From a virus, in IMG/VR virus record IMGVR_UViG_3300020438_000007, positions 166,740 through 230,739 of that record: a stretch of 64,000 nucleotides of DNA; one strand, 5' to 3'. The notes below the pieces were generated by a model. It was not told where the DNA came from. It was given only the letters and a program-made list of their open reading frames with translations, and searched no databases. Made by a program: the position numbers and the translations under genes. Positions 1-64,000 of the stretch are shown piece after piece; position 1 is the stretch's first letter, and each line of letters opens with the position of its first letter.

Positions 1-206
1 TAGGTGCGAAACCGATAGAAGCGATAGCATTATCAAGCGCAACTCTATCAAGATCGGGATCATCAAAATCAACGCCTGCAGCGTGATCTACACCCCACTC
101 GAGCACCTCATCACAAAAATCTGAGAAATCTTTGCATACCCAAGCAACATTTTCAAAGTTTTCTACTTCTTTGATTCTGTTAATTAATCTGTCTGTTTTA
201 GTCATG
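1..206 (-). CDS. Hypothetical protein, 3' part outside window
   Basis: An open frame of 68 codons runs from ATG at 206 off the left edge. It starts MTKTDRLINRIKEVENFENV and is acidic. I do not recognise the family. It begins directly after an early module with an AAAC-repeat leader and no Shine-Dalgarno, so it is probably an early gene. Confidence 0.7.
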
Positions 207-233
207 TTTGTTTGTTTGTTTGTTATACTATTA

Positions 234-290
234 TTATAGGGCATTGAGATTGAATATCAACCCCACTTGTGCCAGTTTGATTAGTGGCAC
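234..290 (-). promoter_or_regulatory. Early promoter module 1
   Basis: Dyad GTGCCA-N10-TGGCAC at 269-290, 8-bp linker, -35 TTGATA at 255-260, 15-bp spacer and -10 TATAAT at 234-239. The leader is four AAAC units ending at the ATG at 206. The upstream gene's stop codon lies two bases before the dyad. Confidence 0.85.
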
Positions 291-291
291 A

Positions 292-531
292 CTATCGGTT
301 GACTTTCTCCAAGTCACTTAGATAGCATTCCACTGTATGAAACTCATAGTCATTAATGTAAGTTTTAATAACAGCGTAGTCTCTACTTCTATCCAATAAA
401 ACTACATCACCTTCTAGATCATCATGTACGAGCGATTTAACACTAGTGCCTAGTTTGATGTTTGCTGTTACATCTTGACCAATTTTAAGAACATCTTTTT
501 TACATAGTTCTTTGTATTCTTGAATTGTCAT
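292..531 (-). CDS. Hypothetical small early protein
   Basis: 79 residues, beginning MTIQEYKELCKKDVLKIGQD. The start at 531 is preferred over the in-frame ATG at 549: it overlaps the upstream stop as TAATG and has GGGAGA about 9 bases upstream. No family recognised. The gene is the second cistron behind module 2. Confidence 0.7.
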   Translation of the reverse strand: MTIQEYKELCKKDVLKIGQDVTANIKLGTSVKSLVHDDLEGDVVLLDRSRDYAVIKTYINDYEFHTVECYLSDLEKVNR

Positions 532-692
532 TATAGTTGATTCTCCCATACTGTTGATTTAAAACGTCTCACTGCTTTGTCTAACAGTTTAATATCACCA
601 TCGCAGATATCAGCGGCAGACTCATCCTCTACATGAGAGAATGAATTGTTGATATCACCTATGAGAGTGAGTAATGCTTCGTAATTAGTCAT
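531..692 (-). CDS. Hypothetical small early protein (53 aa)
   Basis: An open frame of 53 codons from ATG at 692 (MTNYEALLTLIGDINNSF) to TAA at 531-533. It directly follows module 2 and its AAAC leader and overlaps the next gene by one base. Function unknown. Confidence 0.65.
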   Translation of the reverse strand: MTNYEALLTLIGDINNSFSHVEDESAADICDGDIKLLDKAVRRFKSTVWENQL

Positions 693-715
693 AGTTGTTT
701 GTTTGTTATACTACT

Positions 716-773
716 ATTATAGTCGATCGAACTAGAATTTAGTCCTTGATTGTGCCACTTTAGCGATTGTCCT
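716..773 (-). promoter_or_regulatory. Early promoter module 2 (degenerate)
   Basis: -10 TATAAT at 716-721, 16-bp spacer, poor -35 (ACTAAA) at 738-743, 8-bp linker and a half-conserved dyad (GTGCCA at 752, TGTCCT at 768). The module lies inside the 3' end of the upstream gene. The AAAC leader is kept. Confidence 0.65.
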
Positions 774-1004
774 ACTATTCATAAACTGAGCAGGTCTCTT
801 TGTATTACATGTAACAGCATAATTCATATCAAGTAAAATATCAATTTCTTCCGCCATGTTAAACACGTTGATTGCTTCATTTTCGACTGTCTTACCTTTA
901 TAGGTAACCACCTTCAATCTAGTAAGGTTACTAACTTTATTTTGTCCATCTTTGACTTCATAATAGTCAACAACTGTGTTTAGGTTATCAGATTGAAATT
1001 GCAT
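732..1004 (-). CDS. Hypothetical early protein
   Basis: 90 residues starting MQFQSDNLNTVVDYYEVKDG. Its 3' end overlaps module 2, so the last codons double as promoter sequence for the next gene. It follows module 3. No recognised domain. Confidence 0.65.
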   Translation of the reverse strand: MQFQSDNLNTVVDYYEVKDGQNKVSNLTRLKVVTYKGKTVENEAINVFNMAEEIDILLDMNYAVTCNTKRPAQFMNSRTIAKVAQSRTKF

Positions 1005-1029
1005 GATGTTCTTTGTTTGTTATACTATC

Positions 1030-1087
1030 ATTATAGGGCACTGATATGCAATAACAACACTTAGTGTGCCACTAATCAAACTGGCAC
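1030..1087 (-). promoter_or_regulatory. Early promoter module 3
   Basis: Perfect dyad GTGCCA-N10-TGGCAC at 1066-1087, 8-bp linker, -35 TTGTTA at 1052-1057, 16-bp spacer, -10 TATAAT at 1030-1035, then an ACAAAC leader. The dyad spacer is the reverse complement of that in module 1. Confidence 0.85.
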
Positions 1088-1104
1088 ACTGTTGGTTGAT
1101 TATA

Positions 1105-1353
1105 TCACCAATCTGGGGTAGGTTGCTTTGCCTGTGCTTTTTCGACCTTATCATAGTATTTGTCAACTGAACCCTCTAAGATTTCAAAGATAGTATCAAC
1201 TTCATTTACATAATCATCAAATGGTTCTAATAATTGACCTTTAACTCTGTCCGCTCTGTAATGCTCACTCTTTTTAACACTATCCTCAAGTGAGCATAGG
1301 ATAACACCTATTTGTGCTTCGGTTAGTGTGACTTTGTATAGTGTATTATTCAT
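1105..1353 (-). CDS. Hypothetical early protein, LTDxQFN-like
   Basis: 82 residues from ATG 1353 (MNNTLYKVTLTEAQIGVILC); its start overlaps the upstream stop by 8 bases (ATGAATAA), a junction type repeated elsewhere here. In-frame ATGs at 1374/1377 behind AGGAG are the alternative. The N-terminus resembles the LTDxQFN family seen at 2264, 4758 and 6729. Function unknown. Confidence 0.65.
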   Translation of the reverse strand: MNNTLYKVTLTEAQIGVILCSLEDSVKKSEHYRADRVKGQLLEPFDDYVNEVDTIFEILEGSVDKYYDKVEKAQAKQPTPDW

Positions 1354-1618
1354 GGATCCAGTTTCCTTGCTCATCATAATCTCCTTCAGTAATAGATTCT
1401 AATCCATATGGATCACTATCAATAACGACTGATTGTAAACCTTTATAATCACGTCCCTGTAAACGATAGACTTCTTTCTGTTGTCTCATATCTCGATCGA
1501 GTCTATAACATAATTCTGCATTTAGTGCCATTAATTGACGTTTATCATCACTATGTTCAGAATAATGAAAGTTCATACACTCTAACATGTATTCAAGTTC
1601 AATAATAGTAAATTTCAT
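1346..1618 (-). CDS. Hypothetical early protein
   Basis: 90 residues, MKFTIIELEYMLECMNFHYS at the N-terminus, charged and probably helical. The ATG at 1618 is chosen because GGAGGA lies about 9 bases upstream; the in-frame ATG at 1636 has no ribosome site. Middle gene of a three-gene early unit. Confidence 0.65.
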   Translation of the reverse strand: MKFTIIELEYMLECMNFHYSEHSDDKRQLMALNAELCYRLDRDMRQQKEVYRLQGRDYKGLQSVVIDSDPYGLESITEGDYDEQGNWIHE

Positions 1619-1619
1619 T

Positions 1620-1796
1620 TTAGTAGTCTCCTCCATATATTTCTTCCATCAACTCATCATAAAGTTTCTTTAGTTTAGTTGCTGTAATACTCTTTGCTTT
1701 ATCATTAATTTTCTCTTCTGTCTTATCATCAAAATTCTTAGCAAGATCTTTGATCTCTTTGATGTAATAACGACAGTCTGATCTTGTTATGGTCAT
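1620..1796 (-). CDS. Hypothetical small basic early protein (58 aa)
   Basis: Reads from ATG 1796 (MTITRSDCRYYIKEIKDLAK) to TAA 1620-1622; lysine-rich, ending EEIYGGDY. The codons for GGD supply the GGAGGA ribosome site of the next gene, so the two are translationally linked. First gene behind module 4. Confidence 0.65.
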   Translation of the reverse strand: MTITRSDCRYYIKEIKDLAKNFDDKTEEKINDKAKSITATKLKKLYDELMEEIYGGDY

Positions 1797-1821
1797 AGAT
1801 TTGTTTGTTTGTTATACTACT

Positions 1822-1879
1822 ATTATAGTAGCATGAGATTCAATAACAACCACGACTATGCCAGTAATTAAACTGGCAC
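1822..1879 (-). promoter_or_regulatory. Early promoter module 4
   Basis: Dyad with halves at 1858-1863 (ATGCCA) and 1874-1879 (TGGCAC), 8-bp linker, -35 TTGTTA at 1844-1849, 16-bp spacer, -10 TATAAT at 1822-1827, AAAC leader. The upstream gene's TAA (1868-1870) sits inside the dyad. Confidence 0.85.
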
Positions 1880-2038
1880 ATCATAGGTTGATTTATTTTT
1901 AAGAACATGCCAATATTCTTCATAAGATAGAGTTTCTTCTTTATCTGTATCGGTATTGAGTACAATATCAAAAGGATAAAAAGCATAATATCTCATATGA
2001 TCATCAACATACTCTTTGATTTGTTTATACTTAGTCAT
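1868..2038 (-). CDS. Hypothetical small early protein (56 aa)
   Basis: MTKYKQIKEYVDDHMRYYAF start at 2038, with AAGGGG upstream and an 8-base overlap (ATGACTAA) with the previous gene. Rich in tyrosine and acidic residues. Its last codons and stop lie in the module 4 dyad. Confidence 0.65.
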   Translation of the reverse strand: MTKYKQIKEYVDDHMRYYAFYPFDIVLNTDTDKEETLSYEEYWHVLKNKSTYDVPV

Positions 2039-2264
2039 CAGAACACCCCTTGATAACGCTTTGTATAGTATCGGTAAAATCCTCATCAAAGAATTCTTCG
2101 ATCTCTACCATAGCATCATTAAATGAATGGTCATCTATCCATTTTTGCATATCTTGAGCAACATATACAACTAAATCCTCGACTGACATTCCATCAACGA
2201 CTCGATCGATATAACGCTCTTTAAGAGCATTGAATTGTTTGTCTGTTAGTTTTGTTTTGTTCAT
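2031..2264 (-). CDS. LTDxQFN-family small early protein
   Basis: 77 residues from ATG 2264 (MNKTKLTDKQFNALKERYID), with an acidic C-terminal half. The opening LTDKQFN is shared with genes at 4573 and 6538, suggesting paralogues. The start is five bases after the upstream stop, without a clear ribosome site. Function unknown. Confidence 0.65.
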   Translation of the reverse strand: MNKTKLTDKQFNALKERYIDRVVDGMSVEDLVVYVAQDMQKWIDDHSFNDAMVEIEEFFDEDFTDTIQSVIKGCSDD

Positions 2265-2268
2265 AGTG

Positions 2269-2472
2269 TTAATCATGGATGATAGAATCAAAAATTGTGT
2301 CATCATTAGGGAACTCATTTACCTTAGCAATTGCTGCTGCGGCAACCATGTTCCAGACCTTTTGTCCTGACATTTTCTGATCTTGACAATGGAAAGCAAC
2401 TGTATCCTCTAAGAGTTCAAGCACTTCCATTGACTCATTAAAGAGTTTTTCGTATTCTACAGGGTTCATCAT
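2269..2472 (-). CDS. Hypothetical early protein
   Basis: 67 residues, MMNPVEYEKLFNESMEVLEL; overlaps the preceding stop as ATGA with GAGG a few bases upstream, implying coupled translation. Second ATG at 2469 is equally possible. Acidic; no recognised domain. Confidence 0.65.
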   Translation of the reverse strand: MMNPVEYEKLFNESMEVLELLEDTVAFHCQDQKMSGQKVWNMVAAAAIAKVNEFPNDDTIFDSIIHD

Positions 2473-2702
2473 ACAGTCCTCACGAATAGTTTTGAAATGC
2501 GATCGTCAATTTCATTGACTCTCTCATAAACTGATCTGCCTTCGATCAATTCATCTTCTTGCATACTGTCATCATCATAACAACGATAATCTTCAAGTGC
2601 ATTTGAGATAGTGTCCCATTCTCCATCAGTGAAGAATGAGCGAATTGTTTGCAGTTGGTCAAAAGAGAAGTCTCTAACCAGTGATCCTTGACGATTCATC
2701 AT
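2469..2702 (-). CDS. Hypothetical early protein
   Basis: 77 residues, acidic (MMNRQGSLVRDFSFDQLQTI). First gene of the unit driven by module 5, preceded by AAAC repeats and no Shine-Dalgarno. The N-terminal FSFDQLQ loosely resembles the LTDxQFN pattern. Function unknown. Confidence 0.65.
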   Translation of the reverse strand: MMNRQGSLVRDFSFDQLQTIRSFFTDGEWDTISNALEDYRCYDDDSMQEDELIEGRSVYERVNEIDDRISKLFVRTV

Positions 2703-2728
2703 AAAGTTTGTTTGTTTGTTATGTACTT

Positions 2729-2786
2729 ATTATAGGGCAGTGACTCAAAGAATCAACCACCCTTGTGCCAGTTTGTCTACTGGTCT
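2729..2786 (-). promoter_or_regulatory. Early promoter module 5
   Basis: Dyad halves GTGCCA (2765) and TGGTCT (2781), 8-bp linker, -35 TTGATT at 2751-2756, 16-bp spacer, -10 TATAAT at 2729-2734, leader with three AAAC units. Confidence 0.8.
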
Positions 2787-3079
2787 AATGCCCATAGACT
2801 TCCACCATCAAAATCGGTAGGGTATCCATAGTTTCTAACTAACATATCTCTAACTCTTTCTCTGTCAAGTGAATCACCATCGCCCCAAGTGAATCTATCA
2901 TTATCCAAATCAGATATCACTTGTAAGTAATCTTCCGTAGCAAGTGTAATGTCACCTTTAGTAACATTCATTTGATAAAGTGCATCATCAGCACCATAGA
3001 ATGAAAAGACATAATCAATAAACTCATCAAGTTGATTGATGTCATATTTTGATTTTCCGATAGCAACGATAGAAGTCAT
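2777..3079 (-). CDS. Hypothetical early protein
   Basis: 100 residues, acidic, beginning MTSIVAIGKSKYDINQLDEF. Sole gene between modules 6 and 5. The leader ends AAACAGGTTT before the ATG, so a weak AGG ribosome site is present. Not recognised. Confidence 0.65.
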   Translation of the reverse strand: MTSIVAIGKSKYDINQLDEFIDYVFSFYGADDALYQMNVTKGDITLATEDYLQVISDLDNDRFTWGDGDSLDRERVRDMLVRNYGYPTDFDGGSLWALDQ

Positions 3080-3104
3080 AAACCTGTTTGTTTGTTATAC
3101 TATC

Positions 3105-3162
3105 ATTATAGGGCAGTGATATTGAATATCAACCGCCCTTGTGCCACTTATTCAACTGTCAC
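3105..3162 (-). promoter_or_regulatory. Early promoter module 6
   Basis: Dyad GTGCCA (3141) / TGTCAC (3157), 8-bp linker, -35 TTGATA at 3127-3132, 16-bp spacer, -10 TATAAT at 3105-3110, AAAC leader. Confidence 0.85.
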
Positions 3163-3346
3163 TAGGTACAACCATTTGTGGGATTCCATCTTGAATATCC
3201 GCTAAGTGTCCTAGTTTATGACGAATTTTCCTAAAATTAACGTCAAAATCATCGCTCAACTTGTCAGTAACCCTACAAGGCGTACCTAAGATAAGTTGAA
3301 GCAGAGCGTCACACTCTGCTGCGGTTAGATTTGGGTCATTCATCAT
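3152..3346 (-). CDS. Hypothetical early protein
   Basis: 64 residues (MMNDPNLTAAECDALLQLIL), overlapping the upstream stop as ATGA with GAGGTAGC before it, so probably translationally coupled. Its 3' end reads into the module 6 dyad. Function unknown. Confidence 0.65.
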   Translation of the reverse strand: MMNDPNLTAAECDALLQLILGTPCRVTDKLSDDFDVNFRKIRHKLGHLADIQDGIPQMVVPSDS

Positions 3347-3825
3347 GCTACCTCGTATAATTCTTTTGGATAATCAGCAGGGATAGTTTCTTTGATAGGT
3401 TTGAATGTATCGTTGAAATCTTTAGTCTCTTTGTTCCAAAAACTGAGACCATAACACTCTAGAGTTCCGTCAAGTTCCTTGACGTAAGCATACTCTCCAC
3501 AACACTTGTCAGTATCCTCAAAGAAGTGAGAGATAGTTTTGTGAAGTTTAGGAGCATTATCATCCATAGACTCACCTCGCTCTGTATAATAGCAAGGTTT
3601 GTACTCTCTACCTTCTAACTCTTCGGGTTCCTTAAGATCCCAACCTGAGTTAGTATAGCAACAACTCATGTTACCACCATCAATAAGTTCAGCGAATTGG
3701 TCTCTAGTATCATAGTGCTTGTTGAGAGTAACTCCCAACCACTGTGGATAACCATCCCAGTGATGATATACTGAAAGGATTGAACCATCAGCAAGGCGAA
3801 GTCCGATTCTTGAATTTGTTGACAT
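3343..3825 (-). CDS. Conserved phage protein, SRIG/HWDGYP type
   Basis: 160 residues. The N-terminus (STNSRIGLRLADGS, then SVYHHWDGYP) matches a protein type I recall as common and uncharacterised in many phages. Two CC pairs (SCCYT, KCCGEY) could bind metal or form disulfides; that is inference. It begins after module 7 and its AAAC leader and is co-transcribed with the next gene. Confidence 0.75.
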   Translation of the reverse strand: MSTNSRIGLRLADGSILSVYHHWDGYPQWLGVTLNKHYDTRDQFAELIDGGNMSCCYTNSGWDLKEPEELEGREYKPCYYTERGESMDDNAPKLHKTISHFFEDTDKCCGEYAYVKELDGTLECYGLSFWNKETKDFNDTFKPIKETIPADYPKELYEVA

Positions 3826-3852
3826 AGTGTGTTGTTTGTTTGTTATGTACTT

Positions 3853-3910
3853 ATTATAGTGTGGTGGGAATGGAAATCAACCACCTGTGTGCCACTAATC
3901 TAAGTGTCAC
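3853..3910 (-). promoter_or_regulatory. Early promoter module 7
   Basis: Dyad GTGCCA (3889) / TGTCAC (3905), extendable to a 13-bp imperfect inverted repeat; 8-bp linker, -35 TTGATT at 3875-3880, 16-bp spacer, -10 TATAAT at 3853-3858, AAAC leader. Confidence 0.85.
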
Positions 3911-4164
3911 AGGTCTGCTGGGTCTGAAGGCATCACCTGTGGTACGATCATCAGTTGTAACCTATCAACGACAGCGGGCACTAGATAACTACCATCAAAA
4001 GAGCAAGTTCCGTCATCATTCTTGTTACCTAACTTCTCACAAATTGCATCACTAACTAACTCATATAAAACGTTATGTTTCCTTGGGTTCTGATAAATGT
4101 GTTCAATAACTTCCAATACCAAAGCATCAGCAAGTTTGTTTAATGTCTCTTTAGATAGAGTCAT
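3907..4164 (-). CDS. Hypothetical early protein
   Basis: 85 residues, MTLSKETLNKLADALVLEVI, probably helical. It has a strong AAGGAGGA ribosome site, unlike the first genes of these units, consistent with being the last gene of a four-gene unit starting at module 8. Confidence 0.65.
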   Translation of the reverse strand: MTLSKETLNKLADALVLEVIEHIYQNPRKHNVLYELVSDAICEKLGNKNDDGTCSFDGSYLVPAVVDRLQLMIVPQVMPSDPADL

Positions 4165-4189
4165 TTAGTCCTCCTTTTTGTTTGTGTGG

Positions 4190-4576
4190 TCATTTTCCAA
4201 TTCCCATAGGGTCATCTGATTCGCTCTCTAATTGAGAGACAATTGCACTATCAATTTTGTCTAGTTCTTCTTGATGAAACTTTCTTGTCCATCCATCATT
4301 GTATGATGAATTTGCATTTACCAAATGGTGTGCTCGGTTTCCAATCAAAACATCATTTTCTTCTCTATAATATTCATAAACAAGTTGTTGATATATGTCA
4401 AACAACTCTTGCAATACTACTCCTTCGAGATCAGTCCATGAACCAACGTAGTCAACTTGTGTCTCATCATATCCGCCCTTCTTGAAACTAGGAGCACTAA
4501 AAAAGTGCATATCTGTGTCTATCATGAAGTGATGACCATACTTCTCACTCTCGTAAGTTTTTACATATGTCCTCAT
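4190..4576 (-). CDS. Hypothetical early protein
   Basis: 128 residues, MRTYVKTYESEKYGHHFMID, acidic overall. GGAGGT precedes the ATG, which overlaps the upstream stop by four bases. A 25-base gap with the next gene's ribosome site follows. Not recognised. Confidence 0.65.
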   Translation of the reverse strand: MRTYVKTYESEKYGHHFMIDTDMHFFSAPSFKKGGYDETQVDYVGSWTDLEGVVLQELFDIYQQLVYEYYREENDVLIGNRAHHLVNANSSYNDGWTRKFHQEELDKIDSAIVSQLESESDDPMGIGK

Positions 4577-4758
4577 TTTGTACCTCCATCAACTGCTATC
4601 ATTTTGTGGTATATGTCATATGAAATATAATCTCTAATATCATTTGAGAGATCAGGGTCATGCTTTGTTTCTACTCTCTCTTTGAGTGAGAAATAAGTCG
4701 GTTCAAATATCTCAAAGAGTCTATTGAACTCGGTATCTGTTAGGTTTAATGTTTTCAT
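4573..4758 (-). CDS. LTDxQFN-family small early protein
   Basis: 61 residues starting MKTLNLTDTEFNRLFEIFEP; the LTDTEFN segment matches the paralogues at 2264 and 6729. Four-base overlaps on both sides show tight coupling. Function unknown. Confidence 0.65.
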   Translation of the reverse strand: MKTLNLTDTEFNRLFEIFEPTYFSLKERVETKHDPDLSNDIRDYISYDIYHKMIAVDGGTK

Positions 4759-4970
4759 AGGTCAATAGTATGCTCAAGTTTTAGACGTAATAGTGAGTCA
4801 ACAACCGATTCCATAGTTGTCTTAGAGTAACCAACTGCATAGGGATAATCCTTCTTGTAGTCAGCGGCACTCTGTTCCGAAGCACCATAACATACCTCAA
4901 TTGATTCATTGAGTGACATAATTATTGCATCAATAACGTAGGTCGGGATTTCAAGTTTGGGATCTGGCAT
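4755..4970 (-). CDS. Hypothetical early protein
   Basis: 71 residues, MPDPKLEIPTYVIDAIIMSL; first gene of the unit behind module 8. AAGGT lies before the ATG. No domain recognised. Confidence 0.65.
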   Translation of the reverse strand: MPDPKLEIPTYVIDAIIMSLNESIEVCYGASEQSAADYKKDYPYAVGYSKTTMESVVDSLLRLKLEHTIDL

Positions 4971-4991
4971 TGAATTACCTTATATGTTTAT

Positions 4992-5049
4992 ATTATAGTA
5001 TAATAAAATAGGATTGCAACCACTCATGTGACATTTATTCAACTGGCAC
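4992..5049 (-). promoter_or_regulatory. Early promoter module 8
   Basis: Dyad GTGACA (5028) / TGGCAC (5044), 8-bp linker, -35 TTGCAA at 5014-5019, 16-bp spacer, -10 TATAAT at 4992-4997. The leader has only a trace of the AAAC pattern but carries AAGGT. Confidence 0.8.
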
Positions 5050-5063
5050 ACCCGATGAAGTGA

Positions 5064-6035
5064 TTAAGAGTTGGTAATCACTTCATCTGGTACGCCCCAT
5101 GTCTTTTTCATGTTAAAGTTTGCATAACTGAAGCGTTGACGTTTGACAAGTTTGTATGTACCATATTTGTTAGTCATCACATAACCCTCATGTTCATAGG
5201 GTTGACCATCAATAAGACACTCTACATCTTGTGACGTAGTGATGCCTTGCATCAATAGTTCTTTAACTTCGATAATCATATTGTACAAGTGGAATAGGTT
5301 TTTTGAATATCCTGTATCACTTGCAAGTTGATCTGGGTTAAGTTTCTTGCCTTCCCTCACATAACTGTTGACGATTACCTTTAGTGTTTTCCCTTCCTTG
5401 AGCGTGGGGAACTCGGTGAATCGTACCAACGTGCGAATAAGAATGAGCAAAAATTCGATCTTTGCATTTAAGCGGTTTGATCGGGCGCCCATACTAGCAT
5501 GAGTATCAACTTGATAGTGTCTCAAGTTGGTACAGTCGAGATTCCCATAGTTATTAGTCCTATAATGGAATACTGCATCTAATTCTTGAATAGTTGCACC
5601 AACATATTCAGTATGAGTCGCTACAACCACTGATTGTTTGATTACTTTATCAAATTTGTAGGTGATTGTGTTAGGTTTGTAAGTATCATTACCACCATAA
5701 CCAATGAAGTCGCACTGATATACCCCATGCTCTGTGGGCAGGGTCTCAAGACAAGTGTGTAGAATACTTGCTACGTTTGGGATGTTCCCATGATTAGTTT
5801 CAATGTCATCATGAGTATAGTTTATCTTGATCTTTTTCTTATTGAATACTGATTTAGTACCAACAAAGAATCTACCATTCTCAGGGTTGACTCCATAGAC
5901 GACAGCGGGGGCACCATCATATTTGACTGATATTTGATTTCTCTTGCTCTTCAGAAACTTGATCACATCAACAGCACCCTCCTTACCAAGGGTCAGGATG
6001 CTGTCCTCTGGGTGTTCTAGGTGTTTGTTCTTCAT
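5064..6035 (-). CDS. Nucleotidyltransferase/ligase-fold protein (DUF6267-like)
   Basis: 323 residues. Motif KYDG at about 38-41 matches ligase motif I (KxDG, the lysine that takes AMP); RFFVGTKS follows at about 55-62; near the C-terminus EGYV (about 283-286) and KLVKR (about 295-299) resemble motifs IV and V. This is the pattern of ATP-dependent DNA/RNA ligases and capping enzymes, but I recall related cyanophage proteins being labelled only DUF6267.
 The ATG at 6035 is chosen because the -10 box ends six bases upstream, which would place +1 on the ATG (leaderless). An in-frame ATG at 6053 lies upstream of the -10. Substrate unknown; DNA or RNA repair is inference. Confidence 0.6.
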   Translation of the reverse strand: MKNKHLEHPEDSILTLGKEGAVDVIKFLKSKRNQISVKYDGAPAVVYGVNPENGRFFVGTKSVFNKKKIKINYTHDDIETNHGNIPNVASILHTCLETLPTEHGVYQCDFIGYGGNDTYKPNTITYKFDKVIKQSVVVATHTEYVGATIQELDAVFHYRTNNYGNLDCTNLRHYQVDTHASMGARSNRLNAKIEFLLILIRTLVRFTEFPTLKEGKTLKVIVNSYVREGKKLNPDQLASDTGYSKNLFHLYNMIIEVKELLMQGITTSQDVECLIDGQPYEHEGYVMTNKYGTYKLVKRQRFSYANFNMKKTWGVPDEVITNS

Positions 6036-6041
6036 ACTACC

Positions 6042-6099
6042 ATTATACACCATGCCAACAGGAAAACAACCCTCTCTGTACCAGTTTGTAGACTGTCAC
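6042..6099 (-). promoter_or_regulatory. Early promoter module 9
   Basis: Dyad GTACCA (6078) / TGTCAC (6094), 8-bp linker, -35 TTGTTT at 6064-6069, 16-bp spacer, -10 TATAAT at 6042-6047. Six bases separate the -10 from the ATG of the ligase-fold gene. Confidence 0.8.
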
Positions 6100-6404
6100 A
6101 CAAAGAATTGTTCTAGTGGGGTCAAGTTAAGTTTCATTGCAGTATAGGGCGAAGTGTCCTCTATTGAGACTTCTTTACCTATTCTATTTGAATTGATGGG
6201 GGCGTAGTAAGCGTGCGTACTGCTTCTCTTTGTTCTCTTATGCTTGACGAATCCCCAGATACAACGAGATTCATCACCATCATTATAGAGAAACCTATAG
6301 TCAGATACAGTCCAGATAGCATCCACATTAGTTTTAAATTGTATCGACTCATAGCGGTATCCTTTAGGTGGTTGGTGAATAAAATCGTCTGGAAGTGCGG
6401 TCAC
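6096..6404 (-). CDS. Hypothetical early protein, GTG start
   Basis: 102 residues (reads MTALPDDFIHQPPKGYRYES with GTG initiation at 6404; a stop lies in frame just upstream). No clear ribosome site. It is preceded by an about 80-base leader with strong base-pairing potential. Basic centre (KHKRTKRSS). Function unknown. Confidence 0.6.
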   Translation of the reverse strand: MTALPDDFIHQPPKGYRYESIQFKTNVDAIWTVSDYRFLYNDGDESRCIWGFVKHKRTKRSSTHAYYAPINSNRIGKEVSIEDTSPYTAMKLNLTPLEQFFV

Positions 6405-6423
6405 AATTTATCAGTTAAAAGAT

Positions 6424-6485
6424 TGTGGGAGAGATTCGACTTAAAGAGCATTTTCCACTGGGGTCGCTCACTCTTGCCTCCCACA
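6424..6485 (-). ncRNA. Structured 5' leader with possible pseudoknot
   Basis: The predicted transcript from module 10 starts at about 6484, the first arm of an 8-bp perfect helix (6478-6485 with 6424-6431). Inside, CGAC (6437-6440) can pair with GTCG (6463-6466), while AAGAG (6444-6448) can pair with CTCTT (6471-6475); these cross, giving an H-type pseudoknot. It could regulate the downstream GTG gene. I cannot match it to a known riboswitch. Confidence 0.4.
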
Positions 6486-6490
6486 TTTAT

Positions 6491-6548
6491 ATAATAATCC
6501 ATTGGGATAGGATTACAACCAGTAGTGTGCCAGTTTATTATATGTCAC
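6491..6548 (-). promoter_or_regulatory. Early promoter module 10
   Basis: Dyad GTGCCA (6527) / TGTCAC (6543), 8-bp linker, -35 TTGTAA at 6513-6518, 16-bp spacer, -10 TATTAT at 6491-6496. The AAAC leader is replaced by a structured leader. Confidence 0.75.
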
Positions 6549-6729
6549 ATTCGGGGTTGAGAAATTGTCTATTTCGCTTTACCTTAGTAGTTGAAATATC
6601 AATTAGGTCTTCTAACTCTTCAATAGAATTAGATAGGTTATCATCATCTTTCTCTTCAGAATAGAAAAATAATGCTTCACTTAACAAGTTGAATTGCTTG
6701 TCAGTTAGTGTTACATCGATCTTATACAT
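6538..6729 (-). CDS. LTDxQFN-family small early protein
   Basis: 63 residues, MYKIDVTLTDKQFNLLSEAL, acidic middle and basic C-terminus. LTDKQFN is identical to the protein starting at 2264. GAGGTAAG before the ATG; one base separates it from the upstream oxygenase gene's stop. Confidence 0.65.
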   Translation of the reverse strand: MYKIDVTLTDKQFNLLSEALFFYSEEKDDDNLSNSIEELEDLIDISTTKVKRNRQFLNPECDI

Positions 6730-6730
6730 C

Positions 6731-7342
6731 TTACCTCATAGGTATGTTAAATGACATGATTGTCCTCTGTTTATCTGATTTAGATACTGGCGATTCATGT
6801 AACAATACAGAGGGGAAAGTTAGAATCTCACCTTCATTTACTGAAGGCGCAACCTTATCTATTGTACCATAAAAAGGGTTAGGATTAGGACTATAAAATG
6901 TAGTGGGAAAGTGCTCTTCTGCATCAAATTCAACATATAATACACATGATATATTCATTAAACCATGATTGTGGGCACCATGATATTGTCCTCTGTCATA
7001 TCTCTGTGACCATAGTTGCCAATCCTCAATACCTTTGAAAGGGCAATCTCCTCTATATCTATCATTCAATATCTGTGTGTATTCATTAACTAACCTATCT
7101 AAATCAGTTTCCAATATCTCATAAAACTCCATAAGATATGGTGCTGAAGTCTGATACTTATAGTAATCAGTCTGGCACTCATAATCTTGTTTAAAGTAAT
7201 CAAACTCTTGAAGATCATCACCAGTAAAATCCATTAGATTTAAGAGTTTAGATTTCTTGTCACTCCAATCATCTACCACAAACTTAGTGATAGGGAACCC
7301 AAATAGATTTAGAGATTGACCGTTCATTTCTTGTGATTTCAT
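6731..7342 (-). CDS. 2OG-Fe(II) oxygenase (TIGR02466-like)
   Basis: 203 residues. Iron-site pattern: HGAHNHG at 121-127, LHES with His182, and QRTIMSFN with Arg193 as the likely 2-oxoglutarate anchor. This is the HxH...H...R arrangement of phage and marine bacterial 2OG oxygenases. Substrate unknown. The start overlaps a 29-codon frame as ATGA. One of eleven such genes in the window. Confidence 0.8.
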   Translation of the reverse strand: MKSQEMNGQSLNLFGFPITKFVVDDWSDKKSKLLNLMDFTGDDLQEFDYFKQDYECQTDYYKYQTSAPYLMEFYEILETDLDRLVNEYTQILNDRYRGDCPFKGIEDWQLWSQRYDRGQYHGAHNHGLMNISCVLYVEFDAEEHFPTTFYSPNPNPFYGTIDKVAPSVNEGEILTFPSVLLHESPVSKSDKQRTIMSFNIPMR

Positions 7343-7428
7343 TTTCTGTCTTGAGAACCCTTGCCACCACTAGACCAAAGACCTGTTTTTTCCATAATTC
7401 TGTCCGTCAGGTGTGTTTGGTCATCCAT
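7339..7428 (-). CDS. Possible 29-aa peptide
   Basis: ATG 7428 to TGA 7339-7341, MDDQTHLTDRIMEKTGLWSS at the start. Support: a four-base ATGA overlap with the oxygenase gene and no other use of the interval. Ribosome site weak. It lies partly in the loop of a 12-bp inverted repeat. Confidence 0.35.
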   Translation of the reverse strand: MDDQTHLTDRIMEKTGLWSSGGKGSQDRK

Positions 7429-7450
7429 CCCACTCTCGTTATGGAAAAAA
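7386..7450. repeat. 12-bp perfect inverted repeat, 41-base loop
   Basis: TTTTTTCCATAA at 7386-7397 and its exact complement at 7439-7450. As RNA it would place the start of the 29-codon frame in the loop. Not a terminator by shape: the loop is large and the stem AT-rich. Confidence 0.55.
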
Positions 7451-7472
7451 GACTAAGTGTCATCCTAGAAGT

Positions 7473-7643
7473 TCATTTGTGCTTATAGTTCTTTCTTGAT
7501 TTGCGCCTTGGTTTTATACCCTTGTCTCTCTTCAACTCTGCTTTAAGTTTCTTTAGAAATTTCAAGTGATCAGGATACACCAATCTCATCAGATCCTTTT
7601 TAGTCTGTCTCGATTCTTTACTAATCTCTGTCCACCTCAACAT
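7473..7643 (-). CDS. Small basic protein (56 aa)
   Basis: Reads from ATG 7643 (MLRWTEISKESRQTKKDLMR) to TGA 7473-7475, very lysine/arginine-rich, ending RKSRKNYKHK. It overlaps the 3' end of the next gene upstream. An internal ATG behind AAGGATCTG would give a 38-residue form. Possibly nucleic-acid binding, from charge alone. Confidence 0.55.
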   Translation of the reverse strand: MLRWTEISKESRQTKKDLMRLVYPDHLKFLKKLKAELKRDKGIKPRRKSRKNYKHK

Positions 7644-7872
7644 CATTTATGTCCTGAAATGTAATGTTTGCGATGTCCGAATCAGTCCAATCTGTGATAT
7701 CATCAAGGAATAAGTCGGTATCATCAAAATCATCTGCCTCGATCATCATTTCCTGTACTAATGCCTCAGCGTCCTCAAGTCGAACTTTATCCACCAAACT
7801 ACTCATCTGTGTGGCGAATTGCTCTTCCATGACTGAAAGGCATTGTGCTCTGATCTTGTCAATTTGTGCCAT
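7621..7872 (-). CDS. Hypothetical acidic early protein
   Basis: 83 residues (MAQIDKIRAQCLSVMEEQFA), C-terminal half strongly acidic. An in-frame ATG at 7887 lies only about two bases from the predicted transcription start, so 7872 is preferred but not certain. Own promoter at 7896-7924. Confidence 0.65.
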   Translation of the reverse strand: MAQIDKIRAQCLSVMEEQFATQMSSLVDKVRLEDAEALVQEMMIEADDFDDTDLFLDDITDWTDSDIANITFQDINDVEVDRD

Positions 7873-7895
7873 TGGTTTAATTACCATGTAGTTTA

Positions 7896-7924
7896 ATTAT
7901 ACTATAATGTTAAGTTATTTGCAA
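7896..7924 (-). promoter_or_regulatory. Sigma70-type promoter TTGCAA-17-TATAAT
   Basis: -35 TTGCAA at 7919-7924 and -10 TATAAT at 7896-7901. No dyad upstream, so this is not one of the early modules. Confidence 0.65.
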
Positions 7925-9142
7925 CTACCTTGTCGCTCTTGATACCTGTGACTCTCCTCTAGTAAAGATAGTGTCAACAACTGATTGAAGGCGACGTTCT
8001 GTACCAATACCCACATTGCTGTAAACTGGTACAAACATCTTGCCAAATGGTTTTACATAACCATTTCCATTGATGTTAGGTTTGAGAGCACCTGTACTAA
8101 TCTTAAGTGCATCTTCCTTATGTAGTCGAATGACTCGACCAATAGTCTGTGCCATGGTGATTAGATCAAGATTCCTCAATAGAATACAAGCAGTCAATCC
8201 GCTCACATTCATACCCTCTGAGAGAATAGAATGATGAAACATGACAAACTTCTTGTCAGGGTCAGCACCCCACTTGTTCATCAAATTGAAGAATGTCTTG
8301 CGAGTGACCTTCTTACCATTGATGATAGCACCATACTTTGATGTAATCCACATTACATTGTATTTCATAGAGTGACATACTGCCATGAAATCAGTTTGAG
8401 TAATCAACTTGTGAATGTTCTTACTAGACTTAGCAGTGACCAATACTTTGTCCATGTGATCTTCATTTTCAAGAGCATCAAGAATCATACACCTGTCAAT
8501 CTGCTCGACTGATTCATAGAACCCGATAGGATACTTGACTGACTTGACTTGAGGCGGTACAATGTAACCCTTTTCAATCAACTCTGGAGCAGCGACTTCT
8601 GCAATAACATTACCATACACCTTGACATTGTTCATACCTCTCTCTTGTGATGTATGATGTTTAGGTGTGGCAGTGAAGTAAAACTTACGTCTGGTAATCT
8701 TAGAGCGATTCTTGACACTCTCAAAGAAGTTCCTTTGAACTGAATTGTGTGCCTCATCATAATATACTGTGTCTGCTTCAACATCTTCTCTGACTTTGTG
8801 AAGTGAGTGATATGTTGTAAAGATCAACTGGTTCCTTGTACTGTTATGATGCCACTCTTGAATCTCTTCTGGGTTAGTAGTAGTCTTATAGTTAGTCTCT
8901 CCACTATGAACATGAAGCACCTCGACATTATCAATGTGCTCTAAGAACTCCTCACACAACTGTTGTGCAAGTAAGATTCTAGGAGCAACAACAATAATAG
9001 TCTGCGGAATAGGCATACTGAATCGCCACTTAGCGTCCATAATCATACATATTGTTTTACCGCCACCTGTGGGTACAAGAACCTGCCCCCACTTGTGTTG
9101 CATGGTATCAATTATGTCTGTTTGATGGTCACGAAGTTGCAT
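7925..9142 (-). CDS. SF2 DNA/RNA helicase
   Basis: 405 residues. Walker A PTGGGKT at about 24-30, DEAH box in YYDEAHN near 130, motif III FTATP, and motif VI QTIGRVIRL near the C-terminus: a complete superfamily 2 helicase core of the DEAD/H-UvsW-like group. It could act in recombination-dependent replication, as T4 UvsW does, but is short and not clearly UvsW.
 The ATG at 9142 is used; a TTG lies in frame at 9157. It follows a terminator directly. Confidence 0.8.
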   Translation of the reverse strand: MQLRDHQTDIIDTMQHKWGQVLVPTGGGKTICMIMDAKWRFSMPIPQTIIVVAPRILLAQQLCEEFLEHIDNVEVLHVHSGETNYKTTTNPEEIQEWHHNSTRNQLIFTTYHSLHKVREDVEADTVYYDEAHNSVQRNFFESVKNRSKITRRKFYFTATPKHHTSQERGMNNVKVYGNVIAEVAAPELIEKGYIVPPQVKSVKYPIGFYESVEQIDRCMILDALENEDHMDKVLVTAKSSKNIHKLITQTDFMAVCHSMKYNVMWITSKYGAIINGKKVTRKTFFNLMNKWGADPDKKFVMFHHSILSEGMNVSGLTACILLRNLDLITMAQTIGRVIRLHKEDALKISTGALKPNINGNGYVKPFGKMFVPVYSNVGIGTERRLQSVVDTIFTRGESQVSRATR

Positions 9143-9164
9143 AGTCAGTTGTCTCAATACTCAT

Positions 9165-9170
9165 ATTATA
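9165..9170 (-). promoter_or_regulatory. Possible -10 box before helicase
   Basis: TATAAT (minus strand) immediately follows the terminator U-tract, 22 bases before the helicase ATG. No good -35 is visible, so the call is weak. Confidence 0.35.
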
Positions 9171-9173
9171 GGA

Positions 9174-9202
9174 TAAAAAAAGACCCCTGCATGGGGTCTT
9201 GT
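9174..9202 (-). terminator. Rho-independent terminator
   Basis: Stem AAGACCCC/GGGGTCTT with a five-base loop followed by seven T on the minus strand. It ends the unit containing the gene at 9210-9380. Confidence 0.9.
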
Positions 9203-9209
9203 GACAGTT

Positions 9210-9380
9210 TCAGAACTGTGCCAATAGTTTTTGAGTCTCAGGATCGAACTCCTCTTTGACTCCATTGATGTCCATCAACCAATCATCTGCCTCAAGTCGT
9301 TCAAACTCTTCGGTTCCAAGTGTCCATTCGGGATCGCCCGAGAACATTTGGGCATTTTCTTCAAACTCTTGTGGGGTCAT
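9210..9380 (-). CDS. Hypothetical small acidic protein (56 aa)
   Basis: MTPQEFEENAQMFSGDPEWT start at 9380; TTG at 9395 is an upstream alternative. Tryptophan- and acid-rich. It is last in its unit, just before the terminator. Not recognised. Confidence 0.6.
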   Translation of the reverse strand: MTPQEFEENAQMFSGDPEWTLGTEEFERLEADDWLMDINGVKEEFDPETQKLLAQF

Positions 9381-9425
9381 TGTCTTAATAATCAAAATTT
9401 ACAAAAAATAATAAACACATCAAAC

Positions 9426-9659
9426 TCAGCAACTTGCAGGCGAGTATTGTTGTGGTTCAGTCAGGAAATCTGTCACCTGATAACCAAGATCGAGACGTGA
9501 ATTGATTGTCTCAGTCATTTCTCTCTTGCTCATCAGTCGCATTGACATAGCATTAACTTCGCCTTGATTGTTCTTCAGTTTGAGAGTATAAACGAATTTC
9601 TCAGTCAAAATGTTGTGAGGGCGGAACTCTACTGACATTGAACCTGATGTGAGTTGCAT
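9426..9659 (-). CDS. Hypothetical early protein
   Basis: 77 residues, MQLTSGSMSVEFRPHNILTE. First gene behind module 11, with a leader rich in A but with few AAAC units. Not recognised. Confidence 0.65.
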   Translation of the reverse strand: MQLTSGSMSVEFRPHNILTEKFVYTLKLKNNQGEVNAMSMRLMSKREMTETINSRLDLGYQVTDFLTEPQQYSPASC

Positions 9660-9683
9660 GGGGTCTCTTGTGTTTACTCTCTT

Positions 9684-9741
9684 ATTATAATGGGATCAGA
9701 GTCCCCTGCAACCACCTGTGTGCCAGTTATCCAACTGGTGG
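9684..9741 (-). promoter_or_regulatory. Early promoter module 11
   Basis: Dyad position GTGCCA (9720) / TGGTGG (9736), with an internal palindrome CCAGTT-ATCC-AACTGG; 8-bp linker, -35 TTGCAG at 9706-9711, 16-bp spacer, -10 TATAAT at 9684-9689. Confidence 0.75.
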
Positions 9742-10026
9742 TGTGCCTGGTGCCTGAGCAGGCATTGATTCCATATCAAACTTACTAGATGCCTTCTCTA
9801 GTTCTACCTTACCCTTGAGGGCATTGACCTCTGCAATAAGAGTCTTAATATCATCTTGTTGTTTATACAAGGCAGCATTAACCAATGACTCCAATGTAGT
9901 CAATCTCTCATCAAGATTACCAATGGTTCGCATTGATGCTTGTAATTGTTTCTTTAGTCTATCTACTTGTTGCAACTTAGTTTTAGTAAGTGCTTCTGTG
10001 TCTGATGTTAGTGAATCGTATCCCAT
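9727..10026 (-). CDS. Coiled-coil protein
   Basis: 99 residues. Residues about 10-75 have heptad-like spacing (LQQVDRLKKQLQ, LDERLTTLESLVNAAL, IKTLIAEVNALKGKVE), then a Pro/Ala/Gly tail (QAPGTPPVG). A late-type box lies 20 bases before the ATG, so possibly a virion or assembly protein. No homologue recognised. Confidence 0.65.
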   Translation of the reverse strand: MGYDSLTSDTEALTKTKLQQVDRLKKQLQASMRTIGNLDERLTTLESLVNAALYKQQDDIKTLIAEVNALKGKVELEKASSKFDMESMPAQAPGTPPVG

Positions 10027-10045
10027 AATTTATGTTACTCTTTGA

Positions 10046-10054
10046 TTATTTAGA
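10046..10054 (-). promoter_or_regulatory. Late promoter box TCTAAATAA
   Basis: TCTAAATAA on the minus strand, 20 bases upstream of the ATG at 10026: the same spacing as the box before gp26. Resembles the T4 late box TATAAATA. Confidence 0.5.
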
Positions 10055-10066
10055 TAGGTGTGCGTA

Positions 10067-10492
10067 TTACCTGATGTACAGATAACCACCTGCCCAGTCA
10101 CAGTTTGATAGCATCCACTGACGTTGATTGATGTCTCTCATATCAAATCTAACGTGTTTAGCAGGTGCTTTCCATGAAGCAGGTTTGTAAACCTCTCCTG
10201 TCATTTTGTCAACAAAAGCATGAACCCCTGCACTATCATATTTGCCTTGGTGGTAGTCATTCTGAATGATCTTATGATACCTTTTGCCTGATGTTATAGT
10301 AAACCTCATGCACTCTTCATCATTCTCAATTTTGTTAATCCTATCCTGTAGGTATGGATTATTTTCCTCTGAATTATTCTTGATGCAAGAGCGAACTGCG
10401 TAGTTCTTATACTGTTGTTCGAGAGCACGGCAAAGTGTCTCTGTCCATTGAAGTACTTCTACTTTTGTGAGTGATTGTTCTAGTGTTGACAT
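10067..10492 (-). CDS. Conserved phage protein of unknown function
   Basis: 141 residues. The segments KRYHKI and VHAFVDKMTGEVYKPASWK with PAKHVRF match a conserved phage protein type I recognise but cannot assign a function. It begins after an AAAC-like leader that also carries a strong hairpin, driven by module 12. Confidence 0.7.
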   Translation of the reverse strand: MSTLEQSLTKVEVLQWTETLCRALEQQYKNYAVRSCIKNNSEENNPYLQDRINKIENDEECMRFTITSGKRYHKIIQNDYHQGKYDSAGVHAFVDKMTGEVYKPASWKAPAKHVRFDMRDINQRQWMLSNCDWAGGYLYIR

Positions 10493-10531
10493 AATCTTTG
10501 TTTGTATTGTTGTTTGTTAAAGAGAAAAGGG

Positions 10532-10561
10532 GGGAAAGGTAACAAACACAAAACCTTTCCC
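10532..10561 (-). promoter_or_regulatory. Leader hairpin, possible attenuator
   Basis: Perfect 9-bp stem GGGAAAGGT/ACCTTTCCC with a 12-base loop, between module 12 and the gene at 10492, followed by a pyrimidine-rich run. Could be an attenuator or a 5' stability hairpin. Confidence 0.5.
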
Positions 10562-10572
10562 TCCACATTCAT

Positions 10573-10630
10573 ATATTACTGCTTTATGGTGGTAATACAA
10601 CCACCTATGTGCCACTACTTCAACTGTCCA
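10573..10630 (-). promoter_or_regulatory. Early promoter module 12
   Basis: Dyad GTGCCA (10609) / TGTCCA (10625), 8-bp linker, -35 TTGTAT at 10595-10600, 16-bp spacer, -10 TAATAT at 10573-10578. Confidence 0.75.
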
Positions 10631-10791
10631 CTCTTACCAAGTCTGTGTAGATAGTAACCTATGAGAGCACCAATACCCATCTTAAACAAGGCACTGAAAG
10701 AATTGTCAATTCGATTCAAATTAATATCTGTGCCTGTACCATACTCACTATTCCTCAAATGATAGTGAACAGTTTTGGGTCTGGTTTTCAT
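10615..10791 (-). CDS. Hypothetical small protein with membrane-like segment
   Basis: 58 residues, MKTRPKTVHYHLRNSEYGTG; a hydrophobic stretch FSALFKMGIGALIGYYLH near the end may be one membrane helix. Start at 10791; it overlaps as ATGA the end of a frame lacking an AUG. Promoter at 10907-10935. Confidence 0.6.
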   Translation of the reverse strand: MKTRPKTVHYHLRNSEYGTGTDINLNRIDNSFSALFKMGIGALIGYYLHRLGKSGQLK

Positions 10792-10889
10792 GGCAATAAT
10801 ATAGTTGGGTGCGAGAAACAAAAACGTGGACTTAAACTCATTGACTTCTTTTTACGTTTAGGACTTGCACCTAACCCAATGGATGCCAG
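10788..10889 (-). CDS. Possible non-AUG reading frame (33 codons)
   Basis: A frame ending in TGA that overlaps the next ATG as ATGA, the junction typical of real gene pairs here. The only early start is CTG at 10889 (then ASIGLGASPKRKKKSMSL); an ATG further in would leave 17 residues. Very basic centre. It lies just downstream of a consensus promoter. Weak call. Confidence 0.25.
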   Translation of the reverse strand: MASIGLGASPKRKKKSMSLSPRFCFSHPTILLP

Positions 10890-10906
10890 TTTTGTTTCCC
10901 ATTATC

Positions 10907-10935
10907 ATTATAGGTCATCTACCTGTCCTTGTCAA
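10907..10935 (-). promoter_or_regulatory. Consensus sigma70 promoter TTGACA-17-TATAAT
   Basis: -35 TTGACA at 10930-10935, 17-bp spacer, -10 TATAAT at 10907-10912; lies within the last codons of the upstream oxygenase gene. Confidence 0.8.
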
Positions 10936-11644
10936 GTTCTTGGTTCTCATTGTACTGAGGGTTGCACTCTTCTGTAAATGCTTTCCTTCTCTCTTGTGGT
11001 GTTAGTTGTACCACTCGCCAACCGTAGTCTCCATTAGTGACAATGGTGGGCATCATGTTCATTGATAATGTGACTCTGTTGTCTCCATTATTATGTTGAT
11101 AACCATGTATGACTTGAGCAGGGAAAATCATCAGTTCGCCCTCTTTCACCTGTACTTGATTATCCTGATTGTGGTCTGTAAACTTCTTCCGCATCAATGT
11201 TAGACTAGGCATTACAGGATAGTATAAATTTTCTTCTCTTGTGAAGTGTGTATTTACATGATCTTTTGTAACATCAAAGTTCACATAATATATGCAACTT
11301 AGGTAAGAATTGCTATGAAAGTGTGGATGTTGGTATCCACCCTTGTCGCTTATGTTATACCAACTATCTGTAACTGCTACTGTCTCCTGTATATAATGAC
11401 CTAGAACTTCCTTTGCATAATATTCTCCTTGTTGTTCACACCAATTTTTAAATCTACCATACTTCATATCCTCATGGAGCACAGAGTAATGTCCAAGGTG
11501 CTTTAACGCCTTTGAGTTTGCATTGTAAGATAACTGATTGCTTTTCTGTTCTTCAATGTCATCTAACATATTTTGCTTTACCTTATCATGGAATGGGCAC
11601 TCCACGATAAGAACTGGCGTTGGCAGAATGTTTACTACTTCCAT
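10919..11644 (-). CDS. 2OG-Fe(II) oxygenase (TIGR02466-like)
   Basis: 241 residues. HPHFH at 106-110 and IHGY (His180) supply the iron ligands; Arg190 in NRVTLSMN is the likely 2-oxoglutarate anchor. DSWYNISDKGGYQ before the HxH motif is shared in form with the next gene (DSWLNVCDEGGRQ), so the two are paralogues. The C-terminus extends into a charged tail. First of four tandem oxygenases; one base from the upstream gene. Confidence 0.85.
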   Translation of the reverse strand: MEVVNILPTPVLIVECPFHDKVKQNMLDDIEEQKSNQLSYNANSKALKHLGHYSVLHEDMKYGRFKNWCEQQGEYYAKEVLGHYIQETVAVTDSWYNISDKGGYQHPHFHSNSYLSCIYYVNFDVTKDHVNTHFTREENLYYPVMPSLTLMRKKFTDHNQDNQVQVKEGELMIFPAQVIHGYQHNNGDNRVTLSMNMMPTIVTNGDYGWRVVQLTPQERRKAFTEECNPQYNENQELDKDR

Positions 11645-11645
11645 G

Positions 11646-12350
11646 TTATAAATTAGGATAATCCCATAGTTCGCCTGACCTTTGGTTAGTCATGGCATTG
11701 TGTCTCTCTTGTTTGGTCAGAGGTTCAATTCTCACCTCATTCACATATCTAGGCATCAAATTACTTGATACTGTAATTCTATTGTTACTGTAATTAGTTG
11801 CATAACCATGGCAAGTATTAGCAGGCCACAGTAACAACGAACCCTCTAATCCTACCACTTCATTAACATAATTATACTTTGTTTTCTCGTAATTTGTCAA
11901 CATATATGCAAAGTAGTCAGGATTTTTCTGACTATTGTTTGGTCTGTAAAAATATGTTGGAGCGTGGACTTCATCATCAAAGTTGATATAATATAAGGCA
12001 CATATAACGGCATTTATATGAAAATGCGGACTCTGACGACCACCTTCATCACACACATTTAACCAACTATCTGTCAATACAAAATCAGATGTATCATAGT
12101 TAAGTATATCTTTTGCGTATATTTCTGCCTGTAGTTCTATCCACTCCCTAAACTCCTTGTACTTATCTTGAGATAGAGGCGAGTAGTAATCAAGGTGTTC
12201 TAATCTTTTTGCGGGTGCGTCAACCTTTTTATGTTCATAGTCATTACCATGACTATTGATCTCATCAGTAATTAATGACTTTAGTTTCTCATGCTCAGGG
12301 TATAATACTGCTCCTAACTGTAAAGGTAGTATATCAACCACTCTCATCAA
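11646..12350 (-). CDS. 2OG-Fe(II) oxygenase (TIGR02466-like)
   Basis: 234 residues with SPHFH at 107-111, CHGY (His181) and Arg191 in NRITVSSN. The N-terminal layout (VDILPLQLG, then LEHLDYYS) parallels the neighbour at 10919-11644. Overlaps the upstream oxygenase gene by four bases. Substrate unknown. Confidence 0.85.
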   Translation of the reverse strand: MMRVVDILPLQLGAVLYPEHEKLKSLITDEINSHGNDYEHKKVDAPAKRLEHLDYYSPLSQDKYKEFREWIELQAEIYAKDILNYDTSDFVLTDSWLNVCDEGGRQSPHFHINAVICALYYINFDDEVHAPTYFYRPNNSQKNPDYFAYMLTNYEKTKYNYVNEVVGLEGSLLLWPANTCHGYATNYSNNRITVSSNLMPRYVNEVRIEPLTKQERHNAMTNQRSGELWDYPNL

Positions 12351-12982
12351 CTTTCACCTACACTATTTGGGTGGTTTTCTCCCCAAACTTCCTTTAAAAA
12401 TGATTCAGGCAACATATCTCTAGGAGCAGGCGAAGTGTTGAAACTTACAGTAATTCGTTCCTGATCTGTATTATTAACTCTGCTTCCATGTTCTAACCAA
12501 GAAGGAAATAGGTATAGATGATTTTCTTTAATTGGTATATCCATTTCATATACACCATAACGTGTAGGTTGTATGTTATGAATACACATCATATATGGTT
12601 TGAGTGGCGATACCACGAAAAACTGTCCAAAATCTCCCTCTGGTAACTCAAGATAGAAAGCACCACTTACAACACTAGACTCATGGCGATGTTTATCTGT
12701 GTATCCACCTTTGGGCAGCATATTATACCATGCTCCACTAATAATTGCAGGGTAGTTTCCTATTTTAGCATTATAATCATTCAAACACTCATGAAAAACA
12801 TTTAATATATCATAACAACCCTCATCTTGTAACGGATCCCAACCACCATGAGAACTGACACCATTCACTGCTAAAGAATGTCCATGTGTTTTACCTTGTT
12901 CTTTTATATGTTTTTTAAAATAATCTAAACCAGGCGCCTCTGTTAGATCATATTCTTCCAATAGTGTGGGAAATAAATCCAT
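12347..12982 (-). CDS. 2OG-Fe(II) oxygenase
   Basis: 211 residues, more divergent. DKHRH at 96-100, LEHGS (His165) and ERITVSFN (Arg176) give the expected iron and co-substrate residues. Begins MDLFPTLLEEYDLTEAPGLD. One base from the next oxygenase gene upstream. Substrate unknown. Confidence 0.8.
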   Translation of the reverse strand: MDLFPTLLEEYDLTEAPGLDYFKKHIKEQGKTHGHSLAVNGVSSHGGWDPLQDEGCYDILNVFHECLNDYNAKIGNYPAIISGAWYNMLPKGGYTDKHRHESSVVSGAFYLELPEGDFGQFFVVSPLKPYMMCIHNIQPTRYGVYEMDIPIKENHLYLFPSWLEHGSRVNNTDQERITVSFNTSPAPRDMLPESFLKEVWGENHPNSVGES

Positions 12983-12983
12983 A

Positions 12984-13508
12984 TCAATTCCATTTACAAT
13001 AGTCTATGTTGAGAACAACTCTCAGGTCAGCATCAGTACATGACGTACCTGCGTGAAGCAAATCACCTGAGAATATAACTGCCCTATTCTCTTTTGATAC
13101 CACTTTCTGTCCGTCCTCAAAGTATGTATATCCATCATTGTCATTGAAGTATATCACACAAATATGATAGTCTGGTATGTCAGTAAAGTTGCCTTGACTA
13201 TCTTGGGGACCTGATACATCAACGTGTAATGGTTTCTCTTTTATGTTTGTCGTTCTAGGTGTGGCATTGAACTTAATCCTATGCAATGCAAATGGATTAA
13301 TTGTAGCAAATATTGGTTTAATTATACCATAAAGATCTGATATTGGTTCAGAGTCTATGTAACAGGCATGAGTAAATTGTGGGCAACCATCGCCTTCCAT
13401 CACAGAGGTAGGAGAATAGTACCAAGGCATAACCCCACCAAAGATATACTCTTTGATAGGGTTAAAAACCTCAGTAGGTAGGAAGTTATCGTAAACTTCT
13501 ATGCTCAT
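12984..13508 (-). CDS. 2OG-Fe(II) oxygenase, prolyl-hydroxylase type
   Basis: 174 residues. HVD (95-97), LHAGTS (His152) and Arg163 in LRVVLNID form an HxD...H...R site. It is similar in layout to the protein at 50766-51248 (same NDGYTxFEDG and LHAG motifs), so these are paralogues in distant parts of the genome. Four-base overlap with the DUF262/HNH gene. Confidence 0.85.
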   Translation of the reverse strand: MSIEVYDNFLPTEVFNPIKEYIFGGVMPWYYSPTSVMEGDGCPQFTHACYIDSEPISDLYGIIKPIFATINPFALHRIKFNATPRTTNIKEKPLHVDVSGPQDSQGNFTDIPDYHICVIYFNDNDGYTYFEDGQKVVSKENRAVIFSGDLLHAGTSCTDADLRVVLNIDYCKWN

Positions 13509-15022
13509 ACACTATCGCTTTTTGCAAGGTTCTGATCTTTGAATACTACTTGAATGTTCTCCATTGTAGTTTTGCCTCCTAGTGAGTGTGGAGTGATATG
13601 ATCTAGACTTGTGATATCTGGGTCTTTTGCTTCCTCACGACTAATGGGGCGACCAGATAGAGGACAAACTCTGTTCTGTCCTTCCCATAGAGGGATTCTC
13701 CAACGTGGATCTGCAAGTCTTACTTCATCTTTGACTACTGCAATACCTGCTTCAACTAACATAGGAATTAAATCCTCACGAATGTGCTCAACTCTGTGCT
13801 TTGCCTTGTACCAAGTGTTTGCACCATAGAGATCATAGAACTTAACCCATGTCTCACGATCTTGACCTGTATTGTACTTAGGTGTTTTGTCCTGACACTT
13901 CTCGTCATACCACGCCATGTAGACATCAAATAGTCTCTTGTAGTTACTCTTAGCAACTGAACCATTGAGTCTCTCAATCTCAACAAACAACCAATAGAAA
14001 TCATGTAAGATGTTTCTACCACCAGTTGCAGCAAGGTTCTTCCTCTTTTGAACAGTTTCCCTCATGAAAGGAAGGAAAATGTTATTAAGGAACTTGACAA
14101 AATTATCATAGTTCTTTGTTACCTTTGTGTTATTGGTACTTCCAACAACGTAGTCAGCATCAAGAGTAGATGTTGCATAAGGGTCAATCTGACCATACCA
14201 TGTATAGTAGTTAGACCATGCTGCGAGGTAGGCACAGAATTTGTATCTGATAGAATTAGACTTTGTGATGAAGTCTGCAGCAAGGAACTCTTCCTTGAGT
14301 ACGTCATTCAAGTCACGAATAGCACGACAATAGATCGAAGTATTGCAGTTACGGAACTCCTCAGTAGTCAAGTCCTCATTGTTGTTCAATTTGATGAACA
14401 AATCTTTCCTCTCTTCAGAGGTTAGAGAAGGATACTCAAACCAGTTGAACAAAGCAGAATCAACTGCCTCTACAAGTTTAGCATAGTCTTGACCCAAGTT
14501 CAAGAGAACTGACTTTGTGTAGTAGTCATCTTGATCTAAGATAACTGTGGTGTTCTTATAATCTCCAATGATGCCGTCCCACTCTCTAACTGTATAGTTA
14601 CCAGACTCCAGAGGAACTAGATCATTGTCCCAATCTTCAATGGCATCACATCTGTTACCACCATCAATGTGTAGATACTTATAACCTTGTTCTTGGAAAA
14701 AGATAAGTCTCTCTCTATATTCAACATCTAAAGGATCATTGTACACAGCAATCCTTGCGTTCATGGCATAAATTGTCTTTGCAATATTTACCATATGAAA
14801 TGATGAAAGTTCAGCGTATCCTTGAATAACAGCACTAATATAAGATGACTGTTTGCCTGGAAGATGTCTCCACACTGACTCTCGTTGTACGTCACGATCA
14901 CGACCTGCTGCTTTCAGAATCTCCTTGAAAGCATGTCCAGTCACCTCATAAAAAGGTTCTTTCTCAAGGCACTTGTGTGACTTTAGATTCCTGATCGGAA
15001 TTTTCTTTGATGATTTAGGCAT
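13505..15022 (-). CDS. DUF262-like / HNH endonuclease
   Basis: 505 residues. Near residue 120, HIDGGNRCDAIEDW resembles the DGQQR box of DUF262 (ParB/Srx fold, as in GmrS); further on LFIKLNNNEDLTTEEFRN matches the N-x-G-x-L-x-x-x-E region of that family. The C-terminus has CPLSG and LDHITPHSLGGKT with a following N...K, an HNH nuclease motif. DUF262 plus HNH is the architecture of modification-dependent nucleases (GmrSD, BrxU).
 In a phage it could cut host or competitor DNA; target unknown. ATG at 15022 used (TTG at 15043 is in frame). Strong promoter upstream. Confidence 0.7.
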   Translation of the reverse strand: MPKSSKKIPIRNLKSHKCLEKEPFYEVTGHAFKEILKAAGRDRDVQRESVWRHLPGKQSSYISAVIQGYAELSSFHMVNIAKTIYAMNARIAVYNDPLDVEYRERLIFFQEQGYKYLHIDGGNRCDAIEDWDNDLVPLESGNYTVREWDGIIGDYKNTTVILDQDDYYTKSVLLNLGQDYAKLVEAVDSALFNWFEYPSLTSEERKDLFIKLNNNEDLTTEEFRNCNTSIYCRAIRDLNDVLKEEFLAADFITKSNSIRYKFCAYLAAWSNYYTWYGQIDPYATSTLDADYVVGSTNNTKVTKNYDNFVKFLNNIFLPFMRETVQKRKNLAATGGRNILHDFYWLFVEIERLNGSVAKSNYKRLFDVYMAWYDEKCQDKTPKYNTGQDRETWVKFYDLYGANTWYKAKHRVEHIREDLIPMLVEAGIAVVKDEVRLADPRWRIPLWEGQNRVCPLSGRPISREEAKDPDITSLDHITPHSLGGKTTMENIQVVFKDQNLAKSDSV

Positions 15023-15077
15023 AATAATGACCAATTGTGACAATCTGGTACTGCGTACCTCATGTCTTTACATATTC

Positions 15078-15106
15078 ACTATAACAGGTCCTCTTTGCCT
15101 TGTCAA
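15078..15106 (-). promoter_or_regulatory. Sigma70 promoter TTGACA-17-TATAGT
   Basis: -35 TTGACA at 15101-15106, 17-bp spacer, -10 TATAGT at 15078-15083, about 50 bases before the ATG of the DUF262/HNH gene. It directly follows the stop codon of the gene at 15110. Confidence 0.8.
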
Positions 15107-15109
15107 CCC

Positions 15110-15238
15110 CTAATCCACAAATATGTGAGAACACTTGGGACAACAGTGAACTTCCTTCTCCTTGTACATTTGTTTGTACTCTCTGGGGTTGGAACGTTTA
15201 AACATTAACTCATCAATCTTTTTTACTTGTTTTCTCAT
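15110..15238 (-). CDS. Small CxxC protein (42 aa)
   Basis: ATG 15238 to TAG 15110-15112: MRKQVKKIDELMFKRSNPRE, then HCCPKCSH near the C-terminus, a possible half zinc ribbon. It overlaps the upstream coiled-coil gene. Function unknown. Confidence 0.6.
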   Translation of the reverse strand: MRKQVKKIDELMFKRSNPREYKQMYKEKEVHCCPKCSHIFVD

Positions 15239-15377
15239 TTTCGATGATTTGCAACATTTCAAGAGCGCCTTGCACTTTCAAAAATTCTTCTTTCTTGAGT
15301 TCAAAAGTTTTACTCAATTCTTGGATTTCTGCTTGAAGGTCTGTCGCCCTCTTTGTCAAATCTTCTTTGTGACTCAT
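15213..15377 (-). CDS. Small coiled-coil protein (54 aa)
   Basis: MSHKEDLTKRATDLQAEIQE start at 15377, heptad-like throughout, ending NEKTSKKD. First gene of a minus-strand unit that diverges from the adhesin gene. Promoter TTGCCA-16-TATGAT at 15403-15430. Confidence 0.65.
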   Translation of the reverse strand: MSHKEDLTKRATDLQAEIQELSKTFELKKEEFLKVQGALEMLQIIENEKTSKKD

Positions 15378-15402
15378 AATAATCTTGCACTACATGATAT
15401 AT

Positions 15403-15430
15403 ATCATACCATAATAAATAGATTTGGCAA
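15403..15430 (-). promoter_or_regulatory. Promoter TTGCCA-16-TATGAT
   Basis: -35 TTGCCA at 15425-15430 and -10 TATGAT at 15403-15408, serving the 54-aa gene; it overlaps the late box of the divergent adhesin gene. Confidence 0.5.
15413..15421 (+). promoter_or_regulatory. Late promoter box AATAAATAG
   Basis: AATAAATAG on the plus strand, 24 bases before the adhesin ATG. Matches the T4 late TATAAATA except the first base. Confidence 0.5.
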
Positions 15431-15445
15431 GATCTACCTAACAAT

Positions 15446-17038
15446 ATGAACGAGAATTATTCTTTAGAAGAAGAACAAAAAGAATATGAGATAGAATCTA
15501 ATCCCGAACTGCAAAGGAATGAGTTAAATCCCTCTGTAGCAACGGTCATGTATTCACATGAGAAGGTCTATAAGACTCTTGCAACTGTTGGAGACTTTGT
15601 ATGTCATATTTGGTACTATGATGATAACTATGACCCTCAGAGATCCACTGAGGGGTCTAAGAGAATCCATATTGTACCTACTGACAATATTCTAAGGCAT
15701 GATACTGACAGTGAACTGGTAAACTACTGGTTTAACATTGCCAATGACAAGTGGCCTCAAGGTGTAATCTTTGTCAACCCTATCATAAGGAGAAATGGGG
15801 TTAAGTTTGTAAGCAACAGTGACCTTAGAGACTGTGTGAAGTATATGTCAGGTGTTGCTGCACACTATGATGCAAACTCTAGTGACATTGTGGCGATTGA
15901 TGTTGAAGACGGCAATAAAATGTATGAGATGAGTTATGATGTGTCCGCTTCTAAGATATACTCTGACGTATCAAACAACACCTATGATGACTTCACTTCA
16001 GGACCCCTTAGTGGTGGTAGTTTAAGTCTATCATACGATCAATCGTTTGGAAGTGGTCAGATCTCTATGAGTAGTCTTGCTGTTACACTAAGTGGTTCGT
16101 CTCCAGAAAATTTCAGTCAGTATTATAGAGGCAACAAAGTTGCAAATATATCTCAAAACAATAGTGTTCCCACTAGTGGCACTTTCTCATTCAGTCAGTT
16201 GAGAAACGTAACCACTGGTGTGACTGCTAATGCTAATGGAAATTGGATGCACCTACAAGCAAGATGGGAAGTATTTACTGGTGGAATATGGGAATCCAAT
16301 TTAAATAAGAGATTGAATGTAACTGGTAGTGTTGGAGGAGCGACTGACAACCCTGCACTGCGATTTAATGGTTCTGGCGCAGGCAAAATTGATGTATCTA
16401 TTTCGGGTGATGTGAGGGGAGTCTCTGGCACGCCTGGTTTGCAAGGTGTCGCAGGCCTTGGTAAACCTGGCGGAACTGCAAATAAGGCAATGCACGTTGC
16501 AAGTCCAATCAGGATGTCTAGTGGTGACCTAAACAGCAGAATCCGTGGCGGTGGCGGCGGAGGCGGCGGTGGCGGTGGTGGAGGTAAAGGTGGTGGCGGA
16601 GGTCACGGCGGAGGTAGAAGATGTAGAGGTTGGTTCTGTAATAGTTCCGAAAGAGTATGCCACAATAATGGTGGTCAAGGTGGTGCTGGTGGTAATGGAG
16701 GAATTGGTGGAGTAGGTGCTGGATATGTTTGGGCTGGATCTTATTTCGCAGCGCACTCTGGTAGTGCTGGATATGGTGGCCAAGGCGGTTCAGGCGGTAG
16801 TTCTAGAGGAGGTGGCCAAGGCGGAAATGGTGGTGGCGGCGGTAGAGGCGGCGGACATGAACAAAATGGCACTGCTGGTAACCAAGGTTCAAAAGGCGAT
16901 CGAGGCGAAAGAAACGAGGAAAGTTGCGGATATGCCGGCGATGGTAGACGTGGTGGACAAGGCAGTAATGGAGGCGCTGGAGGTGGTAATGCAGGTAAGT
17001 GGACAACTAGTGGTAGTGGAGGTATAACTAATATCTAA
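15446..17038 (+). CDS. Glycine-rich tail-fibre adhesin
   Basis: 530 residues. Residues about 1-180 resemble a structural attachment region; the middle is Ser/Gly/Asn-rich; from about 330 to the end it is dominated by glycine, including a run of 13 glycines and many GGxGG and GxxGxxG stretches interrupted by short cysteine/aromatic islands (RCRGWFCNSS, VWAGSYFAAH, ESCGYAG).
 This resembles glycine-rich receptor-binding adhesins such as phage S16 gp38, whose polyglycine-II helices sit at the fibre tip; the variable islands would be the receptor-contact loops. It is alone on the plus strand, with its stop overlapping that of the convergent gene. Confidence 0.7.
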   Translation: MNENYSLEEEQKEYEIESNPELQRNELNPSVATVMYSHEKVYKTLATVGDFVCHIWYYDDNYDPQRSTEGSKRIHIVPTDNILRHDTDSELVNYWFNIANDKWPQGVIFVNPIIRRNGVKFVSNSDLRDCVKYMSGVAAHYDANSSDIVAIDVEDGNKMYEMSYDVSASKIYSDVSNNTYDDFTSGPLSGGSLSLSYDQSFGSGQISMSSLAVTLSGSSPENFSQYYRGNKVANISQNNSVPTSGTFSFSQLRNVTTGVTANANGNWMHLQARWEVFTGGIWESNLNKRLNVTGSVGGATDNPALRFNGSGAGKIDVSISGDVRGVSGTPGLQGVAGLGKPGGTANKAMHVASPIRMSSGDLNSRIRGGGGGGGGGGGGGKGGGGGHGGGRRCRGWFCNSSERVCHNNGGQGGAGGNGGIGGVGAGYVWAGSYFAAHSGSAGYGGQGGSGGSSRGGGQGGNGGGGGRGGGHEQNGTAGNQGSKGDRGERNEESCGYAGDGRRGGQGSNGGAGGGNAGKWTTSGSGGITNI

Positions 17039-17979
17039 TCTAAACCATAAACTAATTCTAACTTAGTACCATCATGTCCAGCAGTGATAATGGTGGCACC
17101 ATGTACTGCTTTGGGTTGTTCTTCCCATGAAATTATCTCTTTCTGCCATTCTTCTGACATCCCATACCAATTGGTTGCACTAGTGGAAATGTTAGATACC
17201 GATGTTTTATGAGATTGATGTCTCTCCAAATAGACTCCAAAATTATCTTGGGCTGTTGTTCCCTCTGGAGCATCATATGAAAATGTTGTAGATAAAGCAT
17301 ATCCTATCTCTTTAACCAATCCAGTTGAATTGAATTCAATAAGAATTTCAACATCACTGTCACTGTCTATTACGAGTTGGTCAACCAACTTACTCACACC
17401 TTCAATATTCTGATATATCTTAGTGTTTGATCTAGTACCATATAATTTTAATAGATCCTCTGATATAGAGGTAGATTCTTTCAACAATCCTATTCTAATA
17501 GACTTATCTACTACACTAATATTCGCTGTAGATATTTCATAATCAAACTCATCAGGTTCTAACATCTTCAACACTTCTCTTAAAGATGATGTGTCAGTAT
17601 TACCTGTGACCTCAGTTGCAAGCTGACATAAGGCATCAATGGTAGGATCAATTAGAGCAGGCGATTCAAATGATAGTATCTCATTTGTCATCACATTATT
17701 CTTAAAGTATAAGAACTTATATTTGTTCATATATTTGAACAATACATTGTTACCCAAGCGTCCATCGAAGTACTCATACTGTTCAATACCTGTAGGAATA
17801 CTGTACTTAAATCCATACTTTGAGACTTCACCCTCAGACTTGATAAGTCCGATAGAATCATGAGCACTAGAGATTATCTCAGGATATATCTCTGACAGTT
17901 CTCTTATAGCATCAACATCCGCACTGTTAAACAGATTAGGGTATTTGGATATTGAACTTAAGTGTTCTAAATTAACCAT
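17035..17979 (-). CDS. Hypothetical protein next to adhesin
   Basis: 314 residues from ATG 17979 (MVNLEHLSSISKYPNLFNSA), with AAGGAAAAGA upstream; it overlaps the oxygenase gene by 13 bases. No recognised motif. It is convergent with the adhesin gene and their stop codons overlap (CTAA), so a fibre-related or modifying role is possible from position only. Confidence 0.6.
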   Translation of the reverse strand: MVNLEHLSSISKYPNLFNSADVDAIRELSEIYPEIISSAHDSIGLIKSEGEVSKYGFKYSIPTGIEQYEYFDGRLGNNVLFKYMNKYKFLYFKNNVMTNEILSFESPALIDPTIDALCQLATEVTGNTDTSSLREVLKMLEPDEFDYEISTANISVVDKSIRIGLLKESTSISEDLLKLYGTRSNTKIYQNIEGVSKLVDQLVIDSDSDVEILIEFNSTGLVKEIGYALSTTFSYDAPEGTTAQDNFGVYLERHQSHKTSVSNISTSATNWYGMSEEWQKEIISWEEQPKAVHGATIITAGHDGTKLELVYGLD

Positions 17980-18548
17980 TCTTTTCCTTTTTGGTAACTG
18001 AACCAAGTGATAACAGAATATCTTTCACCTTTTGTCACAGGTTTGACCTCGTGTATGAACAAGTGATTACTTGGATATACATGAACAGAGTTGCTTTCAG
18101 ATATCATATTATGATTACCCCAAAAACAAATATTGCCGCCCTCATAATCATCATTGATAGTATATGATGTGGTTACTGAACCAGCATCAGCATCAACGTC
18201 TGTGTGAGGAGATAGATAACCGCCTTCTGGATACTTACATAACCAGTATCCTGAGTATTTATCGTATATTGGGTCTGTTGGTAATGTGCCTTTGTAATCA
18301 TTGTATATTGCAGGCATCAATCTAATGTGTGCCTTGTGAATCAAATCAAATATCTTTCCATGCTCAGGTTCTATCAACATTTGTGACCTGTAACCTTTCA
18401 AGTTATAGTATGAAGTAGGAGGAGGATTGTCTGGTTCAGGCCAATCTAATCCTTTAACGAGTTCGAGCAATCGTCTATGATCGACTGTAGAAAGAACATT
18501 CCCATGATGAAAGATATAGTGAAGTAGTCCTTTTGTTTCATTCAGCAT
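17967..18548 (-). CDS. 2OG-Fe(II) oxygenase, prolyl-4-hydroxylase type
   Basis: 193 residues. HTD at 115-117, IHEV (His166) and Arg176 in KGERYSVITWF form the iron and 2OG site of the P4H group; GGNICFW lies between. Close in layout to the protein at 27768-28355 (HYD, PHEV, VTKGTRYS), so paralogues. Position beside adhesin and fibre genes suggests, but does not show, modification of a virion protein. Confidence 0.85.
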   Translation of the reverse strand: MLNETKGLLHYIFHHGNVLSTVDHRRLLELVKGLDWPEPDNPPPTSYYNLKGYRSQMLIEPEHGKIFDLIHKAHIRLMPAIYNDYKGTLPTDPIYDKYSGYWLCKYPEGGYLSPHTDVDADAGSVTTSYTINDDYEGGNICFWGNHNMISESNSVHVYPSNHLFIHEVKPVTKGERYSVITWFSYQKGKEWLI

Positions 18549-19305
18549 TGATATCTACGTTTAACGAGTCTGCAAATATAAATCCCGACAACGATGTTCT
18601 AGGCGTATCCTTATACCACCCCTTCTTCATTATTGCACTGTGCCACATGTATGAAGGATATATTATCAACCTATTGAATTTCATGGGAACATGATATTCT
18701 TCTTCCCATACATCTTCAATGAGCATTGTATCATTATCTATCATATCAGTTGCTTTATCAGAAAAATCATAGAACCACTCTTTCAAATTCCAATACTCTT
18801 CCGTTCTTTTAAATGGTTTATGTATGTTTTCAGTATTAGTTAGACCAGTTGCCTTGTGTTTAAAAAATGAGGTTCCACCTTGTCCATCATTCAAATATAA
18901 TACTGTTGCATATACTGCTGGGTCAATGTGTGGTTGCACCGATACCCTAGGCACTTGTCTGTCACTAAACATTGAATTGACCTGATATGACACTTTCGCA
19001 TAATTAGTATCAATATTCTCAAATTCTGTACACTTCTCAATCATATGAAAAATAAGTTTACTCAACTCTGGCAGTTCAATGAATAACCTAGACTGATAGC
19101 CTGGGAATACCTCATCGGGTTCACCCCTGCTGTCTAGATCATTATATTGCATAGGCAATTTCTCCACCACCTCACTAATGAAGTCATGGGGATTCTCCAG
19201 CACGTCATCAATTATGATTACTGGATGTGATTCTACTCTGGATACTTCATACTTTACTTCATCATTGACTCTGTGAGTCTCGTCATTAACAATGTTCAAA
19301 TTCAT
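18538..19305 (-). CDS. DUF6445-like 2OG oxygenase-fold protein
   Basis: 255 residues. HID at 126-128, GGTSFFKH, and YPSYMWHSA with His222, then Arg236 in TPRTSLSGF: an HxD...H...R site in the arrangement I associate with DUF6445. Overlaps the next oxygenase gene by 11 bases. Substrate unknown. Confidence 0.7.
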   Translation of the reverse strand: MNLNIVNDETHRVNDEVKYEVSRVESHPVIIIDDVLENPHDFISEVVEKLPMQYNDLDSRGEPDEVFPGYQSRLFIELPELSKLIFHMIEKCTEFENIDTNYAKVSYQVNSMFSDRQVPRVSVQPHIDPAVYATVLYLNDGQGGTSFFKHKATGLTNTENIHKPFKRTEEYWNLKEWFYDFSDKATDMIDNDTMLIEDVWEEEYHVPMKFNRLIIYPSYMWHSAIMKKGWYKDTPRTSLSGFIFADSLNVDINAE

Positions 19306-19308
19306 GGT

Positions 19309-19524
19309 TTATAATTGTAGGTTGTATTCAGCAATCATGGCGAACATCTTACTTTGTATATGTTCTAGGTATGATTTGTTGATTGGCGGTATATCCTCAA
19401 ATGTATTAAGATAATCGGTGACAGTGTGATGAAGTATTCTTACCTCTTCAATTCCCATCACCGCCTCACAATGCCAATCACCATCATGAAACTCTTCTGG
19501 TAACCACTCTTCAGGACTTTCCAT
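19309..19524 (-). CDS. Hypothetical small protein after giant fibre gene
   Basis: 71 residues (MESPEEWLPEEFHDGDWHCE). Start at 19524 overlaps the fibre gene's stop by 14 bases and has GGTGG upstream. Possibly a fibre assembly factor by position; no recognised domain. Confidence 0.6.
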   Translation of the reverse strand: MESPEEWLPEEFHDGDWHCEAVMGIEEVRILHHTVTDYLNTFEDIPPINKSYLEHIQSKMFAMIAEYNLQL

Positions 19525-22500
19525 ATCCACCAGTCTTAAGACTTTCAATTTCATCTTTGAGTTCTTTGATTGCCTCAATCAGTACTGGGACTAACTTCTC
19601 ATATTTAACAGTTAAGTAATTGTCATTTTCTCGTTTAACAACTGCCTCTGGGAAGACCTTTTCTACCTCTTGTGCAGATACGCCGAGGTGTCTACCTTTT
19701 GGTAATCTAAGTTCTCTACCTGTCTCATTAAACTCATATGTAAATCCTCTAAGTTCACATACCTTAGCAACAGCACCTTCAATCTGTTCAAGATTCTGTT
19801 TCAATCTCATGTCAGATGCGAAGGCAGTGATGTCTCCACCAACTGATAGGTTATTGCTACTAGCATTGAATGTTAATCCACCATCTGCCTGTAGTGATTG
19901 ATTACCACTTGAACCACCAAGAATAACATTCTTGCTACCAGATGCACCTCCAATATTAACTTGTGATGCGGAAGCAGCGTTACCAGTGATATTACCACTG
20001 ATACTACTAGCACTAAGGGCAGAAACCGATAAGGTAGTTCCATCAAATGTAAAGTTAGAACTAGATGTAGTGTTGTTGCTTGAAGTGTTATAAGGAACTC
20101 TATTTGCACCAATAGCAATGTTGCTTGCTACTGTTGCAGTATCAGCGTTACCAGCGAATCCACCAGCAGCAGTGAATGTTCCAGTAACCGTTAAGTTATT
20201 AATACTAGAAGAACCAGTGATAGTCGCATCAGCACCTGTGATTCCATCAGGGAAGGCACCAGCACCACCTTGGAAGATACCAGTTGCAGTAATGTCCTTG
20301 ACTTTAGTACTACCATTGGAGTCTCTACCCATGATAGATGCACCACTTGTCCAGTTACTATCAATCATTGATAGTCCATCAAGTAAGTCAGCGTTCAAGT
20401 TTACACACTTAATAGTTGATGATGTCTTAATAGGTGGTACGTTTGTTGCAATAGATTCAAACTGGAATGACTTAATTTGTCCAGCAGGACCTGCATCAAT
20501 ACTCATGTTTGAATTACCACCAGCACTCAGAGCGGTAATAATACCAACGTCAGCGGTGATCTTAGGAGCAGCAAGTCCGTCACCACCAGGCGACATATTG
20601 ATTCTCGCCATTGTCATAGCGAAACCAGTGATACAAGTATAAAGACCAGCGTTAGCAAAGATAGTTAACTGTTCTGACTCTACGCCAGGATTAGGACCAT
20701 ACTTACTACCAATATATCTGGTAAGCATACCATCAGAGTCAACATCATTCGAGAAGTATGCGTCAGGTCCGATTAAGTCATCAGTAAATGTGATGTCTGT
20801 AGATGTAAGTTGATCAATGTTTGCAATTTCAATGTCAGCAGAACCAGTGTTAGGAACTATTAAGTTAGTAATTGTGGCGTTAGTGACTGTCTCGTTAGCA
20901 ATAGTCGCACTGTTTGTTACTTCTAAGTTAGTAGTAATACCTGTGAATACTCTGTTCTCATTGACATATTGTGTGCCCACATGAGATAGAGTTGTAATAC
21001 CAATGTCAGCATACAATCCGTTAGTAACTACACCAACTGTGACGTTCAGATCAGTAATAATACCAGCAGTTGCATACAAATCTTTCTTAACCGAAAGTGT
21101 ATCAATACCAGCGTTGATAGCATTAACAAATGTACCATTGAATGTACCACCTTCACACTCTAAGTTACCAACCTCAAGTGTGCCTGTGATTGTACTTACA
21201 CCTGAGAATGTGGACTTATAAGGTCCCTCAATGTGAATTGCAGATGCAGGCTTGAAGGTTACATAAGTACCAACAAATTCTGCATTGTAAAGTCTAGATG
21301 TACCAGCCTCATGTACCTGTGTATAGAAACCATGTTGTTCCCAAGGGATTCCGTCATAAGAAATACCACCTGTAGTGTTATATCCCCAGAAGTTTGCGTT
21401 CTTCTTGATGACCAATGTGTCATAAGACACACCAGCAAATGACTGGTTAGCAGCGAAGGTAACGATACCTGACACAAACAAGTCTTTGATCTTGGCAACA
21501 CCATTGACCTCAAATGAATCCTTGAAGTTAAATATACCAACACCAGACTGTCCAATACCAATCTGATCAAACCTATAGAATGATCTGTCTCTCTCCTGTG
21601 AAACTGCACCAAATCTTCTCCACTCACCCTCTGCAAAGATATGACCTAAGTATCCACCAGCGTTAGGAACACCAACGAATGAAATATCACCTGATCTTGC
21701 AGCAGTTAATGGTGTAGAGATACCAACTGTGAACACTTTACCCTGTGGGGCATCTCCTCTAAGAGATAGGTTTACAGTCTCAATACCATCTGCGGAAGTG
21801 TTGGTAAGTTTCTCTGTCATGTTGACAGGACCATAGAACTGTGATGTCCTATTGTTATTGTCTCCACCCTCAACTGTGAGTGATTCTCTAATCAATACTT
21901 CATCAAATACACCTGATGCTCTCTTGATTGTCTCTGCTTCAGCATCGTCACCAACATAGGTGAACACTGGCGCTTCAAGAACTTCCTCTTCACCTGTAAT
22001 AGATGATAACTTCTTATATCCTGTGAAGAAGTCTCCAGAGTCGTTCATACCAGTATAAACAACTGTACCACCGTCTAGTTCTTTCTTCTGAGCAGATAAT
22101 GTCTCTTGATCTGAAAGAACTCTATCCTGTTTCTGTGGTAATGATGTTGAGTAGTTTCCTGATCCGTAACCAAGATATTCAAACGTATGACCAGATGCAC
22201 GAAGAATCGAAGGTCTACGAAGTTCCATAGCGAGAACCTTGATCTTCTTGATCGTAGTTCCTGTTATGGCAGATGATGCCAGTGTACCAAACTGACCTCT
22301 AAGAATATTATTAATGTTGTCAGAGGTGAATCTTACGACTTCACCATTGATCATACAGTAGTCTCCTCTTCTGAATCCTTCAGTAGATGAGAGTGTGATG
22401 GTAGTATCAGTAGATGTCAGTGGGGCATTGATTGTGGTAGAAATACCTGTATAGAAGTATGAAGATCTACCAGCAAGATTATTCTCACCAGCACTCAATG

Positions 22501-25500
22501 ACTTACCGTTTGCAGATATACCAGTACCAAACAGTCTGTTGGAAACTAGTGAGTATGATGTATCAATACCAGCAGTGATGATACCAACGTTGAAAGTAAT
22601 ACTTCTAAGTGGTAAACCATCCTCTACACCTTGAACAACTAACTTCCTATCATCAAATAGTGGGTTTCCAGTTCCTTGAATAACAAATGCGTTACCAGCC
22701 ACAAGTGCGTGGTTGTCATCTGTTCTGAGTGTTGAAATTCCTGTCTCTTTAGAGACATCAATATAAGTAACACCAACACCAATGTTTGCTAAGTGATATG
22801 TTGGAACTCTTCTATCGTCTCTATCTGTGAAGTATGGGTCAAGATTTCTCGAAGTTCCAATCTCAACAGAAATAGACTTGGATGAAGGAACATCAACAAT
22901 TTTAAATGTACCGTTTAACTTAGGATCTTCAAAACCAGAGAGGTTCAATCCATCTCCTATATTTGTGAAGATAGATGTAACTGACACCACACCAGCGACA
23001 CTAGGAGCGCCAGCAGGGAATGAAGATACAGTCATGGTATTACCGATACCATATCCACAACCACCATCTAATAGTGATGCACCAGTAATAGTACCAGCAG
23101 CTGAGACTGTGATTTTAGCAGAAGCATTTCTACCAATCAGAGCAGAGTTCTCAAGGTCTGCAGCGTAGATTACAGTTGAAATACCTGATCCATTGTTGTA
23201 TCCAGCGCCAGGATTAACAACACTCAAACCCTTAACAGAGTTGAAGTTATGTTCAACTTCGGTGAATAGAGTAACAGTTGTATTACCTGTACCAGTAATT
23301 ATCGCGCCAGTAGCAGCAAAACCTACCTGTTGCCCCTGCATGAAGTACCCAAGAGACTCTTTGGTGATAGATCTCTTCTTATCACTAGTGATAACTTCAC
23401 CAATAACTGCGGCACTAGCATGAGTGATAGTGGGTTCTGGATCAGACTCGTAGTTGTCTCTATCTTGTTGTGGATATAGATTTCTTACGTCTTGTTGGAA
23501 AGACTTAGTAGATACACCAAATCCAAGATCCTTATCAAGTGGAATAGATGCACAAACCATAGTGATGTTGTACACACCGTCTTGTCCAGATGTGCCAGGT
23601 ACATGAGGTTTGTTCTCTTGTACTCTGTAAACTGTGAAACTATCAACTGCCTTTGATCTTTGAACTGTAGGTAGCGATTCAATCTGTTGTTGAGTAGTTC
23701 TCTGGTTTACCTGATTAAGGAACAGGCCTGGATCTGTACTGATACCAGTGACAGTGAACTTCTTAGTTGAAATAACATTATCAACACCAAACTCACCATT
23801 ATATCCTAACTTGAATGTTCCTAGACTATTGTTGACACTATCAATGTTCCTGATAGTAACAGTGTCTCCTTTCTGTAGTCTATGTGGTTCTTCAGTTGTA
23901 AATGAAATAGTCTGAGCATTATAAGTTGCCGTCTTAACAATTTTGACGTTCTTAAGTTGAGTTGGATTACTTAAGTCTGCACTCAAGAATGATGCACTAC
24001 TTACACCAACTGTCTTAGACTCTTGTAGAATGAAACCAGGCTTAGGAGCACGAGCATTGATATGTTCTTTTGGAATAACATATCTAATTCTATAGAGTCT
24101 GTCGAGTAGAGATCTATTATCAACTCTTCTCTTGAGGAATGTAGTTCCTGTTTCCTCTCCAATCACACCAACACCGATAGTATTGATAGCAGAGAAGATA
24201 GTATTATCAGCAGTGCTTGAAGAACCAGTTAGATACCAACCACCAACTGTGTTAGGAATACTATTAATGGTATAAGTACTCTCATCAAACTGCATTGGGT
24301 GGCCTGGATCGCCAGGATTCTTGTCCGATACAGTAGATCTTATTCTTAACTTACCACCACCATTAGAAATACCAGTAATAGGTCGTCTAGAAGCAGCATC
24401 GTTAAATGTAGATGCTAACTGAATTCTGTCTGCAGCGAGTGTACCACCAGAGATTGCAAAGTAAATCTTATCATTGAAGATACCACTTGGAGTTTCACCA
24501 GTATTACTGAATACTCTGACTTTCTCACCATTTACAAGTTGATGAGCGGTCTTGAACTGGAATACGTTAGAAATAATGGCGTTGACACCAGAGTTTCTAA
24601 TAACCTCATACTCTTTGAATCCAGAAGTTCCGATACCACTAGGAACTTGCATAAAGACAGGAGACTGATAAGTCTCTTGTACTGCCTGTCCAGATAGAGT
24701 ATTAACTAAACTTAGGAATAGTGTATCGTTATTTCTTGCACCAACTTTGAATGAATCAATCTCTGCTGGAGGAACAATCTCTTGGTTGTTATAACCAAAC
24801 AGATAGAATCTATCAGTTACACCAACACCAATGGTTTTTCTAGTATCAATGGTCAACCAAGATACAGTAGAGTCCTCTCTTGTAATCTCTCTTGGTGGAA
24901 TGACGTGAGTGATATAACCAACATCATCTCTGTCGAATGAGTCTGGACGGAAACCTGTAGACTCAAGAGCAGTTTGTCCAAAGTTGGAGTTAGAGTTGGT
25001 AATTGATGCGTCACCGCCTCGTTCTGCATGGAAGTGACGAGCATACGCAATAGCGAACACAGAAACCAACTGAATAACAGAGTTATTCCTAGTCCTCATG
25101 TGAGAGGTTTCAAAATTTGGTTTGTATATCGCCCTTGAGTTAGAGTGTAGTGGTTTATCTGACTCTGATACTGTAGTAGTATCGTTGAATATTGCAGTTG
25201 TAGGGTTGTAAAGTATGAAAGCGTTGTCGTCTTTCTGAATTGAGATACCAGTGAACTGAGCACAAACCATAGATTTGAAACCAGTTGCCTTGTCACCATC
25301 ACAATCCAATCCGTTCATACCGAACACTGATCGGAGTGATACGTTAAAGATGTATGGAGAAGCAGATCCAACAGTATCAGACTCAACTACAATACTAGAG
25401 TTCTGAATTTCTTGTGCAGTTGGTAGTGCATTACTAGGAACATTTGGTGTCTGAACTGTGAACTGAGTACTACTTGAAACTTCATCTACAAGGAACGAAC

Positions 25501-26494
25501 CATTGTAGGAGTTGATTGCAGTTGTAATACCAGCAATTAAAACAGGAGTATCTTTAAATAGTCCATGTGCCTTGTTAGTCTCAATGGTCAGAGTTGCCGT
25601 TGGTGTATTACCATCACCCGCTCTGATAGATGTAACACCAACTGGATCTGCTTGTAAATCACCAACAATTCTAAATTCATCAACACTTGGTTCAAAATCA
25701 TCAAATGTAGGATAGTTTCCAACTGGTCTACCAGATGAGTCTCCGTATGCCTTTGCAACCTTGAAGTAGAACATATCAAGGTCTGTCAATGTACTATCTG
25801 TACCATCGATCAAGACGTTGTTTACACCATCAGCATAAGTAAATGTTGCTAACTTGTGGTGTGAATATGAAGGAGTTTTTCTGTTACTATCATAGTCATA
25901 GTATGCAGTCTTGGTGATATCTGCATCAAAAATAGTGAATGCCGTAAAGTAACAAGTACCAGTAACTCTAAGAACACCACCATATTCCATATCATCATTC
26001 AGAGGATCTGGAACATAAAGAGGTCTAAGTTTGGTTTTACGAAGATCCAAACCAATGATAGATGTACCACGAGGCATGATAGCACCACCTTCGGTACTAT
26101 TATACTTGTACAGTTCGTTATTAGGATCTAAAACATCAAAGTTTGTTTCAGTTGTAAACTGTTCTAATGAAGTTACTTCATATCCAGCGTTCTTTCTGCA
26201 CTTAAATTCTGCGTTGCCACCATTATTTGTGACAGTAAATCCAGGCCTGTTATCAATGTAGTGTACGCCAGGATATGCTAAGATAGTTGTTCTGTCTATC
26301 TTATCGTTATTTTTACCAACCTGATATGAAAATCTTGCAGCCTCAATCAGTGCCCTCTGAATCGTCTTGAAGGGTCTTGTCTGAGAGTTACCTCGGTTTT
26401 CAATACTATCAGTAGCGTCAAAGTCACTTGGGTTTACATAGAGTATATTACCCTCAGCGTTCTTTAGAAAGTTTTCTAATCTTGATAGAGGCAT
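19511..26494 (-). CDS. Giant tail-fibre/virion protein with S74 chaperone domain
   Basis: 2,327 residues. The N-terminus (NILYVNPSDFDATDSIENRG, TRPFKTIQRALIEAARFSYQ) is the start typical of very large cyanophage structural proteins. The body contains many GIST, GVGV and GIITA segments suggesting repeated beta-strand units, and TITG/ATIT-rich stretches near the C-terminus.
 The end (SDMRLKQNLEQIEGAVAKV, HLGVSAQEVEKVFPEAV, YLTVKYEKLVPVLIEA) is a peptidase-S74 intramolecular chaperone domain, which trimerises fibres and cleaves itself off after the serine of SDxRLK. It shares a late box with no other gene and would be the longest distal tail component. Confidence 0.85.
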   Translation of the reverse strand: MPLSRLENFLKNAEGNILYVNPSDFDATDSIENRGNSQTRPFKTIQRALIEAARFSYQVGKNNDKIDRTTILAYPGVHYIDNRPGFTVTNNGGNAEFKCRKNAGYEVTSLEQFTTETNFDVLDPNNELYKYNSTEGGAIMPRGTSIIGLDLRKTKLRPLYVPDPLNDDMEYGGVLRVTGTCYFTAFTIFDADITKTAYYDYDSNRKTPSYSHHKLATFTYADGVNNVLIDGTDSTLTDLDMFYFKVAKAYGDSSGRPVGNYPTFDDFEPSVDEFRIVGDLQADPVGVTSIRAGDGNTPTATLTIETNKAHGLFKDTPVLIAGITTAINSYNGSFLVDEVSSSTQFTVQTPNVPSNALPTAQEIQNSSIVVESDTVGSASPYIFNVSLRSVFGMNGLDCDGDKATGFKSMVCAQFTGISIQKDDNAFILYNPTTAIFNDTTTVSESDKPLHSNSRAIYKPNFETSHMRTRNNSVIQLVSVFAIAYARHFHAERGGDASITNSNSNFGQTALESTGFRPDSFDRDDVGYITHVIPPREITREDSTVSWLTIDTRKTIGVGVTDRFYLFGYNNQEIVPPAEIDSFKVGARNNDTLFLSLVNTLSGQAVQETYQSPVFMQVPSGIGTSGFKEYEVIRNSGVNAIISNVFQFKTAHQLVNGEKVRVFSNTGETPSGIFNDKIYFAISGGTLAADRIQLASTFNDAASRRPITGISNGGGKLRIRSTVSDKNPGDPGHPMQFDESTYTINSIPNTVGGWYLTGSSSTADNTIFSAINTIGVGVIGEETGTTFLKRRVDNRSLLDRLYRIRYVIPKEHINARAPKPGFILQESKTVGVSSASFLSADLSNPTQLKNVKIVKTATYNAQTISFTTEEPHRLQKGDTVTIRNIDSVNNSLGTFKLGYNGEFGVDNVISTKKFTVTGISTDPGLFLNQVNQRTTQQQIESLPTVQRSKAVDSFTVYRVQENKPHVPGTSGQDGVYNITMVCASIPLDKDLGFGVSTKSFQQDVRNLYPQQDRDNYESDPEPTITHASAAVIGEVITSDKKRSITKESLGYFMQGQQVGFAATGAIITGTGNTTVTLFTEVEHNFNSVKGLSVVNPGAGYNNGSGISTVIYAADLENSALIGRNASAKITVSAAGTITGASLLDGGCGYGIGNTMTVSSFPAGAPSVAGVVSVTSIFTNIGDGLNLSGFEDPKLNGTFKIVDVPSSKSISVEIGTSRNLDPYFTDRDDRRVPTYHLANIGVGVTYIDVSKETGISTLRTDDNHALVAGNAFVIQGTGNPLFDDRKLVVQGVEDGLPLRSITFNVGIITAGIDTSYSLVSNRLFGTGISANGKSLSAGENNLAGRSSYFYTGISTTINAPLTSTDTTITLSSTEGFRRGDYCMINGEVVRFTSDNINNILRGQFGTLASSAITGTTIKKIKVLAMELRRPSILRASGHTFEYLGYGSGNYSTSLPQKQDRVLSDQETLSAQKKELDGGTVVYTGMNDSGDFFTGYKKLSSITGEEEVLEAPVFTYVGDDAEAETIKRASGVFDEVLIRESLTVEGGDNNNRTSQFYGPVNMTEKLTNTSADGIETVNLSLRGDAPQGKVFTVGISTPLTAARSGDISFVGVPNAGGYLGHIFAEGEWRRFGAVSQERDRSFYRFDQIGIGQSGVGIFNFKDSFEVNGVAKIKDLFVSGIVTFAANQSFAGVSYDTLVIKKNANFWGYNTTGGISYDGIPWEQHGFYTQVHEAGTSRLYNAEFVGTYVTFKPASAIHIEGPYKSTFSGVSTITGTLEVGNLECEGGTFNGTFVNAINAGIDTLSVKKDLYATAGIITDLNVTVGVVTNGLYADIGITTLSHVGTQYVNENRVFTGITTNLEVTNSATIANETVTNATITNLIVPNTGSADIEIANIDQLTSTDITFTDDLIGPDAYFSNDVDSDGMLTRYIGSKYGPNPGVESEQLTIFANAGLYTCITGFAMTMARINMSPGGDGLAAPKITADVGIITALSAGGNSNMSIDAGPAGQIKSFQFESIATNVPPIKTSSTIKCVNLNADLLDGLSMIDSNWTSGASIMGRDSNGSTKVKDITATGIFQGGAGAFPDGITGADATITGSSSINNLTVTGTFTAAGGFAGNADTATVASNIAIGANRVPYNTSSNNTTSSSNFTFDGTTLSVSALSASSISGNITGNAASASQVNIGGASGSKNVILGGSSGNQSLQADGGLTFNASSNNLSVGGDITAFASDMRLKQNLEQIEGAVAKVCELRGFTYEFNETGRELRLPKGRHLGVSAQEVEKVFPEAVVKRENDNYLTVKYEKLVPVLIEAIKELKDEIESLKTGGYGKS

Positions 26495-26525
26495 CGCACC
26501 AACAACCTATAAAATTTCTTCTAAC

Positions 26526-26535
26526 CTATTTAGAC
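26526..26535 (-). promoter_or_regulatory. Late promoter box GTCTAAATAG
   Basis: CTAAATA on the minus strand, 32 bases before the ATG of the giant fibre gene. Confidence 0.5.
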
Positions 26536-26551
26536 AGGATCAAATGACTAT

Positions 26552-27256
26552 CTATAAAAATATGGCCTGTGTTATCCTATCTACGTCAGTAAATTTACCC
26601 GTATTCATGATTGGAGATTGTAATATGTCAGCAGGAATGATTATTGCCCTATTAAATTTCATACCAAAAGTAAACTCCCTACCCCAAGTAAATTTAGAGT
26701 CATAAACATCTTTAATAATATCAAAATGTTTTTTAGTGGCATACATTGCCTTCATATCTTCAACTACTGAAGTCCTTCCAGCAAAATTCCATAGGTTTGT
26801 TCCACCAAAACATTCTTCCTCATGGTTTAAATATATCTCTATCTTAAATTGGAAAGGCGATGGGTTATGTTCATACCATAGTTGAAAAGGTATGAGTCGA
26901 TCTGGTTGATCTGTCATTGTCTTTTCATTTAGATACTCTACAAGAAACCACATGTATGACATATTTTCGTCAATCGTTGGTCTATCGCATGTTCTGCCCC
27001 AATGTTCATCGTCATGACATATCTGTTTGATCACATGTTCTATATTTTTCCTTAGTTCATCTGTTTGATATGCAGCTCTTTCTATTCCATTAGGGTGATT
27101 ACTAAATGGAATATCTTTTTTTCTATCCAACTTTAAAGCTAATCTTCTAACTTCCTCTGGATTTTCATAAAAATTATCTATGACCATAGCACTCCTACCA
27201 TCTATGCCTATGTCTGTGATGGCAGTAGCTTCTAAATTTTCACTTAATTCAAACAT
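26552..27256 (-). CDS. Degenerate DUF6445-like protein
   Basis: 234 residues. MVIDNFYENPEEVRRLAL at the N-terminus, GGTNLWNF in the middle and FNRAIIIPADIL near the end align by eye with the DUF6445-like protein at 18538-19305, but the HxD is replaced by HNP (130-132) and the distal His by Gln213 (LQSP); Arg227 remains. It probably cannot bind iron in the usual way: a pseudo-enzyme or a structural/binding role. Confidence 0.5.
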   Translation of the reverse strand: MFELSENLEATAITDIGIDGRSAMVIDNFYENPEEVRRLALKLDRKKDIPFSNHPNGIERAAYQTDELRKNIEHVIKQICHDDEHWGRTCDRPTIDENMSYMWFLVEYLNEKTMTDQPDRLIPFQLWYEHNPSPFQFKIEIYLNHEEECFGGTNLWNFAGRTSVVEDMKAMYATKKHFDIIKDVYDSKFTWGREFTFGMKFNRAIIIPADILQSPIMNTGKFTDVDRITQAIFL

Positions 27257-27437
27257 CTTTGTTCTTTTCTTCCACTAAATGTTCAACTTCTGAGGCAACC
27301 TTACCCATTACCTCTCTTACATCAGTTCCTGATCCAGAGGTATAATAGTAATCTGTTCCTTTCGGAGCATAATGTCTGGTGTGGAGTGTCCAATGCCACT
27401 GTTCAATATTTTTTGAATACCAGAATTGTAATCTCAT
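27249..27437 (-). CDS. Hypothetical small protein (62 aa)
   Basis: MRLQFWYSKNIEQWHWTLHT start at 27437; rich in Trp, Tyr and His. A late-type box lies shortly upstream, following a GC hairpin that closes the tmRNA region. Not recognised. Confidence 0.6.
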   Translation of the reverse strand: MRLQFWYSKNIEQWHWTLHTRHYAPKGTDYYYTSGSGTDVREVMGKVASEVEHLVEEKNKDV

Positions 27438-27446
27438 GAGTGTTTT

Positions 27447-27454
27447 AATTTATA
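27447..27454 (-). promoter_or_regulatory. Late-like box TATAAATT
   Basis: TATAAATT on the minus strand just downstream of the GC hairpin and 9 bases before the ATG at 27437. Confidence 0.4.
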
Positions 27455-27459
27455 TAGGA

Positions 27460-27474
27460 GGGGGCAGAGCCCCC
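27460..27474 (-). terminator. GC hairpin after tmRNA
   Basis: Perfect GGGGGC-TCT-GCCCCC hairpin with a weak T-tract. It probably ends or trims the tmRNA transcript. Confidence 0.5.
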
Positions 27475-27496
27475 ACAGTCACTTGGTTAACAAGGA

Positions 27497-27684
27497 GTGA
27501 CTAATCCCCGATTGCCCCTTAAGCAGCGACGAGTTCGTCAGTGCGGGCAAATTCTCTTGTAAGAATACGAGAGAACGCTACGATGTTATTCGCAGCAGTG
27601 TCAGATGTTTTTGCATCTATGGTTTGCTCTCCGAGCAGGTTTTCAGTCATGTTCCGTATACCCTGTCGAGACCATGGCATCCCC
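27497..27684 (-). ncRNA. ssrA: Permuted tmRNA, coding piece
   Basis: Minus strand, 5' end GGGGATG at 27684-27678, which can pair over 7 bp (one G-U) with CATCTCC at the end of the acceptor piece. It is followed by GGTCTCGACAGGG (the conserved tmRNA D-loop region), a GCTC-GGA-GAGC hairpin, GATG-loop-CATC, then the tag frame starting GCG AAT AAC ATC and ending GTC GCT GCT TAA. The order (acceptor piece transcribed first) and these signatures match the two-piece permuted tmRNA of cyanobacteria. The 3' end is approximate. Confidence 0.85.
27519..27593 (-). other. tmRNA proteolysis-tag frame (24 codons)
   Basis: Tag begins ANNIVAFSR, continues ILTREFARTDE and ends LVAA before TAA at 27519-27521. 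Marine Synechococcus tags, as I recall, are about 16 residues starting ANNIV and ending VAA. The ends are kept but the middle is longer and different. The resume codon is taken as GCG at 27593; GCT just before it is an alternative. Confidence 0.8.
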
Positions 27685-27689
27685 TTGAA

Positions 27690-27757
27690 TGGAGATGAGG
27701 GGAATCGAACCCCTGTCCAGAATGTCGATTACACCACCTACATGTCTTTTTGAGTCA
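27690..27757 (-). ncRNA. ssrA: Permuted tmRNA, acceptor piece
   Basis: Contains a T-arm (27698-27718, GGGG-TTCGATT-CCCC), acceptor strand CATCTCC (27697-27691) and discriminator A at 27690; CCA is not encoded. Its CATGT can pair with ACATG of the coding piece to rebuild helix P2. Only five bases (27685-27689) separate it from the coding piece, so both must come from one precursor. The 5' end is approximate. Confidence 0.8.
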
Positions 27758-27767
27758 TACATCAGGA

Positions 27768-28355
27768 CTATACAATCCATTGTATCCAAGAATATCTGGT
27801 TCCTTTTGTTACTGGCATTACTTCATGTGGAAACAAATACAGTGCTGGAAATACTAACACACTTCCCTTCTTTATATTGACAGTGTGTTCCTTCCAAAAC
27901 CTAAACTCACCTCCTTCAAAATCGTCATTCAACACACCTACCACACTAGTAACAGGTATGCCTCTAAATTGTCCTTCAAAGAAATCTCGGATATGATCGT
28001 AGTGTGGACTAAGATAATCGCCAACATCATACTTATTGAATTTTATGCCTGAGCAAGCTTCCCAAAATGAACCGCCAGTTTGATTATCCTCAACGTCATA
28101 ATAATTATATTTTTCGTGGAAGGCATTAAACAACTCATCATTTATATGTGGTTGTATTATATTTACCGCCTCTGGGGCAGTTACGGTTGATTTCATATTT
28201 GATTCTTTATCAATATCAACCTGTTCAAAGTCCTGATACCAAGAAAATTCACCCCATTCACGAGAATCTAAAAGAGATACTATCTGATCACATTCCTGAT
28301 CAGATAGCAAATCATACTCAAATATGTGGTCTTTAAGATTCGGATACTTCAACAT
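27768..28355 (-). CDS. 2OG-Fe(II) oxygenase, prolyl-4-hydroxylase type
   Basis: 195 residues. HYD at 118-120 with a following His121, FPHEV (His177) and Arg187 in KGTRYSWIQW; GGEFRFW between. Same subgroup as 17967-18548. It lies immediately upstream of the tmRNA; whether they share a transcript is unknown. Substrate unknown. Confidence 0.85.
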   Translation of the reverse strand: MLKYPNLKDHIFEYDLLSDQECDQIVSLLDSREWGEFSWYQDFEQVDIDKESNMKSTVTAPEAVNIIQPHINDELFNAFHEKYNYYDVEDNQTGGSFWEACSGIKFNKYDVGDYLSPHYDHIRDFFEGQFRGIPVTSVVGVLNDDFEGGEFRFWKEHTVNIKKGSVLVFPALYLFPHEVMPVTKGTRYSWIQWIV

Positions 28356-28497
28356 CTTTCATAGTAGGTTTCTGTTTCAAAACCTCATTGCCAGTTTGTT
28401 TGGAGATAAATGCAGAGAGTTCTGGAGTTTCCTCCCACTCCCAGACTTGATTATTCTGTGGGTTTTTCTTTTGAATCGTGAGTGTGCGTTTTGCCAA
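28333..28497 (-). CDS. Hypothetical protein, probable TTG start (54 aa)
   Basis: The frame continues as AKRTLTIQKKNPQNNQVWEW and ends DVEVSES. No ATG lies near; TTG at 28497 has GAGAGG six bases upstream. ATG at 28530 would extend it further into the previous gene. It overlaps that gene by 47 bases either way. Confidence 0.5.
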   Translation of the reverse strand: MAKRTLTIQKKNPQNNQVWEWEETPELSAFISKQTGNEVLKQKPTMKDVEVSES

Positions 28498-28753
28498 TTT
28501 CAACCTCTCTAGATAAAACTTCGATTTCATTTTCAAGGCCAATGATCCGAAGTTCTGCATCATTGGCCGATCTTTCTAGAGCCCGTACAGCAGTAGAGAG
28601 TCTTGCGATCTCTGCTCCAAAGGCATCAATATTTTGTAGAAGTAAGTTGTTTCCAAATGTCTGAGGATTCCCCTTCTCCGCATAGGCAGTGTCCTGTACT
28701 TCCTCGCATCTCTTGAGATAATCCTCTTTTGACATTCTATTGTTGTCAGTCAT
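28451..28753 (-). CDS. Coiled-coil protein
   Basis: 100 residues (MTDNNRMSKEDYLKRCEEVQ; an ATG at residue 7 is an alternative start). Residues about 45-90 form a heptad-patterned helix (ARLSTAVRALERSAND, LRIIGLENEIEVLSREV). Overlaps the upstream oxygenase by four bases. Possibly structural; not recognised. Confidence 0.6.
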   Translation of the reverse strand: MTDNNRMSKEDYLKRCEEVQDTAYAEKGNPQTFGNNLLLQNIDAFGAEIARLSTAVRALERSANDAELRIIGLENEIEVLSREVEIGKTHTHDSKEKPTE

Positions 28754-29274
28754 GAGTATTCCATGTAAATGTTTCCAGATATTGTAGTTCCCTCATTGCC
28801 GGAATTAACCATGTGCATGAGGAATGATGGGAATATGATGATACTCCCAGGCTCCAGAATAGGTTTATAGTCTAACGGAAACTGGGGCAAAGTGCAACCA
28901 AAATGGTTCTGAATGTTATGAATCGAAGGATTAAAAAATGCAGTTCTTGATGTCACGTCAACATATATCACATAACTCCATTGACTTTTAGGATGTATGT
29001 GAGCATCTTGATAATCATGTTTCTTATAAACATTTCTCCATATATGTCCAAACCTTGCGTTCTTTCCCATCAGTTCTGCTGGATAGAGATTTCTCTCTAT
29101 TATACCAGACAAATAAACCCAAATTTCCTGTGGAATTTCTTCTTGTTTCTGTGACGAGAAAGTAGATGAAACTCCAGAATCCCAAGTAGGTTCTAAGGGA
29201 GAGAGGGGAATACAATCAAATTTAGTTACATCAACCTGATCTTCAAAGACAGGTATTCCAAAAAGTTGTTTCAT
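28750..29274 (-). CDS. 2OG-Fe(II) oxygenase-like protein, arginine anchor missing
   Basis: 174 residues. AHIH at 91-94 and LMHMVNSG (His154) fit the TIGR02466-type iron site, but the usual Arg after the distal His is replaced by Thr (GTTISGN), so 2OG binding may differ. HIHPKSQWSYVIYV is the best-conserved segment. One-base overlap with the next gene upstream. Confidence 0.65.
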   Translation of the reverse strand: MKQLFGIPVFEDQVDVTKFDCIPLSPLEPTWDSGVSSTFSSQKQEEIPQEIWVYLSGIIERNLYPAELMGKNARFGHIWRNVYKKHDYQDAHIHPKSQWSYVIYVDVTSRTAFFNPSIHNIQNHFGCTLPQFPLDYKPILEPGSIIIFPSFLMHMVNSGNEGTTISGNIYMEYS

Positions 29275-29654
29275 TAATGCAAATCATCTAATTTCTGTAA
29301 ATCGCTTTGTTCTAATACTTTTTCATAACCGTTTACGGCGGCATCTATAATTGCATTTCTCATATCATCATTTTCCCTCTCTTCTAATCGTTTCTTGATA
29401 CTATCAAAGTAAATTGAAGTTTCGGAAGGTAATCCCTGTTGCCCTGGCAATTTACCCTCGTAACTACCTGTGGATTTGACATCTATTATCTCAGGTGGCA
29501 ATGGTTTGGGTGCTTCTATCCGTTTATATGTAAATCCATCACCCTCATGTAATTCCAGAGTGGTAATGGCATATTGTTCGTGACTACAATCACAATACTT
29601 CTGTCCTATACTATCATAAACAGTCCAGAATGGGTAAAAATGATCAGGAATCAT
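29274..29654 (-). CDS. Hypothetical virion-associated protein
   Basis: 126 residues, MIPDHFYPFWTVYDSIGQKY; Pro-rich centre (PKPLPPEI) and a charged helical C-terminus (IKKRLEERENDDMRNAI). It overlaps the structural gene upstream by four bases, so probably a virion or assembly component. Confidence 0.55.
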   Translation of the reverse strand: MIPDHFYPFWTVYDSIGQKYCDCSHEQYAITTLELHEGDGFTYKRIEAPKPLPPEIIDVKSTGSYEGKLPGQQGLPSETSIYFDSIKKRLEERENDDMRNAIIDAAVNGYEKVLEQSDLQKLDDLH

Positions 29655-31285
29655 AATTCATATCCAAACTCTGCCCAGTCAAAATCTTCTATTGACAATG
29701 CGTTTTCTTCTTGTGTTTTTTGTCTGGAATTAGTGTATCCTAATGCCTGCATATAACCCCAAGCCCTAGTTTCATCTTCATCCCTCAAATACCTCATAGC
29801 TTTAGCTCCATTTATATAGTAGTTTATTTTGGGTACGTTTTTGTTGATCAATTCATTCATTTCTTGTGTCTTGACCACGATTGCGTTATCGTAAGTTCCA
29901 CAATCGCCTGGTATAGATAGGCCTGGAGGAACGTTAGCATATCCGATAGTGCTACTACCAGCATCAGTTCCACCCACACCAATCATAATTCTCTGTCCTT
30001 CTGTCGCATAGAATGAATCTGAAGTTCCGTCTCCGTCATCTGTACTGAAGGTAGGCCAATTAAAATTACCAACATAATATCCAGCTCTACCATTACCAAC
30101 AAGAGGTTCATCTTCTTGTCTAACTTGTCTCCATTGTGAAGTGGTATTAGGATCACCATTATTAATCAAATCTAATTGGTGTCCTTTTCCTATATTTACA
30201 TTTTGAGCGATACCAATCTCAACTGGGTCGATTGGATTCTTTGTTGATTCAAACTCGATATCTGATGTATTGCCTGGTCTTACAACTATTACCGAACTGT
30301 TTATACCAGCTTGAGAAGGCGGTTGACTCAAGTGTGCAAAATAATAATCAGATACAATACCGATATAGAATGAAGTTCCTATATCTTTGTTAACTGTTAT
30401 ACTGACGGCATTATTCAATTCAAACACATTGAGAATCATTTCTGCAGCGGATGTAATACCTGTATTATCAACGTATGTTATAATACCTACAGCAGTTGAA
30501 ATACCTGTGATACTGGTTCCAGCTGAAACCATCCCTCCTCCACTTTTGCCTGTATCACCAAATACAAAATCTCCTACACTAAAAGCGGTGAAGATACCAG
30601 TCTTATTATCGGCATAAATTTTGTTATCACCAGATGTACAGAATCCAGATAAAGGATAAACCTCAGCGGGGTATGGTGTTAGTCCAAATCCAAGAACACT
30701 TGTAGCATTACCTGATGGAAATAAGGTTGGATTTATAAGAGCATCAGTAATAAGATCTCCTGTTTTTATACCAACCCTCCCTGTAGTAAACCCAGTAAGA
30801 GTTTCGGCATCATCGTCAAATATAATAAGAGCAGCACTACCAACATTAACGTCAACACGATTGATATTTTCAACAACATTAGCACCATACTCCATATTTC
30901 TTGGGTACTTGTAATACTTTGCTCCGTAGTATCCCAAGAACTGATATGTGGAAGCGTCTTTTTTACACTCCCATACCGTTACCTCTTCATCATCGTCATA
31001 ACCATATCTACTGAAACTACTGTCCTCTACTTGAACCCATGCCAAATCACTCCTACATCCATGAGAGATTCTCTCCAGATATGCAGTTTGAACAGCCGTT
31101 ATTGCTGTGTTGATGGGATCAATGAGTGGAGGCAGTTTACCATCCATTTTATTGACTATTTCATCATACTCATCAATGAGTGCATCAGTTAATGCTAACT
31201 GTTCTGCAATGGAATCTTCTTCCTTCCTTTGTATGACAGTTTGCGCTCTGAGTCTTTTTGCAATTTCCTTTGGATTAGCAGCCAT
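29651..31285 (-). CDS. Virion structural protein
   Basis: 544 residues. An N-terminal helical region (residues about 5-50) is followed by repeated GIS/GIVT/TGIT beta-type segments like those in the giant fibre; then a conserved-looking C-terminus (WGYMQALGYTNSRQ). The composition and position in a run of overlapping structural genes suggest a tail-fibre or baseplate-associated protein; exact role unknown. Confidence 0.65.
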   Translation of the reverse strand: MAANPKEIAKRLRAQTVIQRKEEDSIAEQLALTDALIDEYDEIVNKMDGKLPPLIDPINTAITAVQTAYLERISHGCRSDLAWVQVEDSSFSRYGYDDDEEVTVWECKKDASTYQFLGYYGAKYYKYPRNMEYGANVVENINRVDVNVGSAALIIFDDDAETLTGFTTGRVGIKTGDLITDALINPTLFPSGNATSVLGFGLTPYPAEVYPLSGFCTSGDNKIYADNKTGIFTAFSVGDFVFGDTGKSGGGMVSAGTSITGISTAVGIITYVDNTGITSAAEMILNVFELNNAVSITVNKDIGTSFYIGIVSDYYFAHLSQPPSQAGINSSVIVVRPGNTSDIEFESTKNPIDPVEIGIAQNVNIGKGHQLDLINNGDPNTTSQWRQVRQEDEPLVGNGRAGYYVGNFNWPTFSTDDGDGTSDSFYATEGQRIMIGVGGTDAGSSTIGYANVPPGLSIPGDCGTYDNAIVVKTQEMNELINKNVPKINYYINGAKAMRYLRDEDETRAWGYMQALGYTNSRQKTQEENALSIEDFDWAEFGYEL

Positions 31286-32139
31286 TAGGTTTCTCTATCC
31301 TCATATTCTGTAACTAGTCTTGAAACATCTTTACGTTCAGCATAGACTACATAACTGCAACGTATATTGTGAGTTTTGAAACTATGGGGGTTTACTATTA
31401 TGTTTAATTTACTTCCCTTAGAAACAGTATAACACAAATCTTGGTAAACTCCAATAGGAGTTAAATGAACTGTTATGGATTCATCATCTACAAGATCTTT
31501 CCAATAGTATGGCAGTTCAATCACATTATCACCTTTCAATACTCCTCTGAAATACACACCTATCTCTGGTCCTTCTAGACATGAATACCTCAGTCTATGT
31601 GGGGACTCTTTACTTGGATGTGGTATATCAAAGAACTTAAATGGAGCAGAAACTGATGCAAAGGTGCCGTTTGCAGCAATAATTGATGGGCAAGTTATGT
31701 TTCCTCCAACTGCAAGTAAACCAGCTATTGTACAGAATCCAGCAATATTTACGTTTCCATTCTTCTGTGTTATGGCGTTACCAATACCCAGTGCATTTTT
31801 AATATCAATACCATTCTTAAGACTCAGTGCGTTCTTGATTGTAGTTCCAAGTTTTGTAGTAAGACCAGTGAATGTACTGACTGCAAACACATTATGAACA
31901 CCGAATATATTTGTAATACCATGAACTTGCAATGATACAGGTGCTGGAAAACTCATGGGAGGTCCAATCATGACTGTTGCCATTGGAACACCAATGTTAG
32001 GAACTAATCCAAAGTAGCAGGGACCATTAGACACCAAAGTGCCAGGAAATACCTTTGGTATGCCTGGTAAAAATGAGGTATCCAGTGCTCCGATGACAAC
32101 TTTGTCACCGAACATTCCTATCGAAGCCGTTTGTGCCAT
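31285..32139 (-). CDS. Virion structural protein
   Basis: 284 residues. The N-terminal half is rich in Gly, Ile and Val (IPKVFPGTLV, IGNAITQKNGNVNIAG); the C-terminal half has FFDIPHPSKESPHRLRYSCL and EGPEIGVYFRG, which I recall from phage fibre-associated proteins. One-base overlaps on both sides. Possibly a distal fibre or short-fibre component. Confidence 0.6.
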   Translation of the reverse strand: MAQTASIGMFGDKVVIGALDTSFLPGIPKVFPGTLVSNGPCYFGLVPNIGVPMATVMIGPPMSFPAPVSLQVHGITNIFGVHNVFAVSTFTGLTTKLGTTIKNALSLKNGIDIKNALGIGNAITQKNGNVNIAGFCTIAGLLAVGGNITCPSIIAANGTFASVSAPFKFFDIPHPSKESPHRLRYSCLEGPEIGVYFRGVLKGDNVIELPYYWKDLVDDESITVHLTPIGVYQDLCYTVSKGSKLNIIVNPHSFKTHNIRCSYVVYAERKDVSRLVTEYEDRET

Positions 32140-32711
32140 TATAAAAAGTCCTTAAATCTATCAAAGGCACCGATCAAAGCGCCAAGAAATCCACCCTGTA
32201 TCTTATCCGTCTGTGTACCCAAATCAACTGATGATCCACCAGATACCTCAACGAAGTTACCACCAAGAGAAAGATTCTTAGTACCAAGAACATTTGTATT
32301 ACTGGCATCTATATTCAAAATAGGAGACTTTCCTAAGTAGATTTGATCAGCAGCATTCATTGTAAGTTCTGATCTAGCATTTAGTCTTATATTGTTTCCT
32401 TGTAATATTATATCACCATCTTGAGCATCTATCAGAATGTGTCCGTATGCGGCACAAATAACTTTACTGGGTTCATTCTCCTTTCCTCTTATACCTACAG
32501 TTTCGTATGAACACCCATTTACTACTAACTTCTGAAGTCCACTCTTATACCAAGCGATACCTTGTTTTTCATCAGTGATTAGAGAGTAATCTGTATATTC
32601 TCCCTGCAAATCTCCATCAGTAATCTTTACACCAGAAGTTTCACGAAATCCTATATTATTTTTGAACCACTCCTGTGACTCTTTCTTTTGTACGTCTGGT
32701 TTAGTTGCCAT
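32139..32711 (-). CDS. Virion structural protein, beta-helix-like
   Basis: 190 residues. Residues about 95-165 show short repeats (GHILIDAQDGDIILQGNNIR, ELTMNAADQIYLG, NLSLGGNFVEVSGG) typical of beta-helical spikes such as gp5 C-terminal needles. Together with the adjacent gp5-like protein it may form the central spike. Confidence 0.6.
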   Translation of the reverse strand: MATKPDVQKKESQEWFKNNIGFRETSGVKITDGDLQGEYTDYSLITDEKQGIAWYKSGLQKLVVNGCSYETVGIRGKENEPSKVICAAYGHILIDAQDGDIILQGNNIRLNARSELTMNAADQIYLGKSPILNIDASNTNVLGTKNLSLGGNFVEVSGGSSVDLGTQTDKIQGGFLGALIGAFDRFKDFL

Positions 32712-35700
32712 CAGTATCCGCCTCCGTAACCGCCTGATCCACCTGATCCGCCAGACCCGCCACCACCAGAAGGAGGACTACTAGGTGGAGGAGTGCTTGG
32801 AGGTGTAGTTCCCCCAGTTTGTTCTTGAGGCTGCGTAGTTTCTTGTGGGGTATTTGTATTAATAGATGGTGTAGAACTATCAGTAGTGTCGGCAGAGGCA
32901 TTTGTCTGTTCCGTTGTAGTAGTTGTGTTAGTTGTACTTACAGTTGGAGTGGTAGTGGTTGTAGTAGTGGTGCTCGATTGAGGGGTGTAGATTATAACTG
33001 GTTGTTGGCCAAGACTTTCATTCTTAGTATTATATATTGTGGCATGTGGTGAGGATACATGAGTAGGTCCTACCATCTTCTTACCTGTTGATGGATGAAC
33101 ATGGAAGTCGCCATAATATGGGTTACCATTGACCCAGCCAACCTGTGTTGTACGTTGACTGTAGACACAATCAACTACCTTAACAAACAGAGTTCCACCT
33201 CTTCTTGCCTCATCAGTTGATACAATTCCACCTCTACCAATAATACCACCATCTCTACTTGGTTTCTCTCCAATATCAGAAACATAGTCAGGACTATATG
33301 ACATGATTGGATACAATCTGGCACCAATTCCTGTTCTAGTATCTATCGATACTGAAGGAATAGATTTATGTTTATCTTGACAATTGATGTTATTGATTCC
33401 AGCGATAGAACCTGCTGGAGTAACAATTAAATCGAAAGAACAATCTCCCACTCTACCTTTATCTCCAGAAGTATATCCAATTCCAGGCCTGTAAGGAACA
33501 AGATCCGTTACAATACCAACTGCCTCACTACCAATACCAGAAACACCTCTGGTTGTAAAATTATAGGTATCAGTTCTTCCCATACCAGCAAACTGATTTT
33601 CATATAGATCTAAGAATGAACCCTCAGACATAGAAATATAGTATTCTGTGTTAAATTTTAGGTCATTCTTTGGATCTATCTTAATAATCCTATCGGATAG
33701 GAATGATATTTTATTATTCTTCACATTGATTCTTTCATGCACAACATTAGTGCCCGATTCTGTAATGGTAACATCTCCATTACCTTTTACTATTGGTTCA
33801 TTAAATGTAATTGAAAGAGAAGTAGAAGTTTGAACACCTACTGCATCATCAGCGGGTGTAGTAAATGTAATGAAGGGATTTTCATCATCATCGTCTTCAG
33901 TAACAGGATACTTTGGAGGAACTACATTAGTTGAAGGACAATATCCCTCTCCAGGCGCCAACATAAAGATGTCAACAATAGATCCATTTTCATCTATGAT
34001 TGCTTCAGCGTGAGCACCGCCGCCATGTCTAGTCTTGTCTATAATTGCAATTCTTGGAGTTCCAGTATAATTTAAGCCTGGTTCCAAGATCTCTAAAGTA
34101 AGAATACTTCCATTTACAGATGAGACTATAGGCATAAGAACAGCAGTTTTTGTTCCATCTCCCCTAACTTCTATCTTCGGTGGGATACATTCACTCCATG
34201 TAAATCCTGGCGGTACTGAATTACCAAGATCATCTTGTGTTTGTGGGTTCTGTACCCTAGCATTACAATCAAAGAAGTCTGGTAAACCTCCACCTAGCAT
34301 ACTGAGAAGTGAGAATTTAGCTCTTGCATCATAAACTCCATCACCAGTAGTATCTGCCGCTCCAACAAAATTATCATATTGTTCCAATATTTTCATGTTG
34401 TCAAGAACTTTTCCAAATGATAAGTCTGGTTTAGATGTGATTCCTAAACCCTGAGACCAATCATCATATTCTTTACAGGATAATTTAGCACAAGCAAAGA
34501 ATCCTAAGAGCATATTAACATAACTACTGACCTTTGATAACAAACTACCAACACTACCTAAAGCGCCAGTCAACCAATCTAATCCGTCTAGTATTGGTTT
34601 TAATGCTTTTGTTAGTTTATCGTAGATCTCTCCCAAAATATTTCCGACCATCTGCTCTACAGCACAGACAGATGGATTTAATACCTTACCAATCATGTCT
34701 TTCAAAAGACCAGTCACTAGATCAAATAGGCCTGGAAGTTGATCTCCAAAGATACAGAATAAAATATCAAGAATTTTCTGTAGGGCTTTGAGGATAGGAG
34801 ATTTTTGTGGTTCTGGTATAATTAGTGCTTGTACATTTCGGAATACCTTCGTTATCAACCCAATAACTTTATCTCTAATAACATTGAGTATCTTTTTAAC
34901 CGCAGCAGATATTAACTTAGAAGCCTTTCTAACTAACTTATTAACATCTGCAAGCAGATTTTGAGCAGTGTCAATGTAAGCACCAGCATAGGCAGTAAGA
35001 GAGTTTACTGTAGTTAGAAAACTACCAATCGTATGTGCAATATCACCTAAAGGACCCTGTTCACACCCATTGTCCATACTATGAGGACCTAGTTGGGTAT
35101 TAGAAAATTCTACCTCTGACTTTCTATCATTAGATATCCCCTCCTTTCCACTTTCCAATTCGCCAGGTGAGTTTTTCTTTTCCTCACCAGCTTTATTTTT
35201 TGCATTTTCTTGTAATTGATTCTTTCCTTCTGCTACAGCAGCTGGATTTAATTCTTTGTTTTCGGAATTGGGAAGAGTGGTCATCCCATCGATACCAGCC
35301 TTCCTACCAGTTGCCACAGCGAAAGCATTAGCTTCAGATTCAGCACCATCTCTAAGAAAGTTTGAAGGACCTGATTTGTCGTTGATTGATCTAGCTAAAG
35401 CACCAAAAATTACTGGTTGTTGTGCTTCCTCGCCATCCAAGAAGAAACCAAAAACAGTTTCTCCACCAACCATCTTTGACTTTTCTCCCAAACAGGCCTG
35501 TCCAGCACCAGAGGTAGGATCTACCATGACATGTGCCCAAGGTAAATCTTTTTCACCCATTATGGATTCGTCAAATGGGTGATAACCTATTATTCTTACT
35601 TTACATCTAAACGCCCAACCAGATTTAACATCAGTAGATTGATCGCGCCAATGTTCTGGATCGGCTACTCTACCAATCCACCATATGAATCCATCTCTTC

Positions 35701-35740
35701 CAACAAAGTTGGTCTGTGCAAGGGCGCTTTCTAACATCAA
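32711..35740 (-). CDS. gp5: Baseplate hub gp5-like protein
   Basis: 1,009 residues. The N-terminal 110 (GFIWWIGRVADPEHW, GWAFRCKVRIIGYHP, LPWAHVMVDPTSGAG, VFGFFLDGEEAQQPVIFGAL) fit the gp5/VgrG OB-fold. No lysozyme domain follows; instead there are helical and hydrophobic segments, a Big_5-like domain (PADDAVGVQTSTSLSITFNE), GDFHVHPSTGKKMVGPTH, a Thr/Ser/Gln-rich stretch and a Gly tail. In T4, gp5 caps the hub and pierces the envelope; here hydrolysis may come from the neighbour at 37395. Confidence 0.75.
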   Translation of the reverse strand: MMLESALAQTNFVGRDGFIWWIGRVADPEHWRDQSTDVKSGWAFRCKVRIIGYHPFDESIMGEKDLPWAHVMVDPTSGAGQACLGEKSKMVGGETVFGFFLDGEEAQQPVIFGALARSINDKSGPSNFLRDGAESEANAFAVATGRKAGIDGMTTLPNSENKELNPAAVAEGKNQLQENAKNKAGEEKKNSPGELESGKEGISNDRKSEVEFSNTQLGPHSMDNGCEQGPLGDIAHTIGSFLTTVNSLTAYAGAYIDTAQNLLADVNKLVRKASKLISAAVKKILNVIRDKVIGLITKVFRNVQALIIPEPQKSPILKALQKILDILFCIFGDQLPGLFDLVTGLLKDMIGKVLNPSVCAVEQMVGNILGEIYDKLTKALKPILDGLDWLTGALGSVGSLLSKVSSYVNMLLGFFACAKLSCKEYDDWSQGLGITSKPDLSFGKVLDNMKILEQYDNFVGAADTTGDGVYDARAKFSLLSMLGGGLPDFFDCNARVQNPQTQDDLGNSVPPGFTWSECIPPKIEVRGDGTKTAVLMPIVSSVNGSILTLEILEPGLNYTGTPRIAIIDKTRHGGGAHAEAIIDENGSIVDIFMLAPGEGYCPSTNVVPPKYPVTEDDDDENPFITFTTPADDAVGVQTSTSLSITFNEPIVKGNGDVTITESGTNVVHERINVKNNKISFLSDRIIKIDPKNDLKFNTEYYISMSEGSFLDLYENQFAGMGRTDTYNFTTRGVSGIGSEAVGIVTDLVPYRPGIGYTSGDKGRVGDCSFDLIVTPAGSIAGINNINCQDKHKSIPSVSIDTRTGIGARLYPIMSYSPDYVSDIGEKPSRDGGIIGRGGIVSTDEARRGGTLFVKVVDCVYSQRTTQVGWVNGNPYYGDFHVHPSTGKKMVGPTHVSSPHATIYNTKNESLGQQPVIIYTPQSSTTTTTTTTPTVSTTNTTTTTEQTNASADTTDSSTPSINTNTPQETTQPQEQTGGTTPPSTPPPSSPPSGGGGSGGSGGSGGYGGGY

Positions 35741-35743
35741 TCA

Positions 35744-35971
35744 TTAATCGTCATAGACGAGACATTCTGGTTCTGAGGGGTTTTGATCACAATATAGTTC
35801 GAGAGCAGTAGGATCGTGATGATCTCCTTCCTCAATTTCTTTTTTGTGATGATCGACATAATCTTCCAACTCGTGAAGTTCTCCTTCGATATGCCTACGA
35901 GTTTGAGGACTTGTTGTGGGATCTTCTAAGATCTCCTTATCTTTTTGAATGTGTTTCTCTAAACTTTCCAT
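35744..35971 (-). CDS. Small acidic coiled-coil protein
   Basis: 75 residues, MESLEKHIQKDKEILEDPTT; helical, then a Cys-containing tail (LYCDQNPSEPECLVYDD). Lies between hub genes and is probably a minor baseplate or assembly factor. Function unknown. Confidence 0.6.
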   Translation of the reverse strand: MESLEKHIQKDKEILEDPTTSPQTRRHIEGELHELEDYVDHHKKEIEEGDHHDPTALELYCDQNPSEPECLVYDD

Positions 35972-35979
35972 TTTACTCC

Positions 35980-37395
35980 TTATTGGATGCCATATGAATC
36001 TCTAATGAGATTTAGTGAGGTGACATTTTTTCCCTCAGCAATTTCAAAGTGATGTCGTAAACTACGGATAACAAAGAATCCACTTTGTTCTGAGTCTGAT
36101 GTCTTCTGACCTGAAGGTCCATCATATGTGGGACCTACTTCTGGAATCTCTACTCTCAAAATACCACCGATTCTTAACATAGGATTACAAGGTACAGTTA
36201 TATTTAGGGACTGTTGGAAAAGCATTGCATATCTAGTAAAAGATTTAGCCATGTCAGCGGAGTCTCTACCCTGTCCTTCCACATCTTCATCGGATTCCTC
36301 AAGGTTTTTATTCCACATTCCTCTGTCTCCTATTCTTACAAGAACTCTTGATGCTAATTTGGTGATATCTCCCTGTGGGATTGGTATTGTACCGCCAGCA
36401 GTCTTCAAATTGTTAGCCTCTACATTATCCTCTAAATTGTATTTCACAACATCTAACTTCCAGTCTAATGGATCATACACATATGTCAAGTTACTGTACA
36501 GTCCAACCCTTAAGTTCTTCTGCACATCTGTAGTTTTGTTTGTAAAAAGGTGAAGAATCTTAAACTCACTTTCTGGATCGTTTGCAGTGATTAGAGTTGA
36601 GTAAGTATATGTTGGAATACCATAGTTACTAAGTAATGCCTCACTGTTATCTGCTTGATAATCTACTTGAGTAGCATCCACCATTCTATCTACTGACTTG
36701 AACTTGTATCCATCATAATCTTCATAGAAAAAGAATCCAGAGGTTCCCTTTCCTTCCGCTGATACTCCTTCTCCACTTTTTCCTGACACTGGGGATGTTG
36801 ATGGAACTGCTTTAGGACATAACCATTGTAGAGTATAAAATGGTTTTCTCATATTACCAATGAAACCATAGTTAGTAAGACTCTTCTCAACGCTCATCCT
36901 ATCTGGATCAATTTTTAAAACCTCTGTTAGTATGTTTTTAACATGTTCACTTATTGGTCCTCTTTCATATCTTTTCATGACTCTAGCAGTCTCATTTGAG
37001 AGATTAGTTAGAGTACAACACTTAAGAGTAAATGTTTCTTGTCCTTCAACTTGATTAATTTTTTCAATGGCAGAAACATACAGAGGATTTCCATTGTCCT
37101 CAGTAAACTCAACATCACCGTATGCAGTTCCTATAACAAGATCAATCCTCTCATATCCTCTTATAGGTATTTTACTTAAGAGAGCAGAAGTATCAGATAC
37201 TAACAACCTTACTGATATTGCTGGAGATAAGAGATCCTCAAAATAGTCAAATTGCACAACACTATTCTTAATATCAAGGGAATCTACAGAGTCTTGTTTC
37301 CCTGAGTCACTAGAACCACCCCTTTTGAAAGTAATATTATTCTCAGGGGTTATTTTAACTTGTTTGAATTCAGTTTTTTGTAAAGATACAGACAT
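35980..37395 (-). CDS. Baseplate hub protein, gp27-like
   Basis: 471 residues. VVQFDYFEDLLSPAISVRLL near the start and NYGFIGNMRKPFYTLQWLCP in the middle resemble hub proteins of the gp27/gpD type, which form the trimeric ring above the gp5 spike. The neighbour order (gp5-like, this, hydrolase) supports it. One-base overlap with the upstream gene. Confidence 0.65.
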   Translation of the reverse strand: MSVSLQKTEFKQVKITPENNITFKRGGSSDSGKQDSVDSLDIKNSVVQFDYFEDLLSPAISVRLLVSDTSALLSKIPIRGYERIDLVIGTAYGDVEFTEDNGNPLYVSAIEKINQVEGQETFTLKCCTLTNLSNETARVMKRYERGPISEHVKNILTEVLKIDPDRMSVEKSLTNYGFIGNMRKPFYTLQWLCPKAVPSTSPVSGKSGEGVSAEGKGTSGFFFYEDYDGYKFKSVDRMVDATQVDYQADNSEALLSNYGIPTYTYSTLITANDPESEFKILHLFTNKTTDVQKNLRVGLYSNLTYVYDPLDWKLDVVKYNLEDNVEANNLKTAGGTIPIPQGDITKLASRVLVRIGDRGMWNKNLEESDEDVEGQGRDSADMAKSFTRYAMLFQQSLNITVPCNPMLRIGGILRVEIPEVGPTYDGPSGQKTSDSEQSGFFVIRSLRHHFEIAEGKNVTSLNLIRDSYGIQ

Positions 37396-39266
37396 CAGGT
37401 TAAAGCTAAACTATTGAGTTGAATTTGAGTAAATAATGATCCATGATCAGCTACTGGAATTATTTGTGGGGATCCACTATCACCCGATCCTGTCACAATG
37501 GGTTGTTGACTTGTATTTACAGGGGTAGGAGTAAGTGCAATAATTTGTGAAGATGATTTAGATGGATCATCATAAGGCATATATCCCGTTGGAACGAATT
37601 GAGCAATTTGATTAGGCTTATTCGGAGTGAGAGATGACTGATCTCCCATAGGATCAGTGCCAGGAGAAACTTGTTTTAGTGATCCTGTTTTTGATCCTGA
37701 ACCAAAGAAGAAGTTTCCGCCCTTTCCTCTATTAAAATCTCCAGAACCAGACCTATATCCCCTAAAGGATACCATAGATCCAATATCACTAACAGATGTT
37801 TGAGATAATGATCCACCAGTTTGAAAGTCTTTTAATACTTTTAAAGCGTCAGATGAAGAACCGCCACCAAATAGTTTTTGTAGTGCATTTAGACCGTCTG
37901 GTTGAGAAGCAATCTCAAGTAGTCTTTTCTTTCTCTCCTGTGGATTATTACCTAATGCCGATGAAATAGGACCATACTTTGCTGCTGCAGCACTATCCGC
38001 ACTAACACCATAAATTGCAGAGGATAGTGGCGAGAATTGTTCCCTGCCCGTAATTTGATCTCCTAAGCTGGTGCCATATGCTCTGAAAGAACCACCTGCT
38101 TGTGCATCAGCAGCTCTATTAAGCATTACTTGGAACGCATCTGCTTGGTTTTGATTGCCAGATGCTTCCATAGTTGATAGAAATGCAGCAAGATTTTGCT
38201 CTCCTGTACCACCACCACCGCCAAGACTTAACATAGTAGATTGTGATGAAACACTACTAGGATTGGCATCTGACATCATCTCGTTAAGTACAGTAAGAGG
38301 TTCATCTTGAAGTCTTTTCTTCAACTTTTCTAGTTCAGTCTTAGTTCTAAGGTATTTTTTCGTAGCTTCTTCATCAGCCGCTAGAGCACCAGCATCTGTA
38401 TATGCCTTTTCATTTTTTGCAATCTGAGCATCAACTGATTCAGTAATTTCTCGGATCTGACTTTTTTGATCTTTTGAATTGTCTTTAGGTCCTAGACCTA
38501 GTTTTTGTCTTCCTTTTTCCGAAAGTACATTCGGAATATTTATTCCAAAACCAAGAGAAAATACACCATCATCAATTTTACCACCAGTAAATTTTCTAAT
38601 GTTTGCCTTTGTTTGATCTATACGTTCGGATAAGGTTGGACCTTTATCCACCACACCAAAAGCACCAACTTTAGCAAGGAACACAAATCTATCCATCAAT
38701 TCCACAAACTGATCTGAATTTTTTTTATCGATACCTCCATCCACAGATGATAATCTATCGTTCATCCTTTCTAGGGTAGTAGCATCTGAATCTACTTCTG
38801 ACTTAGGAATTTCTTCTGGGTCTTTCTGGGATACTGCTTTAAGATCTTTCTTCCTGTCTAATGATATATCTTTGTTCTCATCAGCAGTAGTTTTTACTTT
38901 TTCTAATCCTTCATCTCTAATCTTTTGTTCTTCCTTAAGATCTGACTGCATTGCTTTCTCGTTTCCACCATACTGGTTTTGGAGAAGTTCCTCTGTAGAT
39001 CTCTCTTTTGATATCATTTGCCCCAAAACTAGAGGCAACATCAAAGCACCGCCAAGTAACATTTTATTCACTTTTGAACTCCTACCACCACCGAAATTTT
39101 TTGCAAATAGTCCAGCTTTTTTTAATGTTTGTTGATTAGGACTATCCTTCGTAACACTTTTAGTCATCACTCCCATAAATCGAGCAAATCGATTTATAGT
39201 TGATTCAGATTTATCTACTGAATTCTTAGCTTTCTGTGTTATACCAGTTATTTTAGATTTTTTCAT
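37395..39266 (-). CDS. Baseplate/tail protein with SleB-like hydrolase region
   Basis: 623 residues. A hydrophobic segment at 69-83 (MLLGGALMLPLVLG), a charged helical region to about 330, then residues 355-420 (EQNLAAFLSTMEASG, AFQVMLNRAAD, SLGDQITGREQFSPL) that match the pattern of SleB-type cell-wall hydrolases (E...LNR...QF). It could open the peptidoglycan at infection, replacing the lysozyme of T4 gp5; catalytic activity is inferred. Confidence 0.6.
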   Translation of the reverse strand: MKKSKITGITQKAKNSVDKSESTINRFARFMGVMTKSVTKDSPNQQTLKKAGLFAKNFGGGRSSKVNKMLLGGALMLPLVLGQMISKERSTEELLQNQYGGNEKAMQSDLKEEQKIRDEGLEKVKTTADENKDISLDRKKDLKAVSQKDPEEIPKSEVDSDATTLERMNDRLSSVDGGIDKKNSDQFVELMDRFVFLAKVGAFGVVDKGPTLSERIDQTKANIRKFTGGKIDDGVFSLGFGINIPNVLSEKGRQKLGLGPKDNSKDQKSQIREITESVDAQIAKNEKAYTDAGALAADEEATKKYLRTKTELEKLKKRLQDEPLTVLNEMMSDANPSSVSSQSTMLSLGGGGGTGEQNLAAFLSTMEASGNQNQADAFQVMLNRAADAQAGGSFRAYGTSLGDQITGREQFSPLSSAIYGVSADSAAAAKYGPISSALGNNPQERKKRLLEIASQPDGLNALQKLFGGGSSSDALKVLKDFQTGGSLSQTSVSDIGSMVSFRGYRSGSGDFNRGKGGNFFFGSGSKTGSLKQVSPGTDPMGDQSSLTPNKPNQIAQFVPTGYMPYDDPSKSSSQIIALTPTPVNTSQQPIVTGSGDSGSPQIIPVADHGSLFTQIQLNSLALT

Positions 39267-40963
39267 TACAGCGCATCCATGATATTAAGCAGTGATTTAG
39301 TTGTTGTAAGATGTATATTTGAAGGATCTACTGCAAGAAGTATAGGAGCTTCATTCTCCATCCTACTCATCTTATACTTCCCTGTTTGATTACCACCACC
39401 ACCTACTGGCACTGGTATTGACACGACTGGAGGAGTTTCCGTTTTGTTGCCTTGGCCAACTGGTTGACTTATACCATCTGTTACCTGTCCTAAAGCTTCA
39501 AGATTCCTCAGATTAGCAGCAATCTCTAATTTAGGCAAGGAAAGATCACCCATTGTCTCTGTAGGAACATCTGCCTTACTCTTATCTTTAAATATATCTC
39601 CCCTCTTATCAAAGTCAGTCATACCAAAGCTCAACATGTCTCCCATACCAGCGAGACCTCTCATAAGTCCCTGTGGTTTAGGCATCTCTGCTATAGGTTC
39701 CATAGGTGTCCCAGAAGAAGCGGTCGTAGGTTTAATGCCTGGGTCTCCCTTAGATCCAAGAGCGCCTCTATTTCCCTTAACACCTTGGTTTCCTTTGAGA
39801 AATTCTATAGTCTGGGGTTTTAATACTAAATCAGGTCCACCTTGTCCAGTAAAAGTACTTGTCGGATCAGTAAGTGGTTCTACTGTTGATGGTTGCATAT
39901 CATCGCCACCAACAACAGTTCCTATGGGAACTGGTCTTCCGAGACTATCAAAGTTTTCATCTGCTTTTTTATCAGGATCAGGCAGAGGAAAATTAGAATC
40001 CAATCCCTCTACGGTAGTAGGAACTGATTTATCCTTATCTTTTGGTGGTTTACCATCTGGTTGTTCATCATCTGTTGCGTTCTTTAGACCAGTATCGTCA
40101 TCACCTTTGCCCTCAACAGCACTCTCTTCTTCCTCTTCAGGATCCTCTTCATTATTAGGGTCTGTATTAATATTTTTCCTGCTGATTTTACCTTTGAACT
40201 GCATCTCAACGAGACTCAAAGCCTCATCAAATTTCTCCAAGGATTCTTTGAATTGTTTAGTTACTTCTGATTTAGTTCCATCAACATTTAGTTCTTTTTT
40301 CTTACGTCCAAACACGTTCTTAGCAAGAGCGAGGCCACCTCCCAGAGCAGATCCCTTAAATAATCCACCACCTATTGCTCCAGCAACACCTAACGCTGCT
40401 GGTGCTGCCTTAACTGCCAGTGCGGCCAACCCAACAACTGCGGCACCTTTTAATAATCCTTTTAACAAACCTCCCTTTGACTTTTGAGGTTTGGCCTTCG
40501 CCATCTTCTCGATGAGATCAGCAATGATCCCCTTCGATTCCGTTAAAGATCCTAGAGATTTTTTCAGAGAGGATTGTAGACCCGACAACCCAGAGGCAAA
40601 GTTCTGTAAAGAATTTAAACCACCACCAAATATCTTACCTAAGAAGGCCTGTGGATCAAACGTACTGACCTTAGATTGTACCGACTTTACTAAATTAGGA
40701 ACTAGATTTTGGACTTTATTTTCTACTAGTCTTCCAACCCTTTTTATATTTGCTCTAGGTGTTATCTGTTCGGGAGGTTGTAGAGCCTGAGGAACCAGAG
40801 ACATTTTGCCTCTGACTTTACTTAACGTTCCTTTTGTGGATGATAGTACTTTATTCTTTGCACCACCTACTAGACTCTTGGCTTTCCCAAAAATCTTGTC
40901 AGCTTTAACAGTTTTCTTAACTGCTTTAGCACCTTTGTCTAATAGTGATCTTAGTTTAGCCAT
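39266..40963 (-). CDS. Virion structural protein with hydrophobic segment
   Basis: 565 residues. Basic amphipathic N-terminus (KLRSLLDKGAKAVKKTVK), Ala/Gly hydrophobic segment around 168-215, acidic stretch near 270, a short collagen-like run (GNQGVKGNRGALGSKGDPG) around 400. By position it belongs to the baseplate hub or tail tip; it could serve in membrane contact or as tape-measure-like protein. Not firmly identified. Confidence 0.55.
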   Translation of the reverse strand: MAKLRSLLDKGAKAVKKTVKADKIFGKAKSLVGGAKNKVLSSTKGTLSKVRGKMSLVPQALQPPEQITPRANIKRVGRLVENKVQNLVPNLVKSVQSKVSTFDPQAFLGKIFGGGLNSLQNFASGLSGLQSSLKKSLGSLTESKGIIADLIEKMAKAKPQKSKGGLLKGLLKGAAVVGLAALAVKAAPAALGVAGAIGGGLFKGSALGGGLALAKNVFGRKKKELNVDGTKSEVTKQFKESLEKFDEALSLVEMQFKGKISRKNINTDPNNEEDPEEEEESAVEGKGDDDTGLKNATDDEQPDGKPPKDKDKSVPTTVEGLDSNFPLPDPDKKADENFDSLGRPVPIGTVVGGDDMQPSTVEPLTDPTSTFTGQGGPDLVLKPQTIEFLKGNQGVKGNRGALGSKGDPGIKPTTASSGTPMEPIAEMPKPQGLMRGLAGMGDMLSFGMTDFDKRGDIFKDKSKADVPTETMGDLSLPKLEIAANLRNLEALGQVTDGISQPVGQGNKTETPPVVSIPVPVGGGGNQTGKYKMSRMENEAPILLAVDPSNIHLTTTKSLLNIMDAL

Positions 40964-41147
40964 TTTTCATTTGGGCTTCCCTGGCTCTTGCTTTTAGGTT
41001 TTCTTCTTCAATATGAAGTCTAAGTAATCCAACATAGATGTCTCTTTCCCAAGGCATCCAATTCTCAACATCCCACAAGTTATATTTATGGTACTGCATG
41101 AGAGCAAAATTGATTCGGAAGTATGTCTCAAGATTGATGTGAGACAT
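40956..41147 (-). CDS. Small tail/baseplate assembly protein
   Basis: 63 residues, with YHKYNLWDVENWMPWERDIY: the PWERDIYV element is typical of short tail-assembly chaperones placed after gp26-type genes. I place it near T4 gp51/gp26-type hub assembly factors, with low certainty. Overlaps the next gene by 8 bases. Confidence 0.5.
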   Translation of the reverse strand: MSHINLETYFRINFALMQYHKYNLWDVENWMPWERDIYVGLLRLHIEEENLKARAREAQMKNG

Positions 41148-41149
41148 AC

Positions 41150-41866
41150 TTAGGCGAAAAAATCGGCTAAGCCCTCTAATACTATAGTGTTTTCTTTCTT
41201 AGTGTTCGGATTAGTCACAGTAAGTTTATGTGACAATTTAGGCATAGTTTCAAAGAATTTTTCAAGTTTTTGAAACTGTTGTGAAGTCAATGCTTCGACC
41301 CATTCTTTTAACTCTTTTTTAGTGCAATCCGATGCGGCAAACATCTCTTCATCGTTATAAACCATCTCAATACAACTAGAGAGAACATTAAATGATTTCT
41401 CAATAGTATCTTCACTGTCAGTAAAGTTGCTATCAATGAACTGGTTGAGAGAAGGATATTTCATCTTCACAGTCCATCCATCACCAATTTCAATTTCTGA
41501 TATGTGATCTTCAGATCTTACAACTTGAATGTCGGAAATAGGAACTGTCACACTCACTTCGGTTTTTCCATCATCACCACATGTGACGAGAAGATCAATA
41601 GATTCACCTACAGACTTACCACGAATATTTAAAAACAAATATTCAATATCAAAAGCTGGTAGATTATCTATCTTGAGTCCTGTTGTAATGACGCACTCTT
41701 TAATTACTTGCTTAACTGCATTAGTAATATCTTTTTGGTTTCCACCCTCTAGAGCGAGGATAAGTATCTTCTCTTCTTTTACCAGAAACGGTCTATACTT
41801 TATAGTCTTTCCATTTGATGGCAATTCCAACTCATACTCAGTGGTAGTAATTTTTGGTAAAGGCAT
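41150..41866 (-). CDS. gp26: Baseplate hub subunit gp26
   Basis: 238 residues. MPLPKITTTEYELELPSNGK, YRPFLVKEEKILILALEGG and FDIEYLFLNIRGKSVGE are the conserved segments of T4-like gp26, a hub assembly protein. A late box lies 20 bases upstream of the ATG; two bases separate it from the small downstream gene. Confidence 0.85.
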   Translation of the reverse strand: MPLPKITTTEYELELPSNGKTIKYRPFLVKEEKILILALEGGNQKDITNAVKQVIKECVITTGLKIDNLPAFDIEYLFLNIRGKSVGESIDLLVTCGDDGKTEVSVTVPISDIQVVRSEDHISEIEIGDGWTVKMKYPSLNQFIDSNFTDSEDTIEKSFNVLSSCIEMVYNDEEMFAASDCTKKELKEWVEALTSQQFQKLEKFFETMPKLSHKLTVTNPNTKKENTIVLEGLADFFA

Positions 41867-41885
41867 AATATGTAATTATTCGTTA

Positions 41886-41894
41886 TTATTTAGA
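41886..41894 (-). promoter_or_regulatory. Late promoter box TCTAAATAA
   Basis: Minus-strand TCTAAATAA, 20 bases before the gp26 ATG, probably driving the long minus-strand hub gene run. Confidence 0.6.
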
Positions 41895-41907
41895 AGGGTT
41901 TTTGGAG

Positions 41908-42837
41908 CTATCTTGCTGTAGTAGGTTCTGTTTCATTAGTGACATTAGTAGGAGATTCTACGAGAGACTTACTGTTGTCATCAGTATCATTAGATGGGAT
42001 GGTTCCACCAGTATATCCAATAACATCAGAACTCCTCACCATAACATACCTATCATAAGCAAAATTGACTGTCACTTGCAATACTTGAGAATCTGAATAT
42101 GATAGTGCAATATCCTGTATGGATGTAGGAAAAACATTAACAAACCTATAACTCAATGCTTCTGGAATGTTATTGCTCCCTAAACCAAAAGCCAGACTCG
42201 TTGGTCTCACGAGAGTTGTATCAATATTCCTCTCAAATTTAGTTATAGTCATACTTCTCTTGTATGACTGTGGATATCTATATCTTAAGAAATTATTATT
42301 TGCAAAATGTTTTTCTTCTGGATATCCTGTAGCTGAAGCAGTCTCTAGTCCAGACTCGGAATACATTGGGTTTATATAATTGACCCATTCCTGAAACATT
42401 GTAAGACTTCTGTAGTCTCCTGTCAAATAATAAGTGACCGCAATATCATTAAATGTTCTTTGTGCTGCAAATTTCTCTACTATACCTTGTCTACTCCCAG
42501 TCTCCGAAGTAGTTGCAAAAGTTGCTCCAGGCAATATTGCTTCAGTTGCCATTAAGGAAAATCTTTCTTGACCTAAACTATCTTTCTTATACACACCACA
42601 ATCTTGTAACCACTTCTCTAAAGTGCCAGCTGAATTAGTAGGTGCTAAATCTAGTCTTACTTTGTAAAAACTTGATAAAGATGGATGTCCTAGTGAGTCT
42701 AAGAAACTAGTCTCGAAGGTTTCACCAACATCTAATGCGGTGTCTCGTATATCAGCAAAAGGTCTAGGACTTTGGGGATTTGCCCCCAAGTTTCCAACTT
42801 TAGTATTAAAATAAGCTTTCGATTCCTTTGAGGCCAT
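41908..42837 (-). CDS. Baseplate tube-initiator, gp54-like
   Basis: 309 residues. SFYKVRLDLAPTNSAG, EAILPGATFAT, DIAVTYYLTGDYRSLTMFQE and PTSIQDIALSYSDSQVLQVT are segments of the tail-tube-like fold found in gp54/gp48/gp19-type proteins. With gp48 on the other strand nearby, gp54-like is the best fit. Its ATG overlaps a plus-strand late box. Confidence 0.65.
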   Translation of the reverse strand: MASKESKAYFNTKVGNLGANPQSPRPFADIRDTALDVGETFETSFLDSLGHPSLSSFYKVRLDLAPTNSAGTLEKWLQDCGVYKKDSLGQERFSLMATEAILPGATFATTSETGSRQGIVEKFAAQRTFNDIAVTYYLTGDYRSLTMFQEWVNYINPMYSESGLETASATGYPEEKHFANNNFLRYRYPQSYKRSMTITKFERNIDTTLVRPTSLAFGLGSNNIPEALSYRFVNVFPTSIQDIALSYSDSQVLQVTVNFAYDRYVMVRSSDVIGYTGGTIPSNDTDDNSKSLVESPTNVTNETEPTTAR

Positions 42838-42844
42838 CTAAATA
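42837..42844 (+). promoter_or_regulatory. Late promoter box TCTAAATA
   Basis: Plus-strand TCTAAATA about 26 bases before the gp4 ATG; it shares a base with the ATG of the divergent gp54-like gene. Confidence 0.6.
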
Positions 42845-42870
42845 AGGTTATGACTTACCATACTATGTAT

Positions 42871-43329
42871 ATGGCTTATAAGGGAAAATTTAAACCAAAA
42901 CATATTAAAAAGTATAAAGGTGATCCCACTCAGATCATTTATCGCTCTCTATGGGAGAGAAAGTTCATGGAATACTGTGATCTGACCGAGAATATAAGTC
43001 AATGGCAATCAGAGGAATTTTGGATACCATACAAGAATCCTTTAGATAGAAAGATGCACAGATACTTTCCTGACTTTTTCATAAAATACACTGACTCCGA
43101 TGGAAAGAAACGATCTGTTGTGATAGAAGTGAAACCCAAAAAACAATGCAAGTCTCCTCCAAAGAATCCAAAAAGGAGAACTAAGTCGTGGGCACATGAC
43201 GTTCAAGCATGGGTTATTAATCAAGCAAAGTGGGAAGCAGCAGAAGAATACTGTGCTGATAGAAAGTATGAGTTCAAGATCATGACCGAAGACGATTTAG
43301 GAATATCTCATGATCGTAGAAGATATTAA
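42871..43329 (+). CDS. gp4: Head completion protein gp4
   Basis: 152 residues. MAYKGKFKPKHIKKYKGDPT, IIYRSLWERKFMEYCD, and YFPDFFIKY with VVIEVKPKKQ match T4 gp4, which completes DNA-filled heads. The D...E-x-K arrangement also resembles PD-(D/E)XK nucleases. The start at 42871 fits T4 gp4 (MAY...), over upstream ATGs at 42854 and 42865-region frames. Confidence 0.85.
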   Translation: MAYKGKFKPKHIKKYKGDPTQIIYRSLWERKFMEYCDLTENISQWQSEEFWIPYKNPLDRKMHRYFPDFFIKYTDSDGKKRSVVIEVKPKKQCKSPPKNPKRRTKSWAHDVQAWVINQAKWEAAEEYCADRKYEFKIMTEDDLGISHDRRRY

Positions 43330-43804
43330 ACAACAAGCTGGTAAGAAGAATAGAAGTGGGGCATGGTATATAAATGCTCTTACACAGTCTCTATCTCAAA
43401 TCCAAAACCCAGACATAAGTACAAGTGATACTAATGGAATAATCGAGGGAGATTTATTTTTCTTTTCATACAGTCCATCTTTCCCAGAAAGATATCAATT
43501 TTGGGACACTCAACCACTAGCGGTGGCACTGAAATTCTATAGAGATGGGTTTCTAGGATGCAATTTACACTATGTAAATCCATCTTATCGTGATTCTGTT
43601 GCAATTAGCTTACTAAATAGTGGCGGCGGGGCTGCAGTGCCTAAAAATACACTACACAAATACCTGTACTCTGGTGTGGGTAGTTTACTAAAAGTTCCTA
43701 AAAATGAAGACTGGGGGGAAATTTCTAAACTTCCTACAGAACAGTTCATAGACAGGAATGGTATGAAATATCCAAAGTACCGAGCATTTAACTGGAAAAA
43801 ATAA
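43310..43804 (+). CDS. Conserved hypothetical between gp4 and gp48
   Basis: 164 residues. AGKKNRSGAWYINALTQSL, LFFFSYSP and GFLGCNLHYVNPSYRD look like a conserved myovirus protein. It overlaps gp4 by 20 bases and precedes gp48 by one base, so it is likely a late morphogenesis protein. Function unknown. Confidence 0.6.
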   Translation: MIVEDIKQQAGKKNRSGAWYINALTQSLSQIQNPDISTSDTNGIIEGDLFFFSYSPSFPERYQFWDTQPLAVALKFYRDGFLGCNLHYVNPSYRDSVAISLLNSGGGAAVPKNTLHKYLYSGVGSLLKVPKNEDWGEISKLPTEQFIDRNGMKYPKYRAFNWKK

Positions 43805-43805
43805 C

Positions 43806-45530
43806 ATGGCAGAACCTACATTTGCTAACCAAGTTGAAGAGTATGGCAATGAACTTAGGCTTAAGCAAGTACTAAAACAAGATGTCATCACATCGGATGG
43901 TGGTACAGAAGAAGTAACGTACAAAGCATTTATTAAAGGAGACCAAGTAAAAGTATGGCCTGTTGATGATAAGGGTCTAGTTATTGCTGGGTCAGAACCA
44001 ATATTTGAAAATGGAGAGTGGAAGCCTGGCTCGGTAACAAGACCAATAATTACAACAAAAGGTCAAGGTGGTTCAATTAAAAGTCAGACGAATGTAACTT
44101 TTAAGGGAGTTGCTTTTGATAAAGACGGCAATGTAGATCCAACAAACTCAATTTTACAAGAACAATTAGCTGAGAGAACAAGATCATATGCTAATGTAAC
44201 AGATGAAAAAGTTGCGGAATGGGCAGAAAACCCAGACCTTACACCTTTACAAAAAGCAGAAAAAGACTTAAAGAGACTTAGAGAAGAAGGTTATATCAAA
44301 ACAGGAAACGCAAAGACCGACATGAGAAGGTCAATGGCATATTCTAGAGCAATAAGAATTGCTCAAAAGAAAGTTGAGTCAGAAAAAGAAAATGCAGAAT
44401 TTAACGAAACTCCAGGCGGAAAGAATGGTGAAGGGGGAGGTTTCTCTGGTTCAACACAAAAAATTAAATATGCTTTTGACAGGGGTGATGAGATCATGTT
44501 CTCTAGACCTGTCATATACCCACAAGACATGTCTATGAAGCAAGACCGCATGGTCATTCAGTGTTATACATATGAACCTCCATATAGTTCCGAGTTTACT
44601 AAAGACAATGGAGCTGCTTATGGTGCTAAAAGAGGAACGGCATTTAGAAAGAAACTGGGTTCTCCAATCATGTTACCCATGCCTAATAACATGCAAGATT
44701 CTAACCAGAGAATGTGGGAAGAAAGTAATATGAATAATGCGGCACTAGATGGTATTAGAAAAGCTGGTTCTAAGACTCTTTTAAAATCTATGATTTCGGG
44801 TAGTGGTATCTTTGAAACTCTTGATGCACTAGGTAATATTCTCCAACTAACATCACAACAAGCTGGTAGAGCTGATATAGCATCAAACAAAATGAGTCAG
44901 TTACTTGCGAATCAGGGATTTGATATCAGTTCAGATCAAATACTAGCTAGAACTGGTGGAGTCATTGCAAACTCCAACACGGAACTTCTATTTGCTGGTG
45001 TGAGTTTAAGAACTTTTGATTTTGAATGGTTACTAACTCCGAGAGATGAACAAGAAGCTCATATATGCAGAATGATTATTCGTGCATTTAAAGAGTGGTC
45101 TGCTCCAAGAAAAATGACAAAATTGGTTAAGAGTGGAAAAATGAAAGAAACTAATGAGGGTGGTACTGGACAGGCTGGAGGACCTAGTTACTTCCTAGGC
45201 ACACCAAACGTATTCAGATTGAGATATGTTACTGATGGAAACAAACCTATCATGGGTGCAAACATGTTCAAAGCTTGTGCTCTGACAGATATATCAGTAA
45301 ATTATACCCCAGAAGGTCAATGGATGGCCTATGAAAGAGGTCAACCCACATCATATACGATGAAACTCAGTTTCAACGAATTAGAGCCTATATACAACAC
45401 AGACTACCAAAAAGAAGGTATGTCTGACGGTGATAACAGAATCCATAGTGATAAAAACCAAACTGGAGACTTAATGCCAATCTTTGTTGTGAGTCAGGAC
45501 GATCCAAATACTTCAATGATAGGATACTAA
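43806..45530 (+). CDS. gp48: Baseplate tail-tube cap gp48
   Basis: 574 residues. FDRGDEIMFSRPVIYPQDMS, QCYTYEPPYS, FDFEWLLTPRDEQEAHICRM and TPEGQWMAYERGQPTSYTMK are typical of gp48, which caps the baseplate and starts tube polymerisation with gp54. Part of a four-gene plus-strand late unit. Confidence 0.8.
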   Translation: MAEPTFANQVEEYGNELRLKQVLKQDVITSDGGTEEVTYKAFIKGDQVKVWPVDDKGLVIAGSEPIFENGEWKPGSVTRPIITTKGQGGSIKSQTNVTFKGVAFDKDGNVDPTNSILQEQLAERTRSYANVTDEKVAEWAENPDLTPLQKAEKDLKRLREEGYIKTGNAKTDMRRSMAYSRAIRIAQKKVESEKENAEFNETPGGKNGEGGGFSGSTQKIKYAFDRGDEIMFSRPVIYPQDMSMKQDRMVIQCYTYEPPYSSEFTKDNGAAYGAKRGTAFRKKLGSPIMLPMPNNMQDSNQRMWEESNMNNAALDGIRKAGSKTLLKSMISGSGIFETLDALGNILQLTSQQAGRADIASNKMSQLLANQGFDISSDQILARTGGVIANSNTELLFAGVSLRTFDFEWLLTPRDEQEAHICRMIIRAFKEWSAPRKMTKLVKSGKMKETNEGGTGQAGGPSYFLGTPNVFRLRYVTDGNKPIMGANMFKACALTDISVNYTPEGQWMAYERGQPTSYTMKLSFNELEPIYNTDYQKEGMSDGDNRIHSDKNQTGDLMPIFVVSQDDPNTSMIGY

Positions 45531-45531
45531 T

Positions 45532-46281
45532 ATGCAAGGTTATTTTTCCTACTTACCAAATATAGATTACATCTCCAGATCTCCAGACAGGAGTTCCAAT
45601 GATGAGTACATTCCAGTAAAAAATATTTTCAGAAGAGCAAAAATTCGTGAAGATCTGGAACAGGTAGCTACATCTTTTGAAGATTTCTTTGTTGTCGGTG
45701 ATCTCAGACCAGATCAACTAGCATATACTTTATATGGGGATCCTAGATTTGATTGGGTTATATTAGTAACAAACAATATAACAAAAGTTAGAGATCAGTG
45801 GCCACTAAATGATATTGATTTCAGAAAATACTGCTTAGAAAAATATGGTAGTGATGAGGGATTGAGTCAGATACATCACTATGAGACTATTGAAGATACC
45901 GATTGGGCGGGAAGAATAGTTGTTCCAGAAGGATTAAGAGTGGACTCTAACTTCGATCTTAAATATTTAAAGTATAGACCAGAAGAACAAAAAATTGTCT
46001 CATATAGTAGAGTCACTCAGTTAAATGAATTATCAACCATAGATTCTGTTGGAACTGCAAAAGATGTTAATGGTAATGTAATTCAAAATCAGAACGTAGC
46101 TCCTGTAACTAACTATGAGTTTGAAGTGGCTATGAATGATGCTAAGAGAAGAATCAGAGTCCTTAGACCAATTTATCTGAGCACTATTGTGCAAGATATG
46201 AATAGAATAGGTACATATAAGAAATCATCTCAATTCAAGACTAAGAGACTTAAGAGAGCATTCAATCCTAGAACTACATAA
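45532..46281 (+). CDS. gp53: Baseplate wedge gp53
   Basis: 249 residues. YFSYLPNIDYISRSPDRSSN, VKNIFRRAKIREDL, LRPDQLAYTLYGDPRFDWVI and NNITKVRDQWPLND are hallmark gp53 segments (with a LysM-like core). Last gene of the plus-strand unit, ended by the bidirectional terminator. Confidence 0.85.
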   Translation: MQGYFSYLPNIDYISRSPDRSSNDEYIPVKNIFRRAKIREDLEQVATSFEDFFVVGDLRPDQLAYTLYGDPRFDWVILVTNNITKVRDQWPLNDIDFRKYCLEKYGSDEGLSQIHHYETIEDTDWAGRIVVPEGLRVDSNFDLKYLKYRPEEQKIVSYSRVTQLNELSTIDSVGTAKDVNGNVIQNQNVAPVTNYEFEVAMNDAKRRIRVLRPIYLSTIVQDMNRIGTYKKSSQFKTKRLKRAFNPRTT

Positions 46282-46284
46282 AAA

Positions 46285-46306
46285 AAAGGGGTCGCAAGAC
46301 CCCTTT
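46285..46306. terminator. Bidirectional rho-independent terminator
   Basis: GGGGTC-GCAA-GACCCC stem flanked by A7 and TTTCTT, placed between convergent gp53 and gp32; works for both strands. Confidence 0.9.
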
Positions 46307-46333
46307 CTTATTGGCAAATTATTTCAACTATGC

Positions 46334-47251
46334 CTATTCTTCAGCGAGTTTTTGGAAGTAACTTAGTGCGTCGTCCTCTTCCTCTGTATCCACATCAGCG
46401 GATGCAGGGGTAGCACTTGCACGGAGGTTAGATAGTTCCTCCTCAACAGTATTTCCTCTACCCTCACTCAAGTCATCAAGATCTTCATCTTGACGTGTAG
46501 GTGTTACAACAGCCTTCCTTGAAAGAACTGTATCCAAACGTGCCTTAAGTTGTTCATATGACTTGAACTGGTCTACAGCAGTGAACTCACTAAGATCGTA
46601 AATCTTGTTATAGATCTCCTCTAGTTTGTCATCATCATCCAAAAGTGATTCGGGTCTTGCAAACTCTGAACTATCATAGTTCCAGAATCCAGCCACCTGT
46701 TTGATCTTCAACTTGAAGTTAGCACCCTTCCAGAAATCGAATGGGTTGATTGCTTCCTCGTCATCGAACTCAGGTTGCATTGCAGCAGTGATCTTATCAA
46801 AGATCTTCTTACCAAACTTGTACAGTTTTACCTGTCCTTCGTTCTCAGGATTACTAGAATCTTTTACGACATAAACATTTGCATAGTAAGAAAGCTTACG
46901 CTTTTGCTTACGAGCAATATCTTTGTCTGATTCACGACCACTGTTCCAGAGACTGCGATTCAGTTCTCCAACAGGATCATCCTTACCAATAGTAGTTAGA
47001 CTGTTCTCAATGTACCAACCGCCTGGTCCTTGAAAAGCGTGACTCCAAACTTGAGTCCATGGCAATTCACAATTAGCATGTGCAGGTAGGAATCGAACAA
47101 CTGCGTATCCGTTACCCGCTTTATCTACAGCTGGTTTCCAAAGACGTTCATCAGTATTGTTGCCTTTCTCGTTGAGTTTCTCAACTTTTTTCATCAATCT
47201 CTCTGTAAGAGAGCCTGCTTTAGATTGCTTCTTTAATGCAGCAAATGACAT
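46334..47251 (-). CDS. gp32: Single-stranded DNA-binding protein gp32
   Basis: 305 residues. MSFAALKKQSKAGSLTERLM, ERLWKPAVDKAGNGYAVVRF, WYIENSLTTIGKDDPVGELN and KKLSYY-type segments fit T4-like gp32; the acidic tail (DVDTEEEDDALSYF) is the protein-interaction end. I do not see the His-Cys3 zinc motif of T4 gp32. GGAGAA precedes the ATG and a consensus promoter sits about 40 bases upstream. Confidence 0.9.
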   Translation of the reverse strand: MSFAALKKQSKAGSLTERLMKKVEKLNEKGNNTDERLWKPAVDKAGNGYAVVRFLPAHANCELPWTQVWSHAFQGPGGWYIENSLTTIGKDDPVGELNRSLWNSGRESDKDIARKQKRKLSYYANVYVVKDSSNPENEGQVKLYKFGKKIFDKITAAMQPEFDDEEAINPFDFWKGANFKLKIKQVAGFWNYDSSEFARPESLLDDDDKLEEIYNKIYDLSEFTAVDQFKSYEQLKARLDTVLSRKAVVTPTRQDEDLDDLSEGRGNTVEEELSNLRASATPASADVDTEEEDDALSYFQKLAEE

Positions 47252-47290
47252 TTAGTATTCTCCGTATTTTTGTATTGTTGGATTGTTTGT

Positions 47291-47319
47291 ATTATAACAG
47301 ATAATGGTGTCTGTGTCAA
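47291..47319 (-). promoter_or_regulatory. Consensus promoter TTGACA-17-TATAAT for gp32
   Basis: -35 TTGACA at 47314-47319, -10 TATAAT at 47291-47296. The TGA stop of the upstream gene is inside the -35 hexamer. The leader resembles the AAAC leaders (ACAAACAATCCAACAATAC). Confidence 0.85.
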
Positions 47320-47657
47320 TCTGGAATGTTTTCTTCCAGTTTGTCTAAGGTTTCAGTCAGAGTGTCAAAAAATTCTGAAATATTTTGACCTGGCTGAAGT
47401 CCCAGAAACTTGGCAGACTCTAAGATCTGCTCTTTCATCTCAAGCGCATCAGGATCATCCTTCTCTAATTGCAGTCTGAACATGAAGTTCCTCTGCTTTT
47501 CGAGTAGTGTTCTCATCTTCTTAATGTGCAAAAGGCCGTCATCCGCATTAGGATTTCGCATACCGTTTATTGCTAGGCCTGACATGATATCTTCTTGTAA
47601 CTCCTGTATCTCTGCCATGGCAGCTCTTACTGGAGCAGATCTAAAAAATTCACCCAT
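47316..47657 (-). CDS. DUF1825-family protein
   Basis: 113 residues. EFFRSAPVRAAMAEIQELQE, LLEKQRNFMFRLQLEKDDPD and ESAKFLGLQPGQNISEFFDT match DUF1825, a family of cyanobacteria and cyanophages with unknown function. The phage copy sits next to gp32, as in other cyanophages I recall. A late-type box lies 32 bases upstream. Confidence 0.75.
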   Translation of the reverse strand: MGEFFRSAPVRAAMAEIQELQEDIMSGLAINGMRNPNADDGLLHIKKMRTLLEKQRNFMFRLQLEKDDPDALEMKEQILESAKFLGLQPGQNISEFFDTLTETLDKLEENIPD

Positions 47658-47678
47658 CAATCGAATCTGATACTAACA

Positions 47679-47966
47679 CTATTTATTTGTTTTTGATACC
47701 CACATAGGTAGGTATATAAGGGTAAAAGCAGTACCCCAAAATGATAGAAAAACGTATAAGTGACTACCTCTGTGAGAGGAAAATGCAAACCCTAAGGCTA
47801 CAACAATTACCCAAACGTAGTCCACTATACCATGAAAGGTTTGCCAACCATCACCATATTTTTCTATAAGATTGTCTCGTTGTTTTGAAGCCCAAGGCGA
47901 GACATGGCGCATCATCACAAATCCCTCATTGAGGAACATGATGACAAATCCTATCCAGAATATCAC
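47679..47966 (-). CDS. Membrane protein
   Basis: 95 residues with three hydrophobic segments (about 1-18, 48-64, 73-89) and SPWASKQRDNLIEKYGDGWQ between the first two. Overlaps gp33-like gene by four bases. Function unknown. Confidence 0.6.
   Translation of the reverse strand: MIFWIGFVIMFLNEGFVMMRHVSPWASKQRDNLIEKYGDGWQTFHGIVDYVWVIVVALGFAFSSHRGSHLYVFLSFWGTAFTLIYLPMWVSKTNK
47689..47697 (-). promoter_or_regulatory. Late-type box AATAAATAG
   Basis: Minus-strand AATAAATAG in the 3' end of the membrane-protein gene, 32 bases before the DUF1825 ATG. Confidence 0.4.
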
Positions 47967-48217
47967 AGAGGTAACTTAGATTTAGAAGTACGTTTTAAGT
48001 AATTCAATTCAGTTGCTTCCGCCTTCAATTTATCCTTTAGAGGTTTTGCGATTAATTTCCCAACTGACTCAAACTCAATATTATTTTCTTCGCAATAACT
48101 AATTATTGCTTCAATATAATTGAGCTCGGTGTCAAGTACCAGTTGTTCAACATCAGTAGTGAACTTGTGCTGGTCGAGAAATTTCTCTTTCAGCAGTTCA
48201 TTAACTTCTTTCTCCAT
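47963..48217 (-). CDS. gp33: Late transcription coactivator gp33-like
   Basis: 84 residues from ATG 48217 (MEKEVNELLKEKFLDQHKFT); QLVLDTELNYIEAIISYCEE and FESVGKLIAKPLKDKLKAEA resemble cyanophage gp33, which links the late sigma gp55-RNA polymerase to the sliding clamp. The start overlaps the nuclease gene by 17 bases with GGAG upstream. Position near gp32 agrees with T4. Confidence 0.65.
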   Translation of the reverse strand: MEKEVNELLKEKFLDQHKFTTDVEQLVLDTELNYIEAIISYCEENNIEFESVGKLIAKPLKDKLKAEATELNYLKRTSKSKLPL

Positions 48218-48890
48218 ACTCTCCGAGTTTGTGGGTGACGAATTCTTTAATATACTTGGTAAGAAGCTTAATATAGTCACGTTTGTTGGTCTTTTCATAA
48301 ACTTTCACATCTCCATTATCAGCAACCATTAAGGTCACAATTTTCTCCACCGCAATACCTGTCATCTCAAAGTACATACAGGCATATGCAGTTTCTTGAA
48401 CGAAATAGTTTTCTAACCACTTCTCTGGTTTAATCTTTTTAGATGTTTTGAAATCTATTACCGCTAACTCTCCATTGTATTCGGCAATACAATCAACTCT
48501 TCCAGCAATACCGAAATACTCACTATATAGGGGTTTTTCCAGAGCGTGAATATTATCAATTTTGTTTAAGGCATCTCTTGCAGCAATCCACCTTGATTTT
48601 GTGGAAGGCAGAATGTCCTTCATAGAGTTGATATCTTCATTCAAGAGATACTTCTCAACCAGATCATGAAACTTAGTACCCCTGTCGGTGGCAACTTTTG
48701 TGATCTTATTGGCTTCTTCCTCACCTACCTTCTTACGCCATTTGATAAATGTTTGGCGATTATAAAAACTAGTTATGGAAGTGATAGATGGAGCTTTCTT
48801 TCCGTTAGGAAGGGTATAATACCTAACTCCATCTATATTATTGGCTTCTAACTCAAAATCACCAAGTTTATTCAAATGAGTAAACGTCAT
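48201..48890 (-). CDS. PD-(D/E)XK nuclease
   Basis: 229 residues. GIAGRVDCIAEYNG and LAVIDFKTSKK give the D...D-x-K (here VDC...IDFKT) active site of RecB/Cas4-like exonucleases; RGTKFHDLVEKYL upstream and QETAYACMYFE downstream fit the family (MGME1-like). Probably a DNA repair/recombination exonuclease. Confidence 0.8.
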   Translation of the reverse strand: MTFTHLNKLGDFELEANNIDGVRYYTLPNGKKAPSITSITSFYNRQTFIKWRKKVGEEEANKITKVATDRGTKFHDLVEKYLLNEDINSMKDILPSTKSRWIAARDALNKIDNIHALEKPLYSEYFGIAGRVDCIAEYNGELAVIDFKTSKKIKPEKWLENYFVQETAYACMYFEMTGIAVEKIVTLMVADNGDVKVYEKTNKRDYIKLLTKYIKEFVTHKLGEYGERS

Positions 48891-49663
48891 AAAGAAAGAG
48901 CGAGTTTAGTAACCAAGTAGTTTCTTACTAGACCAGAGCGAACAATATCATCTATACCGAATTCAACCATACCGAAATCATCTTCCATGATCTCAATAAT
49001 ACGTTTAAAGTCTAAGATGCCATTCTTCTCATTGGATTTTGTAAGATCCGTTTGAGTAGAGTCACCACAAAAAATTATTTTACAGTTATCTCCTACTCTT
49101 GTTATTATACTATCTAATTCATGAAAATTCAAGTTTTGCATCTCATCTACTAACACAATGCAATTATCAAGTGTTGTTCCCCTGATAAATGATGTGCTCC
49201 AAAATGAAATAGTCTCTTGTGCTTTTAAATTACCGTATAACATTTCAAAGTCATTGTCTGATGGCATTTCAAACATGTACTTGACCATATTCTTATAAGG
49301 AATCTGGTAAAGTGATGACTTATCTTCATGGTCGCCTGGCAAGAAACCAATCTCTCTTGTGGAAACCAATGATCTGACAATGTACACCTTATCATATGGT
49401 GTCATTTCGTCAAGAACATCTTTGAGTGCGAGGTACAAACTGATAAAAGTCTTACCAGTTCCAGCACAACCGTACCCAAATATATTCTTTCCTTTTGCAT
49501 AGTGATCAAAGAATACCTTCTGGTTATCTGTGATGGGTTCTACGTCAACCATCACACTATTGTTAATTGGTCTCTTCCTACGTCTCTGCTTAGCAGTCAT
49601 TCCAGCACCAACATTACTATCACGATGTTGACTATTAGTATTCCTTCTTTTTTTAGTTGTCAT
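48887..49663 (-). CDS. phoH: PhoH-like P-loop ATPase
   Basis: 258 residues. Walker A GYGCAGTGKT at 63-72, IVRSLVSTREIGFLPGDHED, Walker B-type VLVDEMQNL and FCGDSTQTDL are PhoH hallmarks. The N-terminus is basic. phoH is widespread in marine phages; its role (RNA helicase/ribonuclease or phosphate-stress-linked) is unproved. Overlaps the nuclease gene by four bases. Confidence 0.9.
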   Translation of the reverse strand: MTTKKRRNTNSQHRDSNVGAGMTAKQRRRKRPINNSVMVDVEPITDNQKVFFDHYAKGKNIFGYGCAGTGKTFISLYLALKDVLDEMTPYDKVYIVRSLVSTREIGFLPGDHEDKSSLYQIPYKNMVKYMFEMPSDNDFEMLYGNLKAQETISFWSTSFIRGTTLDNCIVLVDEMQNLNFHELDSIITRVGDNCKIIFCGDSTQTDLTKSNEKNGILDFKRIIEIMEDDFGMVEFGIDDIVRSGLVRNYLVTKLALSL

Positions 49664-49665
49664 AC

Positions 49666-49929
49666 TTAAACGATACCTCTTTTAGCTAAACGACCCTGTA
49701 TTCCAGAAGATTTTTCAGTTTTCTTTAAAATTTCATTCCAGCCTGGATGTTTGTTGTTGAGTTTATCTCTCCACTCTCCAACTTCTCCCACGCCTGGTAC
49801 TGTTGATGGGTCTGAATAATCTCTGTCCCACTCTGGGTTATCAGATTTCCACTGATCCCAATCATGGACACTCATTCTAACTTCTTTCTGTTCACGAGTT
49901 TCCTTGTGAACCACAGGGTACGTTGCCAT
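49666..49929 (-). CDS. Conserved phage hypothetical protein
   Basis: 87 residues, MATYPVVHKETREQKEVRMS, NPEWDRDY and HPGWNEILKKTEKSSGIQGR. The layout (N-terminal 'YxVxxKET', later 'GWNEIL') resembles a small FmdB-like phage protein without its cysteines. Sits between thyX and phoH with one-base overlap. Confidence 0.55.
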   Translation of the reverse strand: MATYPVVHKETREQKEVRMSVHDWDQWKSDNPEWDRDYSDPSTVPGVGEVGEWRDKLNNKHPGWNEILKKTEKSSGIQGRLAKRGIV

Positions 49930-50618
49930 TAAGATTCCTCTCCGTGAAGTTCTTTTTTAATTTGTTTTTGCATCTCAACCACACCATTTCTCCATTCTAA
50001 TGCTTCAGAAACGATTGGAAACTGTTCTATAAAGACAGTTTTACATGCCTGTGCAATGTCCATGTGTTCCTTTTGAGTTCCATGAGCGGATCTCAGTTCA
50101 ATATAATGAATCCATGATCTGCAAGAGCCTGTCATATAGATTCTCGTGGGCGTGCAGAGTGGCAATACCATTCTAGCACATTCCTTTGCAACGCCCTCCT
50201 CCAACATTTGTTGATATAAGGCGGTTGCAGAACTAAACAAAGTATTAATTTGTAGTTCTAACTTTTGTTTAACAAAGGGATCAAGATCATCAGTTGAGTT
50301 CTGACGATTCTTTAGATCTTGTTTCCTAAGTTTAGGAATAGGAATAGTTCCTAATTGTGTACTATCAGCATAACGCTGAGAGAACTCTTGAAAAGTAAAT
50401 GATCTATGACGTAGAATCTGGGCTGCAATAGCCCGAGTCGTTTCGATTTCAAGAGTCATGCTCGATTGTTCAAATACTGACCAGTGATTATGACTGATAC
50501 AATATTTTAATAATCCAGCAAACTTTTCATTGTCTTGGTTGGCAGGGTTAGAAACTCTGGCAATGTGTGCCATGGTCTTTTCTGCATCTGGTGTGATACT
50601 TACCAGTTTTACTGTCAT
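49929..50618 (-). CDS. thyX: FAD-dependent thymidylate synthase
   Basis: 229 residues. RHRSFTFQEFSQRY at 70-83 is the ThyX signature; GSCRSWIHYIELRSAHGTQK with EMD-like ending is the substrate-binding region. It makes dTMP from dUMP using FAD/NADPH and methylene-tetrahydrofolate, supplying phage DNA synthesis. Confidence 0.95.
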   Translation of the reverse strand: MTVKLVSITPDAEKTMAHIARVSNPANQDNEKFAGLLKYCISHNHWSVFEQSSMTLEIETTRAIAAQILRHRSFTFQEFSQRYADSTQLGTIPIPKLRKQDLKNRQNSTDDLDPFVKQKLELQINTLFSSATALYQQMLEEGVAKECARMVLPLCTPTRIYMTGSCRSWIHYIELRSAHGTQKEHMDIAQACKTVFIEQFPIVSEALEWRNGVVEMQKQIKKELHGEES

Positions 50619-50764
50619 AATTCCTCTATTTGGTCACTATATGACACTTTTTGTCTTTTATCTTCCGATGTATATTGTTCTAAATCAGAATAAACTTCGG
50701 ACTCAAGTGCTTCAACAAGTAATTTTAAATTTTTTACAATTAGTTTTAGTTTTGTTTTTTCCAT
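50615..50764 (-). CDS. Small conserved cyanophage protein (49 aa)
   Basis: ATG 50764 to TGA 50615-50617 (MEKTKLKLIVKNLKLLVEAL, then ESEVYSD); it overlaps thyX as ATGA, so translation is likely coupled. Helical, charged. Function unknown. Confidence 0.7.
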   Translation of the reverse strand: MEKTKLKLIVKNLKLLVEALESEVYSDLEQYTSEDKRQKVSYSDQIEEL

Positions 50765-50765
50765 A

Positions 50766-51248
50766 TTAGATGAAGTAATTGAGGTTAATTACGCACCTAC
50801 GAAGGGTATCAGTCGGGGAGCACCCAGCATGTAGAGTATTTGAGTTAAATACTACCATCCTGTTTGCTATACTGTCAACCTTTGTACCATCTTCAAATCG
50901 TGTGTAACCATCATTTGTATTTACATAATATATGGAAGTGATACAATCGTCAACATCTGTGTGAAGATCATATTCTTGCCTTTCGGGTGTTCTCATATTT
51001 AGATTAGCCTTAATCCTGACTATTGAGATGGGTTGCAACTCATTAATGATAGGCATGAGATTGTAAAAGAATTGACTTCTAGGTTCAAATTGATGATAAA
51101 ACACATGACAAAATTGATAATATCCATCATCAGGTGTATTAACACCTTTACCGAATTGCCATTGAAACGAAGGATCCTCCATCATAGTTGTCTGGAGAGT
51201 CTTAAAATCTTCTGGTTTTAGAAAATCATCAATTACCTTCAGCTTCAT
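50766..51248 (-). CDS. 2OG-Fe(II) oxygenase, prolyl-hydroxylase type
   Basis: 160 residues. HTD at 96-98, LHAGC (His140) and Arg151 in RRCVINLNY; NDGYTRFEDG is shared with the protein at 12984-13508. Complete HxD...H...R site. Overlaps the next gene by 20 bases. Confidence 0.85.
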   Translation of the reverse strand: MKLKVIDDFLKPEDFKTLQTTMMEDPSFQWQFGKGVNTPDDGYYQFCHVFYHQFEPRSQFFYNLMPIINELQPISIVRIKANLNMRTPERQEYDLHTDVDDCITSIYYVNTNDGYTRFEDGTKVDSIANRMVVFNSNTLHAGCSPTDTLRRCVINLNYFI

Positions 51249-51474
51249 TCGCTTCTTTCTCTAGTTGAGATACGACCTTTTCAGTGCCGTCCATGATTTT
51301 AACTTGAAATAAGTTAGATTTCATATACTTCTTGATCTTTTTATATTTCTTCAACACCTTCTTATACTCTTGTTGATTGATCTCAATATTACCTTGTTTG
51401 GCATCTCCAGAGTATTTACTGCCAGAAACGTCTCTGCCATCTCCCACAGGAGATGATCCACTATACTCACCCAT
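51229..51474 (-). CDS. Hypothetical protein
   Basis: 81 residues: Gly/Ser-rich N-terminus (MGEYSGSSPVGDGRDVSGSK) and a lysine-rich helical part (YKKVLKKYKKIKKYMKSN). ATG overlaps the upstream stop by 8 bases. Function unknown. Confidence 0.6.
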   Translation of the reverse strand: MGEYSGSSPVGDGRDVSGSKYSGDAKQGNIEINQQEYKKVLKKYKKIKKYMKSNLFQVKIMDGTEKVVSQLEKEANEAEGN

Positions 51475-51634
51475 TTACAATATCTCCTTCAAAGTTCATC
51501 ATTGCCAACAAAGTATTATATGGAATCCATGCAGGGTCTTCATTATCGAACTGCACTTCGACTTCCTTGACGTTTTTCTGTAAAAACCTACTATATGAAG
51601 TTCTTACATTTTTCACAACACTTATAGGATTCAT
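51467..51634 (-). CDS. Hypothetical small protein (55 aa)
   Basis: ATG 51634 (MNPISVVKNVRTSYSRFLQK) to TGA 51467-51469; overlaps its upstream neighbour as ATGA and contains the ribosome site GAAGGAG for the next gene in its own 3' end. Function unknown. Confidence 0.65.
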   Translation of the reverse strand: MNPISVVKNVRTSYSRFLQKNVKEVEVQFDNEDPAWIPYNTLLAMMNFEGDIVNG

Positions 51635-51933
51635 AATTTACGTTTTGGTGGTTTTTTAGTTGGTGGTTTTTTCTTATCTGGATTGAGCATATCCTCTTTC
51701 CAAAGCTTTGGATTGACATTACCTCTGGATTGAACCCATCCCTGTAGTCCCTTTTTATACTTGTCGTAGTAGTGGTCAAACATTTCCACTTGTTTTTGAC
51801 ATAAAGTTATGTCATGACACACTTTGTCGTCCTTTACATACGTCACAAGATATGCCGTATAAGGTAACTTTGTGTTTTCTGCTAGTTTTGGGTCACAATC
51901 TTCGTGGATAATTTTCAACTTCGGTTCCCCCAT
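51631..51933 (-). CDS. Hypothetical protein with basic tail
   Basis: 100 residues: MGEPKLKIIHEDCDPKLAEN, a central YDKYKKGLQGWVQSRGNVNP and a Lys/Pro tail (KKKPPTKKPPKRKL). Possibly nucleic-acid binding by charge. Overlaps the DUF6433-like gene by 19 bases. Confidence 0.6.
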   Translation of the reverse strand: MGEPKLKIIHEDCDPKLAENTKLPYTAYLVTYVKDDKVCHDITLCQKQVEMFDHYYDKYKKGLQGWVQSRGNVNPKLWKEDMLNPDKKKPPTKKPPKRKL

Positions 51934-52490
51934 GTAATTTCTGGATAGGCTTCTGCCACTAATTCCTTAGTGATATTATACTTGGTGTTGAGAGCTTTGT
52001 CTTTTACAAGAATAAGTAGTTCTGCCTCTGGTTGAGGTAGAGTTTGGAGAATATTAATAAAAATAGATTCTCTCTTGATCTTGTTAAGTTGATCGTCTCC
52101 ACCCTTTACAAAGCGGTAGAATTGTCTTGCGGCATTACGAATAGTGGTTCTTTGTGGGATACCCTGTTCTCTATTCGCTTGAACATCCCCTTCTACAGGT
52201 TGATATGGCACTTTTCCATCTGGAAGTGCAGAGATGACCGATTCATCAAAATTCCAAATCATAACCATTTTAAAAGAGTCATCTCCATGAGTGCGGAGAA
52301 GTTCTACCTTCTTAGAATTAACTCTTTCCGAATCTACTGCTTCCAGTAGTTCATGAACCATAGGATTCGATGGCAGTTCTATCTTTTTAACTGTCACCGT
52401 CCTTGGTTTTGTTGCAGTTTTGCGAGTGGAAGTAGTTTTCTTCCTAGTTGACGCGGCTCTAGTCCTCGTCGTCTTCTTCGCTGTCGTCAT
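51915..52490 (-). CDS. DUF6433-like protein with basic N-terminal tail
   Basis: 191 residues from ATG 52490. The first 35 residues are histone-like (Lys/Arg/Thr/Ala). The body (MVMIWNFDESVISALPDGKV, YRFVKGGDDQLNKIKRESIF, LILVKDKALNTKYNITKELV, AYPEITWGNRS) matches a conserved T4-like family I associate with DUF6433. Function unknown; DNA contact through the tail is inference. Confidence 0.65.
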   Translation of the reverse strand: MTTAKKTTRTRAASTRKKTTSTRKTATKPRTVTVKKIELPSNPMVHELLEAVDSERVNSKKVELLRTHGDDSFKMVMIWNFDESVISALPDGKVPYQPVEGDVQANREQGIPQRTTIRNAARQFYRFVKGGDDQLNKIKRESIFINILQTLPQPEAELLILVKDKALNTKYNITKELVAEAYPEITWGNRS

Positions 52491-52689
52491 TGTGTTCAAA
52501 CCTCACGGCTACTATTTCATCAGGAATAAGATTCCCATTTTCATCATACATCTCAGGATGCGTGTACGCCACTTGATTTTGCATGTTGACGTAATTGTTT
52601 TGTTGGGCTAACCAGCCAATTATACCACCCAATACCAAAAATGTAAAGCATAATATACTGAATATTACAAGAAGTACTGACGTTTCCAT
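52459..52689 (-). CDS. Single-pass membrane protein
   Basis: 76 residues: hydrophobic helix at 5-28 (VLLVIFSILCFTFLVLGGII), then a soluble acidic tail ending EEDDED. Overlaps the DUF6433-like gene. AGGAATCC precedes the ATG. Function unknown. Confidence 0.65.
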   Translation of the reverse strand: METSVLLVIFSILCFTFLVLGGIIGWLAQQNNYVNMQNQVAYTHPEMYDENGNLIPDEIVAVRFEHNDDSEEDDED

Positions 52690-52705
52690 TGGATTCCTCC
52701 CAAGG

Positions 52706-52867
52706 TTAATTACTGGTTTTCTTTTTTATATCTAGCGATAATCTATATTCTCTGTCAAATAGAGAAAGTTTGATATCGAAGAACTTTGGTGTTTGTTTTG
52801 GCGGTGCCCTTTTATCCCCTTTGAGTATAAGTTCAACGCCTTTATTTATGTCCATGTCAGGAGGCAT
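52706..52867 (-). CDS. Hypothetical small protein (53 aa)
   Basis: ATG 52867 (MPPDMDINKGVELILKGDKR) to TAA 52706-52708, overlapping the glutaredoxin gene's end by 11 bases; ATG 52855 is a second candidate, one base after that stop. Basic C-terminus. Confidence 0.55.
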   Translation of the reverse strand: MPPDMDINKGVELILKGDKRAPPKQTPKFFDIKLSLFDREYRLSLDIKKKTSN

Positions 52868-53105
52868 CATCGGAATAAACCCTATGTTCTTTTAAATATT
52901 TTAATGTTTGATTTGCATTACCTAGATTCTTACCATCCAAAACCACCTGTGGCATGGATAAAGTGTGAGGGAACTGGGTTTCAAACTCTTTTACAGTATA
53001 GTCTTTGTTTAGTTCCTTGTAAATATAGTCTTTACCCAACAGTTCAAGAACAGTTTTGATCTTGAAGCACATAGGGCATTCATCTTTTCCGTATATTACA
53101 AACAT
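52857..53105 (-). CDS. Glutaredoxin-like protein
   Basis: 82 residues. VIYGKDECPMCFKIKTVLEL has a CPMC redox site at the end of strand 1; SMPQVVLDGKNLG supplies the cis-proline and GG-like region. Probably donates electrons to ribonucleotide reductase or other thiol targets. A second copy is at 61672-61908. Confidence 0.85.
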   Translation of the reverse strand: MFVIYGKDECPMCFKIKTVLELLGKDYIYKELNKDYTVKEFETQFPHTLSMPQVVLDGKNLGNANQTLKYLKEHRVYSDDAS

Positions 53106-53109
53106 AGTT

Positions 53110-53301
53110 TTAATAATGGAGTACTTCTACTTTTTCCCAAGTGTGCTGAAAGATAAGTAAAGAACATAATGACTTTTCATTAATACATACTGTGAAGTAT
53201 GGTAAGAGTTTACTACCGTCCAATCTTCTCATGGGAGTTTCTTGAGTATCTACAAAAAGAACCCGACCTTCTAGTGGTTTCCCACCTAAAATTTCAGGCA
53301 C
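53110..53301 (-). CDS. Hypothetical protein, GTG start
   Basis: 63 residues (PEILGGKPLEGRVLFVDTQE, then PMRRLDGSKLLPYFTVCINE). GTG at 53301 overlaps the upstream stop by 8 bases (GTGCCTGA), the junction type seen elsewhere. In-frame codons further up lack a start with a ribosome site. Beta-rich; function unknown. Confidence 0.55.
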   Translation of the reverse strand: MPEILGGKPLEGRVLFVDTQETPMRRLDGSKLLPYFTVCINEKSLCSLLIFQHTWEKVEVLHY

Positions 53302-53521
53302 TCTGACTATCGATCCTTGACGAATAGATATCGTTCTCGCAGTATTCAAGAAAAAAGGCTTCGATTCCTTTTGTGTCTGATTTCCCCTGCGATACCCAGA
53401 CATCGCAAAATTCGTACATTTGTCGGACATGATCGAGGGTGTTGTATTTTTTGAGGGCGAGCAAGGCCTTTTGACGGATGGCCATGCGTTCATCAGTGTA
53501 ACGCCAGTCATTCATCATCAT
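53294..53521 (-). CDS. Hypothetical protein
   Basis: 75 residues, MMMNDWRYTDERMAIRQKAL; starts at 53521, 53518 or 53515 are all possible and overlap the upstream stop. Mostly helical; ends SRIDSQSA. Not recognised. Confidence 0.6.
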   Translation of the reverse strand: MMMNDWRYTDERMAIRQKALLALKKYNTLDHVRQMYEFCDVWVSQGKSDTKGIEAFFLEYCENDIYSSRIDSQSA

Positions 53522-53717
53522 CTGCGCTCTCTTTGATTGCTTTATCTAGTTTATCAAAAAGCCCATCGGCCGAAACCAGATTTTCAATGTGAGATAACAT
53601 AGCTCCCAACTCCCTACAAATGTAGGGTCTCTCTGTTCGTGCAGCAAAGGCGAGAGCTTCTCGAATGTGTCTCTCTGCCTCTTTCATACTGTCTTCTACT
53701 TGTCTAGATAGTGCCAT
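53508..53717 (-). CDS. Small conserved cyanophage protein
   Basis: 69 residues from ATG 53717 (MALSRQVEDSMKEAERHIRE; then FAARTERPYICREL). It overlaps talC by 14 bases and is helical. Not CP12-like: no C-terminal cysteine pair. Function unknown. Confidence 0.65.
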   Translation of the reverse strand: MALSRQVEDSMKEAERHIREALAFAARTERPYICRELGAMLSHIENLVSADGLFDKLDKAIKESADDDE

Positions 53718-54366
53718 CTTTTTTCTGAATTGAGTCCCAATCTTTCTGGAACAGGTCAAGGCCTTTGTCTGTAAGAATGTGGTTATACATCTTATCAAAG
53801 ACACCCACAGGAATGGTACAAACGTCAGTACCAGCACCAAAACAACGTCCTACATGATGAACATCTCTCAAAGATGCAGACAAAACCTGAGTTCTTACAA
53901 GATGTTCACGATATGTCTGTGCGATTGTCTGTACAAGTGAGACTCCAGATATAGAGTTATCATTCATTCTTCCAACAAAAGGAGAGACATATGTTGCATC
54001 TGCTTTTGCAGCAAGAATCGCCTGAGAAACAGAGAATACCAAAGTTACATTAGTAGTGAATCCGTCAGATACAAGTAACTTACATGCTTTCAGTCCTTCA
54101 ACTGTACATGGAACTTTGATAGTCACATTCTTCATATCTTTGAACACTTGAGCCTGTTCAATCATGTCAAGAGCGTTTTTTGCAACAACCTCAGCAGAGA
54201 TGGACTCAAAATGTGGGAACGCCTCAGAGAGTCGTCTAATGACCTCTACAGGGTCTCCACCGTTTTTGCGGATAAGTGTGGGGTTTGTAGTTACACCGTC
54301 AATGAGACCCGACTGGTCACGTTTGGCGATTTCATCGTATTGAGCTGTGTCAAGAAAGATTTTCAT
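53704..54366 (-). CDS. talC: Transaldolase (TalC/fructose-6-P aldolase-like)
   Basis: 220 residues. MKIFLDTAQYDEI, GVTTNPTLI, the Schiff-base lysine in NVTIKVPCT (about Lys84), TNVTLVFS and VSPFVGRMND are typical of short TalC-type transaldolases common in cyanophages. It would shift host carbon through the pentose phosphate pathway to make NADPH and ribose for nucleotides. Promoter at 54428-54456. Confidence 0.9.
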   Translation of the reverse strand: MKIFLDTAQYDEIAKRDQSGLIDGVTTNPTLIRKNGGDPVEVIRRLSEAFPHFESISAEVVAKNALDMIEQAQVFKDMKNVTIKVPCTVEGLKACKLLVSDGFTTNVTLVFSVSQAILAAKADATYVSPFVGRMNDNSISGVSLVQTIAQTYREHLVRTQVLSASLRDVHHVGRCFGAGTDVCTIPVGVFDKMYNHILTDKGLDLFQKDWDSIQKKDGTI

Positions 54367-54514
54367 CATTAGATTTGTGTTTCTTATAAAGTTTTTTAAT
54401 CAACTTGGCGTATTTTACGTCCTCTTCAGTATACCAGTTAGGATTCTTTTTTGCAACCTTTATTAATCGTTTTGCCGTTTTTCTTTGATCTTTTCTAATG
54501 ATTTCGTCCAACAT
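54350..54514 (-). CDS. Small basic protein (54 aa)
   Basis: ATG 54514 (MLDEIIRKDQRKTAKRLIKV) to TGA 54350-54352, Lys-rich with NPNWYTEED. It overlaps talC by 17-20 bases and its upstream neighbour by 52 bases in another frame, a larger overlap than usual here. It also contains the talC promoter. Confidence 0.5.
   Translation of the reverse strand: MLDEIIRKDQRKTAKRLIKVAKKNPNWYTEEDVKYAKLIKKLYKKHKSNDENLS
54428..54456 (-). promoter_or_regulatory. Promoter TTGCAA-17-TATACT for talC
   Basis: -35 TTGCAA at 54451-54456 and -10 TATACT at 54428-54433, about 55 bases upstream of talC. Confidence 0.55.
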
Positions 54515-54645
54515 GTTTGCTCTTTTTCTTTATTCCGTGTTCTGCTATTTAACATACCAGATAAGTAAAAATACGCTTTGGAACCATAACATCCAGATTC
54601 TCTTAATTTTCTGACGATCAATAATTGTTCTTCTAATTTATTCAA
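54463..54645 (-). CDS. Hypothetical small protein
   Basis: 60 residues, MNKLEEQLLIVRKLRESGCY, YFYLSGMLNSRTRNKEKE; overlaps the next gene upstream as ATGA. Its C-terminus overlaps the 54-aa frame. Function unknown. Confidence 0.55.
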   Translation of the reverse strand: MNKLEEQLLIVRKLRESGCYGSKAYFYLSGMLNSRTRNKEKEQTCWTKSLEKIKEKRQND

Positions 54646-54836
54646 CGTCTTAATGTTTGTAAGTGTTCTAGGACATGCTCACGAATCCACATCAGTTCAT
54701 TGTAACAACCCTGATTATGAGCACAGGATCTAAGTTGAGAGTCTGGTTGATGAACAGACTCAATGAAGATGTCTAGACCACGATTCCATTTCACATCTTG
54801 CGGCTCGTGTTTATCAATCGAATTTTGATCTTCCAT
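54642..54836 (-). CDS. Hypothetical small protein
   Basis: 64 residues, MEDQNSIDKHEPQDVKWNRG; two cysteines (RSCAHNQGCYNEL) could form a disulfide or bind metal. Not recognised. Confidence 0.6.
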   Translation of the reverse strand: MEDQNSIDKHEPQDVKWNRGLDIFIESVHQPDSQLRSCAHNQGCYNELMWIREHVLEHLQTLRR

Positions 54837-54848
54837 AAAATTAAGTAC

Positions 54849-55145
54849 TCAGTTTAGGGGGGTTTCTGGTGGGCATTCAGTGCAATATTTATCAGCACCT
54901 GTAACTACTTTTACTTGTTCAATGGTCATCCATTGTTTCTCCATCTCTTCCACCAGATATGAAATTTTTTTGTTCTGTATCTCTACAGTCTCTAAAAGAT
55001 ATGCAATGGTATGAGAAAGCGTTTGCCTGTTACCATCCTCATCTTTGAGGTAGATTGTATAAGTTGTGCGAAATTTACGAACCAAGTGGATCCTGAGTAT
55101 AACGTACAGAATCAAATTCGTAAAAACAATCCAAAAAAAAGTCAT
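54849..55145 (-). CDS. Membrane-anchored protein
   Basis: 98 residues: an N-terminal hydrophobic helix (FFWIVFTNLILYVILRIHLV) and a soluble helical part ending YCTECPPETP. Overlaps heme oxygenase stop by four bases. Function unknown. Confidence 0.6.
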   Translation of the reverse strand: MTFFWIVFTNLILYVILRIHLVRKFRTTYTIYLKDEDGNRQTLSHTIAYLLETVEIQNKKISYLVEEMEKQWMTIEQVKVVTGADKYCTECPPETPLN

Positions 55146-55828
55146 TTCTTAAATTTCGATTTAGCAAATCCAAAGGCCATTTTTGTGAGACTCCACAACA
55201 CTGTCATGAAAGGGTATGGATCTCCCTCTGACAGTTCATTAAACATGTACATGTTCAACCGAAATGCAAAGTTTGCCTCAACTATAACATTGTTCTTTTC
55301 CATAAGAGGAAGAGAATCCAATGCAGCACGGTATTTTACCTTAAATTCCTTAGAACTGGGAATATCCTCAAATTCATAGAAATCTAAACCACCATCATAT
55401 AGGTTTAGTGATTTTTGTGCGATATTCTTGAGAATCTGTCCACCAGACAAATCTCCCAAGTATCTTGTGTAGTGGTGACCTACAAGTAGTTCTGGTTCTA
55501 CTTCTTCGATACGAGCAATGTACTGTTTTGCTGCTTCAGAAGGCGATATAATCTCCTTCCAATCAGAACCATAAAAATACTCGCAATCTTTTGCAAGAGT
55601 ATCAACTCTTTTCAGTTCATCAAAGGCAATCGGGGCGATTGCAGGGTGTTCCTTATTTGATTCAATCTCCTTTTCAAGAGCTTGATATACAAAGTAGAAA
55701 TTGGCAATCAGTTTCCTGTAATTCTCCTTACTAATTACACCAGAAAGAAAATTAGAGACAAATCCAGTATTCTCTGCAGCACTGTGAGAGACTTTTGTGC
55801 CTTCTTTGATTTCTTTTGAAAAATTCAT
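55142..55828 (-). CDS. ho1: Heme oxygenase
   Basis: 228 residues. KVSHSAAENTGF holds the proximal His15; LVGHHYTRYLGDLSGGQILK is the distal helix with GDxSGG flexibility glycines. It converts heme to biliverdin, the first step to phycobilins, in host pigment metabolism. The ATG at 55828 is exactly six bases after a TATAAT box, predicting a leaderless mRNA; an upstream ATG (55882) would give an 18-residue extension not seen in the family. Confidence 0.9.
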   Translation of the reverse strand: MNFSKEIKEGTKVSHSAAENTGFVSNFLSGVISKENYRKLIANFYFVYQALEKEIESNKEHPAIAPIAFDELKRVDTLAKDCEYFYGSDWKEIISPSEAAKQYIARIEEVEPELLVGHHYTRYLGDLSGGQILKNIAQKSLNLYDGGLDFYEFEDIPSSKEFKVKYRAALDSLPLMEKNNVIVEANFAFRLNMYMFNELSEGDPYPFMTVLWSLTKMAFGFAKSKFKK

Positions 55829-55834
55829 AATGTT

Positions 55835-55863
55835 ATTATAGTATATCTCAGTCTTTTTGTCTA
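55835..55863 (-). promoter_or_regulatory. Promoter TAGACA-17-TATAAT, heme oxygenase
   Basis: -35 TAGACA at 55858-55863 and -10 TATAAT at 55835-55840; the predicted +1 falls on the A of the heme oxygenase ATG. Confidence 0.6.
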
Positions 55864-55988
55864 GGGGGATGAAGAGATTCATCTATTGCTGGGTGAAAAG
55901 AGTATTCATTATTCCATTTGAACCCAGTATTGTTCATTTCTTGTTTTTTGGGTTTTATACCCAATAGTCTCTTAATTTTGTTTAGCAT
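55848..55988 (-). CDS. Small protein (46 aa) between def and ho1
   Basis: ATG 55988 (MLNKIKRLLGIKPKKQEMNN), then FKWNNEYSFHPAIDES, TGA at 55848-55850. Overlaps the deformylase end by 17 bases. Basic amphipathic N-terminus. Function unknown. Confidence 0.6.
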   Translation of the reverse strand: MLNKIKRLLGIKPKKQEMNNTGFKWNNEYSFHPAIDESLHPPRQKD

Positions 55989-56442
55989 CGAGATAATCCA
56001 CAAATAAAATACCTTCTAAATGGTCAATTTCATGCTGAACCACTCTGGCAGCAATACCATCTAGTTTCCATTTCTTATATTTACCATCTTTATTTTGGAA
56101 GGTTATTTTTATTGACTTAGATCGTGATACTTCTCCATTTGTGTCGGGAACACTCAAACATCCTTCATCAAATAATACTTTTTCTTCGCTTTTCCAAGTT
56201 ATCTTGGGATTTACCATCAAATGAGCATACCTACCATGTTCTTCTGTCGTCTCATCTACCAATATCACTCTTTTATTAATTCCTATCTGTGGTGCTGCCA
56301 AACCAATACCATCCGCTTCCCACATAGCATCACACATGTCTGTATAGAGTTCTGCTATTTCTTTTTTATCAAAGACGACTTCCTCAGAAGTAACTCTGAG
56401 GCATCTATCTCCAATAGTTTTAATCTTCTTCGGGGAAGTCAT
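55972..56442 (-). CDS. def: Peptide deformylase
   Basis: 156 residues. GIGLAAPQ at 45-52, EGCLSVP at 92-98 (Cys94) and QHEIDHLEG at 135-143 (His136, Glu137, His140) are the three motifs that bind the metal and catalyse removal of the N-formyl group. Cyanophage deformylases may favour processing of photosystem proteins such as D1; that is literature-based inference. Confidence 0.95.
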   Translation of the reverse strand: MTSPKKIKTIGDRCLRVTSEEVVFDKKEIAELYTDMCDAMWEADGIGLAAPQIGINKRVILVDETTEEHGRYAHLMVNPKITWKSEEKVLFDEGCLSVPDTNGEVSRSKSIKITFQNKDGKYKKWKLDGIAARVVQHEIDHLEGILFVDYLDAKQN

Positions 56443-56560
56443 AAGGTCCGTTTAATTTACGTTCTAGTTCTCTTTCATCCAAGATATCGTTAATGAGTTG
56501 TCTTAACTCAAGTCGAAGTTGAGGATGAAGGTAAGGATATTGATATTCTTCTTTTTTCAT
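56420..56560 (-). CDS. Small protein (46 aa)
   Basis: ATG 56560 (MKKEEYQYPYLHPQLRLELR), then ILDERELERKLNGPYD, TAA at 56420-56422. Overlaps def by 23 bases and the upstream membrane gene by four. Function unknown. Confidence 0.6.
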   Translation of the reverse strand: MKKEEYQYPYLHPQLRLELRQLINDILDERELERKLNGPYDFPEED

Positions 56561-56865
56561 AGTCCATTCCAAAATGTATCGGTAGGTGATGCCATGTTTC
56601 TTGAGATGAAGTACAGACCTATGTTACATAGGAACCAATAGATGTTAACCATCCATGCCTGTCTGAAACAATACTTCCTGTTGACCTCTGCGATGTACTG
56701 ATTTCTCTCGTTTACCTCCGCAAAATCAGATAAAGGTCTTGCTTTTAACCATTGTTCTAATAAGAATGAAATAACAGTGCCGATCGCAAAGACATAGAAT
56801 AGCAGGTTCAGTAAACCTGCGATTGTGAATAAAAAACTAATCATCGTGGTCATCAAATGGGTCAT
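56557..56865 (-). CDS. Membrane protein, two helices
   Basis: 102 residues with hydrophobic segments at about 8-35 and 72-90, joined by a charged loop (LKARPLSDFAEVNERNQYIA). Start could be 56865 or a following ATG (56853, 56844). Function unknown. Confidence 0.6.
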   Translation of the reverse strand: MTHLMTTMISFLFTIAGLLNLLFYVFAIGTVISFLLEQWLKARPLSDFAEVNERNQYIAEVNRKYCFRQAWMVNIYWFLCNIGLYFISRNMASPTDTFWNGL

Positions 56866-56983
56866 CTAATCCTTCGTTTGCAAAGAATCCTCTGTAAATG
56901 CCATAAAATATGAACAATACAGTGATAACTGCAATTGAGATGGGTAATGTAAATTCTGGGTCAAATGTGTAATGGGAAATCAT
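56837..56983 (-). CDS. Small membrane protein (48 aa)
   Basis: ATG 56983 (MISHYTFDPEFTLPISIAVI), one helix, then an acidic end (GLDDPFDDHDD), TAG at 56837-56839. Overlaps both neighbours (TGATG at its start). Function unknown. Confidence 0.65.
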   Translation of the reverse strand: MISHYTFDPEFTLPISIAVITVLFIFYGIYRGFFANEGLDDPFDDHDD

Positions 56984-57228
56984 CATCTTCTACTAATAAA
57001 AACGTCGCCTTCGCCATCATCATCTTCATCTCTTCGAGGATTGAAGACTAATAACTGTTCTCCAGACTCTACATCTCGCATTTCTGGATGTAAATCTGAT
57101 CTCTTGGTTCTTGTTGGTTTGTTCATTTCATCAAATGTCGCAGTCATGGTTTTAAACATAAATGCAAATGTTGCCCCCAATAAAGCGACAAAAAAGGTCA
57201 AATACAAAAATATCATGAAATCGTTCAT
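56983..57228 (-). CDS. Membrane protein
   Basis: 81 residues: N-terminal helix (MIFLYLTFFVALLGATFAFM) and a charged tail (NPRRDEDDDGEGDVFISRR). Four-base overlap with the gene upstream. Function unknown. Confidence 0.6.
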   Translation of the reverse strand: MNDFMIFLYLTFFVALLGATFAFMFKTMTATFDEMNKPTRTKRSDLHPEMRDVESGEQLLVFNPRRDEDDDGEGDVFISRR

Positions 57229-57557
57229 CTGTTGAATAACTTTTGGATGGGAACTTGCCTCACTCTATCTATAACGTCATTTTCGACTCTATCTACGATC
57301 CTGTCCAATAAACCAATATCAATCTGCATGAATGGCGGAATGATACCCAATAAACGGAGTAATCCATCTACAAATAAAGCAAGAGTTGTAAATCCAAGGA
57401 TCATACTGAGGACAGTTGCATCACGATTATGTTTTGCCATTGATGCTTCATCAATCTTCCTTGCCTCGCCTATGGCATATTTGATGAGTTCATCAACCTC
57501 TTCTTTTGTGTATGTATCCCTTTTTGGTTTATATACGTCTGAAATAGGTAAATCCAT
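57225..57557 (-). CDS. Membrane-associated protein behind repeat element A
   Basis: 110 residues from ATG 57557 (MDLPISDVYKPKRDTYTKEE), with a helix LSMILGFTTLALFVDGLLRLL and an amphipathic C-terminus. An in-frame ATG at 57662 exists, but the interval to 57557 is filled by a 69-bp element also found directly before the carbamoyltransferase ATG, so it is leader, and AGGGTCAGC is the likely ribosome site. Function unknown. Confidence 0.6.
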   Translation of the reverse strand: MDLPISDVYKPKRDTYTKEEVDELIKYAIGEARKIDEASMAKHNRDATVLSMILGFTTLALFVDGLLRLLGIIPPFMQIDIGLLDRIVDRVENDVIDRVRQVPIQKLFNR

Positions 57558-57559
57558 AA

Positions 57560-57628
57560 GCTGACCCTGTAGGACAGAAAAATACCCGAATTTTTTTACC
57601 AGCTTTTTAGGCTTTGAAAGCTGATTTT
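57560..57628 (-). repeat. Duplicated 69-bp leader element, copy A
   Basis: It aligns over the full 69 bases with 60932-61000, without gaps by position. Conserved parts: a stem CAGCTTT...AAAGCTG, an A-run, TCGG, and GGGTCAGC just before the start codon. The AAAGCTG arm could pair with either the 5' CAGCTTT or the 3' CAGCTT next to the ATG. Confidence 0.75.
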
Positions 57629-57636
57629 CGTTTTGG

Positions 57637-57906
57637 TTAGTATCTATCTGGAATTTTGTCATAACTTTTGGAGTAGTCTGAGGGTTTCGCTTGTCGGATA
57701 CATCCAACAGCTTTTTCAAAACAAACTGAATTGAATTTGCCGTCTACTCCGATCAAAGTTATCTTAGTATGCTGAGAATGAATCTCAACTTCTTCTACTA
57801 AGTATGTATTTCCTTCGATAAGTTTAAGTTGAGGATCATCATTGTTCCCCCACCTAACTTGCTCAGGTGTACAACCCAAAAATCTGACTTGATCTCCTAT
57901 TTTCAT
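57637..57906 (-). CDS. Hypothetical beta-rich protein
   Basis: 89 residues, MKIGDQVRFLGCTPEQVRWG, YLVEEVEIHSQHTKITLIGV: looks like a small SH3/KOW-type barrel. Overlaps the 28-aa gene as ATGA. Function unknown. Confidence 0.6.
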   Translation of the reverse strand: MKIGDQVRFLGCTPEQVRWGNNDDPQLKLIEGNTYLVEEVEIHSQHTKITLIGVDGKFNSVCFEKAVGCIRQAKPSDYSKSYDKIPDRY

Positions 57907-57989
57907 AGTCCTCTATGTGGATCATAATATAAAAGTGTCCATGCAATGTAAATGGTTGCTAGGACACTGGGAATTAGTAATAAAGGCAT
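57903..57989 (-). CDS. Tiny membrane protein (28 aa)
   Basis: ATG 57989 (MPLLLIPSVLATIYIAWTLL, then YYDPHRGL), TGA at 57903-57905 overlapping the next ATG. One membrane helix. Directly behind a consensus promoter. Function unknown; size resembles small photosystem/cytochrome subunits, but I see no match. Confidence 0.6.
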   Translation of the reverse strand: MPLLLIPSVLATIYIAWTLLYYDPHRGL

Positions 57990-58006
57990 TGTAATGCAAT
58001 GGTTAA

Positions 58007-58156
58007 TTAAATTATATCGGAATCTTGATCTTCTGTCAAGGGAAGTCCGAGTGTTTTTATGTTTAAAAGTTCTTGGAGAAATTTTATCTCCGCTTTTAGT
58101 TTCTGGTTTTCTTCTTCTAAGAAGTCGCAGTGCTCTGCGTAAATGTGAATACTCAT
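58007..58156 (-). CDS. Small coiled-coil protein (49 aa)
   Basis: ATG 58156 (MSIHIYAEHCDFLEEENQKL), leucine-zipper-like (LEEENQKLKAEIKFLQELLN), TAA at 58007-58009. The 3' end holds the promoter of the next gene. It follows a terminator. Confidence 0.65.
   Translation of the reverse strand: MSIHIYAEHCDFLEEENQKLKAEIKFLQELLNIKTLGLPLTEDQDSDII
58011..58039 (-). promoter_or_regulatory. Consensus promoter TTGACA-17-TATAAT
   Basis: -35 TTGACA at 58034-58039 and -10 TATAAT at 58011-58016, for the 28-aa membrane protein and genes after it. Confidence 0.8.
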
Positions 58157-58164
58157 AAATGCGA

Positions 58165-58188
58165 AGAGACCCCCTTTCGGAGGTCTCT
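58165..58188 (-). terminator. Terminator-like hairpin
   Basis: AGAGACC-TCC-GAAA-GGG-GGTCTCT, a strong 10-bp stem with tetraloop; T-tract weak. It lies between the Cys-bearing gene and the coiled-coil gene. Confidence 0.7.
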
Positions 58189-58211
58189 GAGTTTAGTTCA
58201 TTGGTTTGGAA

Positions 58212-58373
58212 TTACCGTAAGATTTCTGTACATACTTTTCGACAGTAATTGTCCGTACAATCTATCATACAGGCAAAGTATTCGTCGATTAAGTCGTCCT
58301 GAGAAAATTCAGGATTTGTATCTTCGTGATGAATCCATTCTGCCATTTGATTGCGTGACATTCGGGTTCTCAT
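58212..58373 (-). CDS. Small cysteine-bearing protein (53 aa)
   Basis: ATG 58373 (MRTRMSRNQMAEWIHHEDTN), excellent GAGGAG ribosome site, C-terminal cysteines in CMIDCTDNYCRKVC, TAA 58212-58214. The C-x4-C...C-x3-C spacing may bind metal. Late box TATAAATA about 80 bases upstream. Confidence 0.7.
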   Translation of the reverse strand: MRTRMSRNQMAEWIHHEDTNPEFSQDDLIDEYFACMIDCTDNYCRKVCTEILR

Positions 58374-58454
58374 AAATTTCTTCTCCTCTGAATTGTGATT
58401 TACATAACGAAGTTTTTCAGCATCACTTCATTTTGTCCGTCCTAATTCTACCAG

Positions 58455-58462
58455 TATTTATA
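58455..58462 (-). promoter_or_regulatory. Late promoter TATAAATA
   Basis: Exact T4-type late box on the minus strand, upstream of the cysteine-bearing gene; the leader contains a GAAGT...ACTTC hairpin. Confidence 0.65.
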
Positions 58463-58524
58463 GAGCAATTCCCGATTTTTGTGTTGAAGTTCACACACTG
58501 TAATGGCGTATTTTTACCCACGCA

Positions 58525-58623
58525 TTAATACTTACCTTCCTTTATATACATCATAATCAAGAAGGCCGCACTGGTGGCAACCGTTATCGACAATGCAATG
58601 ATTGCCGTATGTACTATGTTCAC
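58525..58623 (-). CDS. Tiny membrane protein (32 aa), GTG start
   Basis: GTG 58623 reads MNIVHTAIIALSITVATSAA with a helix to LIMMYIKEGKY; TAA at 58525-58527. A second frame from ATG 58639 to 58532 gives a 35-residue Cys-rich peptide (CEHSTYGNHC, CHQCGLL); both may not be real. The membrane frame looks more natural. Confidence 0.5.
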   Translation of the reverse strand: MNIVHTAIIALSITVATSAAFLIMMYIKEGKY

Positions 58624-58646
58624 AAAATTTACTTAACATAACGTAA

Positions 58647-58654
58647 TATTTATA
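58647..58654 (-). promoter_or_regulatory. Late promoter TATAAATA
   Basis: Exact late box 23 bases before GTG 58623 and seven bases before ATG 58639. Confidence 0.65.
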
Positions 58655-58657
58655 CCA

Positions 58658-58828
58658 TCAATCATCTTCCGTGTATGCTGATGGATTTTTCCTGAGAAAT
58701 TGCTTGCAATGTCCATGAACATCTATCTCCTGTTCCAAGTGTGCCTTAGTATGCACAACTTCAATGAATCCTATAATTAATAGTAAAAACACTGGTGCAA
58801 ACCAGAGTGGATTAGAAAGTATTTTCAT
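58658..58828 (-). CDS. Small membrane protein (56 aa)
   Basis: ATG 58828 (MKILSNPLWFAPVFLLLIIG), one helix, then VVHTKAHLEQEIDVHGHCKQ and an acidic end; TGA at 58658-58660. It lies downstream of a terminator, so it probably has its own promoter in or beyond that region. Function unknown. Confidence 0.65.
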   Translation of the reverse strand: MKILSNPLWFAPVFLLLIIGFIEVVHTKAHLEQEIDVHGHCKQFLRKNPSAYTEDD

Positions 58829-58832
58829 TCAT

Positions 58833-58862
58833 AAAAAAAAACCTCTACAATATGTAGAGGTT
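58833..58862 (-). terminator. Rho-independent terminator
   Basis: AACCTCTACA-TAT-TGTAGAGGTT then nine T on the minus strand; ends the DUF4278-like unit. Confidence 0.92.
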
Positions 58863-58892
58863 AACGACAAGTAGATGTTTGTCAACTACTGA

Positions 58893-59036
58893 TCAGCTCT
58901 TAGATGCGAACTTGCGTTCCACCTTGACACCACGATACATTAGATCGTGACGTTGCTTCTTAGCAGCTTCTTCGAGTACCTTTGCATTGTACTCGGCAGA
59001 GTCATAAGAGACTCCTCTGTATGTGACTTGTGCCAT
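58893..59036 (-). CDS. DUF4278-like YRG protein
   Basis: 47 residues from ATG 59036 (MAQVTYRGVSYDSAEYNAKV), AGGAG upstream; the two YRGV motifs (VTYRGVSY, LMYRGVKVE) resemble cyanobacterial DUF4278. Downstream of the riboswitch-like leader and the 54-aa gene, so probably under the same control. Confidence 0.65.
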   Translation of the reverse strand: MAQVTYRGVSYDSAEYNAKVLEEAAKKQRHDLMYRGVKVERKFASKS

Positions 59037-59082
59037 CGGTTTTACTCCTGTAAGTAGTAGGGGGGTTTTAAATCCCGTTCCT

Positions 59083-59247
59083 TCAGTCGTCATTTGCGTC
59101 CCAGCACCCAGGCGTTGACTCTTGCATAACAAGAATCAGTTCCGCCTTCTCGTTCTCACTTAACGTGTTGTTCCTAAGTATTCGATCAGTAATGTCGAAT
59201 GCTTGAGAACACTCAAGTGAAGTATAGAGTAACAAGAGAGGTATCAT
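59083..59247 (-). CDS. Small cyanophage protein after riboswitch-like leader (54 aa)
   Basis: ATG 59247 (MIPLLLLYTSLECSQAFDIT), hydrophobic N-terminus, then ENEKAELILVMQESTP and GCWDANDD; TGA at 59083-59085. The pattern ECSxA...CxWDANDD looks conserved in cyanophages from memory. Immediately preceded by a second CGTTCATCCC. Confidence 0.65.
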   Translation of the reverse strand: MIPLLLLYTSLECSQAFDITDRILRNNTLSENEKAELILVMQESTPGCWDANDD

Positions 59248-59325
59248 GGGATGAACGATCCGTTCCGTGTCGGCTTACTTGCGTCCCCTCATTCTGCCAA
59301 AGGCAACTTGGGGGATGAACGTGTG
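59248..59325 (-). ncRNA. Glutamine-riboswitch-like leader
   Basis: Transcript start predicted near 59324. Core: CGTTCA (from 59321), stem TCCCC (59311-59315) with GGGGA (59284-59288), inner hairpin TGCC-TTT-GGCA, then ACGCAAGTAAG. This matches the glnA/downstream-peptide motif (CGUUCA, stem, ACGGAAGUAGG) except at two or three positions. A second CGTTCATCCC at 59248-59257 touches the ATG and could compete for the GGGGA strand. Confidence 0.5.
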
Positions 59326-59330
59326 TGTTA

Positions 59331-59359
59331 ATTATAACACAATGCAATTATTTATGCAA
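59331..59359 (-). promoter_or_regulatory. Promoter TTGCAT-17-TATAAT
   Basis: -35 TTGCAT at 59354-59359 and -10 TATAAT at 59331-59336; drives the riboswitch-like leader. A late-like ATAAATAA overlaps the spacer. Confidence 0.7.
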
Positions 59360-59395
59360 GTTTTTTGCAGCAATAGCGTGTGTATTGTTACAATT

Positions 59396-60931
59396 TTATG
59401 AAGATTTAACATTGTCACCTAGTACTAGAGTGTCTAGACCAGTCTCATAAAATAGTTCCAAGGCATCCCCAAACCTTCCAGCTATGGGTTTACCACCATT
59501 ATTTAGGGAAGTATTGAGCAAGACAGGTGATCCAGTCAACTTCTCAAACTCCTGTAGTAGACTGTAATAATCTTCTTGAGATTCATTTACTGTGTTGATT
59601 CTACATGTACCATCTACATGTGTGATTGTAGGATATCTGTCTGGTTCTAACACATCAGTCACATATAACATGTATGGACTGGGACCATTCCAGTAGAAAT
59701 TTTCACTTACCTTCTCTTCTAAAACAGAGGCACCGAATGGTCTGAATGGTTCTCTATGTTTAACCTTATTATTAATAAAGTCTTTCCCATGAGGATCAAA
59801 AGGATTCATAAGTATACTTCTATTACCTAATGCTCTAGGACCTATCTCACCATGTCCTTGATACCAACCAACAATCTCACCCTTGGCGAGTCTTTCTGCG
59901 GTCTCCTTGATAGTTTTGGTAGAAGGTCTATCAATAGGAGCCTGATCATCTTGCATAAAGGGGAATCCTTCTGTGGGGAGTGGCATCATATTGTGTTCCC
60001 TTCTTAGAAACTCTATTGCACCAAGACTCAATCCCTGATCGTATGCGTGTGGTGGTATAACAAGATTAGGTATGGCATCTTTCAATACCTTATTAATAAT
60101 AGTATTCTGTGCCACACCACCAGAGTACCCAACAATATCATCTGGTTTAACAAACTCTAGAAAATGTTTTAGATATATCTGTTCTGTATATTCATGTGCT
60201 GTATGAATATAATCCATGATGTATTGTTGATCGTGAAGATTATGATCTATTACATCAAAATTCCATAGTTTTTCTAGATCATCTATACCAATACCCTTAG
60301 CAGATATATCTGGATCATGTTTACCAAACGCTTTCAGAGCCATGATCTTCCCTGCCTGATCTAGGTAATGACCACCCATCTGTAAGGCAGCACCCATCCT
60401 AGTCATAATGAATCCAAGACTAGGAGAACCCTGTTGACTTGGAAATATACCTACTGTCTTGCCATGATCTATAAGTTTATCATCTCTCCATACACTACGA
60501 TACATCCAATCATCACCGAATCCATCAAAGACGAAGTGAAGATTGGGTTTGACCTTCATAGGCCAGAAACTTAATGTATGTGCATAGTGATGATCTATCC
60601 TGTGAATAGGGCATCTAAATCCTAAGTCTTTGAAAAAAGGTATATCTACTACTTCTGATATCTCTTGGGAATTTATAGAGAAGGATGTATGTACGACACC
60701 CATCCTTTCATATTCAGTTCCAGCACAGTCCATGATGATGCAGACACCATCAATAAACCAAGGTTGGATATTCCAATCCTCAAGTATTCTTGTCCATTGA
60801 TATACTCCGTTCTCAAAACCTACATGCTTACATTGATAGTCTCTTTCAAAAGATCTATATCTGACAGTCTCTCCGTCATAGTAAGTTACGTTTGCGTCAT
60901 GAGAGTCTAGTCTTAGACCTAATAATTTCAT
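59396..60931 (-). CDS. Carbamoyltransferase (NodU/TobZ family)
   Basis: 511 residues. LDSHDAN (His11), DHHYAH (113-118) and the C-terminal GWYQGHGEIGPRALGNRSIL, RPFGASVLEE and PVLLNTSLNN are carbamoyltransferase motifs: carbamoyl phosphate is activated to carbamoyl-AMP, then passed to a hydroxyl or amine. In phages such enzymes may modify nucleotides, sugars or surface structures; substrate unknown. Start at 60931 directly abuts leader element B. Confidence 0.85.
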   Translation of the reverse strand: MKLLGLRLDSHDANVTYYDGETVRYRSFERDYQCKHVGFENGVYQWTRILEDWNIQPWFIDGVCIIMDCAGTEYERMGVVHTSFSINSQEISEVVDIPFFKDLGFRCPIHRIDHHYAHTLSFWPMKVKPNLHFVFDGFGDDWMYRSVWRDDKLIDHGKTVGIFPSQQGSPSLGFIMTRMGAALQMGGHYLDQAGKIMALKAFGKHDPDISAKGIGIDDLEKLWNFDVIDHNLHDQQYIMDYIHTAHEYTEQIYLKHFLEFVKPDDIVGYSGGVAQNTIINKVLKDAIPNLVIPPHAYDQGLSLGAIEFLRREHNMMPLPTEGFPFMQDDQAPIDRPSTKTIKETAERLAKGEIVGWYQGHGEIGPRALGNRSILMNPFDPHGKDFINNKVKHREPFRPFGASVLEEKVSENFYWNGPSPYMLYVTDVLEPDRYPTITHVDGTCRINTVNESQEDYYSLLQEFEKLTGSPVLLNTSLNNGGKPIAGRFGDALELFYETGLDTLVLGDNVKSS

Positions 60932-61000
60932 GCTGACCCTACGGTTCAAATTTTTATCCGAGTTTTTTTCCCAGCTTTTTGTGTTTTAAAAGCTGATTTT
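60932..61000 (-). repeat. Duplicated 69-bp leader element, copy B
   Basis: Same length and order as 57560-57628: CAGCTTT...AAAGCTG stem, A-run, CTCGG, then GGGTCAGC immediately before the carbamoyltransferase ATG. Fills the whole gap between two genes. Confidence 0.75.
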
Positions 61001-61253
61001 ACATGCCAGGTGGCATCGAAGGATCATTCATAGGCATACCAGAACCAGGCATATTATATCCCTGACCCATTCCACCCATGCCAGGAGGTCCTCCCTGTTG
61101 TCCTCCACCACCAAACTGACGGTTGACTCCGCCTGGTTGCATCTTCTCAAACCCATGTTCAACTCTATGAGATTCTACAGTTTGTTTAATTGTTTCCAAT
61201 TCTTTCTGTAGATCCTTTAACTTATAGAGGATCAAATCAATCTTATCTTCCAT
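60999..61253 (-). CDS. Coiled-coil protein with Gly/Pro/Met tail
   Basis: 84 residues: helix MEDKIDLILYKLKDLQKELE and low-complexity tail (GGGGQQGGPPGMGGMGQG). Possibly structural or an assembly factor. Overlaps the next gene by 11 bases. Confidence 0.6.
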   Translation of the reverse strand: MEDKIDLILYKLKDLQKELETIKQTVESHRVEHGFEKMQPGGVNRQFGGGGQQGGPPGMGGMGQGYNMPGSGMPMNDPSMPPGM

Positions 61254-61452
61254 GTTGAGACCTATTTTTTATAATGATACAGTTGTTTGCATAGTCAGGA
61301 GTAAACTCTAAGACATCATCAGATGGCCAATCCAACTCTTCATAGAGAGCATTGAGTCTGTCCATGTCTTCCCAAAGGTCATTAACATGTTCCGTGGGAG
61401 ATCGTTTAAACCAATCGTCTCCACACTCCTCTGGTTCTAAGTTTCCGTGCAT
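61243..61452 (-). CDS. Hypothetical acidic protein
   Basis: 69 residues, MHGNLEPEECGDDWFKRSPT, DLWEDMDRLNALYEELDWPS. Two bases from the gene upstream. Function unknown. Confidence 0.6.
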   Translation of the reverse strand: MHGNLEPEECGDDWFKRSPTEHVNDLWEDMDRLNALYEELDWPSDDVLEFTPDYANNCIIIKNRSQHGR

Positions 61453-61454
61453 TG

Positions 61455-61670
61455 TTATCTTCCTAAGAAATAATGATTGATTACTTCAATTTTCTCATGT
61501 GCTTGAGCAACAGCAGCAATCTCGCCATCTACTGCTGCCATGATATCAGAGTGTTCACCAATACCTACAGGTGAGTTGAGATAGACCTCAACATTCTGTC
61601 GATGTTTGGCGATTAATCCTTCATAATAACGGATTTGTGACTTTAAAATGTCATCACGCAAGTTAACCAT
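61455..61670 (-). CDS. Hypothetical helical protein
   Basis: 71 residues, MVNLRDDILKSQIRYYEGLI, probably two helices. One base from the glutaredoxin gene. Function unknown. Confidence 0.6.
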   Translation of the reverse strand: MVNLRDDILKSQIRYYEGLIAKHRQNVEVYLNSPVGIGEHSDIMAAVDGEIAAVAQAHEKIEVINHYFLGR

Positions 61671-61671
61671 A

Positions 61672-61908
61672 TTAAACTAGTTTGTATTCTTGTAGGTATT
61701 TAACAGTTTCTGCTGCGCCACCAATGGTGAGGTCATCAACTGATACTTGAGGGAATGTAGATCCCTCACCAAACTGGGAAATGAATTCATTCTTGTCGAA
61801 GTCTTCGTCAAGTTTATATTCTACGAAGTTTAGTTCAGCTAATTGTAACACAGAAATAACTTTTTTGCAATGACCACATCCCAATTTTGAGTAAACGGTA
61901 AAATTCAT
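61672..61908 (-). CDS. Glutaredoxin
   Basis: 78 residues from ATG 61908 (MNFTVYSKLGCGHCKKVISV). CGHC redox site, TFPQVSVDDLTIGGAAET with the cis-proline and GG. It may reduce ribonucleotide reductase or thiol targets. Start at 61908 overlaps the upstream stop as ATGA. Confidence 0.85.
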   Translation of the reverse strand: MNFTVYSKLGCGHCKKVISVLQLAELNFVEYKLDEDFDKNEFISQFGEGSTFPQVSVDDLTIGGAAETVKYLQEYKLV

Positions 61909-62129
61909 TTTGCCTCGTGTGTTTGAAACCACTCTTTGAGTGAAATTTGATAACCAGACTCTCGACTAGGAGGTTCTTTTATTCCTTTGATCTGCTTCCA
62001 TTTATTGTGCAACGCACCCAGTTCCCATGCTTGAGACAAACTTCGAGGTCCGTTCTCTAGGAGTTCAAGATGACGTTTGTTATTACAATAGTTGTCAGCG
62101 TAATCCTTTCGCCAGGATGTATCGATCAA
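61905..62129 (-). CDS. Hypothetical protein, TTG start
   Basis: 74 residues (IDTSWRKDYADNYCNNKRHL). TTG at 62129 overlaps the previous TGA (TTGA) and has GGAGCG upstream. Charged; function unknown. Confidence 0.55.
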   Translation of the reverse strand: MIDTSWRKDYADNYCNNKRHLELLENGPRSLSQAWELGALHNKWKQIKGIKEPPSRESGYQISLKEWFQTHEAK

Positions 62130-62287
62130 AGAAGTATCGCTCCGATTACAAACCCCTTAGCGAAGGCAATACATGTGATTTGATAGTCTGTTAGATTAAA
62201 TTTCTTTTGAAACTTCTTAATAAGTTTCTTATCCCATTCAACTACTTTATCGAAAGCTCCTTTTGCTTTATGTTTGAAACAACTCAT
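62126..62287 (-). CDS. Small protein with C-terminal helix (53 aa)
   Basis: ATG 62287 (MSCFKHKAKGAFDKVVEWDK), basic, then LTDYQITCIAFAKGFVIGAI ending LL; TGA 62126-62128. Late box 18 bases upstream. LTDYQ recalls the LTDxQFN opening but at a different place. Function unknown. Confidence 0.65.
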   Translation of the reverse strand: MSCFKHKAKGAFDKVVEWDKKLIKKFQKKFNLTDYQITCIAFAKGFVIGAILL

Positions 62288-62304
62288 GCTGTATATTAAA
62301 AAAA

Positions 62305-62314
62305 CTATTTAGAT
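62305..62314 (-). promoter_or_regulatory. Late promoter box ATCTAAATAG
   Basis: Minus-strand CTAAATA, 18 bases before ATG 62287; a TATAAT lies just upstream, so early transcription is also possible. Confidence 0.5.
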
Positions 62315-62318
62315 TATA

Positions 62319-62942
62319 TCACTTCAAGTTGAAAGTGTAAATGTGTTTGCCTGGAGTGTTGACATAATGTGCATCTCCTGACTCCAATGCGTCTCGAAGT
62401 TTCTGTGCAAATGGTTTTAATTTATTCTTATACTTTGTTCTGATTGCCTTATCATGATAAGTTTTATCACCGTACTGTATGAGTCTGCCTGGCGAAGTTA
62501 ACCCCTCATGTTTGAAGTTAGTTGCCTTGTATATGACCCCTCTGTGACCGTGAAATGCGTCTGCATAGGACACGATGATCTTGTGGTCGGTGTTCTTTTT
62601 CAACCACCTCTGAGTCTTTCCTATGAAGTAACTCTCAGTGCATTTGGGAGTGGCATCAATACAACATAGTCTCCTGAGTTCAATGACATCACTCTCACTC
62701 TCTCCATACTTCCTCCACGCATTTGCCATACCTAGAGGACCATATATCATTGCACCTATCAAGGTAGAGTCACAGTAAAGTCCAAACACATGAGATATTC
62801 TGAGTCCATTGACACTCTTAGAGTAGTGCCATGACTCTATAAAATCTCTCACACACTGTATGTTAGTTACCTTGACATCAAAATCCTTTACCCTTTTACC
62901 CAAGGGCACTGAATAATCGTCGTAAAGAAGTGACTTCAACAT
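62319..62942 (-). CDS. Mom-like DNA modification protein (GNAT fold)
   Basis: 207 residues. FIESWHYSKSVNG, FGLYCDSTLIGAMIYGPLG, ELRRLCCIDATPKCTESYFI and HKIIVSYADAFHGHRGVIYK are segments of the phage Mu Mom family, which adds a bulky group to adenine in DNA and blocks restriction. The ATG at 62942 lies six bases after TATACT, so the mRNA is predicted to be leaderless. Confidence 0.7.
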   Translation of the reverse strand: MLKSLLYDDYSVPLGKRVKDFDVKVTNIQCVRDFIESWHYSKSVNGLRISHVFGLYCDSTLIGAMIYGPLGMANAWRKYGESESDVIELRRLCCIDATPKCTESYFIGKTQRWLKKNTDHKIIVSYADAFHGHRGVIYKATNFKHEGLTSPGRLIQYGDKTYHDKAIRTKYKNKLKPFAQKLRDALESGDAHYVNTPGKHIYTFNLK

Positions 62943-62948
62943 ACAATA

Positions 62949-62977
62949 AGTATATCAATCAAATGATCTTTTGTCTA
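62949..62977 (-). promoter_or_regulatory. Promoter TAGACA-17-TATACT before Mom-like gene
   Basis: -35 TAGACA at 62972-62977, next to the tRNA-Leu 3' end, and -10 TATACT at 62949-62954. Confidence 0.55.
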
Positions 62978-63061
62978 TGGGAGAAGAGGGACTCGAACCC
63001 TCACGACATTTCTGCCAACAGATTTTAAGTCTGGTGTGTCTACCGATTCCACCACACTCCC
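62978..63061 (-). tRNA. tRNA-Leu (UAA)
   Basis: 84 bases with long variable arm. Acceptor GGGAGTG pairs with the 3' strand; anticodon loop CTTAAAA gives UAA; T-loop GGTTCGAGTCC. CCA not encoded. Confidence 0.95.
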
Positions 63062-63064
63062 GAA

Positions 63065-63138
63065 CGACTCAAGTAGGACTCGAACCTACGACCGACTGCT
63101 TAGAAGGCAGTTGCTCTATCCATCTGAGCTATTGAGTC
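63065..63138 (-). tRNA. tRNA-Arg (UCU)
   Basis: 74 bases, acceptor GACTCAA/TTGAGTC, anticodon loop CTTCTAA (UCU), T-loop GGTTCGAGTCC. CCA not encoded. Its 5' end touches the tRNA-Thr CCA. Confidence 0.95.
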
Positions 63139-63215
63139 TGGAGCCACTTGTCGGACTTGAACCGACGACCTACGCATTACAAATGCGTTGCTCTATCCAG
63201 CTGAGCTAAAGTGGC
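63139..63215 (-). tRNA. tRNA-Thr (UGU)
   Basis: 77 bases including an encoded CCA (63139-63141). Acceptor GCCACTT/AAGTGGC, anticodon loop TTTGTAA (UGU). The only one of the four with CCA in the DNA. Confidence 0.95.
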
Positions 63216-63218
63216 GAA

Positions 63219-63290
63219 TAGGACTACCGAGAATTGAACTCGGTTCACACCGTTATAAGCAGTGGGCATTAACCAATATGCGATAGTCCC
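63219..63290 (-). tRNA. tRNA-Ile (UAU)
   Basis: 72 bases; acceptor GGGACTA/TAGTCCT (one G-U), anticodon loop CTTATAA gives UAU, which reads the rare AUA codon. CCA not encoded. First tRNA of the transcript. Confidence 0.9.
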
Positions 63291-63305
63291 TTGCCTCACT
63301 CTGTT

Positions 63306-63311
63306 ATTATA
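63306..63311 (-). promoter_or_regulatory. -10 box of tRNA cluster
   Basis: TATAAT on the minus strand about 15 bases before tRNA-Ile; no clear -35, since the upstream bases form the psbD terminator. Confidence 0.45.
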
Positions 63312-63324
63312 CCACAGTTGACAT

Positions 63325-63352
63325 AAAAAAAACCCCCTCAGAGAGAAGGTTT
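63325..63352 (-). terminator. psbD terminator
   Basis: AACCTTCTC-TCT-GAGGGGGTT (two G-U pairs) followed by eight T, on the minus strand just after psbD. Confidence 0.85.
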
Positions 63353-63374
63353 TGAAAGATTTAAGATTTGAGAT

Positions 63375-64000
63375 TTACAACGCATTACCACGAGGTAATA
63401 CTTCTTCTGGGAAGATGAAGTTTTCATGTGGTTGATCAGCAGGTGCCAACCAAGCACGGAGTCCTTCATTCAGAAGAATGTTCTTAGTGTAGAAGGTCTC
63501 AAATTCTGGATCCTCCGCTGCACGAATCTCCTGAGATACAAAGTCGTAAGCACGTAGATTAAGAGCGAGTCCAACAATACCGATAGAAGCAGTCCAGAGA
63601 CCCATGACGGGCACGAATAGCATAAAGAAATGCAACCAACGCTTGTTACTAAAAGCAACACCGAAGATCTGTGACCAGAAACGGTTCGCAGTAACCATCG
63701 AGTAAGTCTCCTCCTCTTGCGTAGGTTCAAAACCTTTAAAAGTATTTGATTGTTCTCCATCTTCATAGAGTGTATTCTCTACTGTTGCTCCGTGGATTGC
63801 ACATAACAAAGCACCACCCAGGATACCAGCAACTCCCATCATATGGAATGGGTTGAGCGTCCAGTTATGGAAGCCCTGTAGGAAGAGTAGGAACCTAAAG
63901 ATCGCTGCAACACCAAACGACGGCGCAAAGAACCAACTGGACTGTCCGAGAGGATAGATGAGAAACACACTGACAAAAACAGCGATAGGCCCAGAGAACG
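63375..64000 (-). CDS. psbD: Photosystem II D2 protein, 5' part outside window
   Basis: 208 codons of the C-terminal part. [40 protein letters not shown] (His iron ligand region), [20 protein letters not shown] and the end [12 protein letters not shown] are D2. It would replenish the D2 reaction-centre subunit in the thylakoid during infection, keeping photosynthesis running. The frame is open to the window edge; the M at 63968 is an internal GTG (Val), not the start. Confidence 0.97.

Follow-up and report, generated by a model that had tools for sequence, protein, structure and literature searches.

T4-like cyanophages are abundant and the ends of their transcripts are little mapped. Among T4-type phages, the closest described systems are the promoter-early stem-loops (PeSLs), which are presented, in the accounts relayed by PMC4503421, as mobile terminator/promoter cassettes (Arbiol et al. 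2010; Comeau et al. 2014); few of them occur in the cyanophage S-PM2 (PMC4503421). Concerning cis-regulatory RNAs, the glutamine riboswitch, wcaG, PhotoRC-II and manA have been reported from cyanophages (PMC9964418). The window analysed here (the whole stretch of 64,000 nucleotides) corresponds to one end of the 230.7-kb genome of a T4-like cyanophage close to Synechococcus phage S-SSM7. It contains two copies, A and B, of an element that belongs to an apparently unnamed family of hairpin elements, located between genes in most of the T4-type marine cyanophages examined (Table 1).

The initial annotation had described an exact 69-bp duplication in front of two start codons. The duplication is real: the segments 57560-57628 and 60932-61000 are homologous and align without gaps, whereas no other ungapped match of copy A in the whole window (both strands) exceeds 36/69, and a blastn comparison within the own genome gives an E-value of 2.9e-9. 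It is not exact, as only 52 of the 69 positions (75%) are identical, and it lies on the minus strand. The shared motifs CAGCTTT..AAAGCTG and GGGTCAGC are indeed present in both copies. A profile search of the own record detected three copies in total, the third one, more diverged, being localized outside the window (record position 6504-6566, minus strand). The claim that each copy fills the gap between a stop and a start holds for copy B, which spans the interval from the stop codon TAA (61001-60999) to the ATG of the carbamoyltransferase gene (60931-60929), but not for copy A, which is included in a continuous reading frame.

Table 1. Element copies, predicted hairpins and neighbouring reading frames (positions in the window).
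Feature	Position	Strand	Details
Copy A, homologous element inside the gp7-like (T4-GC 246) frame	57560..57628	-	Would encode NQLSKPKKLVKKFGYFSVLQGQ; profile match 57563-57632, 59.5 bits, E 5.4e-17
Copy A predicted hairpin AUCAGCUUU/AAAGCUGGU	57598..57625	-	9 pairs; MFE -13.8 kcal/mol, z -1.77
gp7-like small protein (T4-GC 246)	57225..57662	-	ATG 57662, 145 codons; predicted N-terminal extension MTKFQIDTNQNENQLSKPKKL..
89-aa ORF ending ..KIPDRY, upstream	57637..57906	-	ORF; overlaps the start of the gp7-like frame
Copy B, intercistronic element	60932..61000	-	Profile match 60935-61002, 61.8 bits, E 9.9e-18
Copy B predicted hairpin UCAGCUUUU/AAAAGCUGG	60971..60996	-	9 pairs, followed by the A-run; MFE -13.6 kcal/mol, z -2.86
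Copy B 3' box GTAGGGTCAGC	60932..60942	-	At the start of the carbamoyltransferase gene; TGTAGGGTCG or TNTAGGGTTTTTT in the family
Nol-like carbamoyltransferase, following copy B	59396..60931	-	PF16861, E 2.8e-55
Gly-rich 84-aa ORF, preceding copy B	60999..61253	-	ORF

In one search, the profile of the element matched 20 of 20 cyanomyovirus records, seven of which had been fetched without reference to the element, mostly with 1-3 copies each. No match was obtained in S-PM2, T4 or P-SSP7, and RB49 gave one weak, partial match (18.6 bits). Since S-PM2 has no match, not all cyanomyoviruses carry the element. Neither window copy matches Rfam at the gathering score (a sub-threshold overlap with Vimentin3, E 9.3, is at the level of chance), and Rfam 15 contains no curated model for the family. 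The strict T-run form was found in no bacterial or archaeal genome by a pattern scan that diverged copies could escape. The element is about 70 nt long. It opens with a 5' box (like ACCAAAATCGACTTTTARTTCC); next comes a hairpin region built around a conserved A-run, then a T-run or a AAAAATTTG stretch, and last a 3' box (TNTAGGGTCG or TNTAGGGTTTTTT). Members are located after the stop codons of g32 (convergent with the baseplate genes), talC, psbA, a 2OG oxygenase and others, and the neighbouring downstream genes are unrelated to each other.

Many members have a T-run and the features of intrinsic terminators, and a sigma-70-like promoter often follows them. In the non-redundant set, with class boundaries (T-run, stem scores) that we defined ourselves, the terminator stem is present in 18 of 26 T-run members against a mean of 3.9 in shuffles, and T-run and stem are associated (p 0.0013). 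The arms of this stem vary in sequence yet match each other: CCCCGA/UCGGGG, GCCGA/UCGGC, CUGGGAAA/UUUCCCAG and GCUGGAA/UUCUGGC. A promoter pattern follows 32 of 83 members with a T-run versus 4 of 51 members without (background 1.3%, a chance estimate derived from the window alone), and a start codon follows 41 of 51 members without a T-run versus 23 of 83 with one; the p-values of both associations include related sequences and overstate the significance. Members without a T-run, such as copy B, usually precede a start codon, and many display a hairpin of the CAGCTTTT/AAAAGCTG type. The two hairpins tend towards mutual exclusion in the non-redundant set (p 0.048), where 22 of 58 members score neither stem.

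The earlier view of a structured, recurring element is borne out by the family in relatives, in which the hairpin is kept with two-sided changes: 13 double-change cells are observed against 7.1 +/- 2.2 in shuffles, a value above those of all slid versions. Column by column, the support for the hairpin is modest; RNAalifold returned no consensus fold for this same hairpin alignment of 18 sequences and a consensus of 4 pairs only for the whole family. The minimum free energy folds of both window copies retain the 5' hairpin CAGCUUUU/AAAAGCUG. In neither copy does a U-tract directly follow this hairpin, neither is listed by a terminator scan of the minus strand, and no promoter pattern occurs within 120 nt after either of them. 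In copy B, the terminator stem contains a mismatch and U-G pairs and is not followed by a T-run of 5 or more. Two further arrangements can be drawn by eye and occur in some of the minimum free energy folds, namely an H-type pseudoknot whose third loop is the A-run, and an outer helix between the 5' and 3' boxes (ACUUU/AGGGU, AAAACC/GGGUUUU).

Concerning copy A, the extension starting at 57662 had been regarded as non-coding, a view that the comparison of alleles does not support. The frame through the element is open in all alleles compared. The ATG after the element is absent in L017 (TTT), L029 (CTT) and L011 (TTG), and likewise in L026, L028 and L061 (GHFLKDFPV..), and in all of these the frame stays open. 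Because relatives keep the frame open and several of them have no ATG after the element, the extension is most likely translated; a 5' leader at this place is rejected on the same grounds. The gp7-like orthologues of other cyanophage genera start at the part after the element. Thirteen sites of copy A are variable, seven of them at third positions, with 8 synonymous versus 10 non-synonymous steps, a pattern that leans towards coding in this small sample. The CAGCTT of copy A is a Gln-Leu codon pair, replaced by CAACTA or CAGCTG in L011 and L029. The sequence NQLLKPKKLEKKFGYFS is a peptide stretch of the predicted extension.

The best reading of the element is a terminator/boundary cassette resembling PeSLs. 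Its ancestral job would have been to stop transcription where a block of genes ends, often with a fresh promoter just downstream, and its edge would double as a boundary for gene gain or loss. It is probable, judging from the sequences compared, that the copies of the window derive from such an ancestor, copy B by being disarmed and copy A by absorption into coding sequence. Copy B has no usable T-run and its remaining hairpin would pair the 5' box with the would-be upstream terminator arm; read-through into the carbamoyltransferase gene is therefore expected, the hairpin being left over as an intercistronic stem-loop. In copy A, the element would have been incorporated into the reading frame of the gene that follows it, where it would form an N-terminal extension specific to the lineage. 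The order of events, with the terminator first, is the one that we infer. We are doubtful of a more dynamic scheme, in which two hairpins of the same segments (P2, formed by the 5' box with AAAAGCUG, and P3, the terminator stem) would evolve to and fro among termination, attenuation and read-through with the insertion of genes behind them, one copy passing from non-coding to N-terminal extension.

The members without a T-run could also be intercistronic hairpins for mRNA stability or processing, which would shield or define the 3' end of the preceding message and have no link to termination. Their position between closely spaced co-directional genes and the two-sided changes in many of their hairpins make this possible, although we do not favour it; they share boxes and spacing with the T-run terminators, so that a purely separate origin is unlikely. 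An attenuator, in which P2 would compete with P3 to give a conditional terminator switched by a factor, by a ribosome or by the translation state of an upstream ORF, would account for the AGCUGG segment common to both stems. Both folds and a T-run indeed coexist in L067 and L072 (AGCTGGA/TCTGGCT plus ATTTTTT), in L068 and L069 (GCTGGAA/TTCTGGC plus ATTTTTT) and in L157 (CCCAGAA/TTCTGGG plus CATTTTTT). Such members are few, however, and most have one stem or the other; with the imperfect stem of copy B and the unrelated downstream genes, this explanation is unlikely.

On the side of recombination, the relative L025 has speD (PF02675) precisely at the 3' edge of copy B; the gene is missing from L008, which is otherwise 99.5% identical to L025 upstream and 100% identical over the element. 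The element could from this be a mere spacer of shared DNA kept for gene swapping, with an incidental RNA fold; we regard this as quite improbable, since the terminator stems keep their pairing despite sequence variation and T-run members lie at operon ends, which points to a function of the RNA. Least credible is the translational riboswitch or thermosensor initially proposed, in which AAAGCTG would have two alternative partners, the 5' CAGCTTT and the CAGCTT next to the ATG, and one of the two states would conceal the ribosome site. Copy A does allow both pairings on paper, and copy B of the window likewise ends in GGGTCAGC, but most copy-B alleles carry GGGTCGCATG or GGGTCGAATG before the ATG and have lost CAGC, and thereby the second pairing, while the CAGCTT of copy A varies as codons within a reading frame. 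The folds of both window copies keep the 5' hairpin, the neighbouring genes are unrelated and no aptamer-like core was seen. This switch was rejected on the Rfam result and the allele comparison.

Compared with known systems, the T-run members resemble intrinsic (Rho-independent) terminators by their GC-containing stem, the U-tract directly after it and their position past stop codons and between convergent genes. To our knowledge, ordinary intrinsic terminators have no conserved flanking boxes, whereas this family conserves about 20 nt on each side across genera and many of its members have no U-tract. Like the cis-regulatory RNAs of cyanophages (PMC9964418), the members are phage intergenic RNA elements with hairpins, and a T-run member of P-SSM2 is followed, about 58 nt further on, by a glutamine riboswitch; unlike these RNAs, no member matches the glutamine riboswitch, wcaG, PhotoRC-II or manA models. 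The family departs from the PeSLs, to which it is likened by their descriptions, on several points: the 5' and 3' boxes are its own, one subclass has neither terminator nor promoter, and at least one copy is embedded in coding sequence; its profile finds nothing in T4 and only the weak partial match in RB49. Within the window, the intergenic position is true of copy B and not of copy A, and both copies lack the U-tract terminator and nearby promoter pattern that T-run members have. S-PM2, with few PeSLs (PMC4503421), is also without this family. If our reading is correct, the element would offer a searchable landmark for the ends of transcription units and the boundaries of gene cassettes in T4-like cyanophages, as well as a case in which the passage of an intergenic element into coding sequence can be traced. 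As in PeSLs, the elements are short, composite and intergenic, with a terminator-like stem-loop often adjoining a sigma-70 (early) promoter, and they occur at more than one place per genome and at borders where genes are gained or lost, as with the three copies of the own record and speD at copy B; the family would then be a cyanophage counterpart to PeSL-like cassettes.

The source IMG/VR record is 230,739 bases long, the window covers its positions 166740 to 230739, and its closest named phages are the Synechococcus phages S-SSM7 and S-SSM6a. The minus strand carries all genes of interest, and the element is accordingly read in the direction of decreasing coordinates. A gap-free alignment of the 69-mers of copy A and copy B contains 52 identities, whereas copy A has at most 36/69 with the rest of the window, and blastn within the same genome recovers the pair with an E-value of 2.9e-9. 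The copies are therefore homologous and not identical, contrary to the exact duplication reported in the initial annotation. Each copy had also been described as filling the gap between a stop and a start codon; this holds for copy B (TAA to ATG) and not for copy A, through which an open frame runs. A third, more diverged copy is present, and its arrangement is found again with the relatives of its neighbouring ORF (loci L067 and L072 of other phages).

Coordinates of the elements and of other features (window coordinates unless indicated)
Feature	Position	Strand	Context
Copy B	61000-60932	-	between TAA of Gly-rich ORF and carbamoyltransferase ATG
Carbamoyltransferase			directly after copy B; PF16861 match
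Copy A	57628-57560	-	inside open frame from ATG 57662 to 57225
Third copy	record 6504-6566		between stop codon and 169-aa ORF
Both competing hairpins and T-run	L067:6631-6700	-
Both competing hairpins and T-run	L072:8272-8341	-
Both competing hairpins and T-run	L068:2806-2862	+
Both competing hairpins and T-run	L157:1501-1553	+
P-SSM2 element, sigma-70-like promoter and glutamine riboswitch	L141:1501-1682	+	RF01739, at gathering score
Sub-threshold glutamine riboswitch match	59255-59324	-	shortly after carbamoyltransferase gene
Consensus promoter	58039-58011	-	upstream of operon with KIPDRY ORF and gp7-like gene
Terminator-like hairpin	58862-58840	-	outside element family
Four-tRNA gene cluster	62978-63290	-	Rfam matches
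207-aa ORF	62319-62942	-

When IMG/VR was scanned with patterns taken from several parts of the element, about 170 loci were returned, and the spacing is identical or nearly so in nearly all gapped-pattern matches. The sequence-only profile R1 matches 20 of 20 records in one joint search; seven of these (P-SSM3, P-HM2, P-RSM1, P-TIM40, P-SSM7, metaG-MbCM1 and AG-345-L05) were fetched through their gp7-like gene, independently of the element, and the lowest-scoring best matches are those of P-SSM3 (3.4e-7) and P-HM2 (1.8e-7). In the control search, R1 gave zero matches in T4, P-SSP7 and S-PM2, and a single weak partial match in RB49. As S-PM2 is a cyanomyovirus, the element is common, not universal. 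With a T-run member as query, blastn also matches Escherichia phages; the matches shown span query positions 25-55 of 83 (hairpin part only), as expected from any similar terminator. The element family is real and conserved.

Its members display two overlapping forms. In the first, a stem around the A-run is followed by at least six T, with the arms CCCCGA/UCGGGG, GCCGA/UCGGC, CUGGGAAA/UUUCCCAG, GCUGGAA/UUCUGGC and others; this stem is present in 18 of 26 non-redundant T-run members versus 3.9 in shuffles, and by their sequence these members look like intrinsic terminators. The hairpin of the initial annotation is commoner without T-run (10/32 by strict score versus 0.8 in shuffles), with variants such as CGCUAUUU/AAAUAGUG, GACUUUU/AAAAGUC and UCGGCUUUU/AAAGGCCGA. 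A column-by-column comparison of 18 diverse sequences reveals both-sided changes in 13 cells versus 7.1 +/- 2.2 in shuffles (6 of 500 shuffles reach 13), slid registers score lower, and RNAalifold gives no consensus fold on the same sequences; the both-sided changes are moderate evidence for the hairpin. The two stems have a segment in common and their co-occurrence tends to be avoided (p 0.048). Only a few elements (L067, L072, L068/L069 and L157) combine both stems with the T-run, and these are candidate conditional terminators. The window also contains a strong hairpin with T-run (AACCTCTACATATTGTAGAGGTT TTTTTTTATG) that does not belong to the family.

T-run members are localized after g32, facing convergent baseplate genes (P-TIM68, RB11-B, S-SZBM1), after talC (Sf-CH5, S-T4), after psbA (P-RSM6) and after a 2OG oxygenase in P-SSM2, where the order is oxygenase, element, promoter and glutamine riboswitch. 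The promoter pattern TTGACN-N16..18-TANNNT, sought within ~110 nt downstream, follows 32/83 T-run members versus 4/51 others (1.3% of random window stretches), and an ORF start codon directly follows 41/51 members without T-run versus 23/83 with it; these counts take in related sequences, and their p-values overstate significance. Concerning other features of the window, the promoter upstream of the gp7-like gene is a perfect sigma-70 consensus (TTGACA-17-TATAAT), the riboswitch match scores 25.1 bits with RF01704 (gathering 33) and 25.2 bits with RF01739 (gathering 35), and the 207-aa ORF is, we presume, reminiscent of the phage Mu Mom-like acetyltransferase-fold proteins.

Upstream of copy B, loci L008 and L025 share 99.5% identity, and their elements are identical. 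In L008 the carbamoyltransferase directly follows, whereas L025 has a 110-aa speD (AdoMet decarboxylase, PF02675) in between, with a short speD/carbamoyltransferase overlap; speD occupies the same site in L005 and L028. The gain or loss of speD maps to the final bases of the element, exactly between it and the carbamoyltransferase gene. We read the family as terminator or boundary cassettes. The full form would end one transcription unit, often just ahead of a new promoter; where the downstream gene belongs to the same operon, the T-run would be absent and a different hairpin may stay. Copy B has the form without T-run, from which read-through into the carbamoyltransferase is expected. The sequences themselves show the family, its positions, its stems, the speD boundary and the open frame of copy A; termination itself, read-through, the direction of change and any function of the remaining hairpin are what we infer here.

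Copy A would be a former element of the family, now within coding sequence. Orthologues of the gp7-like protein (T4-GC 246) occur in many cyanophages, and those of the other genera examined start with the segment downstream of the element (e.g. MVDMIVKNFPLTEV in P-SSM4). In the S-SSM7 group, the frame is open through the element in all distinct alleles seen. The ATG that follows the element in the window corresponds to TTT in L017, CTT in L029 and TTG in L011. L026, L028 and L061 have a diverged element, and their sequence, QGHFLKDFPVSD, contains no ATG. Initiation immediately downstream of the element is consequently impossible or unlikely in these six, for which the upstream start (MTKSQ..) is the obvious one. 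Copy A is most likely coding, and the earlier view of the extension from ATG 57662 as non-coding is not retained. Among the copy A substitutions, 7 of 13 are at third positions, a small sample. From the starts of the other genera and the open frame of the S-SSM7 group, we conclude that the N-terminal extension is lineage-specific, and it probably originated from a non-coding element.

The basic function of the family is probably ordinary. Its interest lies in a cyanophage-specific cassette, apparently undescribed, with a two-hairpin design, and in one copy absorbed into coding sequence. Searches of open-licence papers, not aimed at the sequence of the element, found no description of the family. 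General software had earlier predicted terminators in cyanophage genomes (PMC3037559), so individual T-run members may already be counted as such. The closest described kind, going by titles and by its citation in PMC4503421, is the PeSL (promoter-early stem-loop), a cassette that combines promoter and terminator, occurs in T4-type phages and is believed to mediate the shuffling of genes (PMC4503421). Two PeSL features, the U-tract terminator and the adjacent promoter, are missing from the window copies, which are therefore not filed as PeSLs, whereas the family as a whole appears to work like them.
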